Positions 1 to 64,000 of a DNA stretch of 64,000 bases are shown here, piece by piece. Source of the stretch: Botryobacter ruber (GTDB taxonomy: Bacteria > Bacteroidota > Bacteroidia > Cytophagales > Hymenobacteraceae). Where the stretch lies: assembly GCF_003347595.2 (NCBI RefSeq), contig NZ_QCZK02000053.1, positions 62,001 to 126,000 on the forward strand, written 5' to 3'. Position 1 is the first letter of the stretch. Every line of letters begins with the position of its first letter. The position numbers and the translations under genes were made by a program. The notes under the pieces were generated by a model. It saw only the letters and a list, made by a program, of their open reading frames with translations, had not been told where the DNA came from and did no database searches.

Positions 1-1339
1 GCCCGGTGCGCTAATCGCCATGGCCCGCCTGAACAGGCCTTCGATCATGCTGTATGGCGGCACGATCAAAGGCGGTGAATTTAAAGGTGAGAAGCTCAAT
101 ATCATTTCCAGCTTTGAGGCGTATGGCAAAAAACTGAACGGCCAGATATCGGAAGAAGATTTCCGGGGTGTTATCCGCAACGCCTGTCCGGGTCCGGGTG
201 CCTGTGGCGGTATGTATACAGCTAATACGATGGCCGCAGCTATCGAAGCATTGGGTATGAGTTTGCCCTACTCTTCTTCCAGAACAGCCTCAAGCGCCGA
301 TAAAAAAGAAGAATGCCTTAAAATAGGAAATTACTTAAAGAACTTACTCCAGAAAGACCTGAAGCCAAGCGACATCCTGACCAGAGCTTCGTTTGAGAAT
401 GCCATGGTGCTGATCACTGTTTTAGGTGGCTCAACCAACGCAGTTATTCACCTGATCGCGATAGCAGATGCAGCCGGTATTAAACTGACGGTAGACGATT
501 TCCAGGCAGTAAGCAACCGCACACCGGTACTTGCCGACCTGAAGCCAAGCGGCAAATACCTGATGGAAGACCTGGCCATGATGGGTGGTGTACCGGCCGT
601 CATGAAAACGCTGCTCGAAGCAGGTCTGATAGACGGAAGCCAGCTGACCGTGACCGGTAAAACTATTGCCGAGAACCTGGCTGATGTGAAGCCACTGGGT
701 GAAGAGCAGGATCTGTTAAGACCTTTCTCCAACCCGATTAAACCGGACGGCCACATCCAGGTGCTGTACGGTAACCTGGCTACCAAGAGCGGGGTTGCTA
801 AAATAACCGGCAAGGAAGGTACGCGCTTCGAAGGGCCAGCCATTGTGTTTAACTCCGAAGAAGAACTGAACGAAGGTATTGCGCAAGGCAGAATTAAAGC
901 CGGCCAGGTAGTGGTGATCCGCTACGTAGGTCCGAAAGGTGGCCCGGGCATGCCGGAAATGCTGAAGCCGACTTCTGCCATTATGGGTGCCGGTCTGGGC
1001 GACAAAGTAGCCCTGATCACAGACGGACGCTTCTCTGGCGGTACACATGGTTTCGTGATTGGGCATATTGCCCCCGAAGCCTTCGATGGCGGTAACATTG
1101 CCCTGGTGGAAGACGGCGACATCATCACGCTGGATGCGGTAAACAATACCATCCACCTGCATGTAGATGAGGCCTTGCTGAGCCTCCGCCGCGAGAAGTG
1201 GGTAAAGCCAGCCCCGAATGTTACCAAAGGCGTACTGCTCAAGTATGTCAGAACCGTTAGCGATGCAAGCCACGGATGTATTACAGATTTACAAGAAGCC
1301 CATGTTAATGAAAGAGAAACAAGCGACCGAACTGCTTGA
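1..1339 (+). CDS. ilvD: Dihydroxy-acid dehydratase IlvD (5' truncated by window edge)
   Basis: Dehydrates 2,3-dihydroxy-isovalerate and 2,3-dihydroxy-3-methylvalerate to the 2-oxo acids, the third common step of valine/isoleucine synthesis. The reading frame is open from base 2 ([14 protein letters not shown]...), so the N-terminus lies outside the window; an internal ATG at 20 is not the start. Visible family marks are the Fe-S ligand Cys in [12 protein letters not shown], the [12 protein letters not shown] segment and the C-terminal [15 protein letters not shown] region. It leads a tight ilv operon and its 3' end overlaps the start of ilvB. Family assignment is secure; the length cannot be judged. 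Confidence 0.96.
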
Positions 1340-3041
1340 TGCAAAAGAAGCAACAACCATAACCGGAGCTGAAGCACTTTTACTGGCTCTGATACAGGAA
1401 CAGGTAGATACGATCTTCGGTTACCCGGGTGGTGCTATCATGCCGATCTACGATGCCCTGTACGATTATCAGGATAAACTGAAGCACGTACTCGTACGGC
1501 ACGAACAGGGAGGCATCCATGCCGCCCAGGGCTTCGCCCGTTCGTCCGGCAAGGTGGGTGTGGTATTTGCCACCAGCGGTCCCGGCGCCACGAACCTGGT
1601 AACCGGTCTGGCCGATGCCCTGATCGACAGCACGCCGTTGGTTTGTATTACCGGCCAGGTGTTTGCGCACCTGCTGGGCACCGATGCCTTCCAGGAAGCA
1701 GACGTTATCAGTATCTCTGCGCCTGTAACCAAATGGAACTACCAGGTAACCGATGCCAACGAGATTCCGGAGGTACTGGCCAAGGCATTTCATTTTGCCA
1801 AAAGCGGACGTCCGGGGCCGGTGTTAATAGATATTGCCAAAAACGCGCAGCTCCAGAAGTTCGAGTTTAAAGGCTATACCCCCTGCTCCCATGTGCGCAG
1901 CTACCGTCCGAAGCCGATTGTACGGAAGGAATATATCGAGCAGGCGGCAGCGCTTATCAACGCAGCCGAAAAGCCGTTTGTACTTTGGGGACAGGGCGTT
2001 ATATTAGGTTCTGCCGAAGAGGAGTTTAAAACGTTTATCGAGAAAGCCGGAATTCCGTCTGCCTGGACCATTATGGGTGCCGGCGCCCTGCCAAGCGACC
2101 ACCCGCTGAATGTGGGCATGCTGGGCATGCACGGCAACTACGGTCCGAACGTGCTGACAAACGAGTGTGATGTGCTGATTGCCATCGGCATGCGCTTCGA
2201 CGACCGCGTAACCGGGCGACTGGACAAATACGCCAAGCAGGCAAAGGTCATCCACCTGGACATCGACCCGTCGGAAATTGATAAGAACGTAAAAACGACC
2301 GTTCCCGTGTGGGGCGACTGCAAGGAAACCTTACCAGCCCTGACAGAGCTGGTTGAGCAGAAAGAACACAAGGAATGGCTGCAGAAGTTTAAAGACTACG
2401 AGCAGCAGGAAGTAGATGCCGTTATCCGGGAGGAGCTCTTCCCGACTGCGGGCGAAATGACGATGGGCGAAGTAATTCAGCATCTGAATGAGCTTACCGG
2501 AGGCGAAGCCATCATTGTAACCGATGTGGGCCAGCACCAGATGGTCGCCTGCCGTTATGCCAAACTCAACCATACCCGCAGCAACATCACGAGCGGTGGC
2601 CTGGGTACCATGGGCTTTGCCCTGCCGGCTGCTATCGGCGCCAAATTCGGAGCACCCGACAGAACGGTGGTAGCCGTCATGGGTGACGGCGGTTTCCAGA
2701 TGACGCTGCAGGAGCTGGGTACCATTATGCAAAGCGGTGTCGATGTGAAGATGCTGATCCTCAACAACCAGTTCCTGGGCATGGTAAGGCAGTGGCAGGA
2801 GCTATTCCACGACAGACGCTACTCGTTCGTGGACATTACCAGCCCTGACTTCGTGGCCTTGGCCAGCTCATATCGCATTGCCGGCAAGAGCGTAAACAAA
2901 CGCGAAGACCTGCACGAGGCCTTAAACGAAATGCTGACGCACAAAGGCTCTTACCTGCTGGAAGTTATGGTAACCAAGGAAAACAACGTGTTCCCGATGG
3001 TACCGCAGGGCAGCAGTGTGAGCGAAATCAGGCTTAAATAG
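1302..3041 (+). CDS. ilvB: Acetolactate synthase large (catalytic) subunit IlvB
   Basis: ThDP/FAD-dependent enzyme condensing pyruvate with pyruvate or 2-oxobutyrate, the committed step of branched-chain synthesis. About 579 aa, usual for the family. N-terminal ThDP domain with the catalytic Glu context ([15 protein letters not shown] ... [16 protein letters not shown]), a central domain, and the C-terminal ThDP-Mg motif [14 protein letters not shown]...NN. The frame is open from 1218, but the start is placed at ATG 1302 (or 1308), because the residues before it do not look like the family and would deepen the overlap with ilvD. Even so the overlap is about 38 nt, suggesting translational coupling. 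IlvN follows 37 bp downstream. Confidence 0.96.
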
Positions 3042-3078
3042 TCTTCAGTAACAGGAGAAACCGGATTAGAGAAACACT

Positions 3079-3699
3079 ATGGATAATCAAGCACATAACG
3101 AGAAGCAGGAATATAATATCACGGTTTACACGGAGAACCAGATTGGTTTGCTTAACCGCATTGCCACTATTTTCTCCCGCAGAAAACTGAATATTGAAAG
3201 CCTGAATACTTCTCCCTCCGAAATAGAAGGAATTCACCGTTTCACGATCGTCATACACGTTACCCCGGAAGTGGTACGGAAACTGGCAGGCCAGATCGAA
3301 AAGCAGGTAGAGGTACTGAAAGTGTACTACAATACCAACGATGATGTAATCTGGCAGGAAATGGCCCTGTACAAAGTGCCAACCGAAGTGATTGCGGAAA
3401 AAGCACTGGTAGAGCGCCTGCTGCGTGTAAACGGAGCCCGCGTAGTGGTGATTAGGAAAGACTACACGGTATTTGAAACCACAGGCCACCGCGAAGAAAC
3501 CGATAACCTGATCAAGGTACTGCAGCCGTTCGGCCTGATCGAGTTTGTTCGCAGCGCCCGCATTGCGATTATCAAACACAGCGAAGGCTTCAATAGAAAG
3601 CTCCGTGAGTTTGAAGGAAGAGAACCGCACCATGATGTTGTAGAAAACGAATACCTCGACCGCAAGGCAAAAGGTTTGTACGACGTGATGTATCCGTAA
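3079..3699 (+). CDS. ilvN: Acetolactate synthase small (regulatory) subunit IlvN
   Basis: Regulatory partner of IlvB that confers feedback inhibition by valine. 206 aa: an N-terminal ACT domain (about residues 12-85, beginning ITVYTENQIGLLNRIATIFS) followed by the C-terminal ALS_ss domain. The protein is longer than the minimal enterobacterial IlvN because of a C-terminal extension after about residue 165, which is usual for Bacteroidota. It lies between ilvB and ilvC in the same direction. Confidence 0.95.
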   Translation: MDNQAHNEKQEYNITVYTENQIGLLNRIATIFSRRKLNIESLNTSPSEIEGIHRFTIVIHVTPEVVRKLAGQIEKQVEVLKVYYNTNDDVIWQEMALYKVPTEVIAEKALVERLLRVNGARVVVIRKDYTVFETTGHREETDNLIKVLQPFGLIEFVRSARIAIIKHSEGFNRKLREFEGREPHHDVVENEYLDRKAKGLYDVMYP

Positions 3700-3798
3700 G
3701 CGTTTTTCACTTTTAATCAGATATTTATTAGTGCGAATCGCTAAATAACTTTTAACTTTACCCATTAAACATTTTAACCTTAACAAGCTAACACAAAA

Positions 3799-4845
3799 AT
3801 GGCAACAATTAATTTTGGAGGAGTAGACGAAACAGTAATTACCCGTGACGAATTTCCTCTTTCTAAAGCGCAGGAAGTTCTTAAGGACGAAGTTATCGCA
3901 GTAATTGGTTACGGCGTGCAAGGTCCTGGTCAGGCGCTTAACCTGAGAGACAATGGCTTTAATGTAATCGTTGGTCAGCGTAAAGATTCTCCTTCATGGG
4001 AAAAAGCGATTAGCGACGGTTGGGTTGAAGGTGAAACACTTTTCTCTATCGAAGAAGCAGTGGAGCGTGGCACAATCATCGCAAACCTGCTTTCTGATGC
4101 CGGTCAGATTGCTGTTTGGCCAACTATCAAAGAAAGACTGAAGCCAGGTAAAACATTATATTTCTCACACGGCTTCGGTATCACATTCCACGACCAGACT
4201 GGCATTGTACCTCCTAAAGACGTTGACGTAATCCTGGTTGCTCCTAAAGGCAGCGGTACCAGCCTGCGCAGCCTGTTCCTTTCAGGTGGCGGTCTGAACT
4301 CTTCATTCGCTGTTTTCCAGGATGCTACTGGCAAAGCTTATGAGAAAGCAATTGCAATGGGTATCGGCGTTGGTTCTGGTTACCTGTTCGAAACAGATTT
4401 CAAAAAAGAAGTATACAGCGACCTTACCGGTGAGCGTGGTGTGCTGATGGGTGCCTTAGCAGGTATCATCGAAGCACAGTACGAAGTACTGCGTTCTAAA
4501 GGACACTCTCCATCTGAGGCTTTCAACGAAACAGTAGAAGAATTAACCCAGAGCCTTGTGCCACTGGTAGGTCAGAACGGTATGGACTGGATGTTCTCTA
4601 ACTGCTCTGTAACGGCTCAGCGTGGTGCCCTTGACTGGAAAGGTAAATTCAAAGAAGCTACTCAGCCTGTTATTGAAGAGCTTTACGAGAGCGTAGCTAC
4701 TGGTAAAGAAGCAGCCCGTACTATCCAGAGAGGTTCTACGCCAGGATACCGTCAGGAACTGGAAGCAGAACTGAAAGAACTGCGTGAATCAGAATTATGG
4801 CAAACCGGAGCTGTGGTAAGAAAACTGCGCTCAGGCAAGAAGTAA
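3799..4845 (+). CDS. ilvC: Ketol-acid reductoisomerase IlvC
   Basis: NAD(P)H- and Mg-dependent isomeroreductase converting acetolactate/acetohydroxybutyrate to the dihydroxy acids. 348 aa, class I (short) form. Rossmann motif GYGVQGPGQALNLRDNG at about residues 36-52, cofactor loop VGQRKDSPSW, and the metal-binding SDLTGERGVLMGAL segment. The 99-bp gap after ilvN contains TAACTTTA at 3753-3760, one base off the TAnnTTTG promoter motif, so a second internal promoter is possible. Codon use (GGT, GCT, CGT rich) looks more biased than that of its neighbours, consistent with high expression. Confidence 0.96.
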   Translation: MATINFGGVDETVITRDEFPLSKAQEVLKDEVIAVIGYGVQGPGQALNLRDNGFNVIVGQRKDSPSWEKAISDGWVEGETLFSIEEAVERGTIIANLLSDAGQIAVWPTIKERLKPGKTLYFSHGFGITFHDQTGIVPPKDVDVILVAPKGSGTSLRSLFLSGGGLNSSFAVFQDATGKAYEKAIAMGIGVGSGYLFETDFKKEVYSDLTGERGVLMGALAGIIEAQYEVLRSKGHSPSEAFNETVEELTQSLVPLVGQNGMDWMFSNCSVTAQRGALDWKGKFKEATQPVIEELYESVATGKEAARTIQRGSTPGYRQELEAELKELRESELWQTGAVVRKLRSGKK

Positions 4846-4853
4846 TAAAATTA

Positions 4854-6125
4854 ATGGATAAAGATATAGCCACATTGGGTACCGGCGTACAGTTAGAGAA
4901 GGTAGAGAAGGCAGCCAAAACCCTGAAAGGTGTAATTTCTAAAACTCCCCTGATACAGAACTTATGGCTGTCTCAGAACTATAACGCCAGTATTTATTTA
5001 AAGCGCGAAGATCTGCAGGTAGTGCGGTCTTATAAGATTAGGGGAGCTTACAACAAAATGGCATCGTTAACGCCGGAAGAGAGTGCACGTGAAATTGTGT
5101 GCTCAAGTGCCGGTAACCATGCCCAGGGTGTAGCCTATGCCTGCCAGCTGCTCGGCATCAAAGGCTATATCTTTATGCCATCTAACACCCCTGCCCAGAA
5201 AGTAAACAAAGTACGCCTGTTCGGCAAGGACAAGGTAGAAGTAGTGCTCACCGGCGACACCTACGACGATACGTTTAAGGCCGCCAAAGAATTCTGCGAC
5301 AGCAGGAACAGCACCTTTATCCCGCCTTTCGACGACATGGCCATTGTAGAAGGTCAGGCCACAGTTGGACTGGAGATACTCAAAGATGCCAATTTTGGGA
5401 TAGATTATTTGTTTATGCCGATAGGCGGCGGCGGTTTAGCCTCGGGCGTGGGCAGTGTGTTCAGGCAACTGAGCCCCGGCACCAAGCTGATTGGCGTACA
5501 GCCGCTTGGCGCTCCGTCGATGTACCAGTCCATCAAAGAGAATAAGCGCCTGGCCCTTGACCGCATCGACAGCTTTGTAGATGGTGCGGCTGTAAAAAGT
5601 CCCGGTGCACTCACGTTCGAGATCTGCAAAGAAATACTCGACGACATTGTACTGGTACCGGAAGGGCAGATCTGTGTGGACATCCTGAAGATGTACAACG
5701 AGGAAGGCGTGGTACTGGAGCCTGCGGGCACCTTATCAATCTCCGCGCTAAAATCGTATGCCGATAAAATCGTTGGCAAAAATGTGGTTTGCGTAATCAG
5801 TGGCAGCAACAACGATATTACCCGCATGGAGGATATCAAGGAGCGCGCCATGCAGCACCAGGGCCTGAAGCATTACTTCATGATTAACTTTAATCAGCGG
5901 CCTGGCGCTTTGCGGCGCTTCGTAAACAACGTGCTTCACCCCGACGACGACATTATCCACTTTCAGTATATCAAAAAGAACAACAAGGAAAAAGGTCCTG
6001 TGTTTATAGGCGTCGAAGTAAAGCACCCGCATGATGTTGAGAACATTAAACTCAAAATGATGGAGGAAGGCTTTACCTACGAATACCTGAACGGCAGGCA
6101 GGATTTCCTGAACCTGCTGGTGTAA
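4854..6125 (+). CDS. ilvA: Threonine ammonia-lyase (biosynthetic) IlvA
   Basis: PLP enzyme deaminating threonine to 2-oxobutyrate, the isoleucine branch point. 423 aa from ATG 4854, chosen over the upstream in-frame ATG 4797 because that one lies inside ilvC and 4854 sits 8 bp after the ilvC stop. The PLP lysine is in SYKIRGAYN and the phosphate-binding glycine loop is PIGGGGLASG. The C-terminal ACT-like regulatory domain (HYFMINFNQRPGALRRF onward) is the short, single-domain kind. Last gene of the ilv operon; the terminator follows at 6156. Confidence 0.95.
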   Translation: MDKDIATLGTGVQLEKVEKAAKTLKGVISKTPLIQNLWLSQNYNASIYLKREDLQVVRSYKIRGAYNKMASLTPEESAREIVCSSAGNHAQGVAYACQLLGIKGYIFMPSNTPAQKVNKVRLFGKDKVEVVLTGDTYDDTFKAAKEFCDSRNSTFIPPFDDMAIVEGQATVGLEILKDANFGIDYLFMPIGGGGLASGVGSVFRQLSPGTKLIGVQPLGAPSMYQSIKENKRLALDRIDSFVDGAAVKSPGALTFEICKEILDDIVLVPEGQICVDILKMYNEEGVVLEPAGTLSISALKSYADKIVGKNVVCVISGSNNDITRMEDIKERAMQHQGLKHYFMINFNQRPGALRRFVNNVLHPDDDIIHFQYIKKNNKEKGPVFIGVEVKHPHDVENIKLKMMEEGFTYEYLNGRQDFLNLLV

Positions 6126-6155
6126 ACGCCCCCAGGAAATTTACAATATCAAGAG

Positions 6156-6195
6156 CTCCCCGCTCGAGGCAACTCGGGCGGGGAGTTTTGTTTTT
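6156..6195 (+). terminator. Rho-independent terminator of the ilv operon
   Basis: A 13-bp GC-rich stem (CTCCCCGCTCGAG at 6156-6168 pairing with CTCGGGCGGGGAG at 6173-6185, one G-T pair), loop GCAA, followed by TTTTGTTTTT. It lies 30 bp after the ilvA stop. Confidence 0.9.
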
Positions 6196-6275
6196 GGCTT
6201 AGCCCAACGTGTAACTGTATAAAATTTTGCTATATAAGAATTCCATTGTTAAAAGTTTATTGATTACTTTAGCAG

Positions 6276-6412
6276 GTATAATAACAGATAGTAGAATCTA
6301 TCTTCCGTTTCAGAAACTTCTTTTAGCTGGCCTAAGTGCAGCTAGCCCACAAGTTCCCTTCGGGATGACAAAATGGAGAATACTTTATGGAAGTGAGTAA
6401 ATACTACCTGGT
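6276..6412. repeat. MITE-like intergenic repeat, copy 1 (diverged)
   Basis: Diverged member of a three-copy family (others at 43312 and 50741). Shared blocks are CTTCCG/AT near the left end, CAGCTAGCCCACAAG, GGGATGACA, GGAGAA and TTATGGAAG near the right end. The CTTCCAT / ATGGAAG ends give the element an inverted-repeat outline. It fills most of the 336-bp gap between the ilvA terminator and kduD. Confidence 0.55.
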
Positions 6413-6461
6413 ATAACAACTCATTCAGAAACTTAGCAAACAACCATAATCAAAATTAGTT

Positions 6462-7229
6462 ATGAGTATTCTTAAGCAATTTGAACTTACCGGGAAAACA
6501 GCCCTGGTAACAGGCAGCGACACAGGTCTTGGTCAGGCAATGGCTATTGCACTGGCAGAAGCCGGCGCAAACATTGTAGGCGCTTCTAACGTGGAAGCCA
6601 TCAAAGGCGGCGACACCGAGAAAGCCATCCGCGAGTTGGGCCGCGAGTTTACAGGTTATGTAGTAGATATCTCCGACAGAGATGGTTTATACAATTTCAT
6701 CAACGAAGTAAAAGCAAACCACACCATCGATATCCTGATCAACAACGCAGGTATGATTCTGCGTCAGCCGGTAGCGGAGCACCCGGATGCCTGGTGGGAT
6801 AAAGTTATCTCTGTGAACCTGGATGCGCAGTTCATCCTGACCCGTGAGTTTGGTAAAGACATGATTGAAAGAGGAAGCGGAAAAATTGTATTCACCTGCT
6901 CATTGCTCAGCTTCCAGGGTGGTATCAACGTACCGGGTTACACAGCAAGTAAGTCGGCAGTAGCGGGTCTGGTGAAAGCATTTGCTAACGAGTGGGCTTC
7001 TAAAGGCGTAAATGTGAACGGTATCGCTCCTGGCTACATCGCAACCAACAACACCGAGGCGCTGCGTGCCGATCCGGTTCGTTCTAAAGCTATCCTGGAC
7101 CGTATTCCTGCCGGTCGTTGGGGTGAGCCGCAAGACTTCAAAGGCCCGGTTGTGTTCCTGGCTTCGGAAGCAGGCGCTTACGTAAACGGTGCTATCTTAC
7201 TGGTAGATGGCGGCTGGATGGCGCGCTAG
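6462..7229 (+). CDS. kduD: 2-dehydro-3-deoxy-D-gluconate 5-dehydrogenase KduD (SDR)
   Basis: NAD-dependent short-chain dehydrogenase of the KduD family, which interconverts 2,5-diketo-3-deoxygluconate and 2-keto-3-deoxygluconate in pectin/hexuronate breakdown. 255 aa. Cofactor motif TGSDTGLGQ (about residues 17-25), NNAG, catalytic Ser in SLLSFQGGINVPGY and YTASK. The C-terminal DRIPAGRWGEPQDFKGPVVF and VDGGWMAR are characteristic of KduD rather than generic SDRs. Its usual partner KduI is not in the window. A convergent CE7-type esterase follows, suggesting a small polysaccharide-catabolism pair. Confidence 0.88.
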   Translation: MSILKQFELTGKTALVTGSDTGLGQAMAIALAEAGANIVGASNVEAIKGGDTEKAIRELGREFTGYVVDISDRDGLYNFINEVKANHTIDILINNAGMILRQPVAEHPDAWWDKVISVNLDAQFILTREFGKDMIERGSGKIVFTCSLLSFQGGINVPGYTASKSAVAGLVKAFANEWASKGVNVNGIAPGYIATNNTEALRADPVRSKAILDRIPAGRWGEPQDFKGPVVFLASEAGAYVNGAILLVDGGWMAR

Positions 7230-7248
7230 TACATAAAATTACTACAGT

Positions 7249-7292
7249 AAAAAAGCTGAAAGATTTGATTTCTCAAGTCTTTCAGCTTTTTT
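7249..7292. terminator. Bidirectional terminator between kduD and the esterase
   Basis: Inverted repeat AAAAGCTGAAAGA (7251-7263) / TCTTTCAGCTTTTTT (7278-7292). The A-run on the left and T-run on the right allow function on both strands. It sits 20 bp after the kduD stop and downstream of the minus-strand esterase. Confidence 0.82.
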
Positions 7293-7306
7293 GTTTATAG
7301 CTGCCA

Positions 7307-7337
7307 GCAGCAGAGGGTGTGGTGGCAGCTGCAGCAG
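7307..7337 (-). repeat. REP-like unit
   Basis: 31-bp unit in reverse orientation, containing GTGTGGTGGCAGCTGCAGCAG. It lies between the terminator and the 3' end of the esterase gene. Member of the window-wide family with core GCTGCACCTGCCACCACAGC. Confidence 0.7.
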
Positions 7338-7357
7338 AATTTTCCCCTCTACTCCCC

Positions 7358-8659
7358 CTACTTCAATTGCTTCTTCAGCCACTCCAGCGACTCCTGATTG
7401 GTTTCCTCGAAGCGCCAGTGGCCTGAGATGGGTGTGATCGCAATGGTTTTGGGTGCTGTAACCGAATTGACAGCGGCATATACCGAGGTCGGCGGACACG
7501 TATTGTCGTTGTAGCCCCAGGAGTAAAAGCCCGGAGCTTTAATTTGCCTGGCAAAGTTTACCACATCGTAGTAGCTGATGGTCCGCAATTTATCGGGTTT
7601 GTTTGTGATGGGCTGGTTACGTGGGCTGAGCAGGTGCGGCCATCCTCCTGCCCTGCCATGCAGGTAGCCCGTCATATCGCTCAAAGCAGGGTAAAAAGCA
7701 GCCAATGCCGTTACTCTTTTATCCAGTGCTGCTGTCACCATAGCCAGTGCTCCTCCCTGGCTTCCGCCGGTAACCAGTACGTTTTTCCCATCGAACTCCG
7801 GCAGACTTGTCAGAAAATCCACGGACCGCACGCAGCCCAGGTACACGCTTTTATAGTAGTAATTGTCGCGGTCGTCGAGGCGGATGTACATGTAGTCGCC
7901 AAAGGCATTGCTGATGTTTTTATAAGTATCCTTGTCGAGCATGGGGTTAATACCGTGTATCTCGATGCTGAAACTGATAAAGCCCTGCTCCGCAAAACCG
8001 GTATAAGGAGTAGTAGCTTTAACGCCCGCGCCCGGTGGCGCAAAAAGCACCGGATACTTCCCGGGGGCTTTGGGTTTGCACAGGTAACCATACAGGCGCT
8101 GGCCTTTTTTGTAGTTTTGCAGGTTCACCAGGAATACATCCACGGTGGTGGTAGAATACTCGGGCAGTGGCGTAATTTCAGCATCCATCGGTACTTTGGC
8201 AGCTTCTGCTTTGGCGGCGTCCCAGAACGTTACAAAATCGTTGGGTAAGGGAACGGTAGGTGCAATTTTTTCGGGCGAAAAGCCGACTTTCACCATGTCG
8301 CTGTAGGTTTTGCCATCGTGCTCCGTCCGCACCACCAGCTGCAGGAAGCCGGGTTGTTTGCTTGTGCCCAGGTCTATTTTAGCACGGCCTTTTTTCAGTA
8401 CCACACTCCCTTTCTTTTCAGCAGGCAGCATTTCAGGACCAAATTCATAATTTACGGTAATGTCTTCCAGCGGCACGCCGTACTTCAGCACGCTTACTTC
8501 AACGGTAGCATTTTGGTTTACACTGTATTTCCAGTCTGCAGCACTGGGAGTGAGTACAATATTAACTAGTTTAATAGGTGCTGGCGAATTCTGGGCAGCA
8601 GCAGAGAGAATAAATAAAAAGCAGGCAAACAGTAAGAACAGGTGAGAAAAGACTTTCAT
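7358..8659 (-). CDS. Secreted acetyl xylan esterase / cephalosporin-C deacetylase-like (CE7-type) esterase
   Basis: Alpha/beta-hydrolase expected to deacetylate xylan or oligosaccharides in the periplasm. 433 aa from the ATG ending at 8659; the frame extends to 8746, but this start gives a clean signal peptide (MKVFSHLFLLFACFLFILSA-AAQ). An N-terminal beta domain (about residues 25-135) precedes the hydrolase domain. The nucleophile Ser is in GGSQGG, the acid Asp probably in WGYNDNTCPP, and the His in ISGHWRFE near the C-terminus. The match is to the AXE1 family; exact substrate unknown. An exact -7 motif lies about 55 bp upstream. Confidence 0.82.
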   Translation of the reverse strand: MKVFSHLFLLFACFLFILSAAAQNSPAPIKLVNIVLTPSAADWKYSVNQNATVEVSVLKYGVPLEDITVNYEFGPEMLPAEKKGSVVLKKGRAKIDLGTSKQPGFLQLVVRTEHDGKTYSDMVKVGFSPEKIAPTVPLPNDFVTFWDAAKAEAAKVPMDAEITPLPEYSTTTVDVFLVNLQNYKKGQRLYGYLCKPKAPGKYPVLFAPPGAGVKATTPYTGFAEQGFISFSIEIHGINPMLDKDTYKNISNAFGDYMYIRLDDRDNYYYKSVYLGCVRSVDFLTSLPEFDGKNVLVTGGSQGGALAMVTAALDKRVTALAAFYPALSDMTGYLHGRAGGWPHLLSPRNQPITNKPDKLRTISYYDVVNFARQIKAPGFYSWGYNDNTCPPTSVYAAVNSVTAPKTIAITPISGHWRFEETNQESLEWLKKQLK

Positions 8660-8712
8660 GGCAACAGGTGTTTGGATATTCGGGAGCATCAGGTTTGAAA
8701 ATGAATGACAGG

Positions 8713-8720
8713 CAAAAATA
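8713..8720 (-). promoter_or_regulatory. Candidate -7 promoter element for the esterase gene
   Basis: On the minus strand the sequence reads TATTTTTG, an exact match to Bacteroidota TAnnTTTG, 54 bp upstream of the chosen start. No convincing -33 TTG at the expected spacing was seen. Confidence 0.4.
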
Positions 8721-9183
8721 ACGTAATTCACCTTACAATCAGTCATTCCGTTTTATTTACTCCTGCACCTGAGCAGCAGCCTGTTGCAGCATATGTTAGT
8801 CTATAGTTTTTTTGGTAGTTTTTAAACTGTCACAAAAACAGCTAAAAATTAGATAACTTCTTGATTCTAAATAATAACGAAATCAGGACTGAAACTATCG
8901 TTGAACAATTTAAACATCGGCAACAAAATTTTCATATTAAACGCATTGAACAATGGAATAAATCTAATATATTTATAAAAAATAGCACCTATTTTATCAC
9001 AATCCAATTCTCCCGAGCAGTCGCCAGTCTAACCCATCAGTTTTATCACTGTGCAAACTAGTCTCTTAGGGACACTCAGGAAGCAATGTTGCCCGCATTC
9101 CTTCTCCTTTTACCAATTTTCCGATAGTTCCGCTTACGCCTAACGAGTACACTTAAAAACTTTTAAGACTTACGTTTAATTGT
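8721..9183. other. AT-rich intergenic region between divergent genes
   Basis: Separates the divergently transcribed esterase and beta-barrel protein genes. It is AT-rich and contains only short, unconvincing open frames (the longest at 8861-9061 encodes a peptide with no recognisable features). TACGTTTA at 9171-9178 is one base from the -7 motif but too close to the start to be persuasive. No repeat or hairpin of note was seen. Confidence 0.5.
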
Positions 9184-11919
9184 ATGCAAAAAATTATCTT
9201 TCTCCTGCTGCTGGTACTGGTAGTATCGGTAAGCCAGGCACAAAACCGGGGTGCTGTAGCAGGAACGGTAACGGATGGCGAAGATGCTTCGCTCCTGGAG
9301 TATGCCACAGTAGCCGTAGTAGAACCCCGGGATTCGTCGCTGATCTCGTACACGCTGACGACCAAAGAAGGCACATTCACGCTGCGTAACCTGCCGGCAG
9401 AGCAGCCCCTGAAAGTGATAGTTTCGTTTGTGGGCTACCAGAACTTCCGCAAGATTATTCAGCTGCAGAAAGGTGAAACGCTGGATTTTGGAAGCATAAA
9501 GCTAAGCAAAAATGTTCAGTTGGCAGAAGTAACGGTTACCGGGGAGCGGCAGCCGGTTGTTTTCAAAAAAGACACCATCGAGTTTAACGTTGAAGCTTTC
9601 AAGACCCGCCCCAACGCCGTGGTAGAAGACCTGCTCAAGAAACTGCCCGGCCTGCAGGTAGATATTGACGGTACCATTACCGTGAACGGACGGAAAGTAT
9701 CGAAAATAACGGTTGATGGAAAAGACTTCTTTGCCAGCGATATTACCGTGGCTTCTAAAAACATAGACGTTTCGCTGGTTGACAAGGTACAAGTAATCGA
9801 CGACCGCGAAAATGACCCGGACCGCCTGAAAAACGATGCAGAGGTAGATAAAATTATTAACCTGAAGCTGAAGCGGGCCATCAAGAAAAGTGTATTTGGC
9901 AAAGTGTATGCCGGCCAGGGCACTCGCGACCGTTTTGAAGCAGGGGGTATGCTGAACATGTTCCGCGACACGCTGCAGCTGAGCGTAATTGGGTTCGGCA
10001 ACAACGTAAACCGGGCTGCCTTCTCCAACAGCGATCTGCATAGCCTCGGCGGCTTCGGCAGGAGCGGCACCTCCACCTACGAGGCGGGTGTGGATGTGGG
10101 CGGCAGAAGCTGGGGCATACAGAACATCGGGTCCGGTGGCTTTAACCTGAACTACGATCTCCCCAAAAAGCTAAAAACCAACCTGATGTATTTTTACAAC
10201 AATTCGGTAAATAACAGTGAGAGCGATGGTTATTCTATCCTGCCGGTAAAAACAGACACAACTTTATTCACCGACAGAAGCTCCAGGTACACAAACTTCC
10301 AGACAAGGCACAACATAAACGGACTGCTACAATGGACAGTAGATACCGCCTCTAATATTCGGTACCAACCTAAAGTTTCTTTCAACGAATATCGTAGCAT
10401 ATCCAGGGAAAACAGCCTTACCGAAAACAACTATGGCAATACTGTAGCTACACAGCTCAACGATGGCAGAAGAAATGGCAACAGCATGGGCTATGAACAC
10501 AGATTAGCTTATTACCGCCGCTTCAAAAAGAAAGATCAGTCCATAAATATCACAAATAACCTGCGCCTTAACCCCAGCAACAGTACCAACCTAATACTGG
10601 CACACGCTGTCCAATACAAACACCGGAACGGCAATATACTAACAAACAATATCCCTAGCAACCAGGAGCTTTTAGTCGAAGAGGCAACCAACTCCGGCAA
10701 CTTTGATATTTACTACCGCCACCCGCTTTCGAAGAAGGTAGTCTCCGACTGGACTCTGAGCACCCTCTACGAAGGCAACATACAGGAAAGAGCAACTTAT
10801 AAGTATAACCCCGAAACTCAATTGACCGAGGAATTCCTGCCCGACCAGAGCTCAGATGTACAGCGTGATCAACTGACGTACCGTATCCGCCCAGGCCTAA
10901 CCTGGAACATTTCTAATAAAAAGCGGTTGCAGGCATCGGCTGTTCTGCAAAAGCAGAATGTCTTTAATACCTTCAAAAGCATTGACCAGGAAATAAACAG
11001 AAGCTATTACCACGTGCTACCAAGCCTTAGTTATTCTGCTGGGCAGTTATCGATTAACTACAACATGAATTTGCGGCAGCCTTATATCTCGCAGTTACAA
11101 CCAGCTGTTATGGTCTGGGGCTTGTACAGGTCGTCGGGTAACCCGGATCTGCGGCCAGTTAAAAGCCACTCTGTTTATATGTCGTACCGAAAAAATATAC
11201 CGGCATCGCAGATCGATTACAACATAAGTACCAATGCCTCCCTCGACGAAAACTCAATTATACAAGCCACTATCGTAGATGCCTCAGAAGGCACTACTTT
11301 TAATAAACCTATTAATTCGGGTGTATACAGTTATACCTGGAGCCATATGCAGGTAAGCAAACGTTTTAAGAAGGTGCATGATATCCAGGCCAGAATTTCC
11401 TTGTCGCTTAATATGAACACCAATATGCGGCCAATATACATGAACAAGCAGGAAGACACGCAGCACCAGTACAGCCCGGGCTTAAGCAGCTATTTCTCCC
11501 TGAGCTGGAAAGAGCTTGTGCAGCTGGAGCCAAACTATTCTTACTCCAGAAATTTCAACAGGTACGCCGTCAACACCGAAAACAATATCAACTCGTTCAG
11601 CCACCGATTGAACAACATGATACGGGTATCGTGGCCTAAGAAAGTAATTTGGGAACTTAACCAACAATACACCTACAACTCGCTCATACAGCGTGGCTTT
11701 CAGAAATCAACTAACCTGTTGCATGGGTCTGTGTCGTTGCAGATGCTCCCAAAAGACAAAGGGCAGCTGAAACTAACCTGCTTCGACCTCCTAAACGAGA
11801 ACAGAGGTATCTACAGCTATGTGTATGACAGAGAGCAATCTACCGGCACCCAACTCGTGCTGCGCCGCTACTTCATGCTCACGTTCCAGTACAACTTTAA
11901 CAAGACGGTAACGAAGTAA
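9184..11919 (+). CDS. Outer-membrane beta-barrel protein with CarboxypepD_reg-like and plug-like domains (TonB receptor relative)
   Basis: 911 aa outer-membrane protein. Signal peptide (residues 1-19, ending SQA), a carboxypeptidase-regulatory-like beta-sandwich (about 22-110: GAVAGTVTDGEDASLLEYATVAV), then a plug-like segment (VEDLLKKLPGLQVDIDGTITVNGRKVSKITVDGKDFF) and a long C-terminal region of alternating aromatic strands ending in an aromatic-rich strand (YFMLTFQYNF). This is the OMP_b-brl_3 type of TonB-dependent-receptor relative, common in Bacteroidota and usually not SusC itself; no SusD gene follows. The substrate is unknown. It stands alone, followed by a 150-bp palindromic element. 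Confidence 0.85.
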   Translation: MQKIIFLLLLVLVVSVSQAQNRGAVAGTVTDGEDASLLEYATVAVVEPRDSSLISYTLTTKEGTFTLRNLPAEQPLKVIVSFVGYQNFRKIIQLQKGETLDFGSIKLSKNVQLAEVTVTGERQPVVFKKDTIEFNVEAFKTRPNAVVEDLLKKLPGLQVDIDGTITVNGRKVSKITVDGKDFFASDITVASKNIDVSLVDKVQVIDDRENDPDRLKNDAEVDKIINLKLKRAIKKSVFGKVYAGQGTRDRFEAGGMLNMFRDTLQLSVIGFGNNVNRAAFSNSDLHSLGGFGRSGTSTYEAGVDVGGRSWGIQNIGSGGFNLNYDLPKKLKTNLMYFYNNSVNNSESDGYSILPVKTDTTLFTDRSSRYTNFQTRHNINGLLQWTVDTASNIRYQPKVSFNEYRSISRENSLTENNYGNTVATQLNDGRRNGNSMGYEHRLAYYRRFKKKDQSINITNNLRLNPSNSTNLILAHAVQYKHRNGNILTNNIPSNQELLVEEATNSGNFDIYYRHPLSKKVVSDWTLSTLYEGNIQERATYKYNPETQLTEEFLPDQSSDVQRDQLTYRIRPGLTWNISNKKRLQASAVLQKQNVFNTFKSIDQEINRSYYHVLPSLSYSAGQLSINYNMNLRQPYISQLQPAVMVWGLYRSSGNPDLRPVKSHSVYMSYRKNIPASQIDYNISTNASLDENSIIQATIVDASEGTTFNKPINSGVYSYTWSHMQVSKRFKKVHDIQARISLSLNMNTNMRPIYMNKQEDTQHQYSPGLSSYFSLSWKELVQLEPNYSYSRNFNRYAVNTENNINSFSHRLNNMIRVSWPKKVIWELNQQYTYNSLIQRGFQKSTNLLHGSVSLQMLPKDKGQLKLTCFDLLNENRGIYSYVYDREQSTGTQLVLRRYFMLTFQYNFNKTVTK

Positions 11920-11928
11920 ATTATCTGA

Positions 11929-12078
11929 ACCGTTGATGGTAGTGATGAAATGATTTTTGTGATTTCATGTTTGCTTTTGAGAATGGATTCATGAATTAAT
12001 AGAACTCAACTTATTCTCAGTCGTCTGCAAGAGGTAATGTAAAATCACATACATCATTCCATCACTACTATCAACGGT
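11929..12078. repeat. 150-bp imperfect palindromic element (MITE-like or bidirectional terminator)
   Basis: Arms of about 40 nt: the left (from 11929) begins ACCGTTGATGGTAGTGATG and the right (ending 12078), read in reverse complement, begins ACCGTTGATAGTAGTGATG, with only a few mismatches along the arms. Weaker symmetry continues inward (GAGAAT on both sides). No target-site duplication is evident. It fills the gap between the beta-barrel gene and the ABC ATPase gene. Confidence 0.75.
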
Positions 12079-12087
12079 CTAAAATAG

Positions 12088-12095
12088 TATCTTTG
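12088..12095 (+). promoter_or_regulatory. Candidate -7 promoter element for the ABC ATPase gene
   Basis: TATCTTTG, an exact TAnnTTTG match, followed by CAG, 27 bp upstream of the ATG. It lies just outside the right arm of the palindromic element. Confidence 0.45.
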
Positions 12096-12121
12096 CAGGC
12101 AAAACAGATTCTGAAACACCA

Positions 12122-13627
12122 ATGCCTGCTCAAAAGCCACTGCTCTCGCTCAACAACATCACCGTTCGCTACCTGACCAATACACTCTTCACCGACCTGA
12201 CTTTCCGTGTGAATAAAGGGGAGCTGTGGGCGCTGGTGGGCGAGAGTGGTTCGGGCAAACGCGACCTGCTCGATACCATTGCCGGCAAAAACAACGTGAC
12301 CAGGGGCAGCGTGACGCATCATTATTTCCAGGAGTACGTGCAGCAACTGGAAAAGCACAACCCGCTCACCACCTTCCTGGACCTGCAGGCAACCGTGCCG
12401 CAGAAGCACGATTTCACGAACCTGTGCAACGTCCAGAGCTTTTACTACCAGCAGCGCTACAACTCCTACGACTCCGAAGACGCCCTCACCGTAGAACGCC
12501 ACTTAGCAACTATTAAACCGGCCGCAGGAGTGCCCGCTTTCTGGACATTGGAAAAAGTGATCGCCAGGTTCAACCTTACCGACCTGCGCCACAAGCACCT
12601 GATCAAGCTTTCGAACGGCGAAACAAAACGGGTGCTGCTGGCGGCTGCGCTACTCAAAAATCCACGCCTGCTGCTCATGGACAACCCGCTGATGGGGCTG
12701 GATGTAGACGCCCGTGCCGCCTTTAATGAAACGCTACGCCAGATTGCTGCTTCCGGCATTACGGTCATTATGGCCACCTCGCCAAAAGAAGTACCCGATG
12801 CCATCACGCATGTAGCTGTTTTGAAAAAGGGGAAATTAGAAAAGACAGAGAAGCGGGAGGAGTATGAGCCGGAGCAGGTTGTATTCACGCCACCCCCTGC
12901 CCTGCCCGAAGCAGAACTGCTCGATTTACTGTCCTACAACCCGCCGGCGGTTTACGATTCTGTTGTGCAGATGAACAATGTTTCCATCAAATACGGCGAC
13001 AAGCAGGTGCTCGACGGGGTGGACTGGCACATCCGGCAGGGGGAGCGCTGGGCGCTGCTGGGGCACAACGGAGCCGGTAAAACTACTTTGCTCAGCCTCA
13101 TCAACGGCGATAATCCGCAGTCGTACGCCAAAAAGATAGCGCTCTTTGGCCGCAAACGGGGCAGCGGCGAATCGATCTGGGACATCCGCCGGCGCATCGG
13201 TTTTGTGTCGCCGGAGCTGTTCCAGTACTTCCCCAAAGGCAGCACCTGCCACGAAGTAGTAGAATCGGGAATGTACGACACGCTGGGCCTGTTCAGGCAA
13301 AGCGAACAAGCCAATGCCGCCATTGCCCTGCGCTGGATGCGCCTGCTCGAAATCGACCAGGAGGCGGCGAACTCGTTCCAGGAGGTCTCGGCGAGTACCC
13401 AACGGCGTGCGCTGCTGGCGCGGGCGCTGGTCAAAAACCCGGCCCTGCTTATCCTCGACGAACCCTGCCAGGGCCTGGACCTGCACGAACAGCTCCAGTT
13501 CCGGCAGCTCCTCGATGCCATCTGCGCCCACAGCCCGACCACCCTCATCTATGTAACACATTACCTGGAGGAACTGCCGCAAAGCATTACCAACGTACTG
13601 CACCTGGAGAACGGGAAAGTGGTGTAA
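12122..13627 (+). CDS. ModF-like protein with two ABC ATPase domains
   Basis: 501 aa, two fused ABC nucleotide-binding domains without membrane segments. Resembles ModF of the molybdate locus, notably LFGRKRGSGESIWDIRRRIGFVS in domain 2, but no molybdate transporter genes are nearby. Domain 1 (about 1-235): Walker A GESGSGKRD (the usual Ser/Thr after Lys is Arg), signature LSNGETKR, Walker B LLLMDNP. Domain 2 (about 275-501): intact Walker A GHNGAGKTT, degenerate signature VSASTQRR, Walker B LLILDEP. In a head-to-tail pair this would give one normal and one degenerate ATP site. Could be a molybdate-related or a regulatory ATPase; function unproven. Confidence 0.75.
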   Translation: MPAQKPLLSLNNITVRYLTNTLFTDLTFRVNKGELWALVGESGSGKRDLLDTIAGKNNVTRGSVTHHYFQEYVQQLEKHNPLTTFLDLQATVPQKHDFTNLCNVQSFYYQQRYNSYDSEDALTVERHLATIKPAAGVPAFWTLEKVIARFNLTDLRHKHLIKLSNGETKRVLLAAALLKNPRLLLMDNPLMGLDVDARAAFNETLRQIAASGITVIMATSPKEVPDAITHVAVLKKGKLEKTEKREEYEPEQVVFTPPPALPEAELLDLLSYNPPAVYDSVVQMNNVSIKYGDKQVLDGVDWHIRQGERWALLGHNGAGKTTLLSLINGDNPQSYAKKIALFGRKRGSGESIWDIRRRIGFVSPELFQYFPKGSTCHEVVESGMYDTLGLFRQSEQANAAIALRWMRLLEIDQEAANSFQEVSASTQRRALLARALVKNPALLILDEPCQGLDLHEQLQFRQLLDAICAHSPTTLIYVTHYLEELPQSITNVLHLENGKVV

Positions 13628-13657
13628 CCACACAAAAACCGGCCCTCGGGCTTCAGG

Positions 13658-13743
13658 TAAGGCAGTGGTGGCAGGAGCAGTGAACTTTTTGCACCTGTCC
13701 GGGCAGATTTTAATCTGCAGCCACTCCCACCACTGCCTTTGCA
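13658..13743. repeat. Diverged inverted pair of REP-like units
   Basis: AAGGCAGTGGTGG at 13659-13671 and CCACCACTGCCTT at about 13727-13739 are perfectly complementary. A second small hairpin, GCAGATTTTAATCTGC, lies between them. It follows the ABC ATPase gene and may act as its terminator; no T-run follows. The units are diverged from the window consensus. Confidence 0.55.
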
Positions 13744-13866
13744 CATCAAAAGACCCGCCATGTACACCTTCCGGTTGACTCCCGGCCTGTCGTGCGCATT
13801 CATATGAAAACATTGTAGCGATTTTACGTTAGATAGGGGCAGAAAACACCGACTGAACCCTTTTAT

Positions 13867-15468
13867 ATGATAGCTAGCTTCAGACAGGTAAGTTTACCTG
13901 TCCTTATCGCTGTACTTTCGTTTGGCTGTGCACGTAAGCAATTTTTCGCTCCCACCCCCCTGACAGATGCAGCACAATATGAGCTTTTAAAAAGTGACGC
14001 GCAGGCCAACGTAGATAGTGTAACACTGAAGGCAGGCAAACACTACAAAGCAAGCCGCCTGCACAACCTATTCTGGGGCAAACACTACCGCCCACTCTGG
14101 ACTGCACCGGTCCGGGTAAAGGTTTTTGACATGGATGTGGCCAAAGGCGGTCTTAAGTTTGATAAGCTAGGCGGCGGCATGCAAACCACCAGCCTTACCC
14201 TGGTAGATGAAAACGGCTTTTCCTACGCCCTCCGCTCCATTGACAAAGACCCGATCGATCTCCTGCCCGGCTTCCTGAAAAAGACCTTTGTTGCCAATGT
14301 GCTCCGCGACCAGACCTCTGCCATAAACCCGTATGCTGCACTGGTACTGCCCACCCTGATCGAAGCCGCCGGTATTCCGCATTCCACGCCGGAACTGGTG
14401 TATGTGCTGCCTACCGATACCTCTTTCGGGGAAAACAGCGAAAGATTCCAGGACCGCCTGTTCATGATCGAAGAAAAATACACCGACAAAAAATCCATAA
14501 CCTCTGCCCTCGGCAAAGCCATCGATGTAGTCGGCTCAGACAACATGCTCCACGAACGCTTTGACGAAGACGATCATTTTATCGACCAGCAGGCCTTCGG
14601 TAAAGCCCGCCTCTTCGACATTTTTATCAACGACTGGGACCGGCACGAGGGGCAATGGAACTGGGCGGTGTACAAAGAAAACGGCGAAACCATTTACCGG
14701 CCCATTCCCAAAGACCGCGACAACGCCTTCTTTAAATTTGGGGATGGCATCATTCCCTGGCTGTTCAGCAGGAAATGGGCGCCCCTACGCAAGTTCGAAA
14801 CCTTTACCCGGGACTATAAAGACGTGTATGCCCTGCACATAAATGCGAAGTTTATCGACAGCCGCGCCCTGTCTAAACTCACCTCCCGGGACTTCGATTC
14901 GATAGCGCTCGAGCTGCAAAGCGCCCTGACCGACGAGGTAATAGAGCGGGCTGTTCGGAATTACCCGGATGCAGTCTACAAACTGGAAGGAGCAACAACT
15001 ATTGCCAAACTAAAGAGCAGGCGCGACCAGCTTCCTTACGCGGCACGCGAGTTCTATAAGGTCCTGGCAAAAAAGGTAATGGTGATCGGAACAGACGAAG
15101 AAGACCTGTTTGAGGTAAAACGACTCAACGACGAAGAAACCGCCGTTACTGTAAAACGTAACTCTGATAATAAACTGACTTATCATCGTGTGTTTTATCG
15201 CTCCGAAACCGACAGGATCATACTGCACGGTCTTGACGAGGATGATAAATTTAACGTAAGCGGCGAGGTTAAGAAAGGAATACCGGTTGTGATAGTGGGC
15301 GGAAGAGGAGAAGATGAGATAAAGGATACCTCACGCGTAAAAGGATGGAGCAAGCACACCATCGTGTACGACACCAAAAACGGGACCGACCTGGAAGGCG
15401 GACCTGAAACAAAAGACAACAGGAAAAACGATGTGAGCGTCCATGCTTTCGACCGTGAAGGATTTTAG
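13867..15468 (+). CDS. Lipoprotein of unknown function, DWDRHE family, paralog 1
   Basis: 533 aa, lipoprotein signal with lipobox LSFGC (Cys at about residue 21). I do not recognise a named family; similar domains occur, to my memory, downstream of metallophosphoesterase domains in large Bacteroidota proteins. The central part contains LRSIDKDP, then FINDWDRHEGQWNWA and RPIPKDRDNAFF, a Lys / Asp-Arg-His / Asp-Arg-Asp arrangement like atypical kinases (Fam20C, HipA, CotH). Near the C-terminus HGLDEDDKFNVSG and VGGRGEDEI resemble Ca-binding RTX-type turns. The kinase idea is inference only. A paralog follows immediately. Confidence 0.7.
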   Translation: MIASFRQVSLPVLIAVLSFGCARKQFFAPTPLTDAAQYELLKSDAQANVDSVTLKAGKHYKASRLHNLFWGKHYRPLWTAPVRVKVFDMDVAKGGLKFDKLGGGMQTTSLTLVDENGFSYALRSIDKDPIDLLPGFLKKTFVANVLRDQTSAINPYAALVLPTLIEAAGIPHSTPELVYVLPTDTSFGENSERFQDRLFMIEEKYTDKKSITSALGKAIDVVGSDNMLHERFDEDDHFIDQQAFGKARLFDIFINDWDRHEGQWNWAVYKENGETIYRPIPKDRDNAFFKFGDGIIPWLFSRKWAPLRKFETFTRDYKDVYALHINAKFIDSRALSKLTSRDFDSIALELQSALTDEVIERAVRNYPDAVYKLEGATTIAKLKSRRDQLPYAAREFYKVLAKKVMVIGTDEEDLFEVKRLNDEETAVTVKRNSDNKLTYHRVFYRSETDRIILHGLDEDDKFNVSGEVKKGIPVVIVGGRGEDEIKDTSRVKGWSKHTIVYDTKNGTDLEGGPETKDNRKNDVSVHAFDREGF

Positions 15469-15538
15469 AAAGCCACTACACCCGGACAACAGTAAAACAA
15501 AAACCAACCAGAAACCCACAAGTTTACACGCTCCCTAC

Positions 15539-17182
15539 ATGAACAAATACCAATTGAAAAAATACTTGCTAAAAATAAACCTGCTAATAGGCGCTACAGC
15601 CGCCATGCTTACCAGTTGCAGCGAACGATTCAGTCATACGGTGCAGCAAGTACCCGCTCCACCACAACCAGTTGCAGCCAACGTACCCGACTACAGCGAC
15701 AGCACCATAGTAGTAGCTGCCGGCAAGCACTACGACCGCAGCAGGCTGCACACGTTCTTTTATGGCAAACACTATCGCCCCGCCTGGACCACCCCTGTCG
15801 AAGTAGAAGTGCTGGACATAGGCACAGCCAAAGGCGGATTAAAACCACTGCAGTTGGGCGGCAGCAGGCAAACCATCAACCTGCGCCTTGAAGACTCGGC
15901 AGGAACAGAATATGTGCTTCGCTCCATTGACAAGGAGCCCGCCAGCGCCCTGCCCGAAAAGTGGCAGAAAAGTTACATTGCCAACATTGCCCGCGATGCT
16001 ACCTCTGCCACGCTTCCCTATGCTGCACTCACGCTCCCGCCTATGTTGGAAGCGCTCAACATCTACCATGTAAAACCAGAACTGGTGTACGTACCGCACG
16101 ACCCGCGCCTGGGCGAGTACCTCGACGACATTGGCGGCATGGTGGCTTTGCTCGAAAAACGTCCATCTGGTGATCAATCCAACAACCCCACCATGGGCAA
16201 CGCCGAAAAAGTGACCAGTACCCAATCCATGCTGGAAGACCGGATCTATGATAACGACACCCGGGTTGATGCCCGTTATTTTCTGCGTGCCCGCCTCTTC
16301 GATATGCTTATAGGCGACTGGAGCCGCCACGAAGACAACTGGCGCTGGGCCGAGTTTAAACAGGATTCCATGTTAATGTACAGGGCTATCCCCAGAGACC
16401 GCGACAATGTATTTTACAAACTGAATGATGCCATCATCCCCTGGCTGTTCATGCGCACCGGGCTCAAAAGCCACTTCCAGACATTCCGTCCCAAGATCAA
16501 GAACCTGTCAGACTTAAACAAAAGCGGGCACAACCTCGATAAGATCCTTCTGGCGGAGCTATCCCTGCAGGACTGGCAGGAGGTGGCTGACAGTGTGCAG
16601 CAAGCGCTGACGGATGAGGTAATTGAAAAGGCCTTCAGAAGGATGCCCGATACTATTTACGAAATAACAGCTCCGTCCATTATGGCAAAACTGAAAAGCA
16701 GGCGCGCCCAGCTTCCTGCTGCTGCTGCGTCTTACTACAAATACCTCTCCTGCAATGCAGTGGTAGTAGGCACCGATAAACACGAGCTTTTCGAGGTAAA
16801 TGTGCTATCCGAAAACCAGGTGCAGGTGCAGGTTTATAAAACCAAAAAGGATGGCGATGTGCAGTACCTCTTCTTTGACAGGGTGTATGATGCCAACGTC
16901 ACCCAGGTACTGCAGCTCTACGGGCTCGACGGCAACGATCAGTTTGTGGTGAAGGGAAATGTGGCGCCTAAAATAGAGATCAATATCTGGGGGGGTGCCG
17001 GAGAAGATGCCTACACCGTTACAACAGAAAACAAAAAGCTGGCAAAAAAAATAGCGATCGAAGACTCTATGTACCGCAACACCTACGATGTGGCTAAAAA
17101 AACAAAGGTAACGGTAAACGATAATCCGGCGGCAAACAAATACATAGGCGAAGGCTGGCTCCTGCGGTATTACCTCAACTGA
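15539..17182 (+). CDS. Lipoprotein of unknown function, DWDRHE family, paralog 2
   Basis: 547 aa from ATG 15539; the frame extends upstream to 15443, but this start gives the lipoprotein signal (lipobox MLTSC). It aligns along its whole length with the preceding gene: AGKHYDRSRLH, FYGKHYRPAWTTPV, VLRSIDKEP, LIGDWSRHEDNWRWA, RAIPRDRDNVFYK, then GLDGNDQFVVKG and WGGAGEDAYTV near the C-terminus. The Asp of DWDRH is Ser here (DWSRH), a possible loss or change of activity if the kinase-like reading is right. Tandem duplication with 70 bp between the genes implies co-transcription. Confidence 0.7.
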   Translation: MNKYQLKKYLLKINLLIGATAAMLTSCSERFSHTVQQVPAPPQPVAANVPDYSDSTIVVAAGKHYDRSRLHTFFYGKHYRPAWTTPVEVEVLDIGTAKGGLKPLQLGGSRQTINLRLEDSAGTEYVLRSIDKEPASALPEKWQKSYIANIARDATSATLPYAALTLPPMLEALNIYHVKPELVYVPHDPRLGEYLDDIGGMVALLEKRPSGDQSNNPTMGNAEKVTSTQSMLEDRIYDNDTRVDARYFLRARLFDMLIGDWSRHEDNWRWAEFKQDSMLMYRAIPRDRDNVFYKLNDAIIPWLFMRTGLKSHFQTFRPKIKNLSDLNKSGHNLDKILLAELSLQDWQEVADSVQQALTDEVIEKAFRRMPDTIYEITAPSIMAKLKSRRAQLPAAAASYYKYLSCNAVVVGTDKHELFEVNVLSENQVQVQVYKTKKDGDVQYLFFDRVYDANVTQVLQLYGLDGNDQFVVKGNVAPKIEINIWGGAGEDAYTVTTENKKLAKKIAIEDSMYRNTYDVAKKTKVTVNDNPAANKYIGEGWLLRYYLN

Positions 17183-17201
17183 TTTTACTGGCTTAAAAAA
17201 T

Positions 17202-17294
17202 CTGCTGCAGCTGCCACCACAGCCACTGCTCCTCCACTGGAACAGCTTTTCTTTCCTGCGTGAGCAGCAGCGGCTGTGGTGGCAGCTGCAGCAG
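17202..17294. repeat. Inverted pair of REP-like units
   Basis: Forward unit 17202-17232 and reverse unit 17264-17294, each 31 nt and close to consensus (shared GCTGCAGCTGCCACCAC and complement). The pair can form a long stem with a loop of about 31 nt. It lies between convergent genes and may terminate both. Confidence 0.8.
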
Positions 17295-17333
17295 AACTAA
17301 AACAGCAAAAAAGAGCGCTGCTGATTCAGGCCG

Positions 17334-18095
17334 CTACTCCTCCTCCTGGTTCCGGACTACCACCGTAGCCGATGCCTGGGCCGCCGGGAATACCAGCACT
17401 TCGGCCAGGTTCACGTGCGGCGGTCGTGTTACAATAAAGGCAATGATATCGGCAATGTCTTCTGCATACAAAGGTTTCAGGCCTTTGTACACGTTATCGG
17501 CCTTATCCTTGTCTCCCTTAAACCGCACCTCCGAAAACTCGGTGTGCACCAGCCCGGGGTTTATTTCCGATACCTTTATTCCCTCTTTCACCAGGTCAAG
17601 CCGCATGGCCTGCGACAGAGCATCTACGGCATGTTTGGAAGCGCAATACACATTCCCGTTCGGGTATACCTCTTTTCCGGCAACAGAGCCGATGTTTACG
17701 ATGTGCCCGCTCCTGCGTTTTATCATCAGGGGAATAACGGCCTGGCTCACATACAGCAGCCCCTTCACATTAATGTCCATCATCGCCTCCCAGTCATCTA
17801 CAGCTCCGTGCTGGATCGGGGACATGCCATGGGCATTACCGGCATTGTTAACCAGAACATCAATGGCTTTCCACTCCTCCGGCAAGCTGTTGATGGCCTC
17901 CTGAACTGCCTCCCTGTGCCGCACATCGAAGATAAGCGTGCGCACCGGAACCGAGGTAATCTCCTGCTGCAGCTCTTCCAGGCGTTGGGCTCTGCGACCT
18001 GTAGCAATGATATGGTACCCGTGCCGGGCAAGCAATAGCGCGGTAGCCCTGCCTATTCCGGATGTAGCACCCGTTACTAACGCAATTCTGGGCAT
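17334..18095 (-). CDS. SDR family NAD(P)-dependent oxidoreductase (YdfG-like)
   Basis: 253 aa classical short-chain dehydrogenase. Cofactor loop TGATSGIG (about residues 8-15), NNAG, catalytic Ser in NIGSVAGKEVYPNG and YCASK. The C-terminal part (INPGLVHTEFSEVRFKGD) resembles YdfG-type 3-hydroxy-acid/serine dehydrogenases, which prefer NADP; the GRRAQR segment after beta 2 fits NADP binding. The stop is 3 bp from the REP-side region and its start is 3 bp downstream of the porT stop, so it is probably the last gene of the ubiE-porT transcript. Confidence 0.82.
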   Translation of the reverse strand: MPRIALVTGATSGIGRATALLLARHGYHIIATGRRAQRLEELQQEITSVPVRTLIFDVRHREAVQEAINSLPEEWKAIDVLVNNAGNAHGMSPIQHGAVDDWEAMMDINVKGLLYVSQAVIPLMIKRRSGHIVNIGSVAGKEVYPNGNVYCASKHAVDALSQAMRLDLVKEGIKVSEINPGLVHTEFSEVRFKGDKDKADNVYKGLKPLYAEDIADIIAFIVTRPPHVNLAEVLVFPAAQASATVVVRNQEEE

Positions 18096-18098
18096 CTG

Positions 18099-18866
18099 TT
18101 ATTCGAAGAATAAGATAAACGAAACGTTATTGGTGGTCATGCGCTGCAGGTTACGGCTATAAATGTTATCGTCCGCAATGTGCTGGTTAATTAAACCATG
18201 CGAGAAACGCAGTTCCGGGGCAAACTTAAAGAAAGGATAAAACATATCTAGTCCCACCCCATATTCCAGCGCCAGGTCAAAATCCTGCGTCCGTAGTTCT
18301 TCGCCCGGCTGATCGTTCTTGCGGCTGTTCAGGTCGATACCCGGTTTTATGCCACCCACAAAATACATCCGGTAATTGGTCCTTCGTTTCGACTTATACT
18401 GCAGCAGCAAAGGTAATTCTATCACGGTAGCGCCCAGGGTAACATTTTCGGTTTTGGAGGCAGTCCCATCCGGTTGGGGTATGTTGGCGTACTCGATGGT
18501 ACGGCTGTAAAAGCCAACTCCCGGCACAAACCTGAAATCGAGGTAATCGGCCAGCCCTACGTTCAGTACCAGTCCCGTATAAAAGCCCGGCGTGATTTTC
18601 GGATTAATCGTCATGGCACTGGCGCCTTTGCTCAGCTGGTTGGCATACTCCTGCGAATGCTCTACTTTGTAACTGGTAAGCGGCAGCGACAGGTAAAAAC
18701 CGTAATGAACGCGTTTGGCGTCGTAGTTAGACTTGTTATCCTGCTTAATTTTAACTTGTGCAAGTGCAGTACCCTGGCAGCCCAGGAGCAGCAATACAAT
18801 AAAAGCTGGTTTGGCTATTTTTTGCCAGTGTAGATGGAGCTTATTCCAAATGTAAGAGAATGCCAT
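18099..18866 (-). CDS. porT: Type IX secretion system outer-membrane protein PorT
   Basis: 255 aa beta-barrel protein required for assembly of the type IX secretion system. N-terminal signal-like segment (about residues 20-37, ending GTALA), then alternating amphipathic strands and a closing aromatic strand (NVSFILFFE). Assigned from the RVHYGFYLSLPLTSYKV opening, the barrel pattern and the ubiE neighbour, a pairing seen in other Bacteroidota. The only usable ATG overlaps ubiE by 52 nt, implying coupled expression. Confidence 0.78.
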   Translation of the reverse strand: MAFSYIWNKLHLHWQKIAKPAFIVLLLLGCQGTALAQVKIKQDNKSNYDAKRVHYGFYLSLPLTSYKVEHSQEYANQLSKGASAMTINPKITPGFYTGLVLNVGLADYLDFRFVPGVGFYSRTIEYANIPQPDGTASKTENVTLGATVIELPLLLQYKSKRRTNYRMYFVGGIKPGIDLNSRKNDQPGEELRTQDFDLALEYGVGLDMFYPFFKFAPELRFSHGLINQHIADDNIYSRNLQRMTTNNVSFILFFE

Positions 18867-19537
18867 TTTGTTGATTTAAATCCAACCTGTTGAAAAATAT
18901 TAATAAACGCCTGCCCATCCGGGAAAGCCTGCACCGACTCCGGCAGGTATGTATAGGCAGCCCGGTCCTTAGAAACGAAATTACCTACCACAGGTAGTAT
19001 ATTCTTGAAATAAAATTGATACAATTGTTTCATCGGGAAACGGGTAGGCTTCGAAAATTCCAGCACCACAACTGTACCTCCAGGCTTTAGCACCCGGTGC
19101 ATCTCTGCCAGGCCCCGCGTCAGGTTCTCGAAATTACGTACCCCGAAAGCTACCGTAATCGCATCGAAAGTGTTATCCTGAAAAGGCAGGTTTTCGGAGT
19201 CGCCGTAGAGCAGTTCAATTTTACCGGACAATCCTTTTCGTACCAGCTTCTCACGTCCTACTGCCAGCATGCCTTCCGAAATATCAACTCCTGTTATTTT
19301 TTCCGGATTCAGACGAAGCGCTTCTATGGCAAAATCGGCTGTACCAGTGGCAATATCCAGGATCTGCTTTGGCTTTTCGGGCGCCAGTAACCGGATTGCC
19401 TTTCGCCTCCAGACAATGTCAATACCAGCGCTGAGAAAGTGGTTCAGGAAATCGTACTTGCCGGCAATGTTGTTAAACATTTCAGCAACCTGCGATTTCT
19501 TATTGTTATTCTGGTCTTTATAGGGTACTACCGCCAT
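18815..19537 (-). CDS. ubiE: Demethylmenaquinone methyltransferase UbiE/MenG
   Basis: SAM-dependent C-methyltransferase making menaquinone from demethylmenaquinone. 240 aa. Motif I LDIATGTADFAIEAL (about residues 59-73), VDISEGMLAVGREK, then the family segment VAFGVRNFENLTRGLAEMHRVLKPGG. The C-terminal ISSIYTGKK ending is typical. First gene of a ubiE-porT-SDR group; an exact -7 motif lies 27 bp upstream. Confidence 0.93.
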   Translation of the reverse strand: MAVVPYKDQNNNKKSQVAEMFNNIAGKYDFLNHFLSAGIDIVWRRKAIRLLAPEKPKQILDIATGTADFAIEALRLNPEKITGVDISEGMLAVGREKLVRKGLSGKIELLYGDSENLPFQDNTFDAITVAFGVRNFENLTRGLAEMHRVLKPGGTVVVLEFSKPTRFPMKQLYQFYFKNILPVVGNFVSKDRAAYTYLPESVQAFPDGQAFINIFQQVGFKSTKWHSLTFGISSIYTGKK

Positions 19538-19563
19538 TGGCTCTTTATAAAATGAAAATCAGG

Positions 19564-19571
19564 CAAAAATA
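19564..19571 (-). promoter_or_regulatory. Candidate -7 promoter element for ubiE-porT
   Basis: Reads TATTTTTG on the minus strand, an exact TAnnTTTG match, 27 bp upstream of the ubiE ATG. Confidence 0.45.
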
Positions 19572-19616
19572 CGGCTCCTGAAACTTTAATTCATAACATA
19601 TCAGGTAAAATATAAA

Positions 19617-19650
19617 AAAAAACAGGTTGAGCGTTGGCTCAACCTGTTTT
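19617..19650. terminator. Terminator of the porE-like gene
   Basis: 12-bp perfect stem AACAGGTTGAGC (19621-19632) / GCTCAACCTGTT (19637-19648), loop GTTG, A-run on the left that becomes a U-run in minus-strand RNA. It lies 45 bp beyond the stop of the minus-strand porE-like gene. Confidence 0.88.
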
Positions 19651-19694
19651 GTATGCTGCAACAGTAGCTCAATGGCTGCTGCCTTTACGGATTA

Positions 19695-21668
19695 TTATCT
19701 GGTAGGGTTTGTTGTATTGTTTGTGCCTTCAGGTTGTCTTTCGATTACTCTGAATTCAGTTCTTCTGTTTAACTGCATGTTTTCGGCAGAAGTGTTAGGC
19801 ACTGCAGGGCGACGCTCGCCATAGCTCACAGTTACTAAGCGTTGTGGAGAGATACCTTGTTTGATAAGGTAGTTGTAGGCAGCTTCCGCTCTGTTATCAC
19901 CTAATTCCATGTTGTATTCATCGCTTGCACGCGAATCGCAGTGGCCTTCTATGCTTAAGTTGATCGTAGGATTGGCTTTCAGGATGCGGGCTATATTATC
20001 AAGCTCCTTGATTGATTCCGGGCGCAGGTAATATTTGTCGGTATCGTAGTAGATCTTCTGGAAACGATCAGCACCAGCAACAGCGCGAGTAGTATCAGTA
20101 TACGGAACATAGAAGTTCTTGGTAATGGAAGTCGTGTCGTTAAGCGCCATTGGAACTTCAAACTCCTGGGTAGTAATATTTTTCCCGTCTTTCGATACCT
20201 GTACCTGGTAGTTACGTCCTGAAAGCACAGTTACTTCGTAGTTTCCGGAGTCAGGACGGGTAATATCGCGGTAAGAAATCGGGCGTCTGTCGGCTTGTGT
20301 ACCGCTGAAGATCAGTTCAACGCCAGGGATTGCTAAGCTATCAGGTAACGAAAACACCTGGCCAACCAGACGCACGTTACGGATGTAGTTGATCGTATAG
20401 ATATCTTTCTCGCCGTAGCCACCAATGCGGTAAGAAGATAAGTAAGCATAACTGCCATCAGGGCTCAGACGGTAGTAGGTATCATCGTCCGGCGTGTTAA
20501 CCGGCGAACCTAAGTTAACAGGACGGCTCCACCTTTTGGCAACAGAGTCGAACTTGGCAGAGAAGATATCATAACCGCCCATGGTGTTGTGGCCTCTTGA
20601 AGCAAAGTACAAAGTACCATCTTCTGCCAGGTAAGGGCTATCGTCGTCGAAGTCGGTGTTAATGGTATTTCCAATGCTTTGTGGTTCTCCCCACTGGCCG
20701 TTCGACTGGCGTTTCGACACATAAATATCCAGGTCACCGCGCTCTTCCGAAAAATGGCTTGTAGAGAAATACAGTGTCTGGCCATCCGGCGTAATGTAAG
20801 CGTCAGATTCAAAATCTCTTGTGTTAATTTTGTCGCCAATGCTTACCGGAACTCCCCAGCTACCATCGGAGGCACGTTCGGAGTACATGATGTCGCCATT
20901 GTTCTGGCTGCGGTACAACAGCATTTTGGTATCGTTGTCGAATAACTGGATAGAGGCATCGTGTACCGTACTGCTCAGCGATCCGGCAAGAGAGCGGGGC
21001 TCTTCCCACCCATCATTTTCAATTTTTCTGGTCTCGAAGATGTCTTCGTAGAATTCGCCGTCAGGAGCTCTTCTGCTACCTGATGCGGCCTCGCTGCGGG
21101 AGGTAAACAGCAGGTATTTTTCGTCGGAAGAAATAACCGGGCTGTGCTCCGAGTAGGAAGAGTTGATGGTGCCGCCAAGGTTTTTCACGAAAACATCTTT
21201 CGGATTGGCCACCTCTCTTTTCGCGTTCTTGCTGTGCTGGATGAGCAAAGCAACTTCATCGCGACGGGCATCGTCTCTTCTTCGGATTTTTGGCTGGTAC
21301 AGCTCATAGTAACGGATGGCATCATCGAAACGGTAGTTCAGGTGATTGATCCGGCCGAGCCAGTACTCAATATCACGGTCAATGTTTGGCTTTAAGGTGT
21401 AGGCACGCGTGATATAGTCCATGGATTTCTCCTTGTCGAACGTCACGTAGCTGACACCAGCCAGGTAAAGCGCCTCTGCATTGTTTGGATCATTGGCAAT
21501 TACCCTCTCATAATAGGTCGCAGCTTGTCTGTAATTCTCTCTGTCGAAAAGCTTATTTCCACTACGCATGAGTTGTCGGTTGCTCTGAGCAGTTGCTACA
21601 GTAGCCATAAGGCAAGCAATAGCAATAAGCAGTGAAAGCCTGGGAAAAGTTCTGGCTAAGTTGTTCAT
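19695..21668 (-). CDS. PorE-like TPR / PD40 propeller / CarboxypepD_reg / OmpA-C protein
   Basis: 657 aa from the ATG ending at 21668; an ATG 42 nt upstream is also in frame, but this one gives the signal peptide (MNNLARTFPRLSLL...MATVATAQ). Domain order: TPR-like helices (about 25-130), WD40-like PD40 blades (about 160-430, with repeated SPDG/SSDE and SRGHNTMGGYDIF motifs), a small regulatory beta-sandwich (about 435-530), and OmpA-C peptidoglycan binding (about 545-650: YYDTDKYYLRPESIKELD, EGHCDSRASDEYN, NRRTEFRV). This order is that of PorE, the peptidoglycan anchor of the type IX secretion system. porT is nearby, but orthology to PorE proper is inference. Confidence 0.8.
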   Translation of the reverse strand: MNNLARTFPRLSLLIAIACLMATVATAQSNRQLMRSGNKLFDRENYRQAATYYERVIANDPNNAEALYLAGVSYVTFDKEKSMDYITRAYTLKPNIDRDIEYWLGRINHLNYRFDDAIRYYELYQPKIRRRDDARRDEVALLIQHSKNAKREVANPKDVFVKNLGGTINSSYSEHSPVISSDEKYLLFTSRSEAASGSRRAPDGEFYEDIFETRKIENDGWEEPRSLAGSLSSTVHDASIQLFDNDTKMLLYRSQNNGDIMYSERASDGSWGVPVSIGDKINTRDFESDAYITPDGQTLYFSTSHFSEERGDLDIYVSKRQSNGQWGEPQSIGNTINTDFDDDSPYLAEDGTLYFASRGHNTMGGYDIFSAKFDSVAKRWSRPVNLGSPVNTPDDDTYYRLSPDGSYAYLSSYRIGGYGEKDIYTINYIRNVRLVGQVFSLPDSLAIPGVELIFSGTQADRRPISYRDITRPDSGNYEVTVLSGRNYQVQVSKDGKNITTQEFEVPMALNDTTSITKNFYVPYTDTTRAVAGADRFQKIYYDTDKYYLRPESIKELDNIARILKANPTINLSIEGHCDSRASDEYNMELGDNRAEAAYNYLIKQGISPQRLVTVSYGERRPAVPNTSAENMQLNRRTEFRVIERQPEGTNNTTNPTR

Positions 21669-22778
21669 GTTGTAAAGGGTTTGTTTGAGTTTGGTGGTTT
21701 TGTTATTCACTAGTTCTGTTACGATTATTCATTTCAGGCGGAGCACTTCAAATAAGTCCACCTCAAAAGACCAAGTTTCGCTTCTATACGGTATATCAGT
21801 TTAAAAGTATATTCATAAGCAACAGTTCTTTAAAATTTACATTTTCAGGCGCACGAAGATACATTTAATATCCATATATCTAAACCCAAAATATAGGTAA
21901 ATATAAATATAAGTGCTTTAAAAAAAAATAATTCAACTATTTTTTGAAATATTGATGATACAGAAAATCGCATCCCTGTTTTTTGAGAAAAGATATGGTT
22001 TAAACACTTACCACAGTTGCCTAACCTGCAGGGGCGTCACCCTCCTTAGCTAACAAATTAATTATCAGCTCCTAACTTATCTTTATTGAAAACAAATTGC
22101 CCTGTAAGCGGCCTTAACAGCAGGATTTAAACAAACAAAACAGGCATGCCGCTGCTGCTGCCAACAGCTGCAAAACCAGCTACAGAAGCCGATTCAGTGT
22201 ATTAACACGGCCCTGTAGCCTGGTATTTTTCAGAAAACAACCCCGGAAACGAAATCCAGTTTAAAACAAACAGACATGCAACACTACCACCTGAACAACA
22301 AGCATTTACACCACCTTCAATGCGTAGCCACCAATCGTTTCCGGAGTAGTTTCTGCCTGCATATCTTTAGCAGCAACCAATCTCCCGGCTCCTGCCTTAC
22401 CCGTCCGGCTACTATACGCAATAGCCACCAGCTGTACTGATTTAATCCTATTAACTTCTACAGAATACCTTGCCCGAAAAAAGACACCCGGACCAGTATC
22501 GCAAATTAGCTCAATAAGAATAATCACATTAGTGAAGCAACCCTGACTACTCAGCCAGGGTAACAGGCGCAGTTAGCCCATAAAAACACAAACTTATTCG
22601 GTTATTTAGCTCCTGAAACAAAGGCTATGATCCGGTGTTATAAAATATCATGAAGGAATTATACCGTGGCGCATAAAACCCAAAACAGCCATGCAGCAGA
22701 GGCTATGGTGACAGGTGCAGCAGAACAAAAGCGGCGGTGTGGGCACCGGAAATAACGGAAGAAGGCTACACCTCCGGT
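21669..22778. other. 1.1-kb intergenic region, AT-rich, with one REP-like unit
   Basis: Upstream of the porE-like gene and downstream of its minus-strand paralog. The stretch 21780-21960 is strongly AT-rich and probably holds the promoter of the porE-like gene, though no exact TAnnTTTG was seen on the minus strand. The frame at 22306-22527 encodes a 73-residue peptide with no recognisable features and is not called. One REP-like unit lies at 22693-22723. Confidence 0.5.
22693..22723 (-). repeat. REP-like unit
   Basis: Reverse orientation, GCAGAGGCTATGGTGACAGG followed by TGCAGCAG. It lies 56 bp past the stop of the minus-strand PD40 gene. Confidence 0.65.
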
Positions 22779-24035
22779 TCAAAAATTTATGCTGTAGATA
22801 TCTTTTGCACCAAAACCTCCGGGCCTGTCTGAAGAAAAGTATCCCCGTTTTAAGCTGTTGTCCAACGTAAAATAAATATCATCGAAGGGCGAGTTCACGG
22901 GCATGCCAACATTTTCGGCCTTACTCCATTCTGAACTGCTGATGCGCGATTTAAAAATATCGAAACCGCCAATCGAATTATGCCCCCTGGAACTAAAATA
23001 AAGCGTATTGGTGGTTACATCGGCAAACGGGGCGTCTTCGTCAAAACTGGTATTTATGTTGGGCCCCAGGTTCAGGGCCTCGCTCCAGGTGCCGTCGGTT
23101 TTCTTGTAACAGACATAGAGGTCAAGGCCGCCGTATCCTCCCTCCCGGTCGCTCGAAAAAAAAGCAAATTTGCCATCGTCGGTTACATGCACCGAAAGCT
23201 CTGCTGCGCCCCTGTTAAATGGCTTCCCCAGGCGCTCGGGCGTACTCCAGTCGCTCCCCTGCCACTTCAGGCAGAACAATCCTCCTCCCTTACCGGAATA
23301 ATAGGTATAAAGCTGCTGCCCGTTGGGCGAAACGGAAACCACGGCGTGATGCTGCAGCTTACTTTCGGACTGCAGAAACTGCTCTGAGGGCTGCCACTCT
23401 CCATTTTTCAGGCGCGAAATCCTCATCTGCTCTACTCCTGCAGCCAGCCCGTTAGCTGAGAGCCTGCGGGTGGTATATACCATAGCCGTATCGCCTGGCA
23501 GCAGAACCGGCACATAATCTGATAACTCAGAATTGATTCCTGCCCCTGCATTCGCAACTTCCGCTACCGGTGGAAGCTCAGACAAAACAATACCGGCTTC
23601 ACACTCATAAATCCTTTTTTGCAGCAGCGCTATGTTCTCCATATCCCGGCGTGCAGCCCGTGCCAGTTCTTTCCTGAAATAAGTTATGGCTTCCTCAAAA
23701 TCAGAAGCAAGGTGATGCGCATCGCCTATTGCCACCAGAATATCTTCGGCCACCAACGGATCCAGTTCATAGGCTTTGTGCAGGTAGCGCTTAGCTTTTG
23801 AAGGTTCGCTTAGTTCGAGGTAACAAAGACCCAGCCTGTAAGCTGCCAGTTTATGAGCAGGCTTGTGCTGCAACACCTGCACATACAGGTCAGCTGCCAG
23901 TGCAAACTGCTGCGCTGCAAAAGCCTTGTCGGCTTTTTTTAAGACATCATTATCCACGCCGGCTAGTATTGGCTGCCCTGTCCGAACAACCACCAACACC
24001 ACCAGACTAAAGAGTACAAACCAAATTCGCATCAT
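22779..24035 (-). CDS. TPR / PD40 propeller protein without OmpA domain (paralog of the porE-like protein)
   Basis: 418 aa. N-terminal hydrophobic signal (MMRIWFVLFSLVVLVVV), TPR-like helices (about 30-140) and PD40 blades (about 165-418), including SSRGHNSIGGFDIFKS and FSSDRPGGFGAKDIYSINF that mirror the 19695-21668 protein (SRGHNTMGGYDIF). It stops where that protein continues into the regulatory and OmpA domains, so it is a shorter paralog that should be periplasmic rather than peptidoglycan-bound. Role unknown; possibly a surface-complex scaffold. Confidence 0.78.
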   Translation of the reverse strand: MMRIWFVLFSLVVLVVVRTGQPILAGVDNDVLKKADKAFAAQQFALAADLYVQVLQHKPAHKLAAYRLGLCYLELSEPSKAKRYLHKAYELDPLVAEDILVAIGDAHHLASDFEEAITYFRKELARAARRDMENIALLQKRIYECEAGIVLSELPPVAEVANAGAGINSELSDYVPVLLPGDTAMVYTTRRLSANGLAAGVEQMRISRLKNGEWQPSEQFLQSESKLQHHAVVSVSPNGQQLYTYYSGKGGGLFCLKWQGSDWSTPERLGKPFNRGAAELSVHVTDDGKFAFFSSDREGGYGGLDLYVCYKKTDGTWSEALNLGPNINTSFDEDAPFADVTTNTLYFSSRGHNSIGGFDIFKSRISSSEWSKAENVGMPVNSPFDDIYFTLDNSLKRGYFSSDRPGGFGAKDIYSINF

Positions 24036-24089
24036 TTTTCAAATGCTATCTTCCAATATCTTCCCACCCAGATTCGTTAAAAAGATCAG

Positions 24090-24117
24090 CTGCTGCAGTC
24101 ACCATAGCCGCTGCTCC
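24090..24117 (+). repeat. REP-like unit (shortened)
   Basis: CTGCTGCAGTCACCATAGCC followed by GCTGCTCC; 28 nt, three short of consensus. It lies upstream of the divergent engB and PD40 genes. Confidence 0.6.
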
Positions 24118-24281
24118 GGCAGAAATGGCGCATTTCAACCTACCGGTTTAAAAAATATATGGTAACTTTACCTGCCGGTTCAGGATTTTTGCCTGAAAGG
24201 CTGAAATTACTAAAAGAATAGCTGTAGTTTAATACTGTGGCTCAAAATTTTAATTGTTAGCAGCTTGCAAAAGCACACAGT

Positions 24282-24887
24282 ATGGTTATAAAGGAAGCAA
24301 AGTTTTTAGTGAGCAACACGCGGGTAGATCTCTGCCCTGCACCCGACAAGCCGGAGTACGCTTTTATCGGCCGCTCGAATGTTGGAAAATCGTCGCTCAT
24401 TAACATGCTTACGCACCAGAGCAAACTGGCCAAAACATCTTCGTCGCCTGGCAAAACGCAGCTGATCAACCACTTTCTTATTAACAACGAGTGGTACCTG
24501 GTAGATTTGCCGGGCTACGGTTATGCCAAAGTCAGCAAGGACTCCAGGGAGAGCTGGCGCAAAATGATCAACTTTTACTTCCAGAAGCGCGAGAACCTTA
24601 CCTGTGTATTTGTCCTGATCGATTCGCGGCACGAGCCCCTGAAACAGGACCTGGATTTTATTAACCAGCTTGGCACGATGGGTGTGCCTTTTGTGTTAGT
24701 GTTTACAAAAACCGACAAGCAGTCCAGCATTAAAACAGACGCTACGATAGCTGCGTATGTACGTACCCTAAAGAAAACCTGGGACGAGTTGCCCCGCATG
24801 TTCAAAACATCATCGGTAGACCAGACAGGACGCGACGAAATACTCAAGTTCATTGATGAAGTAAACGCACAGGTACAGTCGCAGTAG
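24282..24887 (+). CDS. engB: Ribosome biogenesis GTPase EngB (YihA/YsxC)
   Basis: Essential GTPase acting in large-ribosomal-subunit assembly. 201 aa, full length. G1 GRSNVGKSS (about residues 29-37), G2 region SSPGKTQLIN, G3 DLPGYGYAKV, G4 TKTDK. TAACTTTA at 24163-24170, one base off the -7 motif, lies upstream. Followed 53 bp later by the TonB-C protein in the same direction. Confidence 0.95.
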   Translation: MVIKEAKFLVSNTRVDLCPAPDKPEYAFIGRSNVGKSSLINMLTHQSKLAKTSSSPGKTQLINHFLINNEWYLVDLPGYGYAKVSKDSRESWRKMINFYFQKRENLTCVFVLIDSRHEPLKQDLDFINQLGTMGVPFVLVFTKTDKQSSIKTDATIAAYVRTLKKTWDELPRMFKTSSVDQTGRDEILKFIDEVNAQVQSQ

Positions 24888-24940
24888 CTTTAGGCAGGAT
24901 TTTTGTTTTGTAGTACTACAGTAATTTAAATACTTTTAAT

Positions 24941-25345
24941 ATGACACGTAAATTTTCGATATTGTTTTTAGGATTTGCCTTTGCGGCAGTCACCGCCTCA
25001 GCACAAACCGTAGCCCAGAAGCCCGAAACTGAAAAGCAGGAAAAAGTATGGGTACCGGAGAAAACACCTCCTGTTGCAGAGCATTACGAAGGCGGCGTGG
25101 AAGCCATGTACAAGTTTATCAACAGCGAACTAAAATATCCGCCGCTGGCCAAACGCAACCGCAAACAAGGTACCTGCATCATTGGCTTTACCCTGAATGA
25201 AGACGGCTCTACCTCAGGTTTTAAAATATTAAGTGAAGTAGGCGCCGGAACCGGCGATGAAGCACTGCGGGTGGCCAGGCTGTTAAAATTTAATGCTCCT
25301 GGTTATAGTATAGTAGGCAGTGTGCCAATTATGTTTAAATTGTAA
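24941..25345 (+). CDS. Small TonB C-terminal-domain protein with signal peptide
   Basis: 134 aa. Signal peptide (MTRKFSILFLGFAFAAVTASAQ), a short linker rich in Lys/Glu/Pro, then a TonB-C-like fold (about residues 50-134: AMYKFINSELKYPPLAKRN, GTCIIGFTLNEDGSTSGFKI, ending VPIMFKL). It lacks the N-terminal membrane anchor of true TonB, so it is probably periplasmic and not itself an energy transducer. Confidence 0.8.
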   Translation: MTRKFSILFLGFAFAAVTASAQTVAQKPETEKQEKVWVPEKTPPVAEHYEGGVEAMYKFINSELKYPPLAKRNRKQGTCIIGFTLNEDGSTSGFKILSEVGAGTGDEALRVARLLKFNAPGYSIVGSVPIMFKL

Positions 25346-25367
25346 CAAAAAAGTTTAACCCTTTATT

Positions 25368-25838
25368 ATGCCGATCGATTTAAAACAAGTTGCAGCCATT
25401 TCTGGCATGAACGGACTTTACCGGGTGGTGAAGCCAACACGCAGTGGTGTGATTATAGAGAGCCTTTCTGACAAACCAACCCGTTTGGTAGCGCAGGCAC
25501 GTCACCGTATGTCGTTGCTGGACGAAATTTCTATTTACACCACCGATGAAGAAACAACTGTTCCGCTAGCCGAAGTGTTTGAGCGTGTACATCAGAAATA
25601 CGGACAGGAACTGCCACTAAGCGAAAAACCAAGCAACGAGGAGTATAAATCCTTTATGGAAGATGTGCTGCCGGAGTACGATGAGGAACGCGTGTACGTT
25701 TCTGACATGAAAAAACTGGTGAACTGGTACCAGATCGTTAGCAAACACGTCGGTTTTTCAGAGGCAACCTCAACAGATGGCGAACCAGCGGATGTATCGG
25801 CAAATACCGAAAGTACAGAAGACAAAGCTAAAAAATAA
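25368..25838 (+). CDS. DUF5606-containing conserved protein
   Basis: 156 aa, no signal or membrane segment. Opens MPIDLKQVAAISGMNGLYRV, with a small beta-rich N-terminal domain (about residues 1-60) followed by a helical acidic C-terminal half ending in a low-complexity Thr/Glu/Asp/Lys tail. This matches the Bacteroidota-specific DUF5606 family, whose function is unknown. A terminator follows directly. Confidence 0.8.
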   Translation: MPIDLKQVAAISGMNGLYRVVKPTRSGVIIESLSDKPTRLVAQARHRMSLLDEISIYTTDEETTVPLAEVFERVHQKYGQELPLSEKPSNEEYKSFMEDVLPEYDEERVYVSDMKKLVNWYQIVSKHVGFSEATSTDGEPADVSANTESTEDKAKK

Positions 25839-25840
25839 CG

Positions 25841-25872
25841 GAAGGCCCTTCTCACCGGAGGGCCTTCTTCTT
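25841..25872 (+). terminator. Terminator after the DUF5606 gene
   Basis: GAAGGCCCT (25841-25849) pairs with AGGGCCTTC (25859-25867), followed by TTCTTTTAA. Immediately after the stop codon. Confidence 0.85.
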
Positions 25873-25905
25873 TTAACCCCTTACTCCCTTTCCCCGTTTT
25901 CTGTT

Positions 25906-26217
25906 ATGGAAGACTATTCACCTGTTGTATTTTCGGGCGCAAAAAACCAGTTGCAGAAATATTTCGATGTAAAGCGGCTCAAGGCCTCCACCTTACCAGA
26001 ATTGGAACAGCAGATAGCCTCGGTGGTAGGCAACCTGCTCCGCACCGACCTGAACAAACTACTCCACATCCTGTACCGGATAGATGTAGACGAACACCAG
26101 GTAAAAATAGCTCTAACCTCAGCTTCGGAAGAGGAAGTTGCTTTTAGAATAGCCCGTTTAATAATAAAGCGGGAACTGCAAAAAGTGCAGACCCGCTTTA
26201 TTATTAAACAGCGCTAG
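25906..26217 (+). CDS. Small conserved hypothetical protein with a hairpin in its 3' end
   Basis: 103 aa from ATG 25906; the frame is open from 25777 but that part overlaps the DUF5606 gene and the terminator. Helix-rich, soluble, charged (MEDYSPVVFSGAKNQLQKYF ... ARLIIKRELQKVQTRFII). Function not recognised. The last 20 codons contain a near-perfect 54-nt hairpin (26156-26209). The stop is 8 bp from the convergent fbp stop. Confidence 0.72.
   Translation: MEDYSPVVFSGAKNQLQKYFDVKRLKASTLPELEQQIASVVGNLLRTDLNKLLHILYRIDVDEHQVKIALTSASEEEVAFRIARLIIKRELQKVQTRFIIKQR
26156..26209. terminator. CDS-embedded hairpin, candidate overlapping bidirectional terminator
   Basis: GTTTAATAATAAAGCGGG (26156-26173) is the exact reverse complement of CCCGCTTTATTATTAAAC (26192-26209). 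An inner stem CTGCA/TGCAG closes a small loop. The structure ends 6 nt before the stop codon, between convergent genes. There is no long U-run, so termination is plausible but unproven. Confidence 0.6.
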
Positions 26218-26224
26218 TAAAATA

Positions 26225-27241
26225 CTAGGCAACCACCGCCTTTTCGGCAGCCAGCAACTCTTCCACTTTCTTCACCATCTCTTCAGACCCGATGATCAGC
26301 GGGCACCGCTGGTGCAGTTCAGTTGGTTGAATCTCCATGATCCTGCGCGATCCGTCTGTTGCCCGGCCACCTGCCTGCTCAATAATAAAGGCAAGTGCAT
26401 TGCCTTCATACATCAGGCGCAGTTTTCCTTTTGGAGCTTTTGCTGTAGGCGGGTACAGGTATACCCCACCCTTGAGCAGGTTCCGGTGGAAATCAGCCAC
26501 CAGTGATCCAATGTAGCGCCCGGAATAGCTTTTTTCTTTACAATACTCGAGGTACTTTTTATAACCTTCCGGAAAGCTGTTAACACCGCCCTCGTTACAG
26601 GAATAAATTGTCCCGGTTTTTGGCGTTACAATGTTTGGGTTAGAAAGGAAAAACTCACCCAGCGAAACATCATAGGTAAAACCGTTAACCCCGTGACCTG
26701 TGGTATAAACCAGCATGGTGGAAGACCCATACACCACATAACCCGCTGCTACCTGGCATGTGCCGCGCTGGAGGCAATCCGCCTCTGTACTCTCGTCACC
26801 GGGCTCGCTTATTCTCCTGTAAATAGAGAAGATGGTACCGATCGATACGTTTACATCAATATTAGAGGAACCATCCATCGGATCGATGGCCACGATGTAT
26901 TTCCCTTTTGAATTGCCGGTCAGGATAATATCATCCTCCTCTTCCGAAAGAATAGCACAAACCTCGCCCCCATTACGCAACGCCCGGATAAATCGAATGT
27001 TGGCAATCACATCGAGTTTCTGCTGCTCCTCCCCCTGCACATTCTGGTTACCGAAAGCGCCAGTCACGCCAATCAAACCGGCACGATTGATTTCCTTGTT
27101 AACAATTTTGGCTGCCAGTGCAATGTCGCGAAGCAACTGCGAAAGTTCACCGGTAGCATACGGGAACTCCTCTTGTTTTCTCATGATGAACCTGTCGAGC
27201 GTTGTGCCTACAGGCAGTGCGAGTTTGTCATTCATAAACAA
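26225..27241 (-). CDS. fbp: Class I fructose-1,6-bisphosphatase
   Basis: Gluconeogenic enzyme hydrolysing fructose-1,6-bisphosphate. 338 aa, standard length. Metal-binding EEEDD (about residue 100) and [19 protein letters not shown] (about 121-139), substrate-binding [19 protein letters not shown] and [20 protein letters not shown]. The start is the ATG ending at 27241; a second in-frame ATG follows two codons later. Confidence 0.95.
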
Positions 27242-27933
27242 TGTAACGATTTAGCTATAAGATAAATTAGTTTTAATGTATGGTAATGAGGCTGCAGGAA
27301 TAGTAGGCTTTACACGACAAGCGCACAAGACAATCGATTGCACATTGCGTACAAAAAATATATTCTCCGGCGAACCTGCCTGCCAAAAATTCAAATCGAC
27401 AATACTTTCTATTCTTACCACTGTACTTACGCCTAAAAGAAATGCCAACAAATACTGGCCGATAAAGTTCAGTTAACTTATCTAAACCTGAAAAACGTTC
27501 TCTTAAAATTCAGGAATAAAAGTTACAAAAACAAAACAATCTAGTTGTTACAGCTCCTTAAAATAACAAATGTTAGCAAGTTTATAACATAAGGCACATA
27601 TCCGCAGAGGTTACAATCACACACAGATCCTAAAGCCGGCAGTTTTATTCCTGAACAAGTTGCTCCTCAACTGTTGATCCTACTAATTTATTAATAATAT
27701 TTGGAATGATTGCAAAAAAATAAGCAAAACCTGTTTTTTTAAATATAATACCTGCTTAATTTTGAGGCCTTTATAAAAGGAGACGCACTCCCAAACAGCT
27801 GGTGGTGATCTGCCATAGAACGATGGTCCGAATGCCTTTTTGCTGAAAATTAACTTGCTTAAATATATTTTTTTCTTAATTGGGGCATTCCGACGAACTA
27901 TTCTAAAGTAAGTCCGTAGTTGTAAGACTGTCG

Positions 27934-27951
27934 GCTTGTTCCGGAACAAGC
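27934..27951. promoter_or_regulatory. Perfect 18-bp palindrome, possible operator
   Basis: GCTTGTTCCGGAACAAGC has two-fold symmetry with no spacer and no mismatch. It sits 80 bp upstream of the candidate -7 element of the small gene at 28087. It could bind a dimeric regulator; none is identified. Confidence 0.4.
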
Positions 27952-28030
27952 GCTGGTTTAATAATTCTATAAAAATATAATGATAATTTTAAAATATTAA
28001 TATTAAATATTATCAATAAGAAAGTTTTGT

Positions 28031-28038
28031 TAGCTTTG
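28031..28038 (+). promoter_or_regulatory. Candidate -7 promoter element for the small gene at 28087
   Basis: TAGCTTTG, exact TAnnTTTG match, followed by CAGCAC, 48 bp upstream of the ATG, in a very AT-rich context. Confidence 0.5.
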
Positions 28039-28086
28039 CAGCACCCGAACTTACTGCTTTACTATTGATACTACTACCATCAAGCT

Positions 28087-28311
28087 ATGCAAACTCCAGA
28101 TAAAGTAACACGCCCGTTTTTACTTAAATTATTACTCCTTTTCGCGCTCCTCTTGTCAGGGGCTATGTTAAAAACTCCAGGATTTAAGGGAACTGCAGGA
28201 AACAAAACTACCAATAACTTACTACCTCCACACACACAGGAAGACAAAGATCAAGCTGACGACTATTACTCAAACCGGGTTAACCGGAATATTTCTTCGG
28301 TTGCTTTATAA
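28087..28311 (+). CDS. Small hypothetical protein with N-terminal hydrophobic segment
   Basis: 74 aa. Basic N-terminus and hydrophobic core (FLLKLLLLFALLLSGAML, about residues 11-28), then a polar Asn/Gln/Asp-rich tail. It looks like a secreted or membrane-anchored peptide. No family recognised. The main support for it being real is the well-placed promoter motif upstream; it could still be spurious. Confidence 0.5.
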   Translation: MQTPDKVTRPFLLKLLLLFALLLSGAMLKTPGFKGTAGNKTTNNLLPPHTQEDKDQADDYYSNRVNRNISSVAL

Positions 28312-28386
28312 GCCCTGTTTGAGTAGCAGCAGCACCATTGGCTTAGCTGGGCGCCTTGCTTAAGGCACGGACAAAATCTGTATATT

Positions 28387-28394
28387 TACCTTTG
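28387..28394 (+). promoter_or_regulatory. Candidate -7 promoter element for the enoyl-CoA hydratase gene
   Basis: TACCTTTG, exact TAnnTTTG match, 20 bp upstream of the ATG. Confidence 0.45.
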
Positions 28395-28414
28395 GTACTA
28401 AAAGCCCGCTAGCT

Positions 28415-29188
28415 ATGGAATTTATTCGCATAACCCCACAGGCGCACCCCTATGTCGCCTTAATCCAGCTTAACCGACCCAACGAATTAAATGCCTTAAA
28501 CCTGCAGCTCATGCGCGAGTTGCGGGATGCCTTGCAGCAGCTAGACCACGATACTGCTGTTAGGGTTATTGTAATCACCGGCAACGAACGCGCCTTTGCC
28601 GCCGGTGCCGACATCAGGCAAATGGCAGAAAAATCAGCAGTAGATATGCTGCAGGCCGACCAATTCTCGACCTGGGACCAGATCCGGAAAACAAAGAAAC
28701 CTGTTATTGCTGCCGTTTCCGGCTTTGCCTTGGGTGGAGGCTGCGAGTTGGCCATGACCTGCGACATGATTGTTGCCTCAGAAACGGCTGTGTTCGGTCA
28801 GCCTGAAATTAAGCTTGGGGTAATGCCGGGCGCTGGTGGTACCCAACGCCTTACCAGGGCCATCGGCAAAGCAAAAGCCATGGAAATGGTGTTAACAGGC
28901 AAATTCATATCTGCCCCGGAAGCCGAACGAATTGGGCTGATTAACCGTGTAGTGCCGGTTGAGTTGTACCTGGACGAAGCCTTTAAACTGGCCTCCGAAA
29001 TTACAAAAATGTCCCCGGTGGCAGTACAGTTAGCCAAAGAATCGGTCAACCAGGCTTTTGAGGCAACGCTGCATGAAGGGCTTTACTTTGAACGCAAGAA
29101 CTTCTACCTCTGCTTCGCCACAGAAGACCAGAAAGAAGGCATGCAGGCCTTTGTGGAAAAACGTGCCCCAAACTTCCAGGGAAAGTAG
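28415..29188 (+). CDS. Enoyl-CoA hydratase/isomerase (crotonase family)
   Basis: 257 aa crotonase-fold enzyme, most likely 2-enoyl-CoA hydratase of beta-oxidation. Oxyanion-hole segments FAAGADIRQM (about residue 65) and SGFALGGGCELAM (about 103). The two catalytic Glu positions are in GGCELAM and in FGQPEIKLGVMPGAGGTQRL. Those two Glu residues favour hydratase over isomerase. Stands apart from other fatty-acid genes. Confidence 0.9.
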   Translation: MEFIRITPQAHPYVALIQLNRPNELNALNLQLMRELRDALQQLDHDTAVRVIVITGNERAFAAGADIRQMAEKSAVDMLQADQFSTWDQIRKTKKPVIAAVSGFALGGGCELAMTCDMIVASETAVFGQPEIKLGVMPGAGGTQRLTRAIGKAKAMEMVLTGKFISAPEAERIGLINRVVPVELYLDEAFKLASEITKMSPVAVQLAKESVNQAFEATLHEGLYFERKNFYLCFATEDQKEGMQAFVEKRAPNFQGK

Positions 29189-29304
29189 TACTCCTTACTC
29201 GATAAGCCACCTTCCGCCCCGGCTACACTTGCACCTTCTTCTTCTTTGCCGTATCTTTACAGGAATATTTATCAAGTAAGAATTTTTCTTAACTGAGCAG
29301 GTAA

Positions 29305-29769
29305 ATGCAGTTTGCAGACAGGCAGGAACTTCGGAAACGACTAAGCGAAGCGGGCTTAAAAGCTACGCACCAGCGTATTGTGGTGTACGAAGCGCTGATG
29401 GCACTGCACGGGCAGCATCCTGTGGCAGAAGAGGTGTACCGGCACCTGCAGCCGGCGAACCCGAGTATTTCGCTGGGTACGGTGTACAAAACACTCGATA
29501 CCTTTGTAGAAACCGGTTTTATCCGGCGGGTGCTCTCGGAAGAGGGCGGCAAACGCTACGATGTTAACACCATTGCCCATAACCACATTTACTGCAGCAA
29601 CACCAAAGAAATTCTTGATTTTGAAGACGATGAACTGTCGCAGCTGCTGACCGATTTTTTCAGACGCCGACACCTGGAAAACTTTGATATCCAAACAATT
29701 ACCGTGCATCTAACGGGAAAGAAGAAAGCTCCCGGACAACAAATACGCATTACCCAAGTATCAAAATAG
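29305..29769 (+). CDS. Fur-family transcriptional regulator (possibly PerR-like)
   Basis: 154 aa metal-responsive repressor. Winged-helix DNA-binding half (about residues 1-85: LSEAGLKATHQRIVVYEAL ... VAEEVYRHLQ ... SLGTVYKTLDTFVETG). The metal/dimer half has HNHIYCSNTKEIL and ends with TITVHLTG. Only one Cys is present in the region where Fur/PerR normally have CxxC, so the structural zinc site appears absent. The peroxiredoxin gene starts 26 bp downstream, which suggests peroxide rather than iron control; this is inference. Confidence 0.88.
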   Translation: MQFADRQELRKRLSEAGLKATHQRIVVYEALMALHGQHPVAEEVYRHLQPANPSISLGTVYKTLDTFVETGFIRRVLSEEGGKRYDVNTIAHNHIYCSNTKEILDFEDDELSQLLTDFFRRRHLENFDIQTITVHLTGKKKAPGQQIRITQVSK

Positions 29770-29794
29770 ATTATTAACTTAAAAACTATTGAAA

Positions 29795-30433
29795 ATGGCA
29801 GTATTAGTAGGTAAAAAAGCGCCTTCCTTTAAAGCGACAGCCGTGGTGAACGGCGAAGAGTTCGAAGAAAATTTCTCGTTGGAGCAATACCTGGGCAAAA
29901 AACATGTCCTGTTCTATTTCTACCCAATGGACTTCACGTTTGTGTGCCCTACCGAAATCCTGGCCTTCCAGGACAGAATCGCTGATTTTGAGCGCAAGGG
30001 TGTGGCCGTGGTAGGATGCTCTACCGATACCCACGTTACCCACTTCGCGTGGCTCAACACGCCACAGGAGCAGGGTGGTATACAGGGCGTTACCTATCCG
30101 CTTGTGGCCGATGCCTCTAAAACCATTGCACAGAACTACGATGTGCTGGCCGGGCATTACGAGTACAACGAAGAAGGCGAAGTTACGTTTGTGGGCGAGC
30201 CTGTGGCTTACCGTGGCCTGTTCCTGATCGACAAAGAAGGTATTGTACGCCACCAGGTGGTAAACGACCTGCCACTTGGCCGCAGCATCGACGAGGCGCT
30301 CCGCATGGTAGATGCCCTGCAGTACTTCGAAGAAAAAGGCGAAGTTTGCCCGGCCAACTGGGAAGAAGGCAAAGAAGCCATGCAGGCTACCAAAGAAGGT
30401 GTTTCCAACTACCTGGCAAAAAGAGCACACTAA
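29795..30433 (+). CDS. 2-Cys peroxiredoxin (AhpC/Prx1 type)
   Basis: Thiol peroxidase reducing H2O2 and organic peroxides in the cytoplasm. 212 aa from ATG 29795 (a TTG two codons earlier is in frame but less likely). The peroxidatic Cys is in DFTFVCPTEILAF (about residue 50) and the resolving Cys in GEVCPANW (about 172), so it is a typical 2-Cys enzyme. Immediately downstream of the Fur-family gene and probably co-transcribed with it. A strong terminator follows. Confidence 0.95.
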   Translation: MAVLVGKKAPSFKATAVVNGEEFEENFSLEQYLGKKHVLFYFYPMDFTFVCPTEILAFQDRIADFERKGVAVVGCSTDTHVTHFAWLNTPQEQGGIQGVTYPLVADASKTIAQNYDVLAGHYEYNEEGEVTFVGEPVAYRGLFLIDKEGIVRHQVVNDLPLGRSIDEALRMVDALQYFEEKGEVCPANWEEGKEAMQATKEGVSNYLAKRAH

Positions 30434-30457
30434 GCACTCCCTACACAGGTTTTGCAC

Positions 30458-30493
30458 AAAAGAGGCTGTCCGAAAAAGGGCAGCCTCTTTTTT
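30458..30493 (+). terminator. Terminator of the Fur-peroxiredoxin unit
   Basis: AAAAGAGGCTG (30458-30468) pairs with CAGCCTCTTTT (30481-30491), followed by further T residues. 25 bp after the stop. Confidence 0.9.
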
Positions 30494-30513
30494 ATTTCTG
30501 ACCCTGCTGATGA

Positions 30514-30579
30514 GGAGCAGAGGCAATGGTGGCAGGTGCAGTAACATTCTGCTGCACCTGCCACCATTGCCTCTGCTCC
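30514..30579. repeat. Inverted pair of REP-like units forming a perfect 28-bp stem
   Basis: The reverse unit 30514-30541 and the forward unit 30552-30579 (within the 31-nt unit 30549-30579) are exact reverse complements over 28 nt, separated by 10 nt. Both carry the variant CCACCATTGCCTC in place of CCACCACAGCCTC, showing the two arms changed together. Located between the peroxiredoxin terminator and a convergent gene. Confidence 0.88.
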
Positions 30580-30621
30580 TGCAAGACTGCAGTATTGCCT
30601 GCATTGCAGTAGCAGCATCGG

Positions 30622-31494
30622 CTACAACTTCTTTTTCTCCCCCTTCTTCAGCTTGGTTATTTTAAAAATCACGCCTTCTTCGTTGCAAACCATCATGTCG
30701 GTGCTGTTTAGGAAAACAATTCCCTCCGATTTGCCCAGGCCTGGTATTTTAAGGCAGTTTACTTCTCCATTCGTAAAGTTATTCCTGCCATTCAGCTGCA
30801 GCAGGTATATTTCTTCATACCCCAGCAACGCCACTGTTTTTCCATCGGTGCTTATGTCGGCCGACGAGATCTTGGAATTGATTTGCAGGCTGTCGATGAG
30901 CTTTGCTTCGTGCTTACCAGGCAGGTCGGGCAGGCGGTATACCCGCACATAATCCTGGCACGTGCTGTTTTTGTTGAATAAATAAAGCTGCCCGTTGTGC
31001 CAGAAAAAGGCTTCGCAGTCGAACAGCTCACTGCCTTCTGCCGCCGGAAACTTCTTTTGATCTGAAAAGGTGAAGTGAATGACCTGGTGCGCCGCTTTGG
31101 GGTCGCTCTCACGCACTTTCACAATCCGCAGGTTCTGCCGGTCGCCCCCATTGTTGCCAAAGTCGCCAATGTAGAGGTTTCCCTTGTTGTCGTGCGCCAG
31201 GTCTTCCCAATCGTCGTTCTTCAGATCTTTCAACTCCAGCTTTGCCAGCAATTTCCCTTCTGGTGTTATTTTGGATAACTCTGCCCCCGTTGCGCTATCG
31301 CCATGCGTCCAGAGGTTGCCGTCGCTGGTAATCTCCAGCCCGGAGCTTTCGTTTATTTCATCGTGCATCTCCTGCCCCTGTTCCAGCACATACACCCCGA
31401 TTAACTCCTTGCATTTCGCCGGACATTCATTCACCTGGCTATAACCGGTAGCCAGTAAAAGTGAAAATAAAAATGTACTTATTAACCTTCCCAT
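30622..31494 (-). CDS. Secreted beta-propeller-like hypothetical protein
   Basis: 290 aa. Signal peptide (MGRLISTFLFSLLLATGYSQ), then repeated short beta units with Asp/Gly turns (SGLEITSDGNLWTHGDS, EDLAHDNKGNLYIGDFGNN, ADISTDGKTVALLGYEE). The pattern suggests a propeller of the SdiA-regulated/esterase-like type. No catalytic residues can be named. The C-terminus is Lys-rich (KKGEKKKL). It stands alone at the edge of the AT-rich island. Confidence 0.65.
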   Translation of the reverse strand: MGRLISTFLFSLLLATGYSQVNECPAKCKELIGVYVLEQGQEMHDEINESSGLEITSDGNLWTHGDSATGAELSKITPEGKLLAKLELKDLKNDDWEDLAHDNKGNLYIGDFGNNGGDRQNLRIVKVRESDPKAAHQVIHFTFSDQKKFPAAEGSELFDCEAFFWHNGQLYLFNKNSTCQDYVRVYRLPDLPGKHEAKLIDSLQINSKISSADISTDGKTVALLGYEEIYLLQLNGRNNFTNGEVNCLKIPGLGKSEGIVFLNSTDMMVCNEEGVIFKITKLKKGEKKKL

Positions 31495-31606
31495 AAATCA
31501 TCCCTCCATTTTTTTATAATTTCACAGGGTATTCTTTACGGTCTGAACGTAAGGAAGTTAGTAGCTGAGGCTACAGAATTTTCAGAAGAGGAGGTGGCGT
31601 TTGTTT

Positions 31607-31925
31607 TTATTTTAGGTCAAGAAGGTCAATTAATCCCCGGTTGACCTCTTGTATCTCAAAATCAGTTAGTTGCCCTAACTTCCCGATCACCAGTTCTTTG
31701 TCAATAGTCGTAATTTTGCTAAACGGATCAGGGAAGTCTTTTTGATTCCATTTTCTTTGGATGGCTCAAGTCTGACGTCAAATTTTTCTGCCACTTTAGC
31801 TGAGTAGTAATAAACGAAACAGTTATATCCTCATCAGAACCAAACAATACTAACGCAGGTCTGTTTTTTGTTCCTGTTAAATTTGTAAAAGGAAAAGGAA
31901 TTAGAACAAAGTCTTCCTTTTTCAT
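31607..31925 (-). pseudogene. PemK/MazF-type toxin gene with two single-base frameshifts
   Basis: The first 65 codons encode a PemK/MazF-like opening (KKEDFVLIPFPFTNLTGTKNRPALVL ... SFITTQLKWQK, here split by positions) and then run into a premature stop near 31728. Adding one base in the A-run around 31783-31787 restores DVRLEPSKENGIKKTSLIRL. Adding one near 31719-31721 restores SKITTIDKELVIGKLGQL and on to a stop at 31607-31609. The repaired product would be about 106 aa, the normal toxin length. Both lesions are single-base deletions, so the toxin is decayed unless the assembly is wrong. It overlaps the antitoxin gene by 4 nt. Confidence 0.8.
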
Positions 31926-32152
31926 TTGTAGCGCTCTTTCAGGTCCGATGCGGAATAGAGGTCTTCTTCATCCTCCAGGAACTTGAAAGATGTTGAATCC
32001 GCTGCTACCTGCTTAATTCCTTCTACTAAATTTCTATCCTCTAGCTTGTTCAAGAGGAATTCTGCAAAATCTGACACTTCTTTTAATTTTTGGTCAGGAA
32101 GCCTGGAGAGCCGATCTATCGTCTTTTGTATTAATATTTCTCTTGTCATCAC
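31922..32152 (-). CDS. Antitoxin-like protein paired with the PemK/MazF-type toxin
   Basis: 76 aa, helical and acidic (REILIQKTIDRLSRLPDQKL, VSDFAEFLLNKLED, then a C-terminal tail with FLEDEEDLYSASDLKERYK). This is the DUF2281-like antitoxin style in which the disordered tail would occupy the toxin. The stop overlaps the toxin start (ATGA), as in a translationally coupled antitoxin-toxin operon. It appears intact although the toxin is not. Confidence 0.68.
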   Translation of the reverse strand: MMTREILIQKTIDRLSRLPDQKLKEVSDFAEFLLNKLEDRNLVEGIKQVAADSTSFKFLEDEEDLYSASDLKERYK

Positions 32153-32228
32153 ATCAGCCTTTTTTCTAGTTAACGCATTTTTAAATCCATTTGTGCTGTC
32201 TAACCCTTTTTAGCTGTTGTGTGCTGTT

Positions 32229-33176
32229 TTATTCTTTTAGTCCTACCTGATTGTATCTTTCTTCAAGCACCTCTCTGTAAGCGATCTTCATATTATCAGA
32301 TAAAAATGAACGGTCTATCCAGCTTAGCGCTTCAGATTTATTCTTTACCATTCGGTTAAAAACCCTCTGTATTTGCTTATCCGTAAGCCCCAGCCCTGTA
32401 CCTAACTGCTCAAAGTGTTCTCGCTTCAACTTTTTTTTCTTACCTACTAAGCTGAGTGCCAGCTCTTCATCATCTTCAGGATTTACGATAGAAACATTCA
32501 GTAGATCATATGCAGGCGCTAATACCCAACCGGAAGGGCTTTCAATCATGGAGAAATTCTTCAGGTGCATATCATTATTTCCAGTAAGAAAGGAGAAAAG
32601 TGCCAATTCAAAATAGAAGATCTTATCCAGTAGCGTATTGCTAGAATAGCTTTCAAGTGCTTTTCCAATTCTTTCCATGGAGCTTTTATATTTATCGAAT
32701 GCCTCCGTGATCTGGAACATATCGAGCATATGGATCTTTTCTCCAGTTTCTGTCCGGTCTATACGTCTGGTTATATAGGAGAGTTCTCCCGAGGCCAGCC
32801 GGATCAAAGAAGAGGGTACAACCCGAATTCCGAAGCTTTCAGCTATTCGCATAGTTACGTGTTCATTTCCAGGCATTTCAGGAAACTGATCAGATGGAGG
32901 TTTAAAAATAAAATTACCTCCTAATGCACCAACTACAGTTAAACGAGCATCCGATTTTTCTTTGGTTTCTTTTACCAATGACATAGACAATTTCGCCTGA
33001 ACACCTGGTACCGCAACACTGCGTTCCACCACATTTTTCGCAAGCTCATCCATTTGGTCTAGCGAATATTCTATTAGTGGAGGTGTTGGAGTTCCAAAGA
33101 ACTCTAAAGAACATTTTTTATGAAAGTCATGTCCTGCTTCTACAGGCTCATAGCAATACAAGCACCTATTCTCCAT
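32229..33176 (-). CDS. HipT-like serine/threonine kinase toxin (HipA C-terminal part)
   Basis: 315 aa HipA-type kinase lacking the usual N-terminal subdomain, which is encoded by the gene before it. Opens with a small Cys/His cluster (CLYC...H..HKKC). Then the loop that carries autophosphorylation sites in this family, ERSVAVPGVQAKLS, the ATP-lysine region FIFKPP, the catalytic loop TGNNDMHLKNFS and metal-binding PAYDLLN. In the HipBST systems I know the Gly-loop has Ser residues where this one reads Ala and Pro, so its own phosphorylation control may differ. It overlaps the small subunit gene by 11 nt. Presumed target: a tRNA synthetase, by analogy only. Confidence 0.85.
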   Translation of the reverse strand: MENRCLYCYEPVEAGHDFHKKCSLEFFGTPTPPLIEYSLDQMDELAKNVVERSVAVPGVQAKLSMSLVKETKEKSDARLTVVGALGGNFIFKPPSDQFPEMPGNEHVTMRIAESFGIRVVPSSLIRLASGELSYITRRIDRTETGEKIHMLDMFQITEAFDKYKSSMERIGKALESYSSNTLLDKIFYFELALFSFLTGNNDMHLKNFSMIESPSGWVLAPAYDLLNVSIVNPEDDEELALSLVGKKKKLKREHFEQLGTGLGLTDKQIQRVFNRMVKNKSEALSWIDRSFLSDNMKIAYREVLEERYNQVGLKE

Positions 33177-33501
33177 CTACTTCTTGTATTGGTTCAACAC
33201 TTACAGCACCGATACAATTCTGACAACATGCCAGCAATAATCCCATTCGATCATTCCGATTTATTTTCCAACTTTCGGAAGCGATGTTCAATAACCACCC
33301 TTCAGGAATCAATCCTTCAAAAAATGGAAAAAGTCGTTTATCGGTATAGGGCTTATCTGTTACTGGCATTGTGAATGTAATAAAATCATTTGGATGCTCT
33401 TTCACATATTGCGCATTATACTGAAAAACATATTCACCTTCATTTGTCTCCGTAACGATGCCAGCCAAATGTTCTTTATAATACACCTTTCCGCGTCTCA
33501 T
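33166..33501 (-). CDS. HipS-like protein (HipA N-terminal subdomain)
   Basis: 111 aa, equivalent to the N-subdomain 1 of HipA encoded separately: GKVYYKEHLAGIVTETNEGEY, then ITFTMPVT, LFPFFEGLIPEGWLL, RMGLLLACCQNCIGAVSV. In HipBST systems this small protein, not HipB, acts as the antitoxin. Overlaps hipB by 4 nt (ATGA) and the kinase gene by 11 nt, giving strict coupling. Confidence 0.83.
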   Translation of the reverse strand: MRRGKVYYKEHLAGIVTETNEGEYVFQYNAQYVKEHPNDFITFTMPVTDKPYTDKRLFPFFEGLIPEGWLLNIASESWKINRNDRMGLLLACCQNCIGAVSVEPIQEVDGE

Positions 33502-33707
33502 TCACTCAAATCTTTCCTATTCACAGGAGCTAATTCATGCCCAAACATGCGGAGAACCAGGTTTACTTTATCCATATTCAGATTCGTTTTACCTTGTTCA
33601 ATTTTACGTATCACTGTTAATGCAACTCCTGCACGTTCAGCAAATTCTTCTTGAGTAAGATTAACTCCTTTTCTACGTTCTTTAACAAACTCTGCTAATT
33701 GTTTCAT
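33498..33707 (-). CDS. HipB-like XRE-family DNA-binding protein
   Basis: 69 aa, a single helix-turn-helix of the Cro/C1 type (about residues 8-62: VKERRKGVNLTQEEFAERAG, ALTVIRKIEQGKTNLNMDKV). First gene of the three-gene unit. Its start codon lies inside the first of four operator-like palindromes, fitting autorepression. Confidence 0.88.
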   Translation of the reverse strand: MKQLAEFVKERRKGVNLTQEEFAERAGVALTVIRKIEQGKTNLNMDKVNLVLRMFGHELAPVNRKDLSE

Positions 33708-33847
33708 TATATGCTTTAGAATATAACAATGTACGAAATTAATATATTATATTCAATTACATATAATAAACTTTAAGAACAGATAATTATATGTTTTAGC
33801 ATACACTCAAAAGATAATGCCTATATTATATTTTATAACATATAATA
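33707..33847. promoter_or_regulatory. Array of four N8-spaced palindromes, candidate HipB operators
   Basis: Sites: 33707-33726 (TTATAT-N8-ATATAA, overlapping the hipB start codon), 33745-33768 (TATTATAT-N8-ATATAATA), 33787-33806 (TTATAT-N8-ATACAC, imperfect) and 33824-33847 (TATTATAT-N8-ATATAATA). The centres are 40, 40 and 39 bp apart, close to but not exactly four helical turns. The promoter must lie within the array. E. coli HipB also uses palindromes with an 8-nt spacer and four operators, so the geometry matches the family. Confidence 0.75.
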
Positions 33848-34110
33848 CAGGCGTTAAATGGACTGTGACTGAATTTAAATTCTAACTTTACAACCTCACT
33901 ATTAAATGTTTTTCAAATTTTTATCAATGATTCTGTTAACGTTAGCAGGCAATATAAAAGAACTTTTCTTGGAGGAGTATGGTACGCAACGTTTCGCAGC
34001 TACCTAAAGGTGGCGATTTAAAAGCACTTCACTGTCAAACAAAGCACAGCCTTTGATAGAAACACAAGCCTTCACCTAACCACTTCACTGCCGCTTTCTG
34101 TTAGTTGCTG
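33848..34110. other. Intergenic region with a possible attC-like recombination site
   Basis: The part from 33981 to the stop at 34111 has features of an integron attC on the minus strand. It starts GGCTTATAACAGCAACTAAC across the stop codon and ends GAAACGTTGCGTACC; the inner parts GCAACTAAC...AAAG and GCAGCTACC...AAAG (reverse complement of the far end) are imperfect mirror images. CACTTCACTG occurs twice (34025, 34081). Nothing coding is seen in 33848-33980. Confidence 0.4.
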
Positions 34111-35085
34111 TTATAAGCCGTTTTTCTTTCGTCTTGCATTTTGTAAGCTGTCAACATAGTCGTTACTAAAGTCATTTAAGTTTTTCATGTCATTGTATGT
34201 GCCAACTGAAAGCCCTAAAAAAACTTTACTGTTATTGTCGTCTGAGCCACCCATGCCACCCATGGTTCCCATTGTCCCAGGATTAAAAACAGCTAAACTG
34301 TCTCGTGGTGGTTCATGGGGATTTTTTTCTGTTGTCCATTCCTCATTAAAATCTCTTGTGTCCAGCACGCCCAGTTTTCGTCTCTGTCCGTTTGGAGAAA
34401 TGTAATAGTATTCTTGATTGATTATTCCTTGTTCGTCTTTGAATTGAGTAAATAAAACTCCCGTTTGAGGTATTCTATAAATTCGTCTGCCATCTTCGTA
34501 TTCAGGTTTTTCTCCGTCTGATTGATTAAAAATGACAAGAACATTTCCTTTGTATCCTTCAGGAATTAAGTAAGTTTCCTTTTCAGGGCGTGTAAAATAT
34601 GAACTGGCAAAAGAAAATAAATACATACCGACAACCACAACAATTAAAGTCAATGGAAAAGATAGTAGTCCAAGTATGACCTTTGAAGTCTTTGGTTTTC
34701 CTGTCGGTTTTGGTAAACGCCAATCAAGAAATAGCAGTTGAAGAATAGAACCGCCAATCCATAAATAGAGAATTGGAATGCTAAAGGCACCAATCCACGG
34801 TCCCAATGCCAACGCAACACAATATGCCCAACCAAGTGAAAGCATAAAAGCAGTTAGAATGATAAAAACCAGCCGTAATAAGAATGAATTTACCCGAAAC
34901 AGATGTATGATTGTATTGCCTGTTACGCTAAGTCCAACTGCGAGTGGAACAGTCCAAAAAACAAAAGCATAAGTGTCACCTTTGCCAAACCAGTCTTGTC
35001 TGTATAATACAATTGTCACAGCAACCAAACATGTCAATATGTTTATTAGTCCGCTTAGAAGTTTTATAATAAATGGTCTGCTCAC
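34111..35085 (-). CDS. Multi-pass membrane protein with DUF6843-like domain
   Basis: 324 aa, GTG start at 35085. About five hydrophobic segments in residues 5-170, then a soluble domain beginning YLIPEGYKGNVLVIFNQSDG and containing IYRIPQTGVLFTQFKDEQG and INQEYYYI, which resembles DUF6843. The C-terminal tail is Gly/Met/Asn-rich. Base composition is lower in GC than the genes on either side. Flanked by sequence that could be a cassette boundary. Function unknown. Confidence 0.72.
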   Translation of the reverse strand: MSRPFIIKLLSGLINILTCLVAVTIVLYRQDWFGKGDTYAFVFWTVPLAVGLSVTGNTIIHLFRVNSFLLRLVFIILTAFMLSLGWAYCVALALGPWIGAFSIPILYLWIGGSILQLLFLDWRLPKPTGKPKTSKVILGLLSFPLTLIVVVVGMYLFSFASSYFTRPEKETYLIPEGYKGNVLVIFNQSDGEKPEYEDGRRIYRIPQTGVLFTQFKDEQGIINQEYYYISPNGQRRKLGVLDTRDFNEEWTTEKNPHEPPRDSLAVFNPGTMGTMGGMGGSDDNNSKVFLGLSVGTYNDMKNLNDFSNDYVDSLQNARRKKNGL

Positions 35086-35206
35086 TGTCGTCTTTTAAAA
35101 TGGCTTTTAACGATATTATATACCGCCCCCCTCCTTCCCCCTACCAAATATAACAGATAAACCGAATACTACAACCGCCTGCAGCCGCCAATCCCCGCCA
35201 AACCGC

Positions 35207-35214
35207 TATATTTG
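35207..35214 (+). promoter_or_regulatory. Candidate -7 promoter element for waaA-rsgA
   Basis: TATATTTG, exact TAnnTTTG match, followed by CAGCAC, 26 bp upstream of the TTG start. Confidence 0.5.
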
Positions 35215-35240
35215 CAGCACGAACCAAACACCTGTACCCT

Positions 35241-36494
35241 TTGCCAAAGCTACTCTACAACATCGGGCTGAAAGCCTACCGTGCTGCCATTGCGATAGCG
35301 GCTCCTTTTAACCAAAAGGCCAGGCTGATGCGGGAAGGGCGTGTGAAGCAATTCGAGAACCTGAGGCAGGCCCTGCAGCACAACCAGGCGCCGGTGGTGT
35401 GGTTTCATTGCGCCTCGCTGGGCGAGTTTGAGCAGGGGCGGCCGGTGATCGAGGCGTTCCGGGAGGCCTTTCCGGGCTACAAAGTGCTGCTGACCTTCTT
35501 CTCCCCTTCCGGCTACGAAGTGCGCAAAAACTACAGCGGCGCCGACTTTATCTTTTACCTGCCACTCGACAGCGCTTCCAATGCCCGCCGCTTCCTGGAG
35601 CTGGTACAGCCAAAGCTGGCAGTGTTCGTGAAGTACGAGTTCTGGCACTATTACCTGCAGGAGCTGCACAAGCGAAATATTCCGGCACTTTCCATCTCCG
35701 CTATTTTCCGGCCCGGGCAGGTGTTCTTCAGAGGCTATGGAGGCTTCTACAGAACCATTCTGCGCAACTTCACGCACATCTATACCCAGAACCAGGAGTC
35801 GGCACAGCTGCTGCAAAGCATTAACATCACCCATGCCAGCGTTGCCGGCGACACCCGTTTCGACAGGGTGCTGCAGACGGCAGCAACCGTAAAGACGATA
35901 CCGGTGGTAGCTGATTTTGTGCAACAGCAGGAGGTGTTTGTGGTAGGCAGCAGCTGGCCGCCGGACATCGAAGTACTGCTTCCGCTCATCCAAAAGTACC
36001 GGCAGCACATCAGATTCATCATTGCGCCGCACGAAATAAGCGAAAGCAGCATCGGCAAACTGATGGAGCAGCTGGGCGAAGGCGCTATTCGGTATTCAGA
36101 GGCTGTGGAGGCTGGTGCAGCAAACGTTAACGTGCTCGTAATTGACAACATCGGCATGCTTTCCTCACTTTACAGCTACGGCACCTATGCCTACATTGGC
36201 GGCGCCTTCGGCAAAGGACTGCACAACACGCTGGAGGCGGCGGTGTTCGGGCTGCCGCTCTTCTTCGGTCCGCGCTACAGCAAGTTTGAGGAGGCAAAGG
36301 AACTGGTGGCCCTGGGCTGTGCTTTCCCGGTGCAGGATGCGGCAGGTCTGCTGGCGGCATTTGAGCAGGTGCACCTTACCCCCGGATTACGCCAAAGCAT
36401 ATCCGAGAAGGAAAAACATTACGTAAAACAAAAGGCAGGTGCCACCGCCACCATTCTCACAGATGTTAAACGCCTGCTAAAACAAACGGCATGA
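35241..36494 (+). CDS. waaA: 3-deoxy-D-manno-octulosonic acid transferase WaaA (KdtA)
   Basis: GT30 glycosyltransferase adding Kdo to lipid A precursor at the inner membrane. 417 aa. N-terminal membrane-associated segment (LLYNIGLKAYRAAIAIAAPF), acceptor-domain motif WFHCASLGEFEQGRPVIE, then VGSSWPPDIEVLLPLI and the C-terminal YAYIGGAFGKGLHNTLEAAV. The start is a TTG, since no ATG or GTG precedes the conserved N-terminus in frame. It overlaps rsgA by 4 nt. Confidence 0.93.
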   Translation: MPKLLYNIGLKAYRAAIAIAAPFNQKARLMREGRVKQFENLRQALQHNQAPVVWFHCASLGEFEQGRPVIEAFREAFPGYKVLLTFFSPSGYEVRKNYSGADFIFYLPLDSASNARRFLELVQPKLAVFVKYEFWHYYLQELHKRNIPALSISAIFRPGQVFFRGYGGFYRTILRNFTHIYTQNQESAQLLQSINITHASVAGDTRFDRVLQTAATVKTIPVVADFVQQQEVFVVGSSWPPDIEVLLPLIQKYRQHIRFIIAPHEISESSIGKLMEQLGEGAIRYSEAVEAGAANVNVLVIDNIGMLSSLYSYGTYAYIGGAFGKGLHNTLEAAVFGLPLFFGPRYSKFEEAKELVALGCAFPVQDAAGLLAAFEQVHLTPGLRQSISEKEKHYVKQKAGATATILTDVKRLLKQTA

Positions 36495-37414
36495 AAGGAG
36501 TAGTTGTAAAATCCACCGGTTCCTGGTACCTGGTACGCGACGAGAGCGGCACGCTGTACCGGGCACGCCTGCGCGGCAAGTTTAAACTGAAAGGGATGAA
36601 AGTCAGCAACCCGCTGGCCGTGGGCGACCGGGTGGAGTTCGATGTGGAGGATGTGGAGGAAAAATCGGCCGTTATTCATAAAATAGAAGACCGCCGCAAC
36701 TACATCATCCGGCAATCGACACACAAGTCGGCACATGCCCATATCATTGCCGCCAACCTCGACCTGGCGCTGCTCGTGGTAACGCTGGTGTCGCCGCGCA
36801 CCTCGTTCGGTTTTATCGACCGCTTCCTGGTTACCGCCGAAGCCTACGACATACCCGCCATGCTCATCTACAACAAAACCGACATGTACGACCAGGACAT
36901 GGAGCGCTACCAGCGGCAGATCAGCCATATGTACGGGCAGATTGGCTACAACACGCTGGCCGTTTCGGCACTGAAAAACGAGGGGATGGAAGCCGTCAGG
37001 CAACTGATACAGGGCAAAACCAGTCTTTTCTCGGGCCACTCCGGTGTGGGAAAATCGAGTATTATCAACCAACTCGTACCGGACCTGGCGCTTAAAACTT
37101 CCGAGATTTCGTCCTTTTCGGATAAAGGCGTGCACACCACCACGTTTGCCGAAATGTTTGAGGTAGACCCGGAAACGTTCATCATCGATACGCCCGGAAT
37201 AAAAGAGTTGGGCATTGTGGATATCCCGAAAAACGAGCTGAGCCATTTTTTCCCGGAGATGCGGGAGCGCCTGAACCAGTGCCGCTTTAACAACTGCACC
37301 CACACCAACGAGCCGGGCTGTGCCGTTGTAGCGGCTGTTCGCGAGAACAGGATTGCCCTGACGCGCTACGAAAGCTACCTGAGCATGCTGCAGGGCGAGG
37401 ATAACAGGAAGTAG
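36491..37414 (+). CDS. rsgA: Small-ribosomal-subunit GTPase RsgA
   Basis: Circularly permuted GTPase in late 30S maturation. 307 aa: N-terminal OB fold (about 1-75), then G4 IYNKTD, G5 SALK, G1 GHSGVGKSS, G3 DTPG in permuted order, and a C-terminal zinc knuckle (CRFNNCTHTNEPGCAV). Start codon overlaps the waaA stop, implying coupled translation. Confidence 0.95.
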   Translation: MKGVVVKSTGSWYLVRDESGTLYRARLRGKFKLKGMKVSNPLAVGDRVEFDVEDVEEKSAVIHKIEDRRNYIIRQSTHKSAHAHIIAANLDLALLVVTLVSPRTSFGFIDRFLVTAEAYDIPAMLIYNKTDMYDQDMERYQRQISHMYGQIGYNTLAVSALKNEGMEAVRQLIQGKTSLFSGHSGVGKSSIINQLVPDLALKTSEISSFSDKGVHTTTFAEMFEVDPETFIIDTPGIKELGIVDIPKNELSHFFPEMRERLNQCRFNNCTHTNEPGCAVVAAVRENRIALTRYESYLSMLQGEDNRK

Positions 37415-37420
37415 CTGTGT

Positions 37421-38059
37421 TTACTCGTACTTTTTGGCAGGCTCCAGCACTTTGTCCACTACATGCACCACGCCATTGCGGCAATCGGCATCCTGCATGG
37501 CCACAATGGCATCGTTTATCCTGACTTCGCCCCCTTTCTTGGCCACCTTCAGCTGCTGTCCGCCTGCTGTAATGAGCGTGGCGCCATCCTGCAGGTCTGC
37601 GACCGTCAGTTTTCCGGCAATGAGGTGGGTGCTTACCAGTTGCTGCAGGCGCTCTTTGTTCTCCGGCTTCAGCAGCTCTTTGAGCGTTTGCCCGTACTTT
37701 GCTTCAAAGGCAACATCGCTGGGCGCAAACACCGTGTAAGGTCCCGTGCCATTCAGTTTCTTTACCATACCCGACAACTTCAGCAGCGCCGAAAACTCGG
37801 TCAGCGTGTCTACCCGCGAAATGTTTTCCGGGATATTGTGCGACGGCACCATTGGGTACTGGTTCAGCGGAACTGTCTTTAAGATGTGTACGACTTCCTT
37901 CGTGTCGGCAGGCATTTTGGGAAGAATTTCGCTGCTGTCAGTAGCGGAGAGATCTTCAGCCTTGACCTGCTTCCCGCTGTTTGCTTCCGTACCACAGCCT
38001 GCGAAGGATATTACCAGGAACAAAGCAATACCCCAACCCCCTAATTCATTATAACTCAT
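37421..38059 (-). CDS. Fasciclin-domain lipoprotein
   Basis: 212 aa. Lipobox VISFAGC (Cys at about residue 22), a linker, then one fasciclin (FAS1) domain from about residue 85: TEFSALLKLSGMVKKLNGTG, YTVFAPSDVAFE, LVSTHLIAGKL and NGVVHVVDKVLEP. The FAS1 domain is an adhesion or scaffolding fold. Its stop faces the rsgA stop with 6 bp between them. Confidence 0.9.
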   Translation of the reverse strand: MSYNELGGWGIALFLVISFAGCGTEANSGKQVKAEDLSATDSSEILPKMPADTKEVVHILKTVPLNQYPMVPSHNIPENISRVDTLTEFSALLKLSGMVKKLNGTGPYTVFAPSDVAFEAKYGQTLKELLKPENKERLQQLVSTHLIAGKLTVADLQDGATLITAGGQQLKVAKKGGEVRINDAIVAMQDADCRNGVVHVVDKVLEPAKKYE

Positions 38060-38210
38060 TGCTTTGTAAACTTTTCACCATAGAATAACCCTCACCTGTT
38101 TTAACTCCAATTCTGCAACTTGAGTTACACATATTTGCCATAAAACATAACTTTTTAATCCATTTTTATAGCCTTCCGGGCATAATAGGGCAGGCTTCGG
38201 TTAAATTCCG

Positions 38211-38218
38211 TATTTTTG
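38211..38218 (+). promoter_or_regulatory. Candidate -7 promoter element for the cyclophilin gene
   Basis: TATTTTTG, exact TAnnTTTG match, followed by CAGCAG, 36 bp upstream of the ATG. Confidence 0.5.
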
Positions 38219-38254
38219 CAGCAGTTACTGTATGTTACATTAAAAGAAAGCAAT

Positions 38255-38713
38255 ATGAAAACCGCCGAAATACACACCTCCAAGGGCGTCATGAAAGTAG
38301 AATTTTACGAGAAAGATGCTCCTAAAACCGTTCAGAACTTTACAGACCTGGCAAAAAAAGGCTTTTACGACGGCCTTACGTTTCACCGCGTTATTCCTGA
38401 TTTTGTGATACAGGGCGGCTGCCCCAACACACGGGAAGGCGCAAAAGGCGTGCCCGGCACAGGCGGCCCCGGTTATAAAATAGATTGCGAACTGACCGGC
38501 GAAAACCAGTACCACGACCGCGGCGTTCTGTCGATGGCGCATGCCGGACGCAACACCGGCGGCTCGCAGTTCTTTATCTGCCACAGCCGCAAAAACACCG
38601 CCCACCTCGACCGCAACCACACCTGCTTCGGCAAAGTGGTGGAAGGCCTGGATGTGGTAGACCAGATCAAAGCAAACGACCGTATCGAGAAAATTGTCGT
38701 AAACGAAGACTAA
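38255..38713 (+). CDS. Cyclophilin-type peptidyl-prolyl isomerase
   Basis: 152 aa, no signal peptide, so cytoplasmic. Prolyl isomerase that accelerates protein folding. ATG 38255 chosen over the in-frame 38216 because the latter overlaps the promoter. Active-site motifs [32 protein letters not shown] and [18 protein letters not shown] are intact. Confidence 0.95.
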
Positions 38714-38738
38714 CACACCCTGTGTTATATTTACAGAT

Positions 38739-38765
38739 AAAAGCCGCCTGCAAAGCGGCTTTTAT
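38739..38765 (+). terminator. Terminator of the cyclophilin gene
   Basis: AAAAGCCGC (38739-38747) pairs with GCGGCTTTT (38755-38763), then ATT. 26 bp after the stop. Confidence 0.8.
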
Positions 38766-38962
38766 TGTGAAGTACCTGCTCCCTGTTTCGATTTATCCTG
38801 AAATTTAGGCTGCCTTTTTACCCCCTGCGTCAGATTTATACTTAGCTTTATAGTTGCTTACCGCTACTTCAGCAGATTAACAGCTGACGGGTCAGGTGTA
38901 CAGCACAACAGCAAATTAAATAATAGCCGCTGCCTTACCGGCCGCCGGCCCACTTCTGGCTT

Positions 38963-40270
38963 ATGAAGAAATTAGCATTACACTGGCAGATTATTATTGG
39001 AATGGGATTGGGCGTGCTCTGGGGAATACTGGCCAGTTCAGCCGGGTTCATCGATTTTACCATCGACTGGATAAAGCCCTTCGGCACCATTTTCATCAAC
39101 CTGCTCAAACTGATTGCCGTGCCGCTGGTGCTGGTATCGCTTATCACCGGCGTTGCCAGCCTCTCCGACATTAGCAAGCTCTCCCGCATCGGCTCCAAAA
39201 CCATCGGCATTTACCTGCTCACTACCTTAGTGGCTGTTGTACTCGGGCTTGTGCTGGTAAACACCTTTAAACCGGGCAATGCCTTTTCGGCGCAAAAGCG
39301 CGAGGAGTTTAAGGAGCAGTACGCCTCCGCCACCACCCAACGCTCTTCCGATGCCGAAAAAGTAAAGCAGGAAGGGCCACTGCAGCCTTTGGTAGATATT
39401 GTGCCCGCCAACATCTTCTCCTCCATCACCGACAACGGCAAAATGCTGCAGGTTATCTTTTTCGCGCTCCTGTTCGGCATTGCCCTCATCCTCATTCCTC
39501 CGGACAAGGCACAGCCTGTTGTTGCTTTTTTTGACGGGGTAAACCTGGTGGTCCTGAAGATGGTGGACCTTATTATGCTGGCTGCTCCGTATGGGGTATT
39601 TGCCTTGCTGGCGGGGCTGGTGGTGGAGTTCGCCGGCGACGACCCGGGTGCGGCGCTGGAGCTGCTGCTGGTGCTGGGCTACTATGGCCTGGTGGTTATT
39701 GCCGGGCTGGCGGTACTTATTTTTGTGGTGTACCCGCTGCTGGTTATTACGGTCGGCAGAACCAAATATACCGACTTCCTGAAAGGCATTTTCCCGGCCC
39801 AGATGCTGGCTTTCTCCACCTCGTCGAGTGCCGCTACCCTGCCTGTTACCATGGAACGTTGCGAAAAGAACCTGGGCGTTTCCAAAGAAGTGGCCAGTTT
39901 TGTGCTGCCGCTTGGCGCCACCATCAACATGGACGGTACCAGTCTCTACCAGGCAGTAGCAGCCGTTTTCATTGCACAAGCCTTCGGCATGGACCTGGAC
40001 CTGTACACGCAGTTGGGCATCGTACTTACGGCCACGCTGGCGTCCATTGGTTCGGCTGCCGTGCCGGGTGCCGGGGTGGTGATGCTCGTGATCGTGCTGC
40101 AGCAGGCAGGAATCCCTATTGAAGGGATCGCGCTGATCCTGGCTCCCGACCGGCTCCTCGACATGTGCCGCACCACCGTAAACGTAACCGGCGACGCGGC
40201 CGTGTGCATGATGGTAGCCAGAACCGAAGGAGAATTAAGCCCTGTTCCGGAAGAACACATCAACGCCTGA
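38963..40270 (+). CDS. Dicarboxylate/amino-acid:cation symporter (GltP/DctA family)
   Basis: 435 aa, about eight membrane segments plus two re-entrant loops. Cation-driven uptake of glutamate/aspartate or C4-dicarboxylates across the inner membrane. Serine-rich loop FSTSSSAATLPVTMERCEKN, then GATINMDGTSLYQ and the C-terminal DRLLDMCRTTVNVTGD, all diagnostic of the DAACS family. An inserted soluble stretch (about residues 110-135) separates early helices. Substrate not decided by sequence. Confidence 0.92.
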   Translation: MKKLALHWQIIIGMGLGVLWGILASSAGFIDFTIDWIKPFGTIFINLLKLIAVPLVLVSLITGVASLSDISKLSRIGSKTIGIYLLTTLVAVVLGLVLVNTFKPGNAFSAQKREEFKEQYASATTQRSSDAEKVKQEGPLQPLVDIVPANIFSSITDNGKMLQVIFFALLFGIALILIPPDKAQPVVAFFDGVNLVVLKMVDLIMLAAPYGVFALLAGLVVEFAGDDPGAALELLLVLGYYGLVVIAGLAVLIFVVYPLLVITVGRTKYTDFLKGIFPAQMLAFSTSSSAATLPVTMERCEKNLGVSKEVASFVLPLGATINMDGTSLYQAVAAVFIAQAFGMDLDLYTQLGIVLTATLASIGSAAVPGAGVVMLVIVLQQAGIPIEGIALILAPDRLLDMCRTTVNVTGDAAVCMMVARTEGELSPVPEEHINA

Positions 40271-40305
40271 TCACCTGAACCAGGTAAATTATTGCTCAAA
40301 CATGA

Positions 40306-40399
40306 GGAGCAGAGGCTGTGGTGGCAGGTGCAGCAGAATAAAAAACACCTGAACCGGCAAAAAATAGAGTGCTGCAGCTGCCACCACACCCACTGCTGC
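40306..40399. repeat. Inverted pair of REP-like units
   Basis: Reverse unit 40306-40336, an exact match to the window consensus, and forward unit 40369-40399 (GCTGCAGCTGCCACCACACC core). Located between the symporter gene and the pxp operon. Confidence 0.8.
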
Positions 40400-40504
40400 T
40401 GGGCTGGAGCGGCAAAACCCGGTAAAAAGCAATTTTTTATTACCTGAACCAACTGCCATCACCACTGTCTGCGTATAGTGGACGAACCATCAAACCAAAA
40501 GTAG

Positions 40505-41221
40505 ATGCGCCCATTTCAGTTGTACCCACTCGGTGATACCGCCATTGTGCTCCAGTTCGGAGAAGAAATAGACGATAATATTTTCCCACGGATCAGGGCA
40601 ATAGCCGCTTACCTGGACCAGCACCCCTTCCCGGGGATGATGGAGTACGTACCCGCCTACACCACCATCACGATTTACTACGACCCCTGGGTCATCAGCG
40701 AAAAAGGAAAGTATGATCCGTATGCCATGGCTGTTGCGCACATGCAGGAACTCCTGCCGCAGGCAGCGCAGGAAAAGAAACAGAAAGCCCGCACAATCAA
40801 AATACCGGTGTGCTATGGCGGCGAATATGGGCCTGACCTTGAATTTGTGGCCGATCACAACAAGCTGTCGCCGAAGCAGGTCATCCGGCTCCACAGTGGC
40901 GCAGATTATATCGTGCACATGATTGGCTTCGCTCCGGGTTTCCCGTACCTGGGCGGCCTGCACAAAAAGTTAGCCACACCACGCAAAGACATGCCGCAAG
41001 CCCTCATCCCCGCAGGCTCGGTGGGAATAGCCGGAAACCAGACGGGCATTTACCCCATCGAAACCCCGGGAGGCTGGCAGCTGATTGGCCGTACCCCCCT
41101 GGAGCTGTTCAACCCTAACCGGGAAACGCCAAGCCTGTTGCGTGCCGGCGACATTGTTCGCTTTGAACCTATTTCCGAGAAACAGTTTAACGCCCTAAAG
41201 GAGAAGCAGCATGAGTCTTGA
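40505..41221 (+). CDS. pxpB: 5-oxoprolinase subunit PxpB
   Basis: 238 aa KipI-family subunit of the ATP-dependent bacterial 5-oxoprolinase. N-terminal PLGDTAIVLQFGEEID, then VCYGGEYGPDLEFVADH and the family signature IGFAPGFPYLGGLHKKLATPR, SVGIAGNQTGIYPIETPGGW. First gene of pxpBCA; its end overlaps pxpC by 11 nt. Confidence 0.93.
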   Translation: MRPFQLYPLGDTAIVLQFGEEIDDNIFPRIRAIAAYLDQHPFPGMMEYVPAYTTITIYYDPWVISEKGKYDPYAMAVAHMQELLPQAAQEKKQKARTIKIPVCYGGEYGPDLEFVADHNKLSPKQVIRLHSGADYIVHMIGFAPGFPYLGGLHKKLATPRKDMPQALIPAGSVGIAGNQTGIYPIETPGGWQLIGRTPLELFNPNRETPSLLRAGDIVRFEPISEKQFNALKEKQHES

Positions 41222-42218
41222 GATCATAAAACCCGGCGTATTAACCACCATCCAGGATGCGGGCCGGTACGGGTATCAGAAAGATGGCATCCTGGTTAGT
41301 GGCGCCATGGATACCGTTGCCCTCCGGATTGCGAACCTGCTGGTGGGAAACCTGAAATCAGACGCCGCTCTCGAAGCAACCATCACAGGTCCGCAGGTAA
41401 AATTCGCCTCAGACCAGTTAATAGCCGTTACAGGTGCCGACATGGCGCCTGCTGTGGACGGCACGCCCATTAAAATGTGGCGTCCGGTATTTGTAAAAAA
41501 AGGCAGTACGCTCAAACTTGGATCAGCTACCACAGGCTGCCGCACCTACGTTGCCTTTTCCGGGAGCTTTGCCATACCGAAGGTGCTGGGCAGTTACGCC
41601 ACCTACCTCCGGGCCGCTGTAGGCGGTTATGAGGGAAGAGCTTTACAAGCCGGCGACGTGATTCCCTGCAATGAATTTCCGGAAAAAGTACTGCCGCTGC
41701 TGGAGCAGTTGCAGGCCTCCGGAAACGGACATTCCTTCTGCGAAACCAAATGGGCCGTCGATCCGCATGTGCATCCGGTGTACCAGGAAAACCCTGAAAT
41801 CCAGGTGCTGCGTGGGCCGGAGTATGACCGGCTATCGGAACTGAGCAAAATGTACCTCTGGAAGGAGAAATTCCAGGTTACGGCGCAGTCGGACCGGATG
41901 GGCTACCAGTTGCTGGGAGTTACGCTGTCGCTTTCGCACAAAACAGAACTGATATCAACAGCCGTTACGTTTGGCACCGTGCAGGTGCCGCCCAAAGGCA
42001 GCCTGATCATCCTGATGGCCGATCGCCAGACAACAGGCGGCTATCCGCGCGTTGCCCAGGTAATTACAGCCGACCTGCCCCTGCTGGCCCAGGTGCCGCC
42101 CGGGAAGGTTATCCGGTTCAAAGAAGTGTCGCTGGAGGAAGCCCAGATGCAGTACCTGAAACAGGAATACCACCTGGAGCAATGTAAACAAGGACTCGAA
42201 TTTAAATTCAGAGCATGA
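41211..42218 (+). CDS. pxpC: 5-oxoprolinase subunit PxpC
   Basis: 335 aa KipA/biotin-dependent-carboxyltransferase-like subunit. Opens [20 protein letters not shown], with [13 protein letters not shown] and [17 protein letters not shown]. Works with PxpA and PxpB to open 5-oxoproline to glutamate with ATP. Overlaps pxpA by 4 nt. Confidence 0.93.
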
Positions 42219-42985
42219 AACCTGCCTTATCCGTCGACCTGAACTGCGACCTCGGCGAAAGCTTTGGCGCCTACCGTTTAGGAAATGATGCCGACATGCT
42301 CGACCTCGTGACTTCGGCCAACATCGCCTGCGGCTTCCATGCCGGCGACCCCTCCGTCATGAAAAAGACAGTGCAACTGGCACTTGCCAAACAAGTAGCC
42401 ATCGGCGCACACCCGGGCTTACCAGACCTGGTGGGCTTTGGCCGCCGCGAAATGGCCGTTACGCCGGAAGAGGTTTTTGACATGGTGGTGTACCAGGCTG
42501 GAGCCCTGGCAGCGTTTGTAAAAGCAGAAGGCGGCACGCTGCATCATGTAAAACCGCACGGCGCCTTGTACAACATGGCAGCTGTAAACAGCGGTCTGGC
42601 CGAAGCCATTGCAGAAGCAGTTTATAAGCTATACCCGGAGGCGGTACTCTACGGCCTGGCCGGTAGCGAACTGGTAAAAGCAGGGAAAAAACTGGGTCTT
42701 AAAACAGCCAGCGAAGTTTTTGCCGACCGCACCTACCAGCAAGACGGCACCCTGACCTCCCGCCGCCAACCCAATGCTCTTATCACCGACCAGGAACAGG
42801 CGGTAAAGCAGGTAATAAGCATGGTGAAAGAAGGAAGAGTCATGTCGGTACAAGGCACAGCCGTTCCCATCCAGGCCGACACCATCTGCATCCACGGCGA
42901 TGGTCCACATGCTATTCCATTTGCCCGCCGGATACGGGAAGCGCTTCTTGCCGAAAACATTGCTGTTGCTGCCCAGCTTCTTTAA
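42215..42985 (+). CDS. pxpA: 5-oxoprolinase subunit PxpA (LamB/YcsF family)
   Basis: 256 aa. [18 protein letters not shown] at the N-terminus, [39 protein letters not shown] and [10 protein letters not shown] are the family signature. Catalytic partner of PxpBC in recycling spontaneously formed 5-oxoproline to glutamate. Last gene of the operon. Confidence 0.94.
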
Positions 42986-43086
42986 AGCTCCTCCGAAAGT
43001 TGTAATTATATTATGCATTTACCGGTTTTTCCGAAATTTTTCGGGATCTACGACATTGCCTGCGCTTATTTTGTTGGGTTTAGCTC

Positions 43087-43114
43087 TGCAGCACCTACCA
43101 CCACAGCCACTGCT
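43087..43114 (+). repeat. REP-like unit
   Basis: TGCAGCACCTACCACCACAG followed by CCACTGCT; 28 nt match in forward orientation. Confidence 0.65.
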
Positions 43115-43311
43115 GTTCCTTTAAAATGAAAATAGCAGCACAAGCCACCCACCCTCTCTAGAAAAAATGCTATCATGAACAAGGCAAACTCCTTCGCTAT
43201 AAATGATTTATATCATCTGTCGTTCGCAACGCCTGTTTCTGTTTTTTACCTAATATTGGTCCCGTAAACGCTATTACATTTTCTTTTAAACAAAGGCAAC
43301 TAATACCATAT

Positions 43312-43433
43312 AGGAAAAAGGATCTTCCATTACGATTCTGCTATTAGCAGATGTTTCTGCAGCTTGCCCACAAGATCCCGAAAGGGATGACAAGAAGGAG
43401 AAATATTTATATGGAAGCGAATAAATAGTATTT
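43312..43433. repeat. MITE-like intergenic repeat, copy 2
   Basis: Shares with copy 3 (50741-50900) the blocks CTTCCATTA, GATTC, TTAGCAGATGTTTCT, CAGCT, GCCCACA, GATCCC, GGGATGACA, GAAATA and TATATGGAAGC. Ends CTTCCAT and ATGGAAG are inverted. Shorter in the middle than copy 3. Confidence 0.75.
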
Positions 43434-43478
43434 GCCATAATCTAGCAACAACTTATTAAACAACACTTTACAGGCAAA

Positions 43479-44123
43479 ATGAACGAGAGTACAACAATCA
43501 GAATTACAGATTCTTCCGCCAATCCGGCACCACTCGGCTTAATAGGCTTCGGTTTAACCACCATCCTGTTAAACCTCGCCAATGCAGGCCTCATCCCGTT
43601 AACCAGTATGATCATGGGAATGGGAATATTTGTAGGGGGCATCGCCCAGGTTTTTGCGGGCTTAATGGAGTGGAAGAAAAACAACACCTTCGGCACCGTC
43701 GCCTTCACCGCTTACGGCTCCTTCTGGCTTGCGCTTGTTGCTACCTGGGTTTTACCCAACATGGGCCTCGCCGAAGCAGCAGATCCCGTTTCGATGGGCT
43801 GGTTTCTCCTTTTCTGGGGGTTGTTTACCGCAGGCATGTTTGCAGGCACTTTCAGGTTAAACCGTGCCCTGCAGGTTGTGTTTGGCACCTTGACCCTGTT
43901 ATTTTTCTTATTTGCCCTGGCCGACTTTACCGGCAGCCACCAGATCAAGGTAATAGCCGGTTACGAAGGAATTGTGTGCGGACTTAGTGCGGTGTATGCC
44001 TGCCTGGCACAGGTACTAAACGAAGTCTACGGGGAAACTGTATTGCCTTTGGGAGCTGTAAAGAAACCAAAGGCCGCTAAAAAATCTGCTGTACCAGCAG
44101 CCAGAGCCTTAGCTACAGCTTAA
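43479..44123 (+). CDS. satP: Acetate/succinate transporter SatP (GPR1/FUN34/YaaH family)
   Basis: 214 aa, six membrane segments. Signature [19 protein letters not shown] (the NPAPLGL motif, about residues 14-20), then [19 protein letters not shown] and [11 protein letters not shown]. Proton- or acetate-coupled uptake at the inner membrane. The C-terminal tail is Ala/Lys-rich. Confidence 0.92.
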
Positions 44124-44129
44124 TTTTTT

Positions 44130-44160
44130 CTGCTACACCCGTCACCACACCCACTGCTGC
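44130..44160 (+). repeat. REP-like unit
   Basis: CTGCTACACCCGTCACCACA then CCCACTGCTGC; forward orientation, immediately after the transporter stop. Confidence 0.65.
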
Positions 44161-44201
44161 TGGCTACCTGTACACGCGCCTTCAGACAGGCAGGAGCAGC
44201 A

Positions 44202-44249
44202 GCGCAAAAGCCTGTACCGAGCCGGAAAGCCTCGTACAGGCTTTTGCGC
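44202..44249 (+). terminator. Hairpin, probable terminator after the acetate transporter gene
   Basis: GCGCAAAAGCCTGTACCGAG (44202-44221) pairs with CTCGTACAGGCTTTTGCGC (44231-44249) apart from one bulged C. Very stable stem but no pure T-run after it. Confidence 0.6.
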
Positions 44250-44554
44250 GCTCCGGGCAGCTCTTCCTTTGGCATTTTCTGCACAACACCTCAGTAAAAC
44301 CAATTTTCCTATACCTCCCTCCTCCCGCTGAAAAAGAAGTAATTTTGCTGCCATAAACTGTACTTTACCCGTAGCAGCTTTACACCATGAAGGCTTTTTG
44401 AAAGAAATCTCCTGTTATAAGCGGCTTTCTCCTTATTTACTTTTATATTTAAATGTTATTTTCATTTATAAAACAGAAATAAATGAAAACTGCATTTTCC
44501 TGCTTAAAACCATTGTTTACATTTACCAAAGACACTCATTTAGAATTATACCAG

Positions 44555-47305
44555 ATGAAGCGTTTCTTCTTGCTACTCCCCCTCTTGTTCCTGCTTTTTG
44601 TTTCCTGCAGCAAAACTTCCGTTAGTTCCTCCAAACAGGAAGCCGTCTCCATTGTAATCCCGGAGGCTGCTCATGCCAGGCTAGCCTATGGTGCAGAACG
44701 CTTACGCACAGCCCTGGAAGAAAAAGGCTACCAGGCGCAGGTAGTAACGCAGCAGAAAGCAGCTGGGAAAGGCCGTAGAATCGTTATAACGCAGGCACAA
44801 AGTACTGCTGCACCAGCCACCACAGCCTCTGCTCCCGGTAAGGAAGGCTTTACCATCTCCTCCGATAATAACACGATGACCATTACCGGGGCCGATGCGT
44901 CCGGAGCGCTTTACGGCACGATGGAAGTAATTGAGCAGTTGGAGGAGCAGGGCCAGCTGCCTGCCACCCTACAACTCACCGACCAGCCCGAGATGGTGCT
45001 GCGCGGCACCGCCATCGGCGTTCAGAAGCCCTACTTTTTGCCGGGCCGCCACGTGTACGAATATCCTTACACCCCCGAAACGTTTCCCTGGTTTTACGAC
45101 AAGGCCCACTGGATAAAGTACCTGGACATGCTGGTGGAGAACCGCTACAACTCCCTCTACCTCTGGAACGGCCACCCCTTCGCCTCCCTCGTGCGCCTGC
45201 CGGATTATCCGTACGCTGTGGAGGTAGACGATGCTACCTTTAAGAAGAACGAAGAAATGTTCCGCTTCCTGACCGAAGAAGCCGACAAGCGCGGCATTTG
45301 GGTGATACAGATGTTCTACAACATCATCGTTTCCAAGCCATTTGCCGAACATCATAACATCAAAACTCAGGAACGCAACCGTCCCATCACGCCCCTGCTC
45401 TCCGACTACACCCGCAAATCCATCGCTGCTTTTGTGGAAAAATACCCGAACGTAGGCCTGCTCATTACCCTAGGCGAAGCCATGGAAGGCGTAGGCCAGG
45501 ACGATGTAGACTGGTTCACGAAAACGATTATTCCGGGTGTGCAGGACGGGCTGAAGGCGATTGGCCAGACCACGGAACCACCCATCGTCCTACGCGCCCA
45601 CGACACCGACGCCCCCCGCGTGATGAAAGCGGCGCTGCCCCTGTACAAGAACCTCTACACCATGGCCAAGTACAACGGCGAAGCCCTCACCACCTACACC
45701 CCGCGTGGCAAATGGGCCGAACTGCACCGTACCCTGAGCAGAATCGGCACCGTACATGTGCAAAACGTACACATCCTGGCCAACCTGGAACCTTTCCGCT
45801 ACAGTTCACCGGACTTCATCCAGAAATCGGTGAAAGCCATGCACGAGATTTACGAGTCGAACGGGCTGCACCTCTACCCGCAGGCATCTTACTGGGACTG
45901 GCCTTATGCTGCCGATAAAACCGACGAGCGCCTGCTGCAGGTAGACCGCGACTGGATGTGGTACAAAGCCTGGGCTCGCTACGCCTGGGATTCCAAACGC
46001 AACCGCCAGCAGGAAGTCGCCTATTGGTCGCGCGAACTGGGCGATGTGTTTGGCATGCAACCGGAAAACGGAAAGCATGTGCTGGAAGCCCACGAGCAGG
46101 CGGGCGAGATTTCGCCTAAACTGCTCCGCCGCTACGGCATCACCGACGGCAACCGCCAGACGCTCACGCTGGGCATGCTCATGACACAGCTCATCAACCC
46201 CTACCGCTACGGCCTGTTCACGCTGCTCTATGAGTCGGAAGCACCGGAAGGCGAAATGATTATCGAGTATGCGGAGAAGGAATGGAAAAAGGAGCCGCAC
46301 ATCGGCGAAACCCCGATTCAGGTAGCCAACGAGGTAGTAGCCCACGGACGCAAAGCCGTAGAAGCCATCGAAAAAGCGTCGGGGGCAGTTACTAAAAACA
46401 AAGAAGAATTTGAGCGCCTGAAAAACGACATGTACTGCTACAACGCCCTGGCCAACCACTACGCCGAAAAAGCACGGGCAGCGGTGCAGGTGCTGCAGTA
46501 CAAATATTCAAACAACATTTCGGACCTTGAAGCAGCACTGCCGCACCTGGAGCGCAGCGTGCAGCACTACCGCGACCTGACCAAGCTGACCAAAGACACC
46601 TACCTGTACGCCAACAGCATGCAGACCTACATGCGTAAAATTCCGCTTCGCGGCGCAGACGCCACGTATATTCACTGGGATGAGCTGCTGCCGGTGTACG
46701 AAAAGGAGCTGGCTACTTTCAAAAGAAGCATCGATTCCCTTCGAACGGCAAAAGCGGCAGGTCCGCGCAAAATTGTACCTTTCAAAAATGTGCCGGTCAC
46801 CATCCACTCTAAAACTGAAGGTGCTTACACGGTAGCCTCCGGTCAGCAGATTTTTTCAGATACTGTGGTACGCATCACCGCCGTGGCTCCAGAACTTCAG
46901 GGCCTGAAAGGCATCCGGTACTCCAGGGAAAAACAAATCAAAGAAGGCACCAGCATCCGCTTTACCACCAGCAAACCCGTGAAGCTGCTGGTAGGCTACT
47001 TCAATAAGAAAACGGCCGCTTTCGCTGCTCCCGATACCACTTTTGCCAAAGCCCCCGAACTGGAAACCGACGCCAGCGCCAACGACTACGGCCAAAGTGA
47101 CATCCGCATCTCAAACGCCGTCGTGGCCGGCGACATGCCACCGGTTAATGTACACTCATATTACTTCAAACCCGGCACCCACACCCTCAACCTCCCGAAG
47201 GGCGCTTTACTGCTCCTCGGCTTCATGGACGGCGACCGTGAAATAAAAATACACAATGCCGGACTGGCCGGTGGCGGGAATGACATTGACTGGCTGTTTG
47301 AGTAG
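44555..47305 (+). CDS. Large lipoprotein, probable glycoside hydrolase with alpha-glucuronidase-like N-terminal and TIM-barrel domains
   Basis: 916 aa from ATG 44555, chosen because it gives a lipoprotein signal (LFLLFVSC); the frame is open from 44483. N-terminal alpha/beta domain like that before GH20/GH67 barrels (about 40-160, ending GASGALYGTMEVIEQL), then a barrel-like catalytic region (HWIKYLDMLVENRYNSLYLW, LLITLGEAMEGVGQDD, YPQASYWDWPYA), helical domain, and a C-terminal beta domain. The Glu in TLGEAMEG is a candidate catalytic residue. Substrate unknown. A linker of residues STAAPATTASAPG is encoded by an in-frame REP-like unit. Confidence 0.6.
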   Translation: MKRFFLLLPLLFLLFVSCSKTSVSSSKQEAVSIVIPEAAHARLAYGAERLRTALEEKGYQAQVVTQQKAAGKGRRIVITQAQSTAAPATTASAPGKEGFTISSDNNTMTITGADASGALYGTMEVIEQLEEQGQLPATLQLTDQPEMVLRGTAIGVQKPYFLPGRHVYEYPYTPETFPWFYDKAHWIKYLDMLVENRYNSLYLWNGHPFASLVRLPDYPYAVEVDDATFKKNEEMFRFLTEEADKRGIWVIQMFYNIIVSKPFAEHHNIKTQERNRPITPLLSDYTRKSIAAFVEKYPNVGLLITLGEAMEGVGQDDVDWFTKTIIPGVQDGLKAIGQTTEPPIVLRAHDTDAPRVMKAALPLYKNLYTMAKYNGEALTTYTPRGKWAELHRTLSRIGTVHVQNVHILANLEPFRYSSPDFIQKSVKAMHEIYESNGLHLYPQASYWDWPYAADKTDERLLQVDRDWMWYKAWARYAWDSKRNRQQEVAYWSRELGDVFGMQPENGKHVLEAHEQAGEISPKLLRRYGITDGNRQTLTLGMLMTQLINPYRYGLFTLLYESEAPEGEMIIEYAEKEWKKEPHIGETPIQVANEVVAHGRKAVEAIEKASGAVTKNKEEFERLKNDMYCYNALANHYAEKARAAVQVLQYKYSNNISDLEAALPHLERSVQHYRDLTKLTKDTYLYANSMQTYMRKIPLRGADATYIHWDELLPVYEKELATFKRSIDSLRTAKAAGPRKIVPFKNVPVTIHSKTEGAYTVASGQQIFSDTVVRITAVAPELQGLKGIRYSREKQIKEGTSIRFTTSKPVKLLVGYFNKKTAAFAAPDTTFAKAPELETDASANDYGQSDIRISNAVVAGDMPPVNVHSYYFKPGTHTLNLPKGALLLLGFMDGDREIKIHNAGLAGGGNDIDWLFE
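44805..44835 (+). repeat. REP-like unit inside a coding sequence
   Basis: CTGCTGCACCAGCCACCACA then GCCTCTGCTCC. Identical over all 31 nt to the intergenic unit at 50929-50959. It lies in frame in the 44555-47305 gene and encodes a flexible Ala/Thr/Pro/Ser linker. Confidence 0.85.
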
Positions 47306-47586
47306 GTTGAGTAGGTAAAATGGCGCGGGCGTCCTCGCCCGTGTCTACTATTCCGAGGCCTTTGGCCGCCGTGAAACACGAAATTCCTAAAGTTTTTATA
47401 AAGATTTCTGCCCTCAGACACTCGCAGGAGCTGCGCACACTGCGAGGTCTTTTGAAAGTGTCAATGGTACCGAAGGGAGAGATCTGGTAATTTGCACTGT
47501 TTACAAAACCCGAATGCCCGCTGGAGCGACATGGTCCGCTGGAACAGGTTGTTTAGTTTAGTTGAGTAGAGAGGAATGTTTGGAAA

Positions 47587-47633
47587 AAAAGAGAAAGGCA
47601 GTGAGGTTGATCAGCTCACTGCCTTTCTCTTTT
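47587..47633. terminator. Strong bidirectional terminator
   Basis: AAAAGAGAAAGGCAGTGAG (47587-47605) is the exact complement of CTCACTGCCTTTCTCTTTT (47615-47633), loop of 9 nt. A-run left and T-run right allow it to serve both convergent genes. Confidence 0.9.
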
Positions 47634-47735
47634 CTGCTTCAAGTTTCCAACTTGGAGCTTTTTATCGTGAAAGCTTTCAGCTTTCGTGTCGGAATTTACC
47701 TGTTTCCAAACTCTGGCATGTAAAAAACTTGCTTT

Positions 47736-47844
47736 CGCTAGTGCGAGCTTGTTGCTCGTACTTACAGCAGTCTTGTTGCCTTGAGCTACTTGTATTTGGA
47801 TTCCAAAGTATTAAGAAAGTACGAGCTACAAGCTCGCACTAGCG
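47736..47844. repeat. Long inverted repeat (28-nt arms)
   Basis: Arms 47736-47763 and 47817-47844, left arm CGCTAGTGCGAGCTTGTTGC then TCGTACTT; the right arm is its complement with one mismatch in the inner part. 53 nt between the arms. Confidence 0.75.
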
Positions 47845-47898
47845 CACCTGTTTTTGATTCTTCCGAACAAAATTAGCCATCAATGGATTTTCCCAACT

Positions 47899-49419
47899 CT
47901 AATAATTATCATCATCCTCCTCCCCAAACGACGGCATGGTGAACATGCCGCTGAGCAGGTCTTTGAACTGCAGCCCGGTAGTGAGCTTGTTTTTGCTGAG
48001 CTGGCTGTGTTCGGCCAGGCCGTGCAGCGCAAACTCCATCAGGAAGAGCTTTTCTTTCTCGTCTGCTTTCGGTTGCTGTTTTTCTACCAGCTCTGCCAGG
48101 CCGGGAACATTTTGTAAAGCTGTTTTGTAATCCGCATCCGACGCGTCGTTCAGGATATCCAGCGTATTGCCGTCGCTAAACCAGCCAACAATTTTCTTGT
48201 AAGGGCTCGGCGTGTTCTTTGCTTTCTTGGCTTTGTCCGGGTCGGGGAAGTATTTCAGGAATTGGGTGCGGATGGCTTTTCCCATCAGGATTTGCGCCAC
48301 ATGCCCGGCTCCCTCCTGCTCGCCTTCGTATACCAGCTCCACTTTACCGGTTACCGACGGGATGGTGCTCATAAAATCCGACACGCGAATATAAGTACTG
48401 GTCTCGCCGTTCATCAGCGCCCGGCGCTCGGCAGCGCTCACCAGGTTCTCGAAAGCAGAGATGGTTAAACGGGCAGACACGCCACTTTTGGCATCCACAT
48501 ATTCACTCTCACGGGCTTCAAAGGCAATCTGCTCTACCAGGTCGCTTACCAGTTCGTTTGTCTGTACCAGTTTCTCCTGCTCTTTTTTGATGTGCGCCTC
48601 CTGCTTCGTAATCTTCCGGCCCACCTCAATGGTTTTAGGGTAGTGCGTGATAATCTGGCTATCGATGCGGTCCTTGAGCGGCGTGACGATGGAGCCACGG
48701 TTGGTATAGTCTTCAGGGTTGGCCGTGAAAATGAACTGGATGTCGAGCGGCAGGCGCACCTTAAAGCCACGAATCTGGATATCGCCTTCCTGCAGGATGT
48801 TGAACAGTGCCACTTGGATGCGTGCCTGCAAATCGGGCAGCTCGTTTATCACGAAAATGCCGCGGTGCGAACGGGGTATCAACCCAAAGTGAATTACGCG
48901 CTCGTCGGAATACGGCAGCTTCAGGGTAGCCGCTTTAATCGGGTCCGCATCGCCAATAAGGTCAGCTACCGACACGTCAGGGGTAGCCAGTTTTTCGGTG
49001 TAGCGGTCGCTGCGGTGAAGCCAAGAGATAGGAGTATCGTCGCCGTGCTCGTGCACGTAATCTTTGGCGTAGCGCGACAGCGGGTGCAGCGGGTCATCGT
49101 TCAGCTCCGAGCCCTGCACCACAGGAATGTACTCGTCCAGCAAATCCACCATCATGCGGGCAATACGGGTTTTGGCCTGCCCCCGCAAGCCCAGCAGGTT
49201 CACGTGATGCATCGACAGGATAGCCCGCTGCATATCCGGAATAACCGTTTCTTCATAGCCCCAGATGCCCGGAAACACCTCCTCTTTCTGCTGCAGCTTC
49301 TGGATAAGGTTGTGGCGCAGTTCCTGTTTTACGGTTTGTGGTTTGTAGCCGGCTGCTTTCAACTGGCCCAGTGTTTTTATCTTGAGTAAGTTTTCGGATG
49401 GGATGTCTTTATAACGCAT
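47899..49419 (-). CDS. MoxR/ChlI-like AAA+ ATPase
   Basis: 506 aa. AAA+ core in about residues 60-340: Walker A LLGLRGQAKTR (variant of GxxGxGKT), Walker B region GIFVINELPDLQARIQVALF, sensor-like FTANPEDYTNRGSIVTPLKDRI. Resembles magnesium-chelatase subunit I/MoxR ATPases that work with a VWA partner. The VWA gene lies just upstream in the same direction. Probable chaperone-like pair; target unknown. Confidence 0.85.
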   Translation of the reverse strand: MRYKDIPSENLLKIKTLGQLKAAGYKPQTVKQELRHNLIQKLQQKEEVFPGIWGYEETVIPDMQRAILSMHHVNLLGLRGQAKTRIARMMVDLLDEYIPVVQGSELNDDPLHPLSRYAKDYVHEHGDDTPISWLHRSDRYTEKLATPDVSVADLIGDADPIKAATLKLPYSDERVIHFGLIPRSHRGIFVINELPDLQARIQVALFNILQEGDIQIRGFKVRLPLDIQFIFTANPEDYTNRGSIVTPLKDRIDSQIITHYPKTIEVGRKITKQEAHIKKEQEKLVQTNELVSDLVEQIAFEARESEYVDAKSGVSARLTISAFENLVSAAERRALMNGETSTYIRVSDFMSTIPSVTGKVELVYEGEQEGAGHVAQILMGKAIRTQFLKYFPDPDKAKKAKNTPSPYKKIVGWFSDGNTLDILNDASDADYKTALQNVPGLAELVEKQQPKADEKEKLFLMEFALHGLAEHSQLSKNKLTTGLQFKDLLSGMFTMPSFGEEDDDNY

Positions 49420-49465
49420 GTAGTTTTTGTTATTTCTTTCGGATGAAAAATAAATGGCGTGTTTC

Positions 49466-49556
49466 TGTCTGAATCAGGATTTACAGAATTATTAAATTTT
49501 CAGGATTTGTTCTGCATCCTGTTAATCCAAAAATCCTGTAAATCCTGATTCAGACA
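49466..49556. repeat. Inverted repeat with 21-nt perfect arms
   Basis: Left arm 49466-49486 (begins TGTCTGAATCAGGATTTACA) and right arm 49536-49556, exact reverse complements. 49 nt between them holds further AGGATT/AATCC copies. It lies between the MoxR-like and VWA genes. Confidence 0.75.
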
Positions 49557-49561
49557 AACCT

Positions 49562-50674
49562 CTAAAACGTCTTCCGCCTGTTCTGCTTATAATCCCGGAA
49601 CACCATGTGGCCCAGACCTTTCAGGCTGCTGTAGTAGGCCTGGCCGTTGTTAACTTTCGTGAACTCGTCTACGAACTGCTGCAGGTAAGGGTCGGAGGCA
49701 ATCATGAACGTGGTGATGGGAATTTTTAGTTTGCGGCACTGGGCGGCCAGGTTGATAGTTTTGTTTACCACTTTGCGGTCCAGGCCGAAGCTGTTTTTGT
49801 AGTAGCGGGTTCCTTCTTTCAGGCAGGTGGGTTTGCCGTCGGTAATCATGAAGATCTGCTTGTTGGGCGTTTTGCGCTTCCGCAGCAGGTCCATCGCCAG
49901 TTCCAGCCCTGCCACCGTGTTGGTGTGGTAAGGGCCCACCTCCAGGTAAGGCAAATCCTTGATCTCTATCTGCCAGGCATCGTTACCGAACACAATCACG
50001 TCCAGAAAATCTTTCGGGTACTTCTGCTTGACCAGCTCGGCCAGTGCCATGGCTACTTTTTTGGCAGGCGTGATGCGGTCTTCGCCATAGAGGATCATGG
50101 AGTGCGAAATATCGATCATGAGCACCGTGGCGGCCTGCGTTTTATGCTCCGTCTCGGTTACTTCCAGGTCCTGCTCCGTGAGCATAAAGTCGGAAAGGCC
50201 GTGGTTTATCTGGGCATTGCGCAGCGAGTCGGTCATGGAAATTTGCTCCAGGGAATCGCCGAAACGGTATTCGCGCATGTCGGTACTGGCCTCATCACCC
50301 GCACCGGTATGCGGAGTGGCATGGCTCCCTTTGCCCCCTTTCTTCAGCTTACCGAAAATTTCTTCCAGGGCACTTTTCCGGATGCTCTGCTCGCCTTTGG
50401 CACTTATTTTTAAGCCACCTTTTTTCTGGGGATCGTCGTCGAGGTAACCATTCTTTTTCAGGTCCTCTATAAAATCGCCCATGCCGTAGCTGTCGGAGGT
50501 GAGGCCGTACTGCTTGTCGAGCGAGTTCATCCACGACAGCGCTTCCGCCACATCGCCGGAGGTAATGGTTATCAACTGCAAAAAAATCTTCAGCAACGAC
50601 TCAAAGCCTGGCTTATCGTCCTGCGGTGGTACATAATCTGAAAAACGGAATCCTACACTCATATTCTGATACAT
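49562..50674 (-). CDS. VWA-domain protein (ChlD-like partner of the MoxR-like ATPase)
   Basis: 370 aa. N-terminal helical half (about 1-165), then a von Willebrand A domain: MIDISHSM (MIDAS DxSxS), a conserved Thr region TNTVAGLELAMDLL and MITDGKPT. A complete MIDAS is present, so Mg-dependent partner binding is expected. Its stop is 143 bp from the start of the ATPase gene, with an inverted repeat between them. Confidence 0.87.
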   Translation of the reverse strand: MYQNMSVGFRFSDYVPPQDDKPGFESLLKIFLQLITITSGDVAEALSWMNSLDKQYGLTSDSYGMGDFIEDLKKNGYLDDDPQKKGGLKISAKGEQSIRKSALEEIFGKLKKGGKGSHATPHTGAGDEASTDMREYRFGDSLEQISMTDSLRNAQINHGLSDFMLTEQDLEVTETEHKTQAATVLMIDISHSMILYGEDRITPAKKVAMALAELVKQKYPKDFLDVIVFGNDAWQIEIKDLPYLEVGPYHTNTVAGLELAMDLLRKRKTPNKQIFMITDGKPTCLKEGTRYYKNSFGLDRKVVNKTINLAAQCRKLKIPITTFMIASDPYLQQFVDEFTKVNNGQAYYSSLKGLGHMVFRDYKQNRRKTF

Positions 50675-50740
50675 TAACTAAACTGCTGCTTACAGCAGCC
50701 ATACGCTACAAACTCCACTACACTTACGTCCTTTCTCTTA

Positions 50741-50900
50741 TACCAAATAGTAAAAAGGTCCTTCCATTATGATTCGGCTTTTAGCAGATGTTTCTCCAGC
50801 TAGCCCACACGATCCCCCGAATCAAGTTCGGGATTTTCAACCTCCGGGATGACAGGAGGAAGAAATAGTTATATGGAAGCAACTAAATAATACTATGTAA
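50741..50900. repeat. MITE-like intergenic repeat, copy 3
   Basis: Longest copy of the family. CTTCCATTATGATTC at 50761-50775 and TATATGGAAGC near 50870 are the inverted ends. The middle holds a nested palindrome, GATCCCCCGAATCAAGTTCG followed by GGAT, absent from copies 1 and 2. Confidence 0.75.
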
Positions 50901-50928
50901 TATTAGCCACTTTTATGCAACTTTAATT

Positions 50929-50959
50929 CTGCTGCACCAGCCACCACAGCCTCTGCTCC
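50929..50959 (+). repeat. REP-like unit
   Basis: 31 nt identical to the unit embedded in the coding sequence at 44805-44835. Confidence 0.85.
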
Positions 50960-51115
50960 TTCCGGGCTCCAGTCGAAGCAGAAGGTGGGGTGGTAATACA
51001 TACGAAATAATCTACTAAAATTTTAGCAAACAGAAAAACTATTCCGGCTTGTATTGAAAAGATGGCAGATGAACCTAAAGAACATTCCGCCTACCTTTTT
51101 GTTTGGAACTGGCAT

Positions 51116-51160
51116 AAAAACACAGAAGCCTGCTACAAGTGTAACAGGCTTCTGTGTTTT
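51116..51160 (-). terminator. Terminator of the acyl-ACP desaturase gene
   Basis: On the minus strand AAAACACAGAAGCCTG pairs with CAGGCTTCTGTGTTTT (12-nt loop), 17 bp beyond the stop. Confidence 0.88.
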
Positions 51161-51176
51161 ATAGATCTATGTTGGA

Positions 51177-52154
51177 CTAATCTATCCAGCGGAATTTATA
51201 CTCGAGCGTCGGCGCCTTCATGCGATCGGCTACACGCTTTAGCCTGTTTGGTAAGGCCATCACATAATCCCGGGCTCGTTCGCCAGCCTCGTTCAGTCCA
51301 CCAATGCTTTCGATTTTCCAGTCCTTAATCAGTTCGTCGAGGATGTTGGTATAATCGGAAGCGGTATAAACGCCGATGCGTTGGGCAGCATCTGTAAAAT
51401 GGCCGAAAGTTTTGCCAACTTCCACACCCAGTTCGCGCATGTAGTGGGCAGGCATTACGATCTTTTTACGCATCATGTCTTCAAAAGCCAGCATCATCTC
51501 GCTTGGGTCGGCTTCAAATATTTTTCCTACAAATGCCTTGTACGCTTTGGCATGACGGGCTTCGTCGGCGGCTACGTGTCCGCAGAGCTTTGCCAGCACG
51601 GCATCGCCCTGTTTCTTGGCAATCTGGGCTACGCGGCGGTGCGAAATATTGGTGGCTGTTTCCTGGAAACTGGTGTAAACAAAACTGCGGTAGGGGTCGT
51701 GGTCGGTTTGTATGTCGAAACCGTCGGCAATCAGGTACTGGGTAGAGGCTTCCATTTCGCGCATGTTGATGCGGCCTGTCAGGTACAGGTAGCGGTTCAG
51801 CAGATCGCCGTGGCGGTTTTCCTCGGCTGTCCAGCTGCGGTTCCAGCGCATCCAGGGGCTGTCCGGATTTTTAGACAAACCTTCTATCTGCATCAGCCAG
51901 CTTTCGTAAGTAGGAAGCGCTTCTTCTGTAATGGTATCGCCTACCAGCACAGCCAGTAAGTCGTAAGACAAATCGCGGGCACGTTCCTGCAGATTTTTAA
52001 TCTCGGAGAAAAAGTTTTCAACGCGGGCATCCGGAAGCAAGTCGGCTGGTTGCCAGCTTTCTTCAACCGTTTTCATAAATTCAGTATACTTCTCGTATAC
52101 GAAATCTTCCATCCATTTTAATACTTCGTTCCGTGAGGCGACAGCTGTAATCAT
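51177..52154 (-). CDS. Acyl-ACP desaturase (ferritin-like di-iron)
   Basis: 325 aa soluble stearoyl-ACP-type desaturase. Di-iron ligands visible in EENRHG (about residue 110) and DEARHAKAYK (about 198), i.e. two ExxH motifs, with further helices YEKYTEFMKTVEESW before and after. Introduces a double bond into acyl-ACP. Located next to no other lipid gene; a candidate -7 motif lies 24 bp upstream. Confidence 0.9.
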   Translation of the reverse strand: MITAVASRNEVLKWMEDFVYEKYTEFMKTVEESWQPADLLPDARVENFFSEIKNLQERARDLSYDLLAVLVGDTITEEALPTYESWLMQIEGLSKNPDSPWMRWNRSWTAEENRHGDLLNRYLYLTGRINMREMEASTQYLIADGFDIQTDHDPYRSFVYTSFQETATNISHRRVAQIAKKQGDAVLAKLCGHVAADEARHAKAYKAFVGKIFEADPSEMMLAFEDMMRKKIVMPAHYMRELGVEVGKTFGHFTDAAQRIGVYTASDYTNILDELIKDWKIESIGGLNEAGERARDYVMALPNRLKRVADRMKAPTLEYKFRWID

Positions 52155-52177
52155 TTCTTAATTAATATTATAAACGT

Positions 52178-52185
52178 CAAATATA
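52178..52185 (-). promoter_or_regulatory. Candidate -7 promoter element for the desaturase gene
   Basis: Reads TATATTTG on the minus strand, exact TAnnTTTG match, 24 bp upstream of the ATG. Confidence 0.45.
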
Positions 52186-52334
52186 CTTAAATAAACCAAT
52201 ATCATGGTAAGGAATAAGAAAATACTAACATCTGTTTTTCGTCTCCTCCTGAATACCGGGAGTTTATACTTACGTAAAACCGCCAGGTATGTCAGATAAA
52301 TTATCAGTTTATGTTTGTTAATTCCGGACAGCGT

Positions 52335-53294
52335 TCAGCGTTTGTACTTTAACCTGTAGTAAATATGACGAACCGAACTTAAATTAATTTTATACTTGTT
52401 AAATAGCCTGAGCACCCTGTACAGGGGCGGTAAAGGCTGCAGGAGCTGCAGCATGTTTAGCAGTATTTCCGCTTCTGTAAAATTGCCTGTAAAGTAAGCC
52501 TGCCGGGCCTCGTACTGCAGCCGTTGTGCCAGCGCTGCCTCTTCTTCCGGGGTTTGCACCAGCGCCATGGCCTTTTCGCATACCTTTACGGTAGAACCCA
52601 GCAACCTGTTCCCGCGCCTGTACCACCCCCGCGACATGGCATGCGCATGCACCCGCCGTTTGGTCGTCACCTCATCTAAAAAATAATATTTGTAGTGCCG
52701 TGATGACCTTACCCAGAAATCGAAGTCTTCGTAAGCCAGCGTTTCGTCGTAGCCGTTCAGCTCTTCCAGCACTTCACGCCGGATGAACATGGTAGGCGGA
52801 CAGATAAAGTAGCGGGCCACCAGGTAGCTGAAGATGTCGCCGGAGGGGGCGAAGGAGGTTACGTTTCCCTGTGCATCGCGCTGGCAGTGGTAGCCCAGGT
52901 GGCGGGAGTCATCGTCGATGTACTCGGCATCGGAATACACCACGCCGTAATCAGCAGAGACTGTGGTGAAAGCAGCAACCTGCTTTTCGATGCGGTCGGG
53001 CAGCAAAACATCGTCGGTGGCGAAGTCGATGAGAAAGGCGCCGGAGGAGGCGCGAAAACCCATGTTAAAAGCGGCACAGTTGCCCCTGTTGTGGCCCGTG
53101 CTGATGAAGCGCAGCTGCGGGTGTTTCCGGCAGTAAGCTTCGATAAGGGCAACGCTGTTGTCGGTGCTGCAGTCGTCTACGATGATAATCTCGAGGTTCG
53201 GGTAGGTTTGCGCCAGCACCGAGTCGAGCGCCTCGGCAATAAAGCGTTCGTGGTTGTAGCAAAGGCAGATAACAGAAACTAGCGGTAGAGTCAT
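52335..53294 (-). CDS. Family 2 glycosyltransferase
   Basis: 319 aa GT-A enzyme. N-terminal VSVICLCYNHERFIAEALDS, nucleotide-binding IIIVDDCSTDNSVALIEAY, then FATDDVLLPDRIEK carrying the acidic pair expected to bind metal-nucleotide sugar, and EDFDFWVRSSRHYK. The C-terminal 90 residues are helical. Last gene of the glycan unit; its start overlaps the flippase stop by 4 nt. Confidence 0.9.
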   Translation of the reverse strand: MTLPLVSVICLCYNHERFIAEALDSVLAQTYPNLEIIIVDDCSTDNSVALIEAYCRKHPQLRFISTGHNRGNCAAFNMGFRASSGAFLIDFATDDVLLPDRIEKQVAAFTTVSADYGVVYSDAEYIDDDSRHLGYHCQRDAQGNVTSFAPSGDIFSYLVARYFICPPTMFIRREVLEELNGYDETLAYEDFDFWVRSSRHYKYYFLDEVTTKRRVHAHAMSRGWYRRGNRLLGSTVKVCEKAMALVQTPEEEAALAQRLQYEARQAYFTGNFTEAEILLNMLQLLQPLPPLYRVLRLFNKYKINLSSVRHIYYRLKYKR

Positions 53295-54559
53295 TTTAGC
53301 CGGATGTACTTATGGTAATAAATCATACTGAAAGCCAGCACAGCCGCATACCGCAGCGCATGTGCGATGGTGATGCCCTCCAGCCCGAACGGCTCTGTGA
53401 GCAGGAACACCAGCCCGATGTAAAAGACAGCAGACGTAATCTGCCAGCCAATGTAGAGCTTCACGTTCGCCTTCACCACGATCAGGTTGGTAAGCACAAT
53501 GCTCCACATTCGGAAGAAATCGCCCAGCAGCTGGTAGTCGAACAGGTATTGCGCTACCACAAAGTCTTTGTTAAAAAGCAGCAGCAGCACCCACTCCCGC
53601 AGCAGGTACACCAGCAACAAAGCGACTGCCAGCCCGGGAAAAACGAGGTAAAACGTATTCCGGACGTACTTTTGCAGGCTCTCCTCTTCGTTTACGAGCG
53701 CCGCGATGCGGGGGAAGTAGAGCATCCCCAGAACGGCGTTGTACACCAGGCTGTAGTTTTCCGACACCTTTACAACGGCCTGCCACAAACCCGTGTCGTA
53801 GAGGCCGAAGCGGGAAATAATAAAGTCGCGGATAAAAAAGTTCGTCAGCTTCAGGCACACCACCGCACTTAAGGCCATCAGGATGTACTTGCCAATATCT
53901 TTATAGATTGCCCTGGGAATGGAAAGACTTTTAAAAGCAGGAATCATCCCCTGGTACAGGAGCACAGGCACCAGGAAGAAAAAAGCAAGCGACTGCCCTG
54001 CCAGCACAAACAGCAGCACCGCTCCTACCGACAGTTTTCCGCCCAGGAAAAAAACAGCAGCCAGACCACCCAGGCTGCTCACACCAGTGCCCGCCACATG
54101 CCACTTCAGCACCCGCCGCGAGAGCAGCACCGCCAGCAGGAAGAGTGTGTAGGTCAGCAACGTGCTTACCAGGGCAAAGCCCGCCACCCACCACCAGGTA
54201 TTTCCTGCTCCAATGGTTTCGAAAAACACTTCCAGGTAATATCCCGGGAAACCCAGGATGATGCCTATGGCCACCAGGATGCACAGCAGGTTAAGCACCA
54301 TGCCCGCCCAGAAATACTGCCTGTAAGCCAAAGCCCGGGGATCTTCGGTGGCCAGGAACCGGATCGTACCGATGTTGATGCCCCCATCGGGCACGGTGGT
54401 TATAATGGCAATCAGGTTCTGGAAATGAGAATAAAGCGTGATGCCGTTTGGCCCGTAAAAGGCCGCCATAAGTTTATTGACAGCCAGGCTGGACACAGCA
54501 CGTACCGCAATGGAGCAGAAAGACCACAAAGAAGATTTTAGACGTCGGAGCATTCGCAA
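53291..54559 (-). CDS. Polysaccharide flippase (Wzx-like O-antigen translocase)
   Basis: 422 aa, about 12 membrane segments (for example ILVAIGIILGFPGYYLEVFF, VLLFVLAGQSLAFFFLVPVL). Opens LKSSLWSFCSIAVRAVSSLA, typical of WzxE-type translocases that move undecaprenyl-linked glycans to the periplasm. Sits between the aminotransferase and the glycosyltransferase. Confidence 0.82.
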   Translation of the reverse strand: MRMLRRLKSSLWSFCSIAVRAVSSLAVNKLMAAFYGPNGITLYSHFQNLIAIITTVPDGGINIGTIRFLATEDPRALAYRQYFWAGMVLNLLCILVAIGIILGFPGYYLEVFFETIGAGNTWWWVAGFALVSTLLTYTLFLLAVLLSRRVLKWHVAGTGVSSLGGLAAVFFLGGKLSVGAVLLFVLAGQSLAFFFLVPVLLYQGMIPAFKSLSIPRAIYKDIGKYILMALSAVVCLKLTNFFIRDFIISRFGLYDTGLWQAVVKVSENYSLVYNAVLGMLYFPRIAALVNEEESLQKYVRNTFYLVFPGLAVALLLVYLLREWVLLLLFNKDFVVAQYLFDYQLLGDFFRMWSIVLTNLIVVKANVKLYIGWQITSAVFYIGLVFLLTEPFGLEGITIAHALRYAAVLAFSMIYYHKYIRLK

Positions 54560-54624
54560 AGCGGAATCAGCCTGTAAAGTACAGAAAAAAGTACCGTTCG
54601 GCGCAAATCTGCCAGGGCTGTGCC

Positions 54625-55743
54625 TTAAATACTTTCAAAAAACTGCTTCACCGCCTGTACCACCCTGGCCTGCTCCTCCTCCCGCAGCCCCGGGAAGAGC
54701 GGCAGACTCAAACTGGTGGCGGCAAGCTCTTCGGCAACCGGAAAATCGCCCTGCCTGAAGTTTAGAAACCGGTAAGCTGCCTGCAGGTGTACCGGTACCG
54801 GGTAATGGATGGCCGTCTGCACCCCCTGCTCCGTTAACCACTGTTGCAACTGGTCGCGGTAACTTGTCCGGATGCAGAAGATGTGGTAACAGTGGCTGCA
54901 GTCTTTTGCCGTTACCGGAAGCAGCAAATCGCCGGTACCTTGCAGCTTCTGCAGGTATACGCCAGCCAACCGCTGCCTTTCGGCATTCAGCTGCTCCAGC
55001 CACCACAGCTTTACCCGCAGCACCGCTGCCTGCAGCTCATCCAGCCGTGAATTCACACCCACCACCTCGCTCTGGTACTTGTGCCGCTCGCCGTAGTTGC
55101 GGTACATCCGCACAAAAGCAGCCAGTTCTTCGTCAGCCGTCACGACCGCTCCCCCATCGCCCAGGGCGCCCAGGTTTTTGGTAGGATAAAAGCTGAAGGC
55201 GTTGCAATGGCCAAAGGTACCGGCTTGCTTTCCTTTGTACGCTGCGCCATGTGCCTGCGCGGCGTCTTCTATCACAAACAGCTGCTGCGCTTTTGCCAGG
55301 TCCAGCAGCGGCTCCATCTCGCAAGCCTGCCCGTACAGGTGCACCGGGAGCAGTGCTTTTGTGCTGGAAGTGATGACCTTTCGCGCGCCTTCTGCCGTCA
55401 TGTTATAAGTTAACGCATCGGGTTCGGCCAGCACCGGCGTTGCCCCGGCCTGCAGCACGGCATTTACCGTAGCCCGGTAGCCATTGGAAGGCACAATCAC
55501 TTCGTCGCCGGGGCCAATTCCCAGGGCTTTCAGGCAGATCACCAGCGCATCGTAGCCGTTACCCACTCCCATCACAGTTTCTGCACCTCCTAAAAACTGC
55601 CCGAACTCCTGCTCAAACTGCTGCACTTCCGGCCCGAGTATGTAATGGGCCTTACGGGCAGTCTCCACCAGGGTCTGCTCCACCTGCTGCTGCATCCCCG
55701 CCGGGAAATCGCGAAACTGAAAAAATGGTACTGGCTGGTTCAT
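54625..55743 (-). CDS. DegT/DnrJ/EryC1-family sugar aminotransferase
   Basis: 372 aa PLP-dependent enzyme. PLP Lys in SFYPTKNLGALGDGGAVV, with VPVHLYGQ-type middle region (LPVHLYGQACEMEPLL) and VIEDAAQAHGA carrying the PLP-contacting Asp. With the adjacent ketoisomerase it is expected to make a dTDP-3-amino-3,6-dideoxyhexose (FdtB/QdtB-like). RmlA/RmlB and the N-acyltransferase are not in the window. Confidence 0.88.
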   Translation of the reverse strand: MNQPVPFFQFRDFPAGMQQQVEQTLVETARKAHYILGPEVQQFEQEFGQFLGGAETVMGVGNGYDALVICLKALGIGPGDEVIVPSNGYRATVNAVLQAGATPVLAEPDALTYNMTAEGARKVITSSTKALLPVHLYGQACEMEPLLDLAKAQQLFVIEDAAQAHGAAYKGKQAGTFGHCNAFSFYPTKNLGALGDGGAVVTADEELAAFVRMYRNYGERHKYQSEVVGVNSRLDELQAAVLRVKLWWLEQLNAERQRLAGVYLQKLQGTGDLLLPVTAKDCSHCYHIFCIRTSYRDQLQQWLTEQGVQTAIHYPVPVHLQAAYRFLNFRQGDFPVAEELAATSLSLPLFPGLREEEQARVVQAVKQFFESI

Positions 55744-55752
55744 CTCCTTCTT

Positions 55753-56163
55753 CTATTGGCGGACTTCCTGCAGAAAAACGTCGTAGTCGCGGATATAATC
55801 TTCCTCTACATAATCCGTGGAAGCCAGGCTGAGCAAAACCGCCCCTTCAGAAATATGGATACGCGTCCAGTGCAGGGGGGGCAGGTACAGGCCTTTATCC
55901 GGAGCATCCAGTACAAACACAGCAGCCTCGCCCGCTCCCGACTCCACCTCTACCCGGATAGTGCCGTTCAGGGCTACCAGCACCTGCTCTGTCTGTTTAT
56001 GGGCATGCCTCCCCCGCACCACGCCTGCCGGTGTATTATAAGTCCAGAAAACCCGTTTGACCTGGAAAGGTATCTTTTCAGCCTGCTGGGTGGTGGAAAT
56101 GTAGCCTTCTTCGGGCAGGCCGATACTATCGAAATAAAGCAGGTGTGGTACGTTTTGCGGCAT
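55753..56163 (-). CDS. dTDP-4-keto-6-deoxyglucose 3,4-ketoisomerase-like cupin (FdtA/QdtA family)
   Basis: 136 aa single-domain cupin. GVVRGRHAHKQTEQVLVALNG carries the catalytic-region His and HxH residues (here noted in pieces: RGRHAHK and EQVLVALNG), then LYLPPLHWTRIHI and a C-terminal YVEEDYIRDYDVFL, which is the FdtA/QdtA/WxcM tail. Whether the product is the galacto or gluco isomer cannot be told from sequence. Nine bp upstream of the aminotransferase gene and likely co-transcribed. Confidence 0.85.
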   Translation of the reverse strand: MPQNVPHLLYFDSIGLPEEGYISTTQQAEKIPFQVKRVFWTYNTPAGVVRGRHAHKQTEQVLVALNGTIRVEVESGAGEAAVFVLDAPDKGLYLPPLHWTRIHISEGAVLLSLASTDYVEEDYIRDYDVFLQEVRQ

Positions 56164-56257
56164 CTTTAGTAGTTGAACAGGGGCAGTACCGGCATCCGGA
56201 TCAGCAGTAGCAGGTACTCCCGCAAGTTAAACAAGTTAAATTTATACAAACTGAATT

Positions 56258-56275
56258 CGGGCAAAACATTGCCCG
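56258..56275. promoter_or_regulatory. Small perfect hairpin in the divergent promoter region
   Basis: CGGGCAA (56258-56264) pairs with TTGCCCG (56269-56275), loop AACA. Lies between the glycan locus and yigZ. Could be an operator or an attenuator. AAACTTTGCAGCG at 56293, one base off the -7 motif, follows. Confidence 0.35.
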
Positions 56276-56326
56276 GACCGGCTAAAATTACTAAACTTTG
56301 CAGCGAAAGCCGCTACTTTCTTTACC

Positions 56327-56929
56327 ATGCACGACACCTACCGCACCATAGCCGCCCCCTCAGAAGGACTTTACAAGGAAAAAGGGAGCAAGTTTATCGC
56401 CTTAGCCTTCCCTGTTACGTCCGAAGAAGAGATAAAAGAAATTTATGCCGACCTCAAAAAAAAGTACTACGATGCCCGTCACCATTGCTACGCCTACACG
56501 CTGGGTGCCGACAAAAGCCGCTACCGCGCCAACGACGACGGCGAGCCCAACCACTCCGCCGGCGACCCGATACTGGGCCAGATACGGTCGGCGGATCTGA
56601 GTAATGTGCTGGTAGTGGTGGTGCGCTATTTTGGTGGCACAAAGCTGGGCGTGAGCGGCCTGATTACGGCCTATAAAACAGCCACAGCCGAAGCCCTGGC
56701 CAACGCCACGGTGGTAGAAAAACACGAAACAGCCCTCTTGGAAGTATACTTTGAATATCCGCAGATGAACGATGTGATGAGCCTGGTAAAAGAGTACGGG
56801 CTGGACGTGCGGGAGCAGCAGTTTGAACTGGACTGCCGCCTGACACTGGAGGTGCGCCGGATGCTGCAGGAGGAAGTTACCGCACGGCTAGGCGATATAA
56901 CGGGTGTAACCGTTTCGGTAAAAGAGTAG
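56327..56929 (+). CDS. YigZ/IMPACT-family protein
   Basis: 200 aa. N-terminal UPF0029/IMPACT domain: EKGSKFIALAFPVTSEEEIK, YDARHHCYAYTLG, NDDGEPNHSAGDPILGQI, VVVVRYFGGTKLGVSGLITAY; then a C-terminal DUF1949 ferredoxin-like domain (about 130-200). Family is linked to translation regulation or ribosome-associated proteolysis; exact role unclear. Confidence 0.92.
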   Translation: MHDTYRTIAAPSEGLYKEKGSKFIALAFPVTSEEEIKEIYADLKKKYYDARHHCYAYTLGADKSRYRANDDGEPNHSAGDPILGQIRSADLSNVLVVVVRYFGGTKLGVSGLITAYKTATAEALANATVVEKHETALLEVYFEYPQMNDVMSLVKEYGLDVREQQFELDCRLTLEVRRMLQEEVTARLGDITGVTVSVKE

Positions 56930-56970
56930 TTAGCACATTAATTAACAATAAGCACAACCAAACCAATTCT

Positions 56971-58092
56971 ATGTCCAAACGCAAGCACAGGCGGTCGAGG
57001 CACAAAATATTAGACCGGCAGGCAGGTAGCAAGCCAGGTTTGTTGTTTGTCCCGTCAGAAGCTATTACGCCACGTTTCTTCCTGATGTCTTTCAACGACA
57101 AGATGTTTGTGGAACAGGAACTGACTACTTACGAACAGCTGGTAAAACTGGTGCGGGAGCAACCCGAGGCCATGCACTGGATCGACATAAGAGGCTATGG
57201 CAACCTGAACCTGCTGGAGCAACTGGTGCAGGATTTCGATATACATCCGCTGCAGATGGAGGATGTGATAAACGATTACCAGCGCCCGAAGGTGGAGGAG
57301 TACCAGGATGGCCTGTTTATCATTACCCGCATGCTGCGCTGGTCAGAAACAGAACGTACGCTGGTAGATGTGCAGCTCTCGCTCTTTACCAACTCTAATT
57401 TTGTTATTACGCTGCAAAGCGATTACGAAGACTGCCTGGACCCGCTGCGGGAGCGCATCCGGGTGGGAAGGGGCATTATCCGGCAGCGCCCCCCGGTGTA
57501 CATGGCTTATGCAATGATGGATGTGGTGCTGGATTACTACTTCCCGGTCATAGCCCAGATCGGCAACTACATCGATGAGCTGGAGCAGAAAGTACTCGAG
57601 GTATCGTCTAAACAAACCTTGCGGAACATCCTTCACCTGAAGAATGAGCTGATCAAAATGCGTCGCATTGCCTGGCCGGAGCGCGACAAACTGATGGAGC
57701 TCCTCCGGATGGAAGAGGTACCCGAAAACCTGAAAGCCTATTTCCGCGATGCCTACGACCACACCATCCAGCTGATTGACCTCATCGACAGCCACAAAGA
57801 CATGACCACCAGCTTGGTAGACCTGTACATGTCTACAGTGAGCAACCGCATGAACGAGATCATGAAAGTACTCACCATTATCTCCAGCATTTTTATCCCG
57901 CTGAGTTTTATTGCCGGTTTGTACGGCATGAACTTCGCCCGCGAAAACCCGGAAACAGGCGAGGTGTATCGTTACAGCATGCCCGAGCTCTATCAGCCCT
58001 ATGCCTATCCCATCCTGATGGGTCTGATGGCGGTGCTGATGGCTTTCCAGATCTACTTTTTTTACCGGAAAGGCTGGCTTAAGAACTTATAG
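56971..58092 (+). CDS. corA: CorA-type magnesium/cobalt transporter
   Basis: 373 aa. Large cytoplasmic funnel domain, long helix, then two C-terminal membrane segments with the gating motif YGMNFA (GMN) between them (about residue 332-337). Pentameric Mg2+ channel of the inner membrane. The N-terminal about 30 residues are basic (SKRKHRRSRHKI). Confidence 0.93.
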   Translation: MSKRKHRRSRHKILDRQAGSKPGLLFVPSEAITPRFFLMSFNDKMFVEQELTTYEQLVKLVREQPEAMHWIDIRGYGNLNLLEQLVQDFDIHPLQMEDVINDYQRPKVEEYQDGLFIITRMLRWSETERTLVDVQLSLFTNSNFVITLQSDYEDCLDPLRERIRVGRGIIRQRPPVYMAYAMMDVVLDYYFPVIAQIGNYIDELEQKVLEVSSKQTLRNILHLKNELIKMRRIAWPERDKLMELLRMEEVPENLKAYFRDAYDHTIQLIDLIDSHKDMTTSLVDLYMSTVSNRMNEIMKVLTIISSIFIPLSFIAGLYGMNFARENPETGEVYRYSMPELYQPYAYPILMGLMAVLMAFQIYFFYRKGWLKNL

Positions 58093-58093
58093 A

Positions 58094-58175
58094 GGAGCAG
58101 CGGGAATGGTGGCAGCTGCAGTACGTTTTATGAATACTTTTTTGCTGAGGTGAGGCTGTGGTGGCAGGTGCAGCA
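58094..58175 (-). repeat. Direct pair of REP-like units
   Basis: Two reverse-orientation units: 58094-58121 (GGAGCAGCGGGAATGGTGGC start) and about 58148-58175 (AGGCTGTGGTGGCAGGTGCA core). They start 2 bp past the corA stop and form a tandem rather than inverted pair. Confidence 0.75.
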
Positions 58176-58189
58176 AATAAAAACGAGCA

Positions 58190-60907
58190 TCATCGCCCTG
58201 ATTTAAAGCTTAGCTGCTTCAGCTCCCGCCTGTCTACCTTGTAAAGGGTGTAGCTGTTGGAGGCATCGTTGTAGTAGATGGTAACAGGCTGGCTACTCTC
58301 CAGGATGGTGTTGTGGATCAGGTTGGCGTTGGCGTTGTAGAGATAGGTTTTCTGAGGACCCGTTTCGGTGATGGCATATATTTTTTTGTCGCCGCCAAAA
58401 TGGAAGTACTGCACCAGTTTAGCCGCCGACGTTACATAGCGCTTCTCAAACAGCTCGTTCAGGTCCTGGTCGAAGAGGGTAACACGCCCCTGGTCCTGCC
58501 GCACGATTACAAACGACTTCCCGTTCTGGTCGGGCACCAACTCAAAGAAAGCGCTTTTGCTGGGCCGCAGGAGCTGCTCGCGGCGCAGCACCCGCCCCTG
58601 CAGGTTAAATACCACCACATCGCCGTAACGGGTCACGGTTGTTATTTCCGTTTTTCGTAAGTCGGCCCCCGTCCGGGCGAAGGCACCGGAAGCTACCGGC
58701 ACGCGCAGGCTGAACGGGAAACCGGGATAAGCCTCTCCCCGCCTGTTCAGGGCATAGATGTAGCCATTTTCCAGCACCACCAGGATCACATCGCGGTTCC
58801 CGATGCGCAGGTGCTGGGGCGGTGCCGCCAGCCTGTAGTCCATGCGGCGGGGTTGCCAGCCTTCAATGGCCTCGCCCCGGATGCTGTACATGTACAGGTT
58901 GCCCAGGTTATCGTCCACCAGCAAACGGTAGTTGCCGTCTTTCTCGTAATCAAACACCGACAGGCGTTGTATGTGCAGCGAATCGCTCAGGTTAAACGGA
59001 AAATTCTCGAGGCGCTTGCCCTGGTTATCAATGGCATGAATCCGGTTGGTGGTAGCAAAAATGTAACGCAGCTTGTTGTCCGGCCCAAACTCCAGCTGTT
59101 GCACCGGTCCCTGCACCGGGCTCCCAACCGAATCTACCCAGCCCCTGTTCCCGTTGGCCAGGATGTTATGCAGCACATGCGCCGAATCCTGTACCACTAC
59201 CTCGCGGCTTCTGTCGATGGCGTTTTGCACCGGGAACGGCATGGTCGTAAGCCTGCTGTTAAAAGAAATAACGGCATCTTCGGTAAATTCTTCTTCCCCC
59301 AGCACATCAATGGTGGGCTCTTTACGGATGAGCAGGCTCGTGTAATACTGCTTTTCGGCTTTCGAGAATTGCAGGGTAATATGGTTGAAGCGCTTGATAA
59401 GCGAAGCCTGCTGCAGTAGCTTTTCCCGGCTTTCTTCGGTCATGTAACGGTTCAGGATGTACCAGGCATTTACAGTATTGATGAACAGGCTGAAGTTGCC
59501 CTCCTGCAGCGTCTCTTCCAGCAGCACCTTCTGCAAGGCCGATTTTCCCCACACGTTTTCAGCGGCCATATCGTCCAGCACGCCTCGCAAGGTAGACTGC
59601 TCGGCAGCAATCAGCAGGTACTCATCTACCTGCGCCACGTAGCATTGCTCAAAACCGACAAAAATTTTCCCGAAGAGTTGTGCCGGAAGGTCCGGGATCT
59701 TTACCTGCTCTATGGTGTAGCTGCCATATTTTTCGGTAAAGGAAGTCTGCTTTTTGGCTTTGTTTACCTGCTCGCTCAGCTTCTTCAGCAGGGCTGTGGT
59801 GGCGGCCATATTACCTGTATGCGCCAGGATGATTTTATCGGGACTGGCGTTGATGTTGTAGGATTCCAGGTAGGCCAGCGCCACCTCCTGGGTAAACGTA
59901 TTGGCAAGGCTGTCGAGGGTGCCGGCATAAATGGAACCGGCTGCCCGGGGCTGCTCCCGGAGCCGTGCCACCTGTTCCGCCCCGAAGTGCAGCAGCACCG
60001 CCGTCCGGTTGGGCAGGTATTCCCGTACCTCCAGCGGCCTGGGCTTCTGGGGCCTTAAACGCATATGAAACGAATCTTTGAGCTCCTCCGGTTTTGAGAA
60101 ACCATTCAGAAACAACCTGTTTTCTTCCAGCTTCAGCCCCAGCATCCCGTTCTGGCTGAAGCTGGCCAGGTGCCGCACTTCCGGCATGAGTTCTTCGCGC
60201 AGAAACAGGCCCAGCAATTGCGGCAGCGTCCTGTAATTGATAAAAACATTGGCATACACATCCGGCTGCCGCAGGTAATTGGAACTTTTAAAATCGGCCG
60301 CAACAGAAGTCAGGTTGCCGCTGTTTATCCGACGCACAATTCCTTCGATCAGCGTTGGCGAGGAGCTGAGGATGATGTGGTTGTGGTAGGAGAAAAAGGT
60401 AAAGCCGGTGCCGATGACTGTGTTTTTCACATCGGTCAGCGTTTGGCCCTGGTACTCCCGCAGGTCTTCCTGGAAAGTGCCGCTCCTGACAATGTTTTCG
60501 GTGAGCGTGCGCAGGAAGCGGTGTTCGCCAACAGAATTTACAGGCAGGTAAAACACAAACTGCACCTCCGACTTCCCCACCACATGCACCGAGGTCAGGA
60601 TATCTTTTTTATCGAGGAAACGCTCCAGCCGCTGGTTTCCGGGGGAGATGCTGTCGAGCCAAGCCAGGTTTTCCTGCAGGCGCAGCGCAAAAGGCAGCAC
60701 CGAAAAATTGTCCCACAGTTGGGTTTCTTTCAGGTGCTCCACCAGTTGGGCATGGTTGTTTGTTTCCAGCACAAACACCGCATCTTCAGGCACCAGCGTC
60801 CACAGATCAATCTTTTCCCTGGAGTCACGCCACAGGCTAAAGCTGTAGTATGCCAGCGAAACCAGCACAACAAAACCAATAAAATAGAAGATAATCCGTT
60901 TTGTCAT
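58190..60907 (-). CDS. Large membrane-anchored protein, DUF3352-like with C-terminal propeller-like region
   Basis: 905 aa. One N-terminal membrane anchor (RIIFYFIGFVVLVSLAYYSF), then a long periplasmic region beginning LWTLVPEDAVFVLETNNHAQ, which resembles DUF3352. From about residue 590 short WD40/PQQ-like repeats appear (NKLRYIFATTNRIHAIDNQG, LVVLENGYIYALNRRGEAYP). Function unknown. Divergent from the UspA gene; an exact -7 motif lies 20 bp upstream. Confidence 0.7.
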   Translation of the reverse strand: MTKRIIFYFIGFVVLVSLAYYSFSLWRDSREKIDLWTLVPEDAVFVLETNNHAQLVEHLKETQLWDNFSVLPFALRLQENLAWLDSISPGNQRLERFLDKKDILTSVHVVGKSEVQFVFYLPVNSVGEHRFLRTLTENIVRSGTFQEDLREYQGQTLTDVKNTVIGTGFTFFSYHNHIILSSSPTLIEGIVRRINSGNLTSVAADFKSSNYLRQPDVYANVFINYRTLPQLLGLFLREELMPEVRHLASFSQNGMLGLKLEENRLFLNGFSKPEELKDSFHMRLRPQKPRPLEVREYLPNRTAVLLHFGAEQVARLREQPRAAGSIYAGTLDSLANTFTQEVALAYLESYNINASPDKIILAHTGNMAATTALLKKLSEQVNKAKKQTSFTEKYGSYTIEQVKIPDLPAQLFGKIFVGFEQCYVAQVDEYLLIAAEQSTLRGVLDDMAAENVWGKSALQKVLLEETLQEGNFSLFINTVNAWYILNRYMTEESREKLLQQASLIKRFNHITLQFSKAEKQYYTSLLIRKEPTIDVLGEEEFTEDAVISFNSRLTTMPFPVQNAIDRSREVVVQDSAHVLHNILANGNRGWVDSVGSPVQGPVQQLEFGPDNKLRYIFATTNRIHAIDNQGKRLENFPFNLSDSLHIQRLSVFDYEKDGNYRLLVDDNLGNLYMYSIRGEAIEGWQPRRMDYRLAAPPQHLRIGNRDVILVVLENGYIYALNRRGEAYPGFPFSLRVPVASGAFARTGADLRKTEITTVTRYGDVVVFNLQGRVLRREQLLRPSKSAFFELVPDQNGKSFVIVRQDQGRVTLFDQDLNELFEKRYVTSAAKLVQYFHFGGDKKIYAITETGPQKTYLYNANANLIHNTILESSQPVTIYYNDASNSYTLYKVDRRELKQLSFKSGR

Positions 60908-60926
60908 TCCAAGCGTTTAGAGGTCA

Positions 60927-60934
60927 CAAAATTA
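60927..60934 (-). promoter_or_regulatory. Candidate -7 promoter element for the DUF3352-like gene
   Basis: Reads TAATTTTG on the minus strand, exact TAnnTTTG match, 20 bp upstream of the ATG. Confidence 0.4.
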
Positions 60935-61096
60935 ACCGAAAAAATGAAACATGCCGGGTGTGACTGCTTTGTTATAACGTTTATCCGAAATTTTATAAGG
61001 CAGGAAACACAACTGGAAAGGCGCGAGATAAATTCGGATTTTGAGCTACACAAATTAGCGCGGCTCCGTATACAAAGGCCAAAAAAGACTGGTGCT

Positions 61097-61981
61097 ATGC
61101 TTAAAATTTTACTTCCTGTTGATTTCTCCGAATGTTCCGACGCCGCCGTTACGTATGCCCTTACGCTGGCGGCCGCAGAACCGGGTGCTCACCTTTTGCT
61201 GCTGCACTGTTTCCAGGACTACCTCACGGAGGGCAACTCTCTCGAACCCGAAACAAGCCTTTCGTCTACGGAAGTGGTAACCGAACAAGTGTTGCACCGC
61301 AACGAAACAGAGGCACAGCAGCAACTCGACGAACTTTACAACAGTATACTGCTCAAAACAAGGGCAGCCGGGCAAAAGCTGGTACTGGAGCGGGCCTTTA
61401 TGTATGGCCTGCCCGAAGAAGTAATTCCGGCCCAGCTTAAAGGCTATAACCCCACACTGGTAGTGATGGGCACCAAAGGCGAACCCAACCTGGCCCGCTC
61501 CCTGTTCGGCACTATCGTTACCCATGTACTCAAAGAAATTACGGTTCCGGTTCTTACTGTTCCACGAATGTACCAGGGAGCCGCCTTCCGGAATGTGCTC
61601 TATGCAACCGACTTCGACAAAACAGACACCGAGGCAATAGAAACACTGGCAGAACTGCTGCAGCCTTTCAACGCGTCTATTATCTGCATCCACATCTCAG
61701 ACGGCACCATTCCCGCCGACTCCGAAAAGCTTGCTGCCTTACGGAAAAAACTTCAGCACGCGGGCTATGCTTCCAACATCCAGTTCAGGCTACTGGAGGG
61801 GGACGATGTTGCCGAAGCCCTGCTGGAACTGGTGAACCGGGAAAACATCAACCTGGTGGCGCTAACAACCCGCGAACGCAACCTGCTGGACAGCATCCTG
61901 CACCCGAGTCTGGCCAACAAACTGGTGCTTGAAGCCAACGTGCCGCTGCTCATCTTTCACAGTAAACAAAAACCTGCCTAA
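61097..61981 (+). CDS. Tandem UspA-domain universal stress protein
   Basis: 294 aa from ATG 61097. The frame is open far upstream, but that part is antisense to the DUF3352-like gene and is not coding. Two Usp domains: residues about 1-155 (MLKILLPVDFSECSDAAVTY, ending with the ATP-binding pattern GTKGEPNLARSLFGT, i.e. G-x2-G-x9-G-T) and about 160-294 (NVLYATDFDKTDTEAIETLA), where the second ATP motif is degenerate. Likely binds ATP in domain 1 only. Confidence 0.88.
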   Translation: MLKILLPVDFSECSDAAVTYALTLAAAEPGAHLLLLHCFQDYLTEGNSLEPETSLSSTEVVTEQVLHRNETEAQQQLDELYNSILLKTRAAGQKLVLERAFMYGLPEEVIPAQLKGYNPTLVVMGTKGEPNLARSLFGTIVTHVLKEITVPVLTVPRMYQGAAFRNVLYATDFDKTDTEAIETLAELLQPFNASIICIHISDGTIPADSEKLAALRKKLQHAGYASNIQFRLLEGDDVAEALLELVNRENINLVALTTRERNLLDSILHPSLANKLVLEANVPLLIFHSKQKPA

Positions 61982-62436
61982 GCTTTTCGGGAAAGAAGTA
62001 AGTTGATCGCAGAAAATTATTTTCCGTCAGGTTTCCGCTTCCGCAGCGGGCAGTGCTCCTTTTTCGTTCTGCTGCACCAGCCACCACAGCCGCTGCTGCC
62101 CGGCTTTTTTGCTCAACATGCTGAAAATGTTTTCTGCACCTGCCACCACAGCCTCAGTTGCTGCGCAGTCTTTCCGGCAGCGCTTCTTCGAACTGTTACC
62201 GGTACAGTTTCGGGAAACTTATAAGTTCTGTTTGCTATTTGTTGGAATTACATAATTGCTGATATTTGCGCCGCAGTTATACGTTTTCCTTCGCAGCTAC
62301 TATAGGCGTGTTCCCCTAAAAAAGGCAACAACTTTTATAGGTATTGTTCTCGTATGTAAGAGGTATAATCTCGGCCTCATTCTCTAGCGTTGTTACCATG
62401 TTTTACTTTTTTTACAACAGCCTCCCTGGCAAGTAC
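61982..62436. other. 455-bp intergenic region with two REP-like units
   Basis: Contains direct REP-like units at 62069-62099 and 62134-62155. A palindrome-like GAACTGTTACCGGTACAGTT lies at about 62190. Nothing coding was recognised before the ATG at 62437. Confidence 0.55.
62069..62155 (+). repeat. Direct pair of REP-like units
   Basis: Unit 1 at 62069-62099 (GCTGCACCAGCCACCACAGC core) and partial unit 2 at 62134-62155 (CTGCACCTGCCACCACAGCC then TC, exact to consensus over 22 nt), both forward. Confidence 0.78.
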
Positions 62437-63045
62437 ATGCTGCGTGTACGGCTTGTCGCGCTGTTGTTTTTTTTCAGCACCGTTTCCGGGGCCTGCAGTA
62501 CCGGCACAACAGAACATGGCGACATCCCGGTAGAGGATGAAATGCGGAACAGCCGGCCCGATACAGCTGCCGCAAAACGCAAGGCGCTGGCACCCGCTAA
62601 CCGAACCATCGACCTGCTGGGCAACCCCTTCCTGGCCGATTACAGGCAGAGCAGGAGCCTGAATGCCTATTTTGCACGCATCAACGCTGATTTTACCCTG
62701 GAGGCAGAGCCAATAGAAAATACTCACCGCGCCTCCGTTACCGATACGATTTATATTATCCGGTTCGGCGATTCGATGATCGAACTCTACGCCCCCACCC
62801 AGACCGGCGACCTGCTCCTGCAGGTGGCCGATATCCACAGCAACGGCATCGTGCTCCGCAACAACATGAAAGTGGGCATGAGCCAGCCTGAACTGATGAA
62901 CAAGCTGAAAAACTTCGATGTGCGGATCATGCAAACCAATTCGGAAGTGGTCGCTACATCCATGGAAGGCGCCCCTGCCTCGCTGCGCTTTTACCTGAAA
63001 AACGGCAAAGTAAAGCGCATCCGCTACGAAGGCTACGTGGATTAA
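62437..63045 (+). CDS. Hypothetical lipoprotein or secreted protein
   Basis: 202 aa from ATG 62437, chosen because it gives a signal (RLVALLFFFSTVSGAC, possible lipobox); the frame is open from 62344 with two earlier ATGs. Mature part has no family I recognise: a linker, then a small beta-rich domain (TIYIIRFGDSMIELYAPTQT, NMKVGMSQPELMNKLKNFDV, RFYLKNGKVKRIRYEGY). The stop codon lies in the left arm of a long inverted repeat. Confidence 0.62.
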   Translation: MLRVRLVALLFFFSTVSGACSTGTTEHGDIPVEDEMRNSRPDTAAAKRKALAPANRTIDLLGNPFLADYRQSRSLNAYFARINADFTLEAEPIENTHRASVTDTIYIIRFGDSMIELYAPTQTGDLLLQVADIHSNGIVLRNNMKVGMSQPELMNKLKNFDVRIMQTNSEVVATSMEGAPASLRFYLKNGKVKRIRYEGYVD

Positions 63046-63226
63046 TGTGCTGATTTTTTAATGTGTTAATGTGCTAATGGGTTAATGTAATAAGGCGTAT
63101 GACTGCTCCTGCTAATAGCTGGTTTAGCAGCTAAAAATCATTTTTTCGCACATTCCTGTCACAGGCTTACTACATTTGCAGTTTAGCAAATTATCACATT
63201 AACACATTAAAAAATCAGCACATTAA
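63042..63226. repeat. Long inverted repeat with 32-nt perfect arms between two genes
   Basis: Arms 63042-63073 and 63195-63226 are exact reverse complements (begin TTAATGTGCTGATTTTTTAA); extending inward past one mismatch gives 37 nt. The arm itself contains repeated TTAATGTG words. The left arm includes the stop codon of the hypothetical gene; the right arm ends 4 nt before dtd. Confidence 0.85.
63171..63178 (+). promoter_or_regulatory. Candidate -7 promoter element for dtd
   Basis: TACATTTG, exact TAnnTTTG match, followed by CAG, 52 bp upstream of the ATG, inside the inverted-repeat loop. Confidence 0.45.
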
Positions 63227-63230
63227 ACAT

Positions 63231-63683
63231 ATGCGCCTAGTCATCCAACGGGTAACCGAAGCTTCCGTAACGATTGAGAAAAAAGTAAAAGGAAAGATAG
63301 ACCACGGGCTGCTGCTCCTGGCCGGCTTCACCCCCGACGATACCGACGAAGACTTGAAATGGATGGCAGCCAAAGCGGTGCAGCTCCGCATTTTTAACGA
63401 CGAGGCTGGCAAAATGAACCTGAGCGTGCAGGATGTGCAGGGCGACCTGCTGGTCATCAGCCAGTTTACCTTGTTTGCCAGCACCAAAAAAGGAAACCGC
63501 CCCTCCTACACCGATGCAGCTCCGCCTGCTATTGCCGTTCCGCTCTACGAAAAGTTTGTCCTGTTACTGGAACAGGCGCTGGGCAAGCCCGTGCAAACCG
63601 GCGAGTTCGGAGCCGACATGCAGGTTTCGCTGCTCAACGACGGTCCTGTTACCATCGTGATCGACTCCAAAAACAAAGCGTAA
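63231..63683 (+). CDS. dtd: D-aminoacyl-tRNA deacylase Dtd
   Basis: Removes D-amino acids mischarged onto tRNA. 150 aa, full length. Conserved MRLVIQRVTEASVTIEKKVKG start, SQFTLFASTKKGNRPSY, and the C-terminal NDGPVTIVIDS carrying the Gly-cisPro-type motif (GPVT). Confidence 0.95.
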   Translation: MRLVIQRVTEASVTIEKKVKGKIDHGLLLLAGFTPDDTDEDLKWMAAKAVQLRIFNDEAGKMNLSVQDVQGDLLVISQFTLFASTKKGNRPSYTDAAPPAIAVPLYEKFVLLLEQALGKPVQTGEFGADMQVSLLNDGPVTIVIDSKNKA

Positions 63684-63734
63684 GCAAGTGCAAAAATTTC
63701 AGAAGAAAAGGCCAAATAAATAGCAGCATTTCTA

Positions 63735-63742
63735 TATCTTTA
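63735..63742 (+). promoter_or_regulatory. Weak -7 promoter candidate for the last gene
   Basis: TATCTTTA, one base off TAnnTTTG, followed by GCAGCAG, 30 bp upstream of the ATG. Confidence 0.3.
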
Positions 63743-63772
63743 GCAGCAGGTTATCCTCTCCTTTTTTACTTT

Positions 63773-64000
63773 ATGAAGCAAAAAACCAAGCGCTTACAGC
63801 TGTATTTTTTAGTCTGCTTTAGCATCTTTCTGATGGCTGCCCCCGGTAGCGCAGCGGCCCAAACCGATACCACCCAAACGCCGGGTGTACAAAGGCAGCG
63901 CTGGCTCGTAGAGACAAAAGACGGCTCCACGTTTCAGGGCCTTTTCCTGGGCCAGGACGAATCCGGTATTCGCCTGCTGACAGAAAGTGTTGGGGAAATA
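63773..64000 (+). CDS. Secreted hypothetical protein (3' end beyond the window)
   Basis: At least 76 codons, open to the window edge. Signal peptide (KRLQLYFLVCFSIFLMAAPG, cut after SAAAQ) and a mature start with VETKDGSTFQGLFLGQDESG, a short beta-rich segment. Too little is present to assign a family. Confidence 0.65.
   Translation, partial: MKQKTKRLQLYFLVCFSIFLMAAPGSAAAQTDTTQTPGVQRQRWLVETKDGSTFQGLFLGQDESGIRLLTESVGEI

Follow-up and report, generated by a model that had tools for sequence, protein, structure and literature searches.

Operators of a HipBST system were first identified in Legionella pneumophila, according to the excerpts of PMC10653801 used here, and the excerpts of other papers give none for a further HipBST system, E. 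coli O127 included. In the same excerpts, Legionella HipB formed a HipT-HipB-DNA complex, the data were described as consistent with a HipS-HipT-HipB-DNA complex, and HipT mutated at its P-loop Ser retained toxicity. Homologues of this system (HipBST_Lp) are reported to be widespread in Fibrobacterota, Chlorobiota and Bacteroidota (excerpts of PMC10653801 and PMC9325769). For the HipBST of E. coli O127, the excerpted text of PMC10627512 describes Glu63 and Trp65 of HipS extending to the kinase active site region; an SxS motif with an autophosphorylated Ser lies beside the P-loop in many HipT proteins, but is not universal. A passage of a Caulobacter paper (PMC7029023) states that inverted-repeat intervals fit higher-order E. 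coli HipA-HipB-promoter structures. Thus, as far as that passage goes, assembly on spaced operators is not a new idea.

We analysed 64,000 nucleotides of Botryobacter ruber (contig NZ_QCZK02000053.1, positions 62,001 to 126,000; the window), which carry an operon that is a HipBST toxin-antitoxin of a kind common in Bacteroidota. On comparative sequence evidence, we consider it quite probable that this operon is autorepressed by HipB on palindromes, and that the fixed, clade-specific pitch of the palindromes comes from cooperating HipB-bound complexes.

The hipBST operon and its surroundings

Three overlapping minus-strand open reading frames (33707-32229) lie in the order hipB-hipS-hipT.

33498-33707, minus strand: hipB, 69 aa, Xre/Cro-type helix-turn-helix; PF01381 (HTH_3), E 3.6e-11
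33166-33501, minus strand: hipS, 111 aa, separate HipA N-subdomain 1; PF13657 (Couple_hipA), E 1.2e-24; TIGR03071, E 4.5e-27
32229-33176, minus strand: hipT, 315 aa, HipA-type core kinase; PF07804 (HipA_C), E 9.2e-43

The overlaps are 4 bp (hipB/hipS) and 11 bp (hipS/hipT). Gene order, Pfam domains and the nearest structures agree with the first-pass annotation that this is HipBST rather than HipBA. HipB scores 71.3 bits against NCBIfam TIGR03070 (couple_hipB), slightly below the cut-off of 71.65, and its recognition helix is GVALTVIRKIEQGK. The genome (5.84 Mb) contains one HipA_C match and one HipS match.

Relatives were collected by kinase and by HipS. A kinase-relative scan of named genomes gave 573 loci, of which the best 80 (kinases 67-82% identical) are the near loci referred to below. 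They are mostly from Bacteroidota (Echinicola, Fulvivirga, many Flavobacteriaceae, Saprospiraceae and others), with single MAGs labelled Delongbacteria, Balneolia and Chlorobiota. HipB is found upstream in 78 of the 80 and is 74-94% identical where present; L081 consists of the kinase only (contig start), L077 breaks off within hipS, and the hipB of L028 is truncated. Within the family of B. ruber, 53 of 204 genomes (its own included) contain a HipS relative, and the best 29 other loci serve as the own-family set. HipS searches found relatives in 92 of 395 genomes of the class and 85 of 395 of the phylum, sets that share part of their genomes; a second HipS query (L173) found them in 87 of 395 genomes, and 80 further stretches were added by hand for distant relatives. 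HipB proteins were sorted into classes A, B, C1, C2 and D by regular expressions of the recognition helix.

HipT is without N-subdomain 1, its HipA_C match starting at residue 56, and keeps the kinase motifs (P-loop AVPGVQAK, catalytic NNDMHLKN, and PAYDLLN); GN[NS]DMHLKN is present in all 81 near kinases, the window counted. At its N-terminus is a C-x2-C..H..C mini-domain, possibly a zinc knuckle. A loose version of this pattern occurs in 97/97 HipT of class A, 70/72 of B, 13/34 of C2, 0/27 of C1 and 0/7 of D. The AlphaFold model of HipT (mean pLDDT 72.2, pTM 0.76, below 50 at residues 54-63, 149-167, 228-235 and 241-243) plays no part in the evidence.

The P-loop positions of the window HipT hold no Ser; they read A-V-P, replacing the SIS phosphorylation motif. 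Among 97 class A proteins the first position is Ala in 64, Ser in 22 and Thr in 9 (2 were not matched by the pattern), and the second is Pro in 94. Since the P-loop Ser is absent from most class A proteins, phosphorylation control as in O127 HipT is unlikely in most members. The toxicity of Legionella HipT without this Ser indicates that its loss need not abolish activity. The PEGW motif of HipS aligns to PEGW of 7ab3_B (E. coli O127 HipS, PDB alignment) and, from this alignment, is taken to be the counterpart of E63 and W65. PEGW is present in 80/80 near HipS (window counted) and 29/29 own-family HipS; its Trp is missing from Legionella HipS, so the inhibitory Glu/Trp pair is not universal.

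Comparison of GC content separates the operon from its neighbours. The hipBST genes, a DUF6843 gene and two downstream genes have a GC of 0.34-0.40, Fur, peroxiredoxin, kdtA and rsgA 0.50-0.56, and a 290-aa gene adjoining peroxiredoxin 0.49; with Fur and rsgA as exceptions, all of these are located from peroxiredoxin to kdtA, those two included. All 50 genomes of the genus (own included) contain kdtA, and the stretches upstream of it that were taken from 12 of the 49 others gave no tblastn match (1e-5) to hipB, hipS, hipT, DUF6843, the two downstream genes or the 290-aa gene. The peroxiredoxin-kdtA interval (30434-35240 in the window) is variable, at 1.3 to 8.1 kb in 10 of the 12 same-genus stretches; of the other two, L203 is cut by the contig start and L212 has no peroxiredoxin in 9.3 kb. 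Base composition and synteny suggest that the module is probably a recent arrival, acquired horizontally at a variable site. The stretch behind DUF6843 was considered as repeat-like and rejected, having a single place in the genome.

After hipT lies a second toxin-antitoxin-like pair (31600-32152, minus strand). Its antitoxin is DUF2281/VapB-like (76 aa, slightly below the Pfam cut-off), and the partner frame, which we take to resemble PemK/MazF, matched no family. This frame looks frameshifted, since it stops after 65 aa and open sequence runs on in other frames.

Palindromic sites before hipB

Four palindromic sites precede hipB.

33707-33726, minus strand: operator O1, TTATAT-N8-ATATAA, 12/12; ends on the A of the hipB ATG
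33747-33766, minus strand: operator O2, 12/12; extends to TATTATAT-N8-ATATAATA
33787-33806, minus strand: operator O3, 10/12; arms TTATAT and ATACAC, two mismatches
33826-33845, minus strand: operator O4, 12/12; an additional site, 39 bp from O3

The first-pass annotation had described four palindromes of the same design, the first overlapping the hipB start codon. The spacing (40, 40 and 39 bp centre to centre) and three exact sites bear this out, the overlap being one base, the A of ATG; the third site is imperfect. The window holds 8 matches with at most two mismatches against 1.86 expected, a count that none of 100 dinucleotide shuffles reached. O1, O2 and O4 are the only exact TTATAT-N8-ATATAA matches in the window and in the 5.84-Mb genome, where a backwards control pattern has one match per strand. 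With no further exact site in its own genome, the regulator looks local. The arms are A+T-only in an A+T-rich intergenic region, so single sites are weak evidence and the case rests on comparison. O4 also lies within a longer inverted repeat (33815-33856) with 21-bp arms that are 86% complementary and whose outer part contains G and C.

We compared the upstream regions of the window and of 75 related loci whose upstream DNA was long enough, counting a site at 10/12 or better within 2 bp of its position. Relative to the hipB start, sites are found at -9 in 70/76, at -49 in 70/76 and at -89 in 69/75 of these loci, which are not independent of each other. A site near -129 occurs in 4/74 upstreams, the window counted; three sites are usual and a fourth is rare, and four sites as the rule was rejected on these counts. 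There are 3.22 sites per upstream versus 0.40 in dinucleotide shuffles, and successive sites are 40 bp apart in 118 cases. The O1-O2 distance in 76 upstreams is 40 bp in 70, 41 in 3 and 29 in 1 (not found in 2); the O2-O3 distance in 74 is 40 bp in 66, 41 in 6 and 39 in 1 (not found in 1). Between O3 and O2 the sequence is weakly conserved (0.42 bits per column, versus 0.99 in O3 and 1.27 in O2) and the length is nearly fixed. In L007, L009 and L019 the whole array is shifted by 19, 19 and 5 bp with the 40-bp spacing kept, and in L067, L068 and L080 the first site is degenerate while those near -49 and -89 are kept. Related loci had been named beforehand as the place where the array might fail; palindromes and spacing are both kept there. 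One MAG locus (L008) has an internal stop in its kinase gene (1191-2135), yet carries three operator sites before hipB.

The best 29 other own-family loci have sites of a TTATACC-N6-GGTATAA type, spaced 41 bp (31 times), 40 bp (18 times), 42 bp (3 times) and at 7 other single distances. Scanning spacers with 7+7 arms, one mismatch allowed, revealed no sharp peak at N8 (N8 279, N6 288), since A+T repeats match in many registers; with exact 6+6 arms the near set peaks at N8 (139) and the own-family set at N6 (39, with N8 at 25). From these scans, the better description of the sites is a 20-bp operator, two 7-bp arms flanking a 6-bp centre (TTATATG-N6-CATATAA), and not the N8 form.

Recognition helix and array pitch across HipBST clades

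Comparison of the HipB proteins reveals that recognition helix and operator arms change together. HipB residues 29, 31, 32 and 35 are A, T, V and K in 78 of 79 near proteins, which go with TTATATG-type sites, and G, R, F and E/D in all 29 own-family proteins, which go with TTATACC-type sites. Thus, in helix and operators, the window operon resembles those of other families and not the 29 others from its own. Over the five classes the arms are TTATATG (A), TTATACC (B), AATCACA (C1), AAGTGCA (C2) and TTTACTG (D), all with a 6-bp centre. Each operator set fits its own class best in a cross-fit table that is partly circular, the class operators having been read from the same loci. The fit is weakest in C2 (10.7/14), where 11 of 37 loci are without a site scoring 10/14; L271 has C2 proteins as its tree neighbours.

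Conservation with spacing, and arms that vary together with the HipB helix, argue that the palindromes are probably operators. They also bear on the idea that a different regulator, or a nucleoid protein preferring curved A+T-rich DNA, uses the sites, as the A+T-only arms and the A+T-rich intergenic region might suggest. The sites accompany hipBST in related loci, have no further exact copy in the genome, and vary with the HipB helix even in versions that contain G and C; we give this idea a slim chance.

We then measured array pitch by motif-free self-similarity, comparing 20-mers, direct and reverse complement, at distances of 15 to 109 against 30 mononucleotide shuffles per upstream. Of 275 loci 13 were unusable; the remaining 262 include repeated places, and 250 upstreams were left after removal of identical ones. 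The ORF rule gave a wrong or missing hipB in several loci (e.g. L103, L135, L141, L160, L166-L168, L170 and L266), which stay in the counts, mostly as non-significant or in the class 'other' (15 loci). All 30 shuffles were beaten in 211 of the 250 upstreams, with a pitch of 39-42 or 79-83 (the 40 bin) in 154, 60-62 in 40, 70-72 in 10 and elsewhere in 7; the other 39 had no array beating all shuffles. By class the upstreams divide as follows.

Class A (98): 85 in the 40 bin, 2 off, 11 non-significant; mean pitch 40.0 bp
Class B (75): 67 in the 40 bin, 2 off, 6 non-significant; mean 40.6 bp
Class C1 (22): 20 at 60-62, 2 non-significant; mean 61.3 bp
Class C2 (33): 19 at 60-62, 3 at 70-72, 1 at 42, 2 off, 8 non-significant
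Class D (7): 5 at 70-71, 1 off, 1 non-significant; mean 70.8 bp
Unclassed (15): 1, 1 and 2 in the 40, 60-62 and 70-72 bins, 11 non-significant

Array pitch goes with the hipBST clade, and in many bacteria operons that are close relatives space their sites at a nearly constant distance. In a quick FastTree of 237 HipT, made with long-branch warnings, class A (support 99) and class D (100) each fall on one side of a branch, and pitch needs 4 changes. Three own-family loci of a C2 subclade (L243, L270 and L273) show 70-71 bp, longer by roughly one helical turn than the 61 of their class.

Among 273 random flank windows, taken as a control, 13 beat their shuffles, 12 of them elsewhere, 1 at 71 and none in the 40 bin; the best distance, significant or not, fell in the 40 bin in 24 of 273. 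Chance, or an artefact of duplication in A+T-rich DNA, could be read from the likeness of O1 to O3 and of O2 to O4, at 80 and 79 bp. The same lattice in 70 of 76 related upstreams with diverged gaps, and the empty 40 bin among the random windows that beat shuffles, refute this by comparison and leave it practically no chance.

A proposed model of repression and comparison with known systems

A candidate promoter box lies among the operators.

33734-33741, minus strand: TAATTTCG, probable -7 promoter box in the O2-O1 gap

The TAnnTTYG box before O1 is presumably the Bacteroidota -7 element. Of 76 upstreams, 56 have it 15 bp before O1 and 4 have it 14 bp before; in the other 16 the gap contains none. 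O2, O3 and O4 are upstream of this putative box and would not be transcribed from it. This counts against the palindromes working as RNA hairpins in the leader, as do their A+T-only arms; inverted repeats could fold, and we regard hairpins as very improbable, slightly more so than another regulator.

A weightier alternative is that HipB binds the sites independently, the even spacing resulting from promoter geometry, with O1 over the start and O2 over an upstream element, and from ancestry. The excerpts of PMC10653801 include a suggestion by the Legionella authors of partly occupied arrays, unlike the cooperative HipB of E. coli. In our data, class A often has TAnnTTnG at 15 bp from O1 (68/98), as independent sites would allow. 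The same distance is the commonest in class C (12/24 in C1, 8/23 in C2), yet the pitch is 40 in A and about 61 in C. Moreover, O2 and O3 keep their 40 bp with no promoter box between them, and the C2 subclade L243, L270 and L273 stands at 70-71. Class B has the box at -5 in 13 of 67 and lacks it in 47, and class D has none in 6/6; with boxes so scarce, B and D add little on promoter geometry. The O2-O3 distance and the box distance shared by A and C argue against promoter geometry as the cause of pitch, and we judge independent binding unlikely, while giving it real weight. Pitch is probably set by the complex, because the box-to-O1 distance is shared despite differing pitch, O2-O3 lacks a box, and pitch follows the HipB/HipT clade.

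We therefore return to repression by cooperating complexes, for which we propose the following steps. HipB dimers would bind the 20-bp palindromes before hipB and repress the operon; O1, which touches the hipB start codon, would cover the point where the transcript is expected to start, and O2 would sit just upstream of the -7 box. HipS would keep the kinase HipT, the presumed toxin, inactive via the Glu-Gly-Trp motif. Complexes, probably HipB2S2T2, would lie on nearly the same DNA face in a rigid, helically phased array, and may cooperate by contact or in some other way. The HipB:HipS:HipT ratio would then govern repression, which would ease as complexes fall apart. DNA bending or looping, instead of contact between complexes, could also give a fixed pitch.

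A further reading is that pitch is an inherited, discrete property of about 40, 61 or 71 bp that changes in whole-turn jumps, with complexes stacked on one DNA face and the array serving, like a ruler, as a template for assembly through which the antitoxin:toxin ratio is read. The difference between 61.3 and 40.0 bp is two helical turns and that between 70.8 and 61.3 about one; this phase argument is post hoc, and the independent changes behind it are few (4 by the HipT tree). By arithmetic, Legionella at 71 and E. coli at 39 fall near the same helical phase as the class means, and E. coli at 28 fits less well. We offer the ruler as a speculation that we would sooner doubt than accept.

Comparison with E. 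coli K-12 HipBA shows an Xre-type HipB and four N8 palindromes before hipB in both. The K-12 sites (TATCC-N8-GGATA at -125, -97, -58 and -30 in NC_000913) are spaced unevenly at 28/39/28, and the window operon has neither their TATCC half-site nor an unsplit, fused HipA. The earlier suggestion of an E. coli-like geometry thus keeps its N8 and its number four; it was rejected on the spacing of the NC_000913 sites, and four is not typical of the loci studied here. The hipBA spacing of E. coli is not a general rule. E. coli O127 HipBST shares the tripartite order, PEGW in HipS and a core kinase with a short N-terminal mini-domain (excerpts of PMC10627512 and PMC6581861); its HipT is distant (E 1.1e-18 to 7ab3) and has SIS where the window HipT has AVP.

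Legionella HipBST is the nearest solved system. HipT matches Legionella HipT (8ezr) at E 3.6e-41, then O127 HipT, then HipA, and HipS matches Legionella at E 2.7e-14 and O127 at 5.1e-11; these are E values against solved structures, and the HipT tree is without a Legionella sequence. The class C kinase L173 is likewise nearer Legionella, so this nearness does not separate classes. No Bacteroidota hipBST operator array was found among the matches listed in the open-access literature, and what is added here is an evenly pitched, clade-specific operator array in hipBST of Bacteroidota. About 200 loci with conserved pitch and matched helix and arm changes provide candidate HipB-DNA specificity pairs, and the conserved pitch makes it possible to test directly for the assembly of HipB complexes into higher-order arrays that repress. 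Legionella shares the hipB-hipS-hipT order and, in the excerpts of PMC10653801, three operators at even spacing, to which HipB bound in EMSA. Its operators, 18 nt long and separated by 53 bp (centre-to-centre sum 71 bp), differ from the 20-bp sites and 40-bp pitch of the window, and its HipT has a single P-loop Ser (SVQ/SIQ) in contrast to AVP (PMC10653801, same excerpts).
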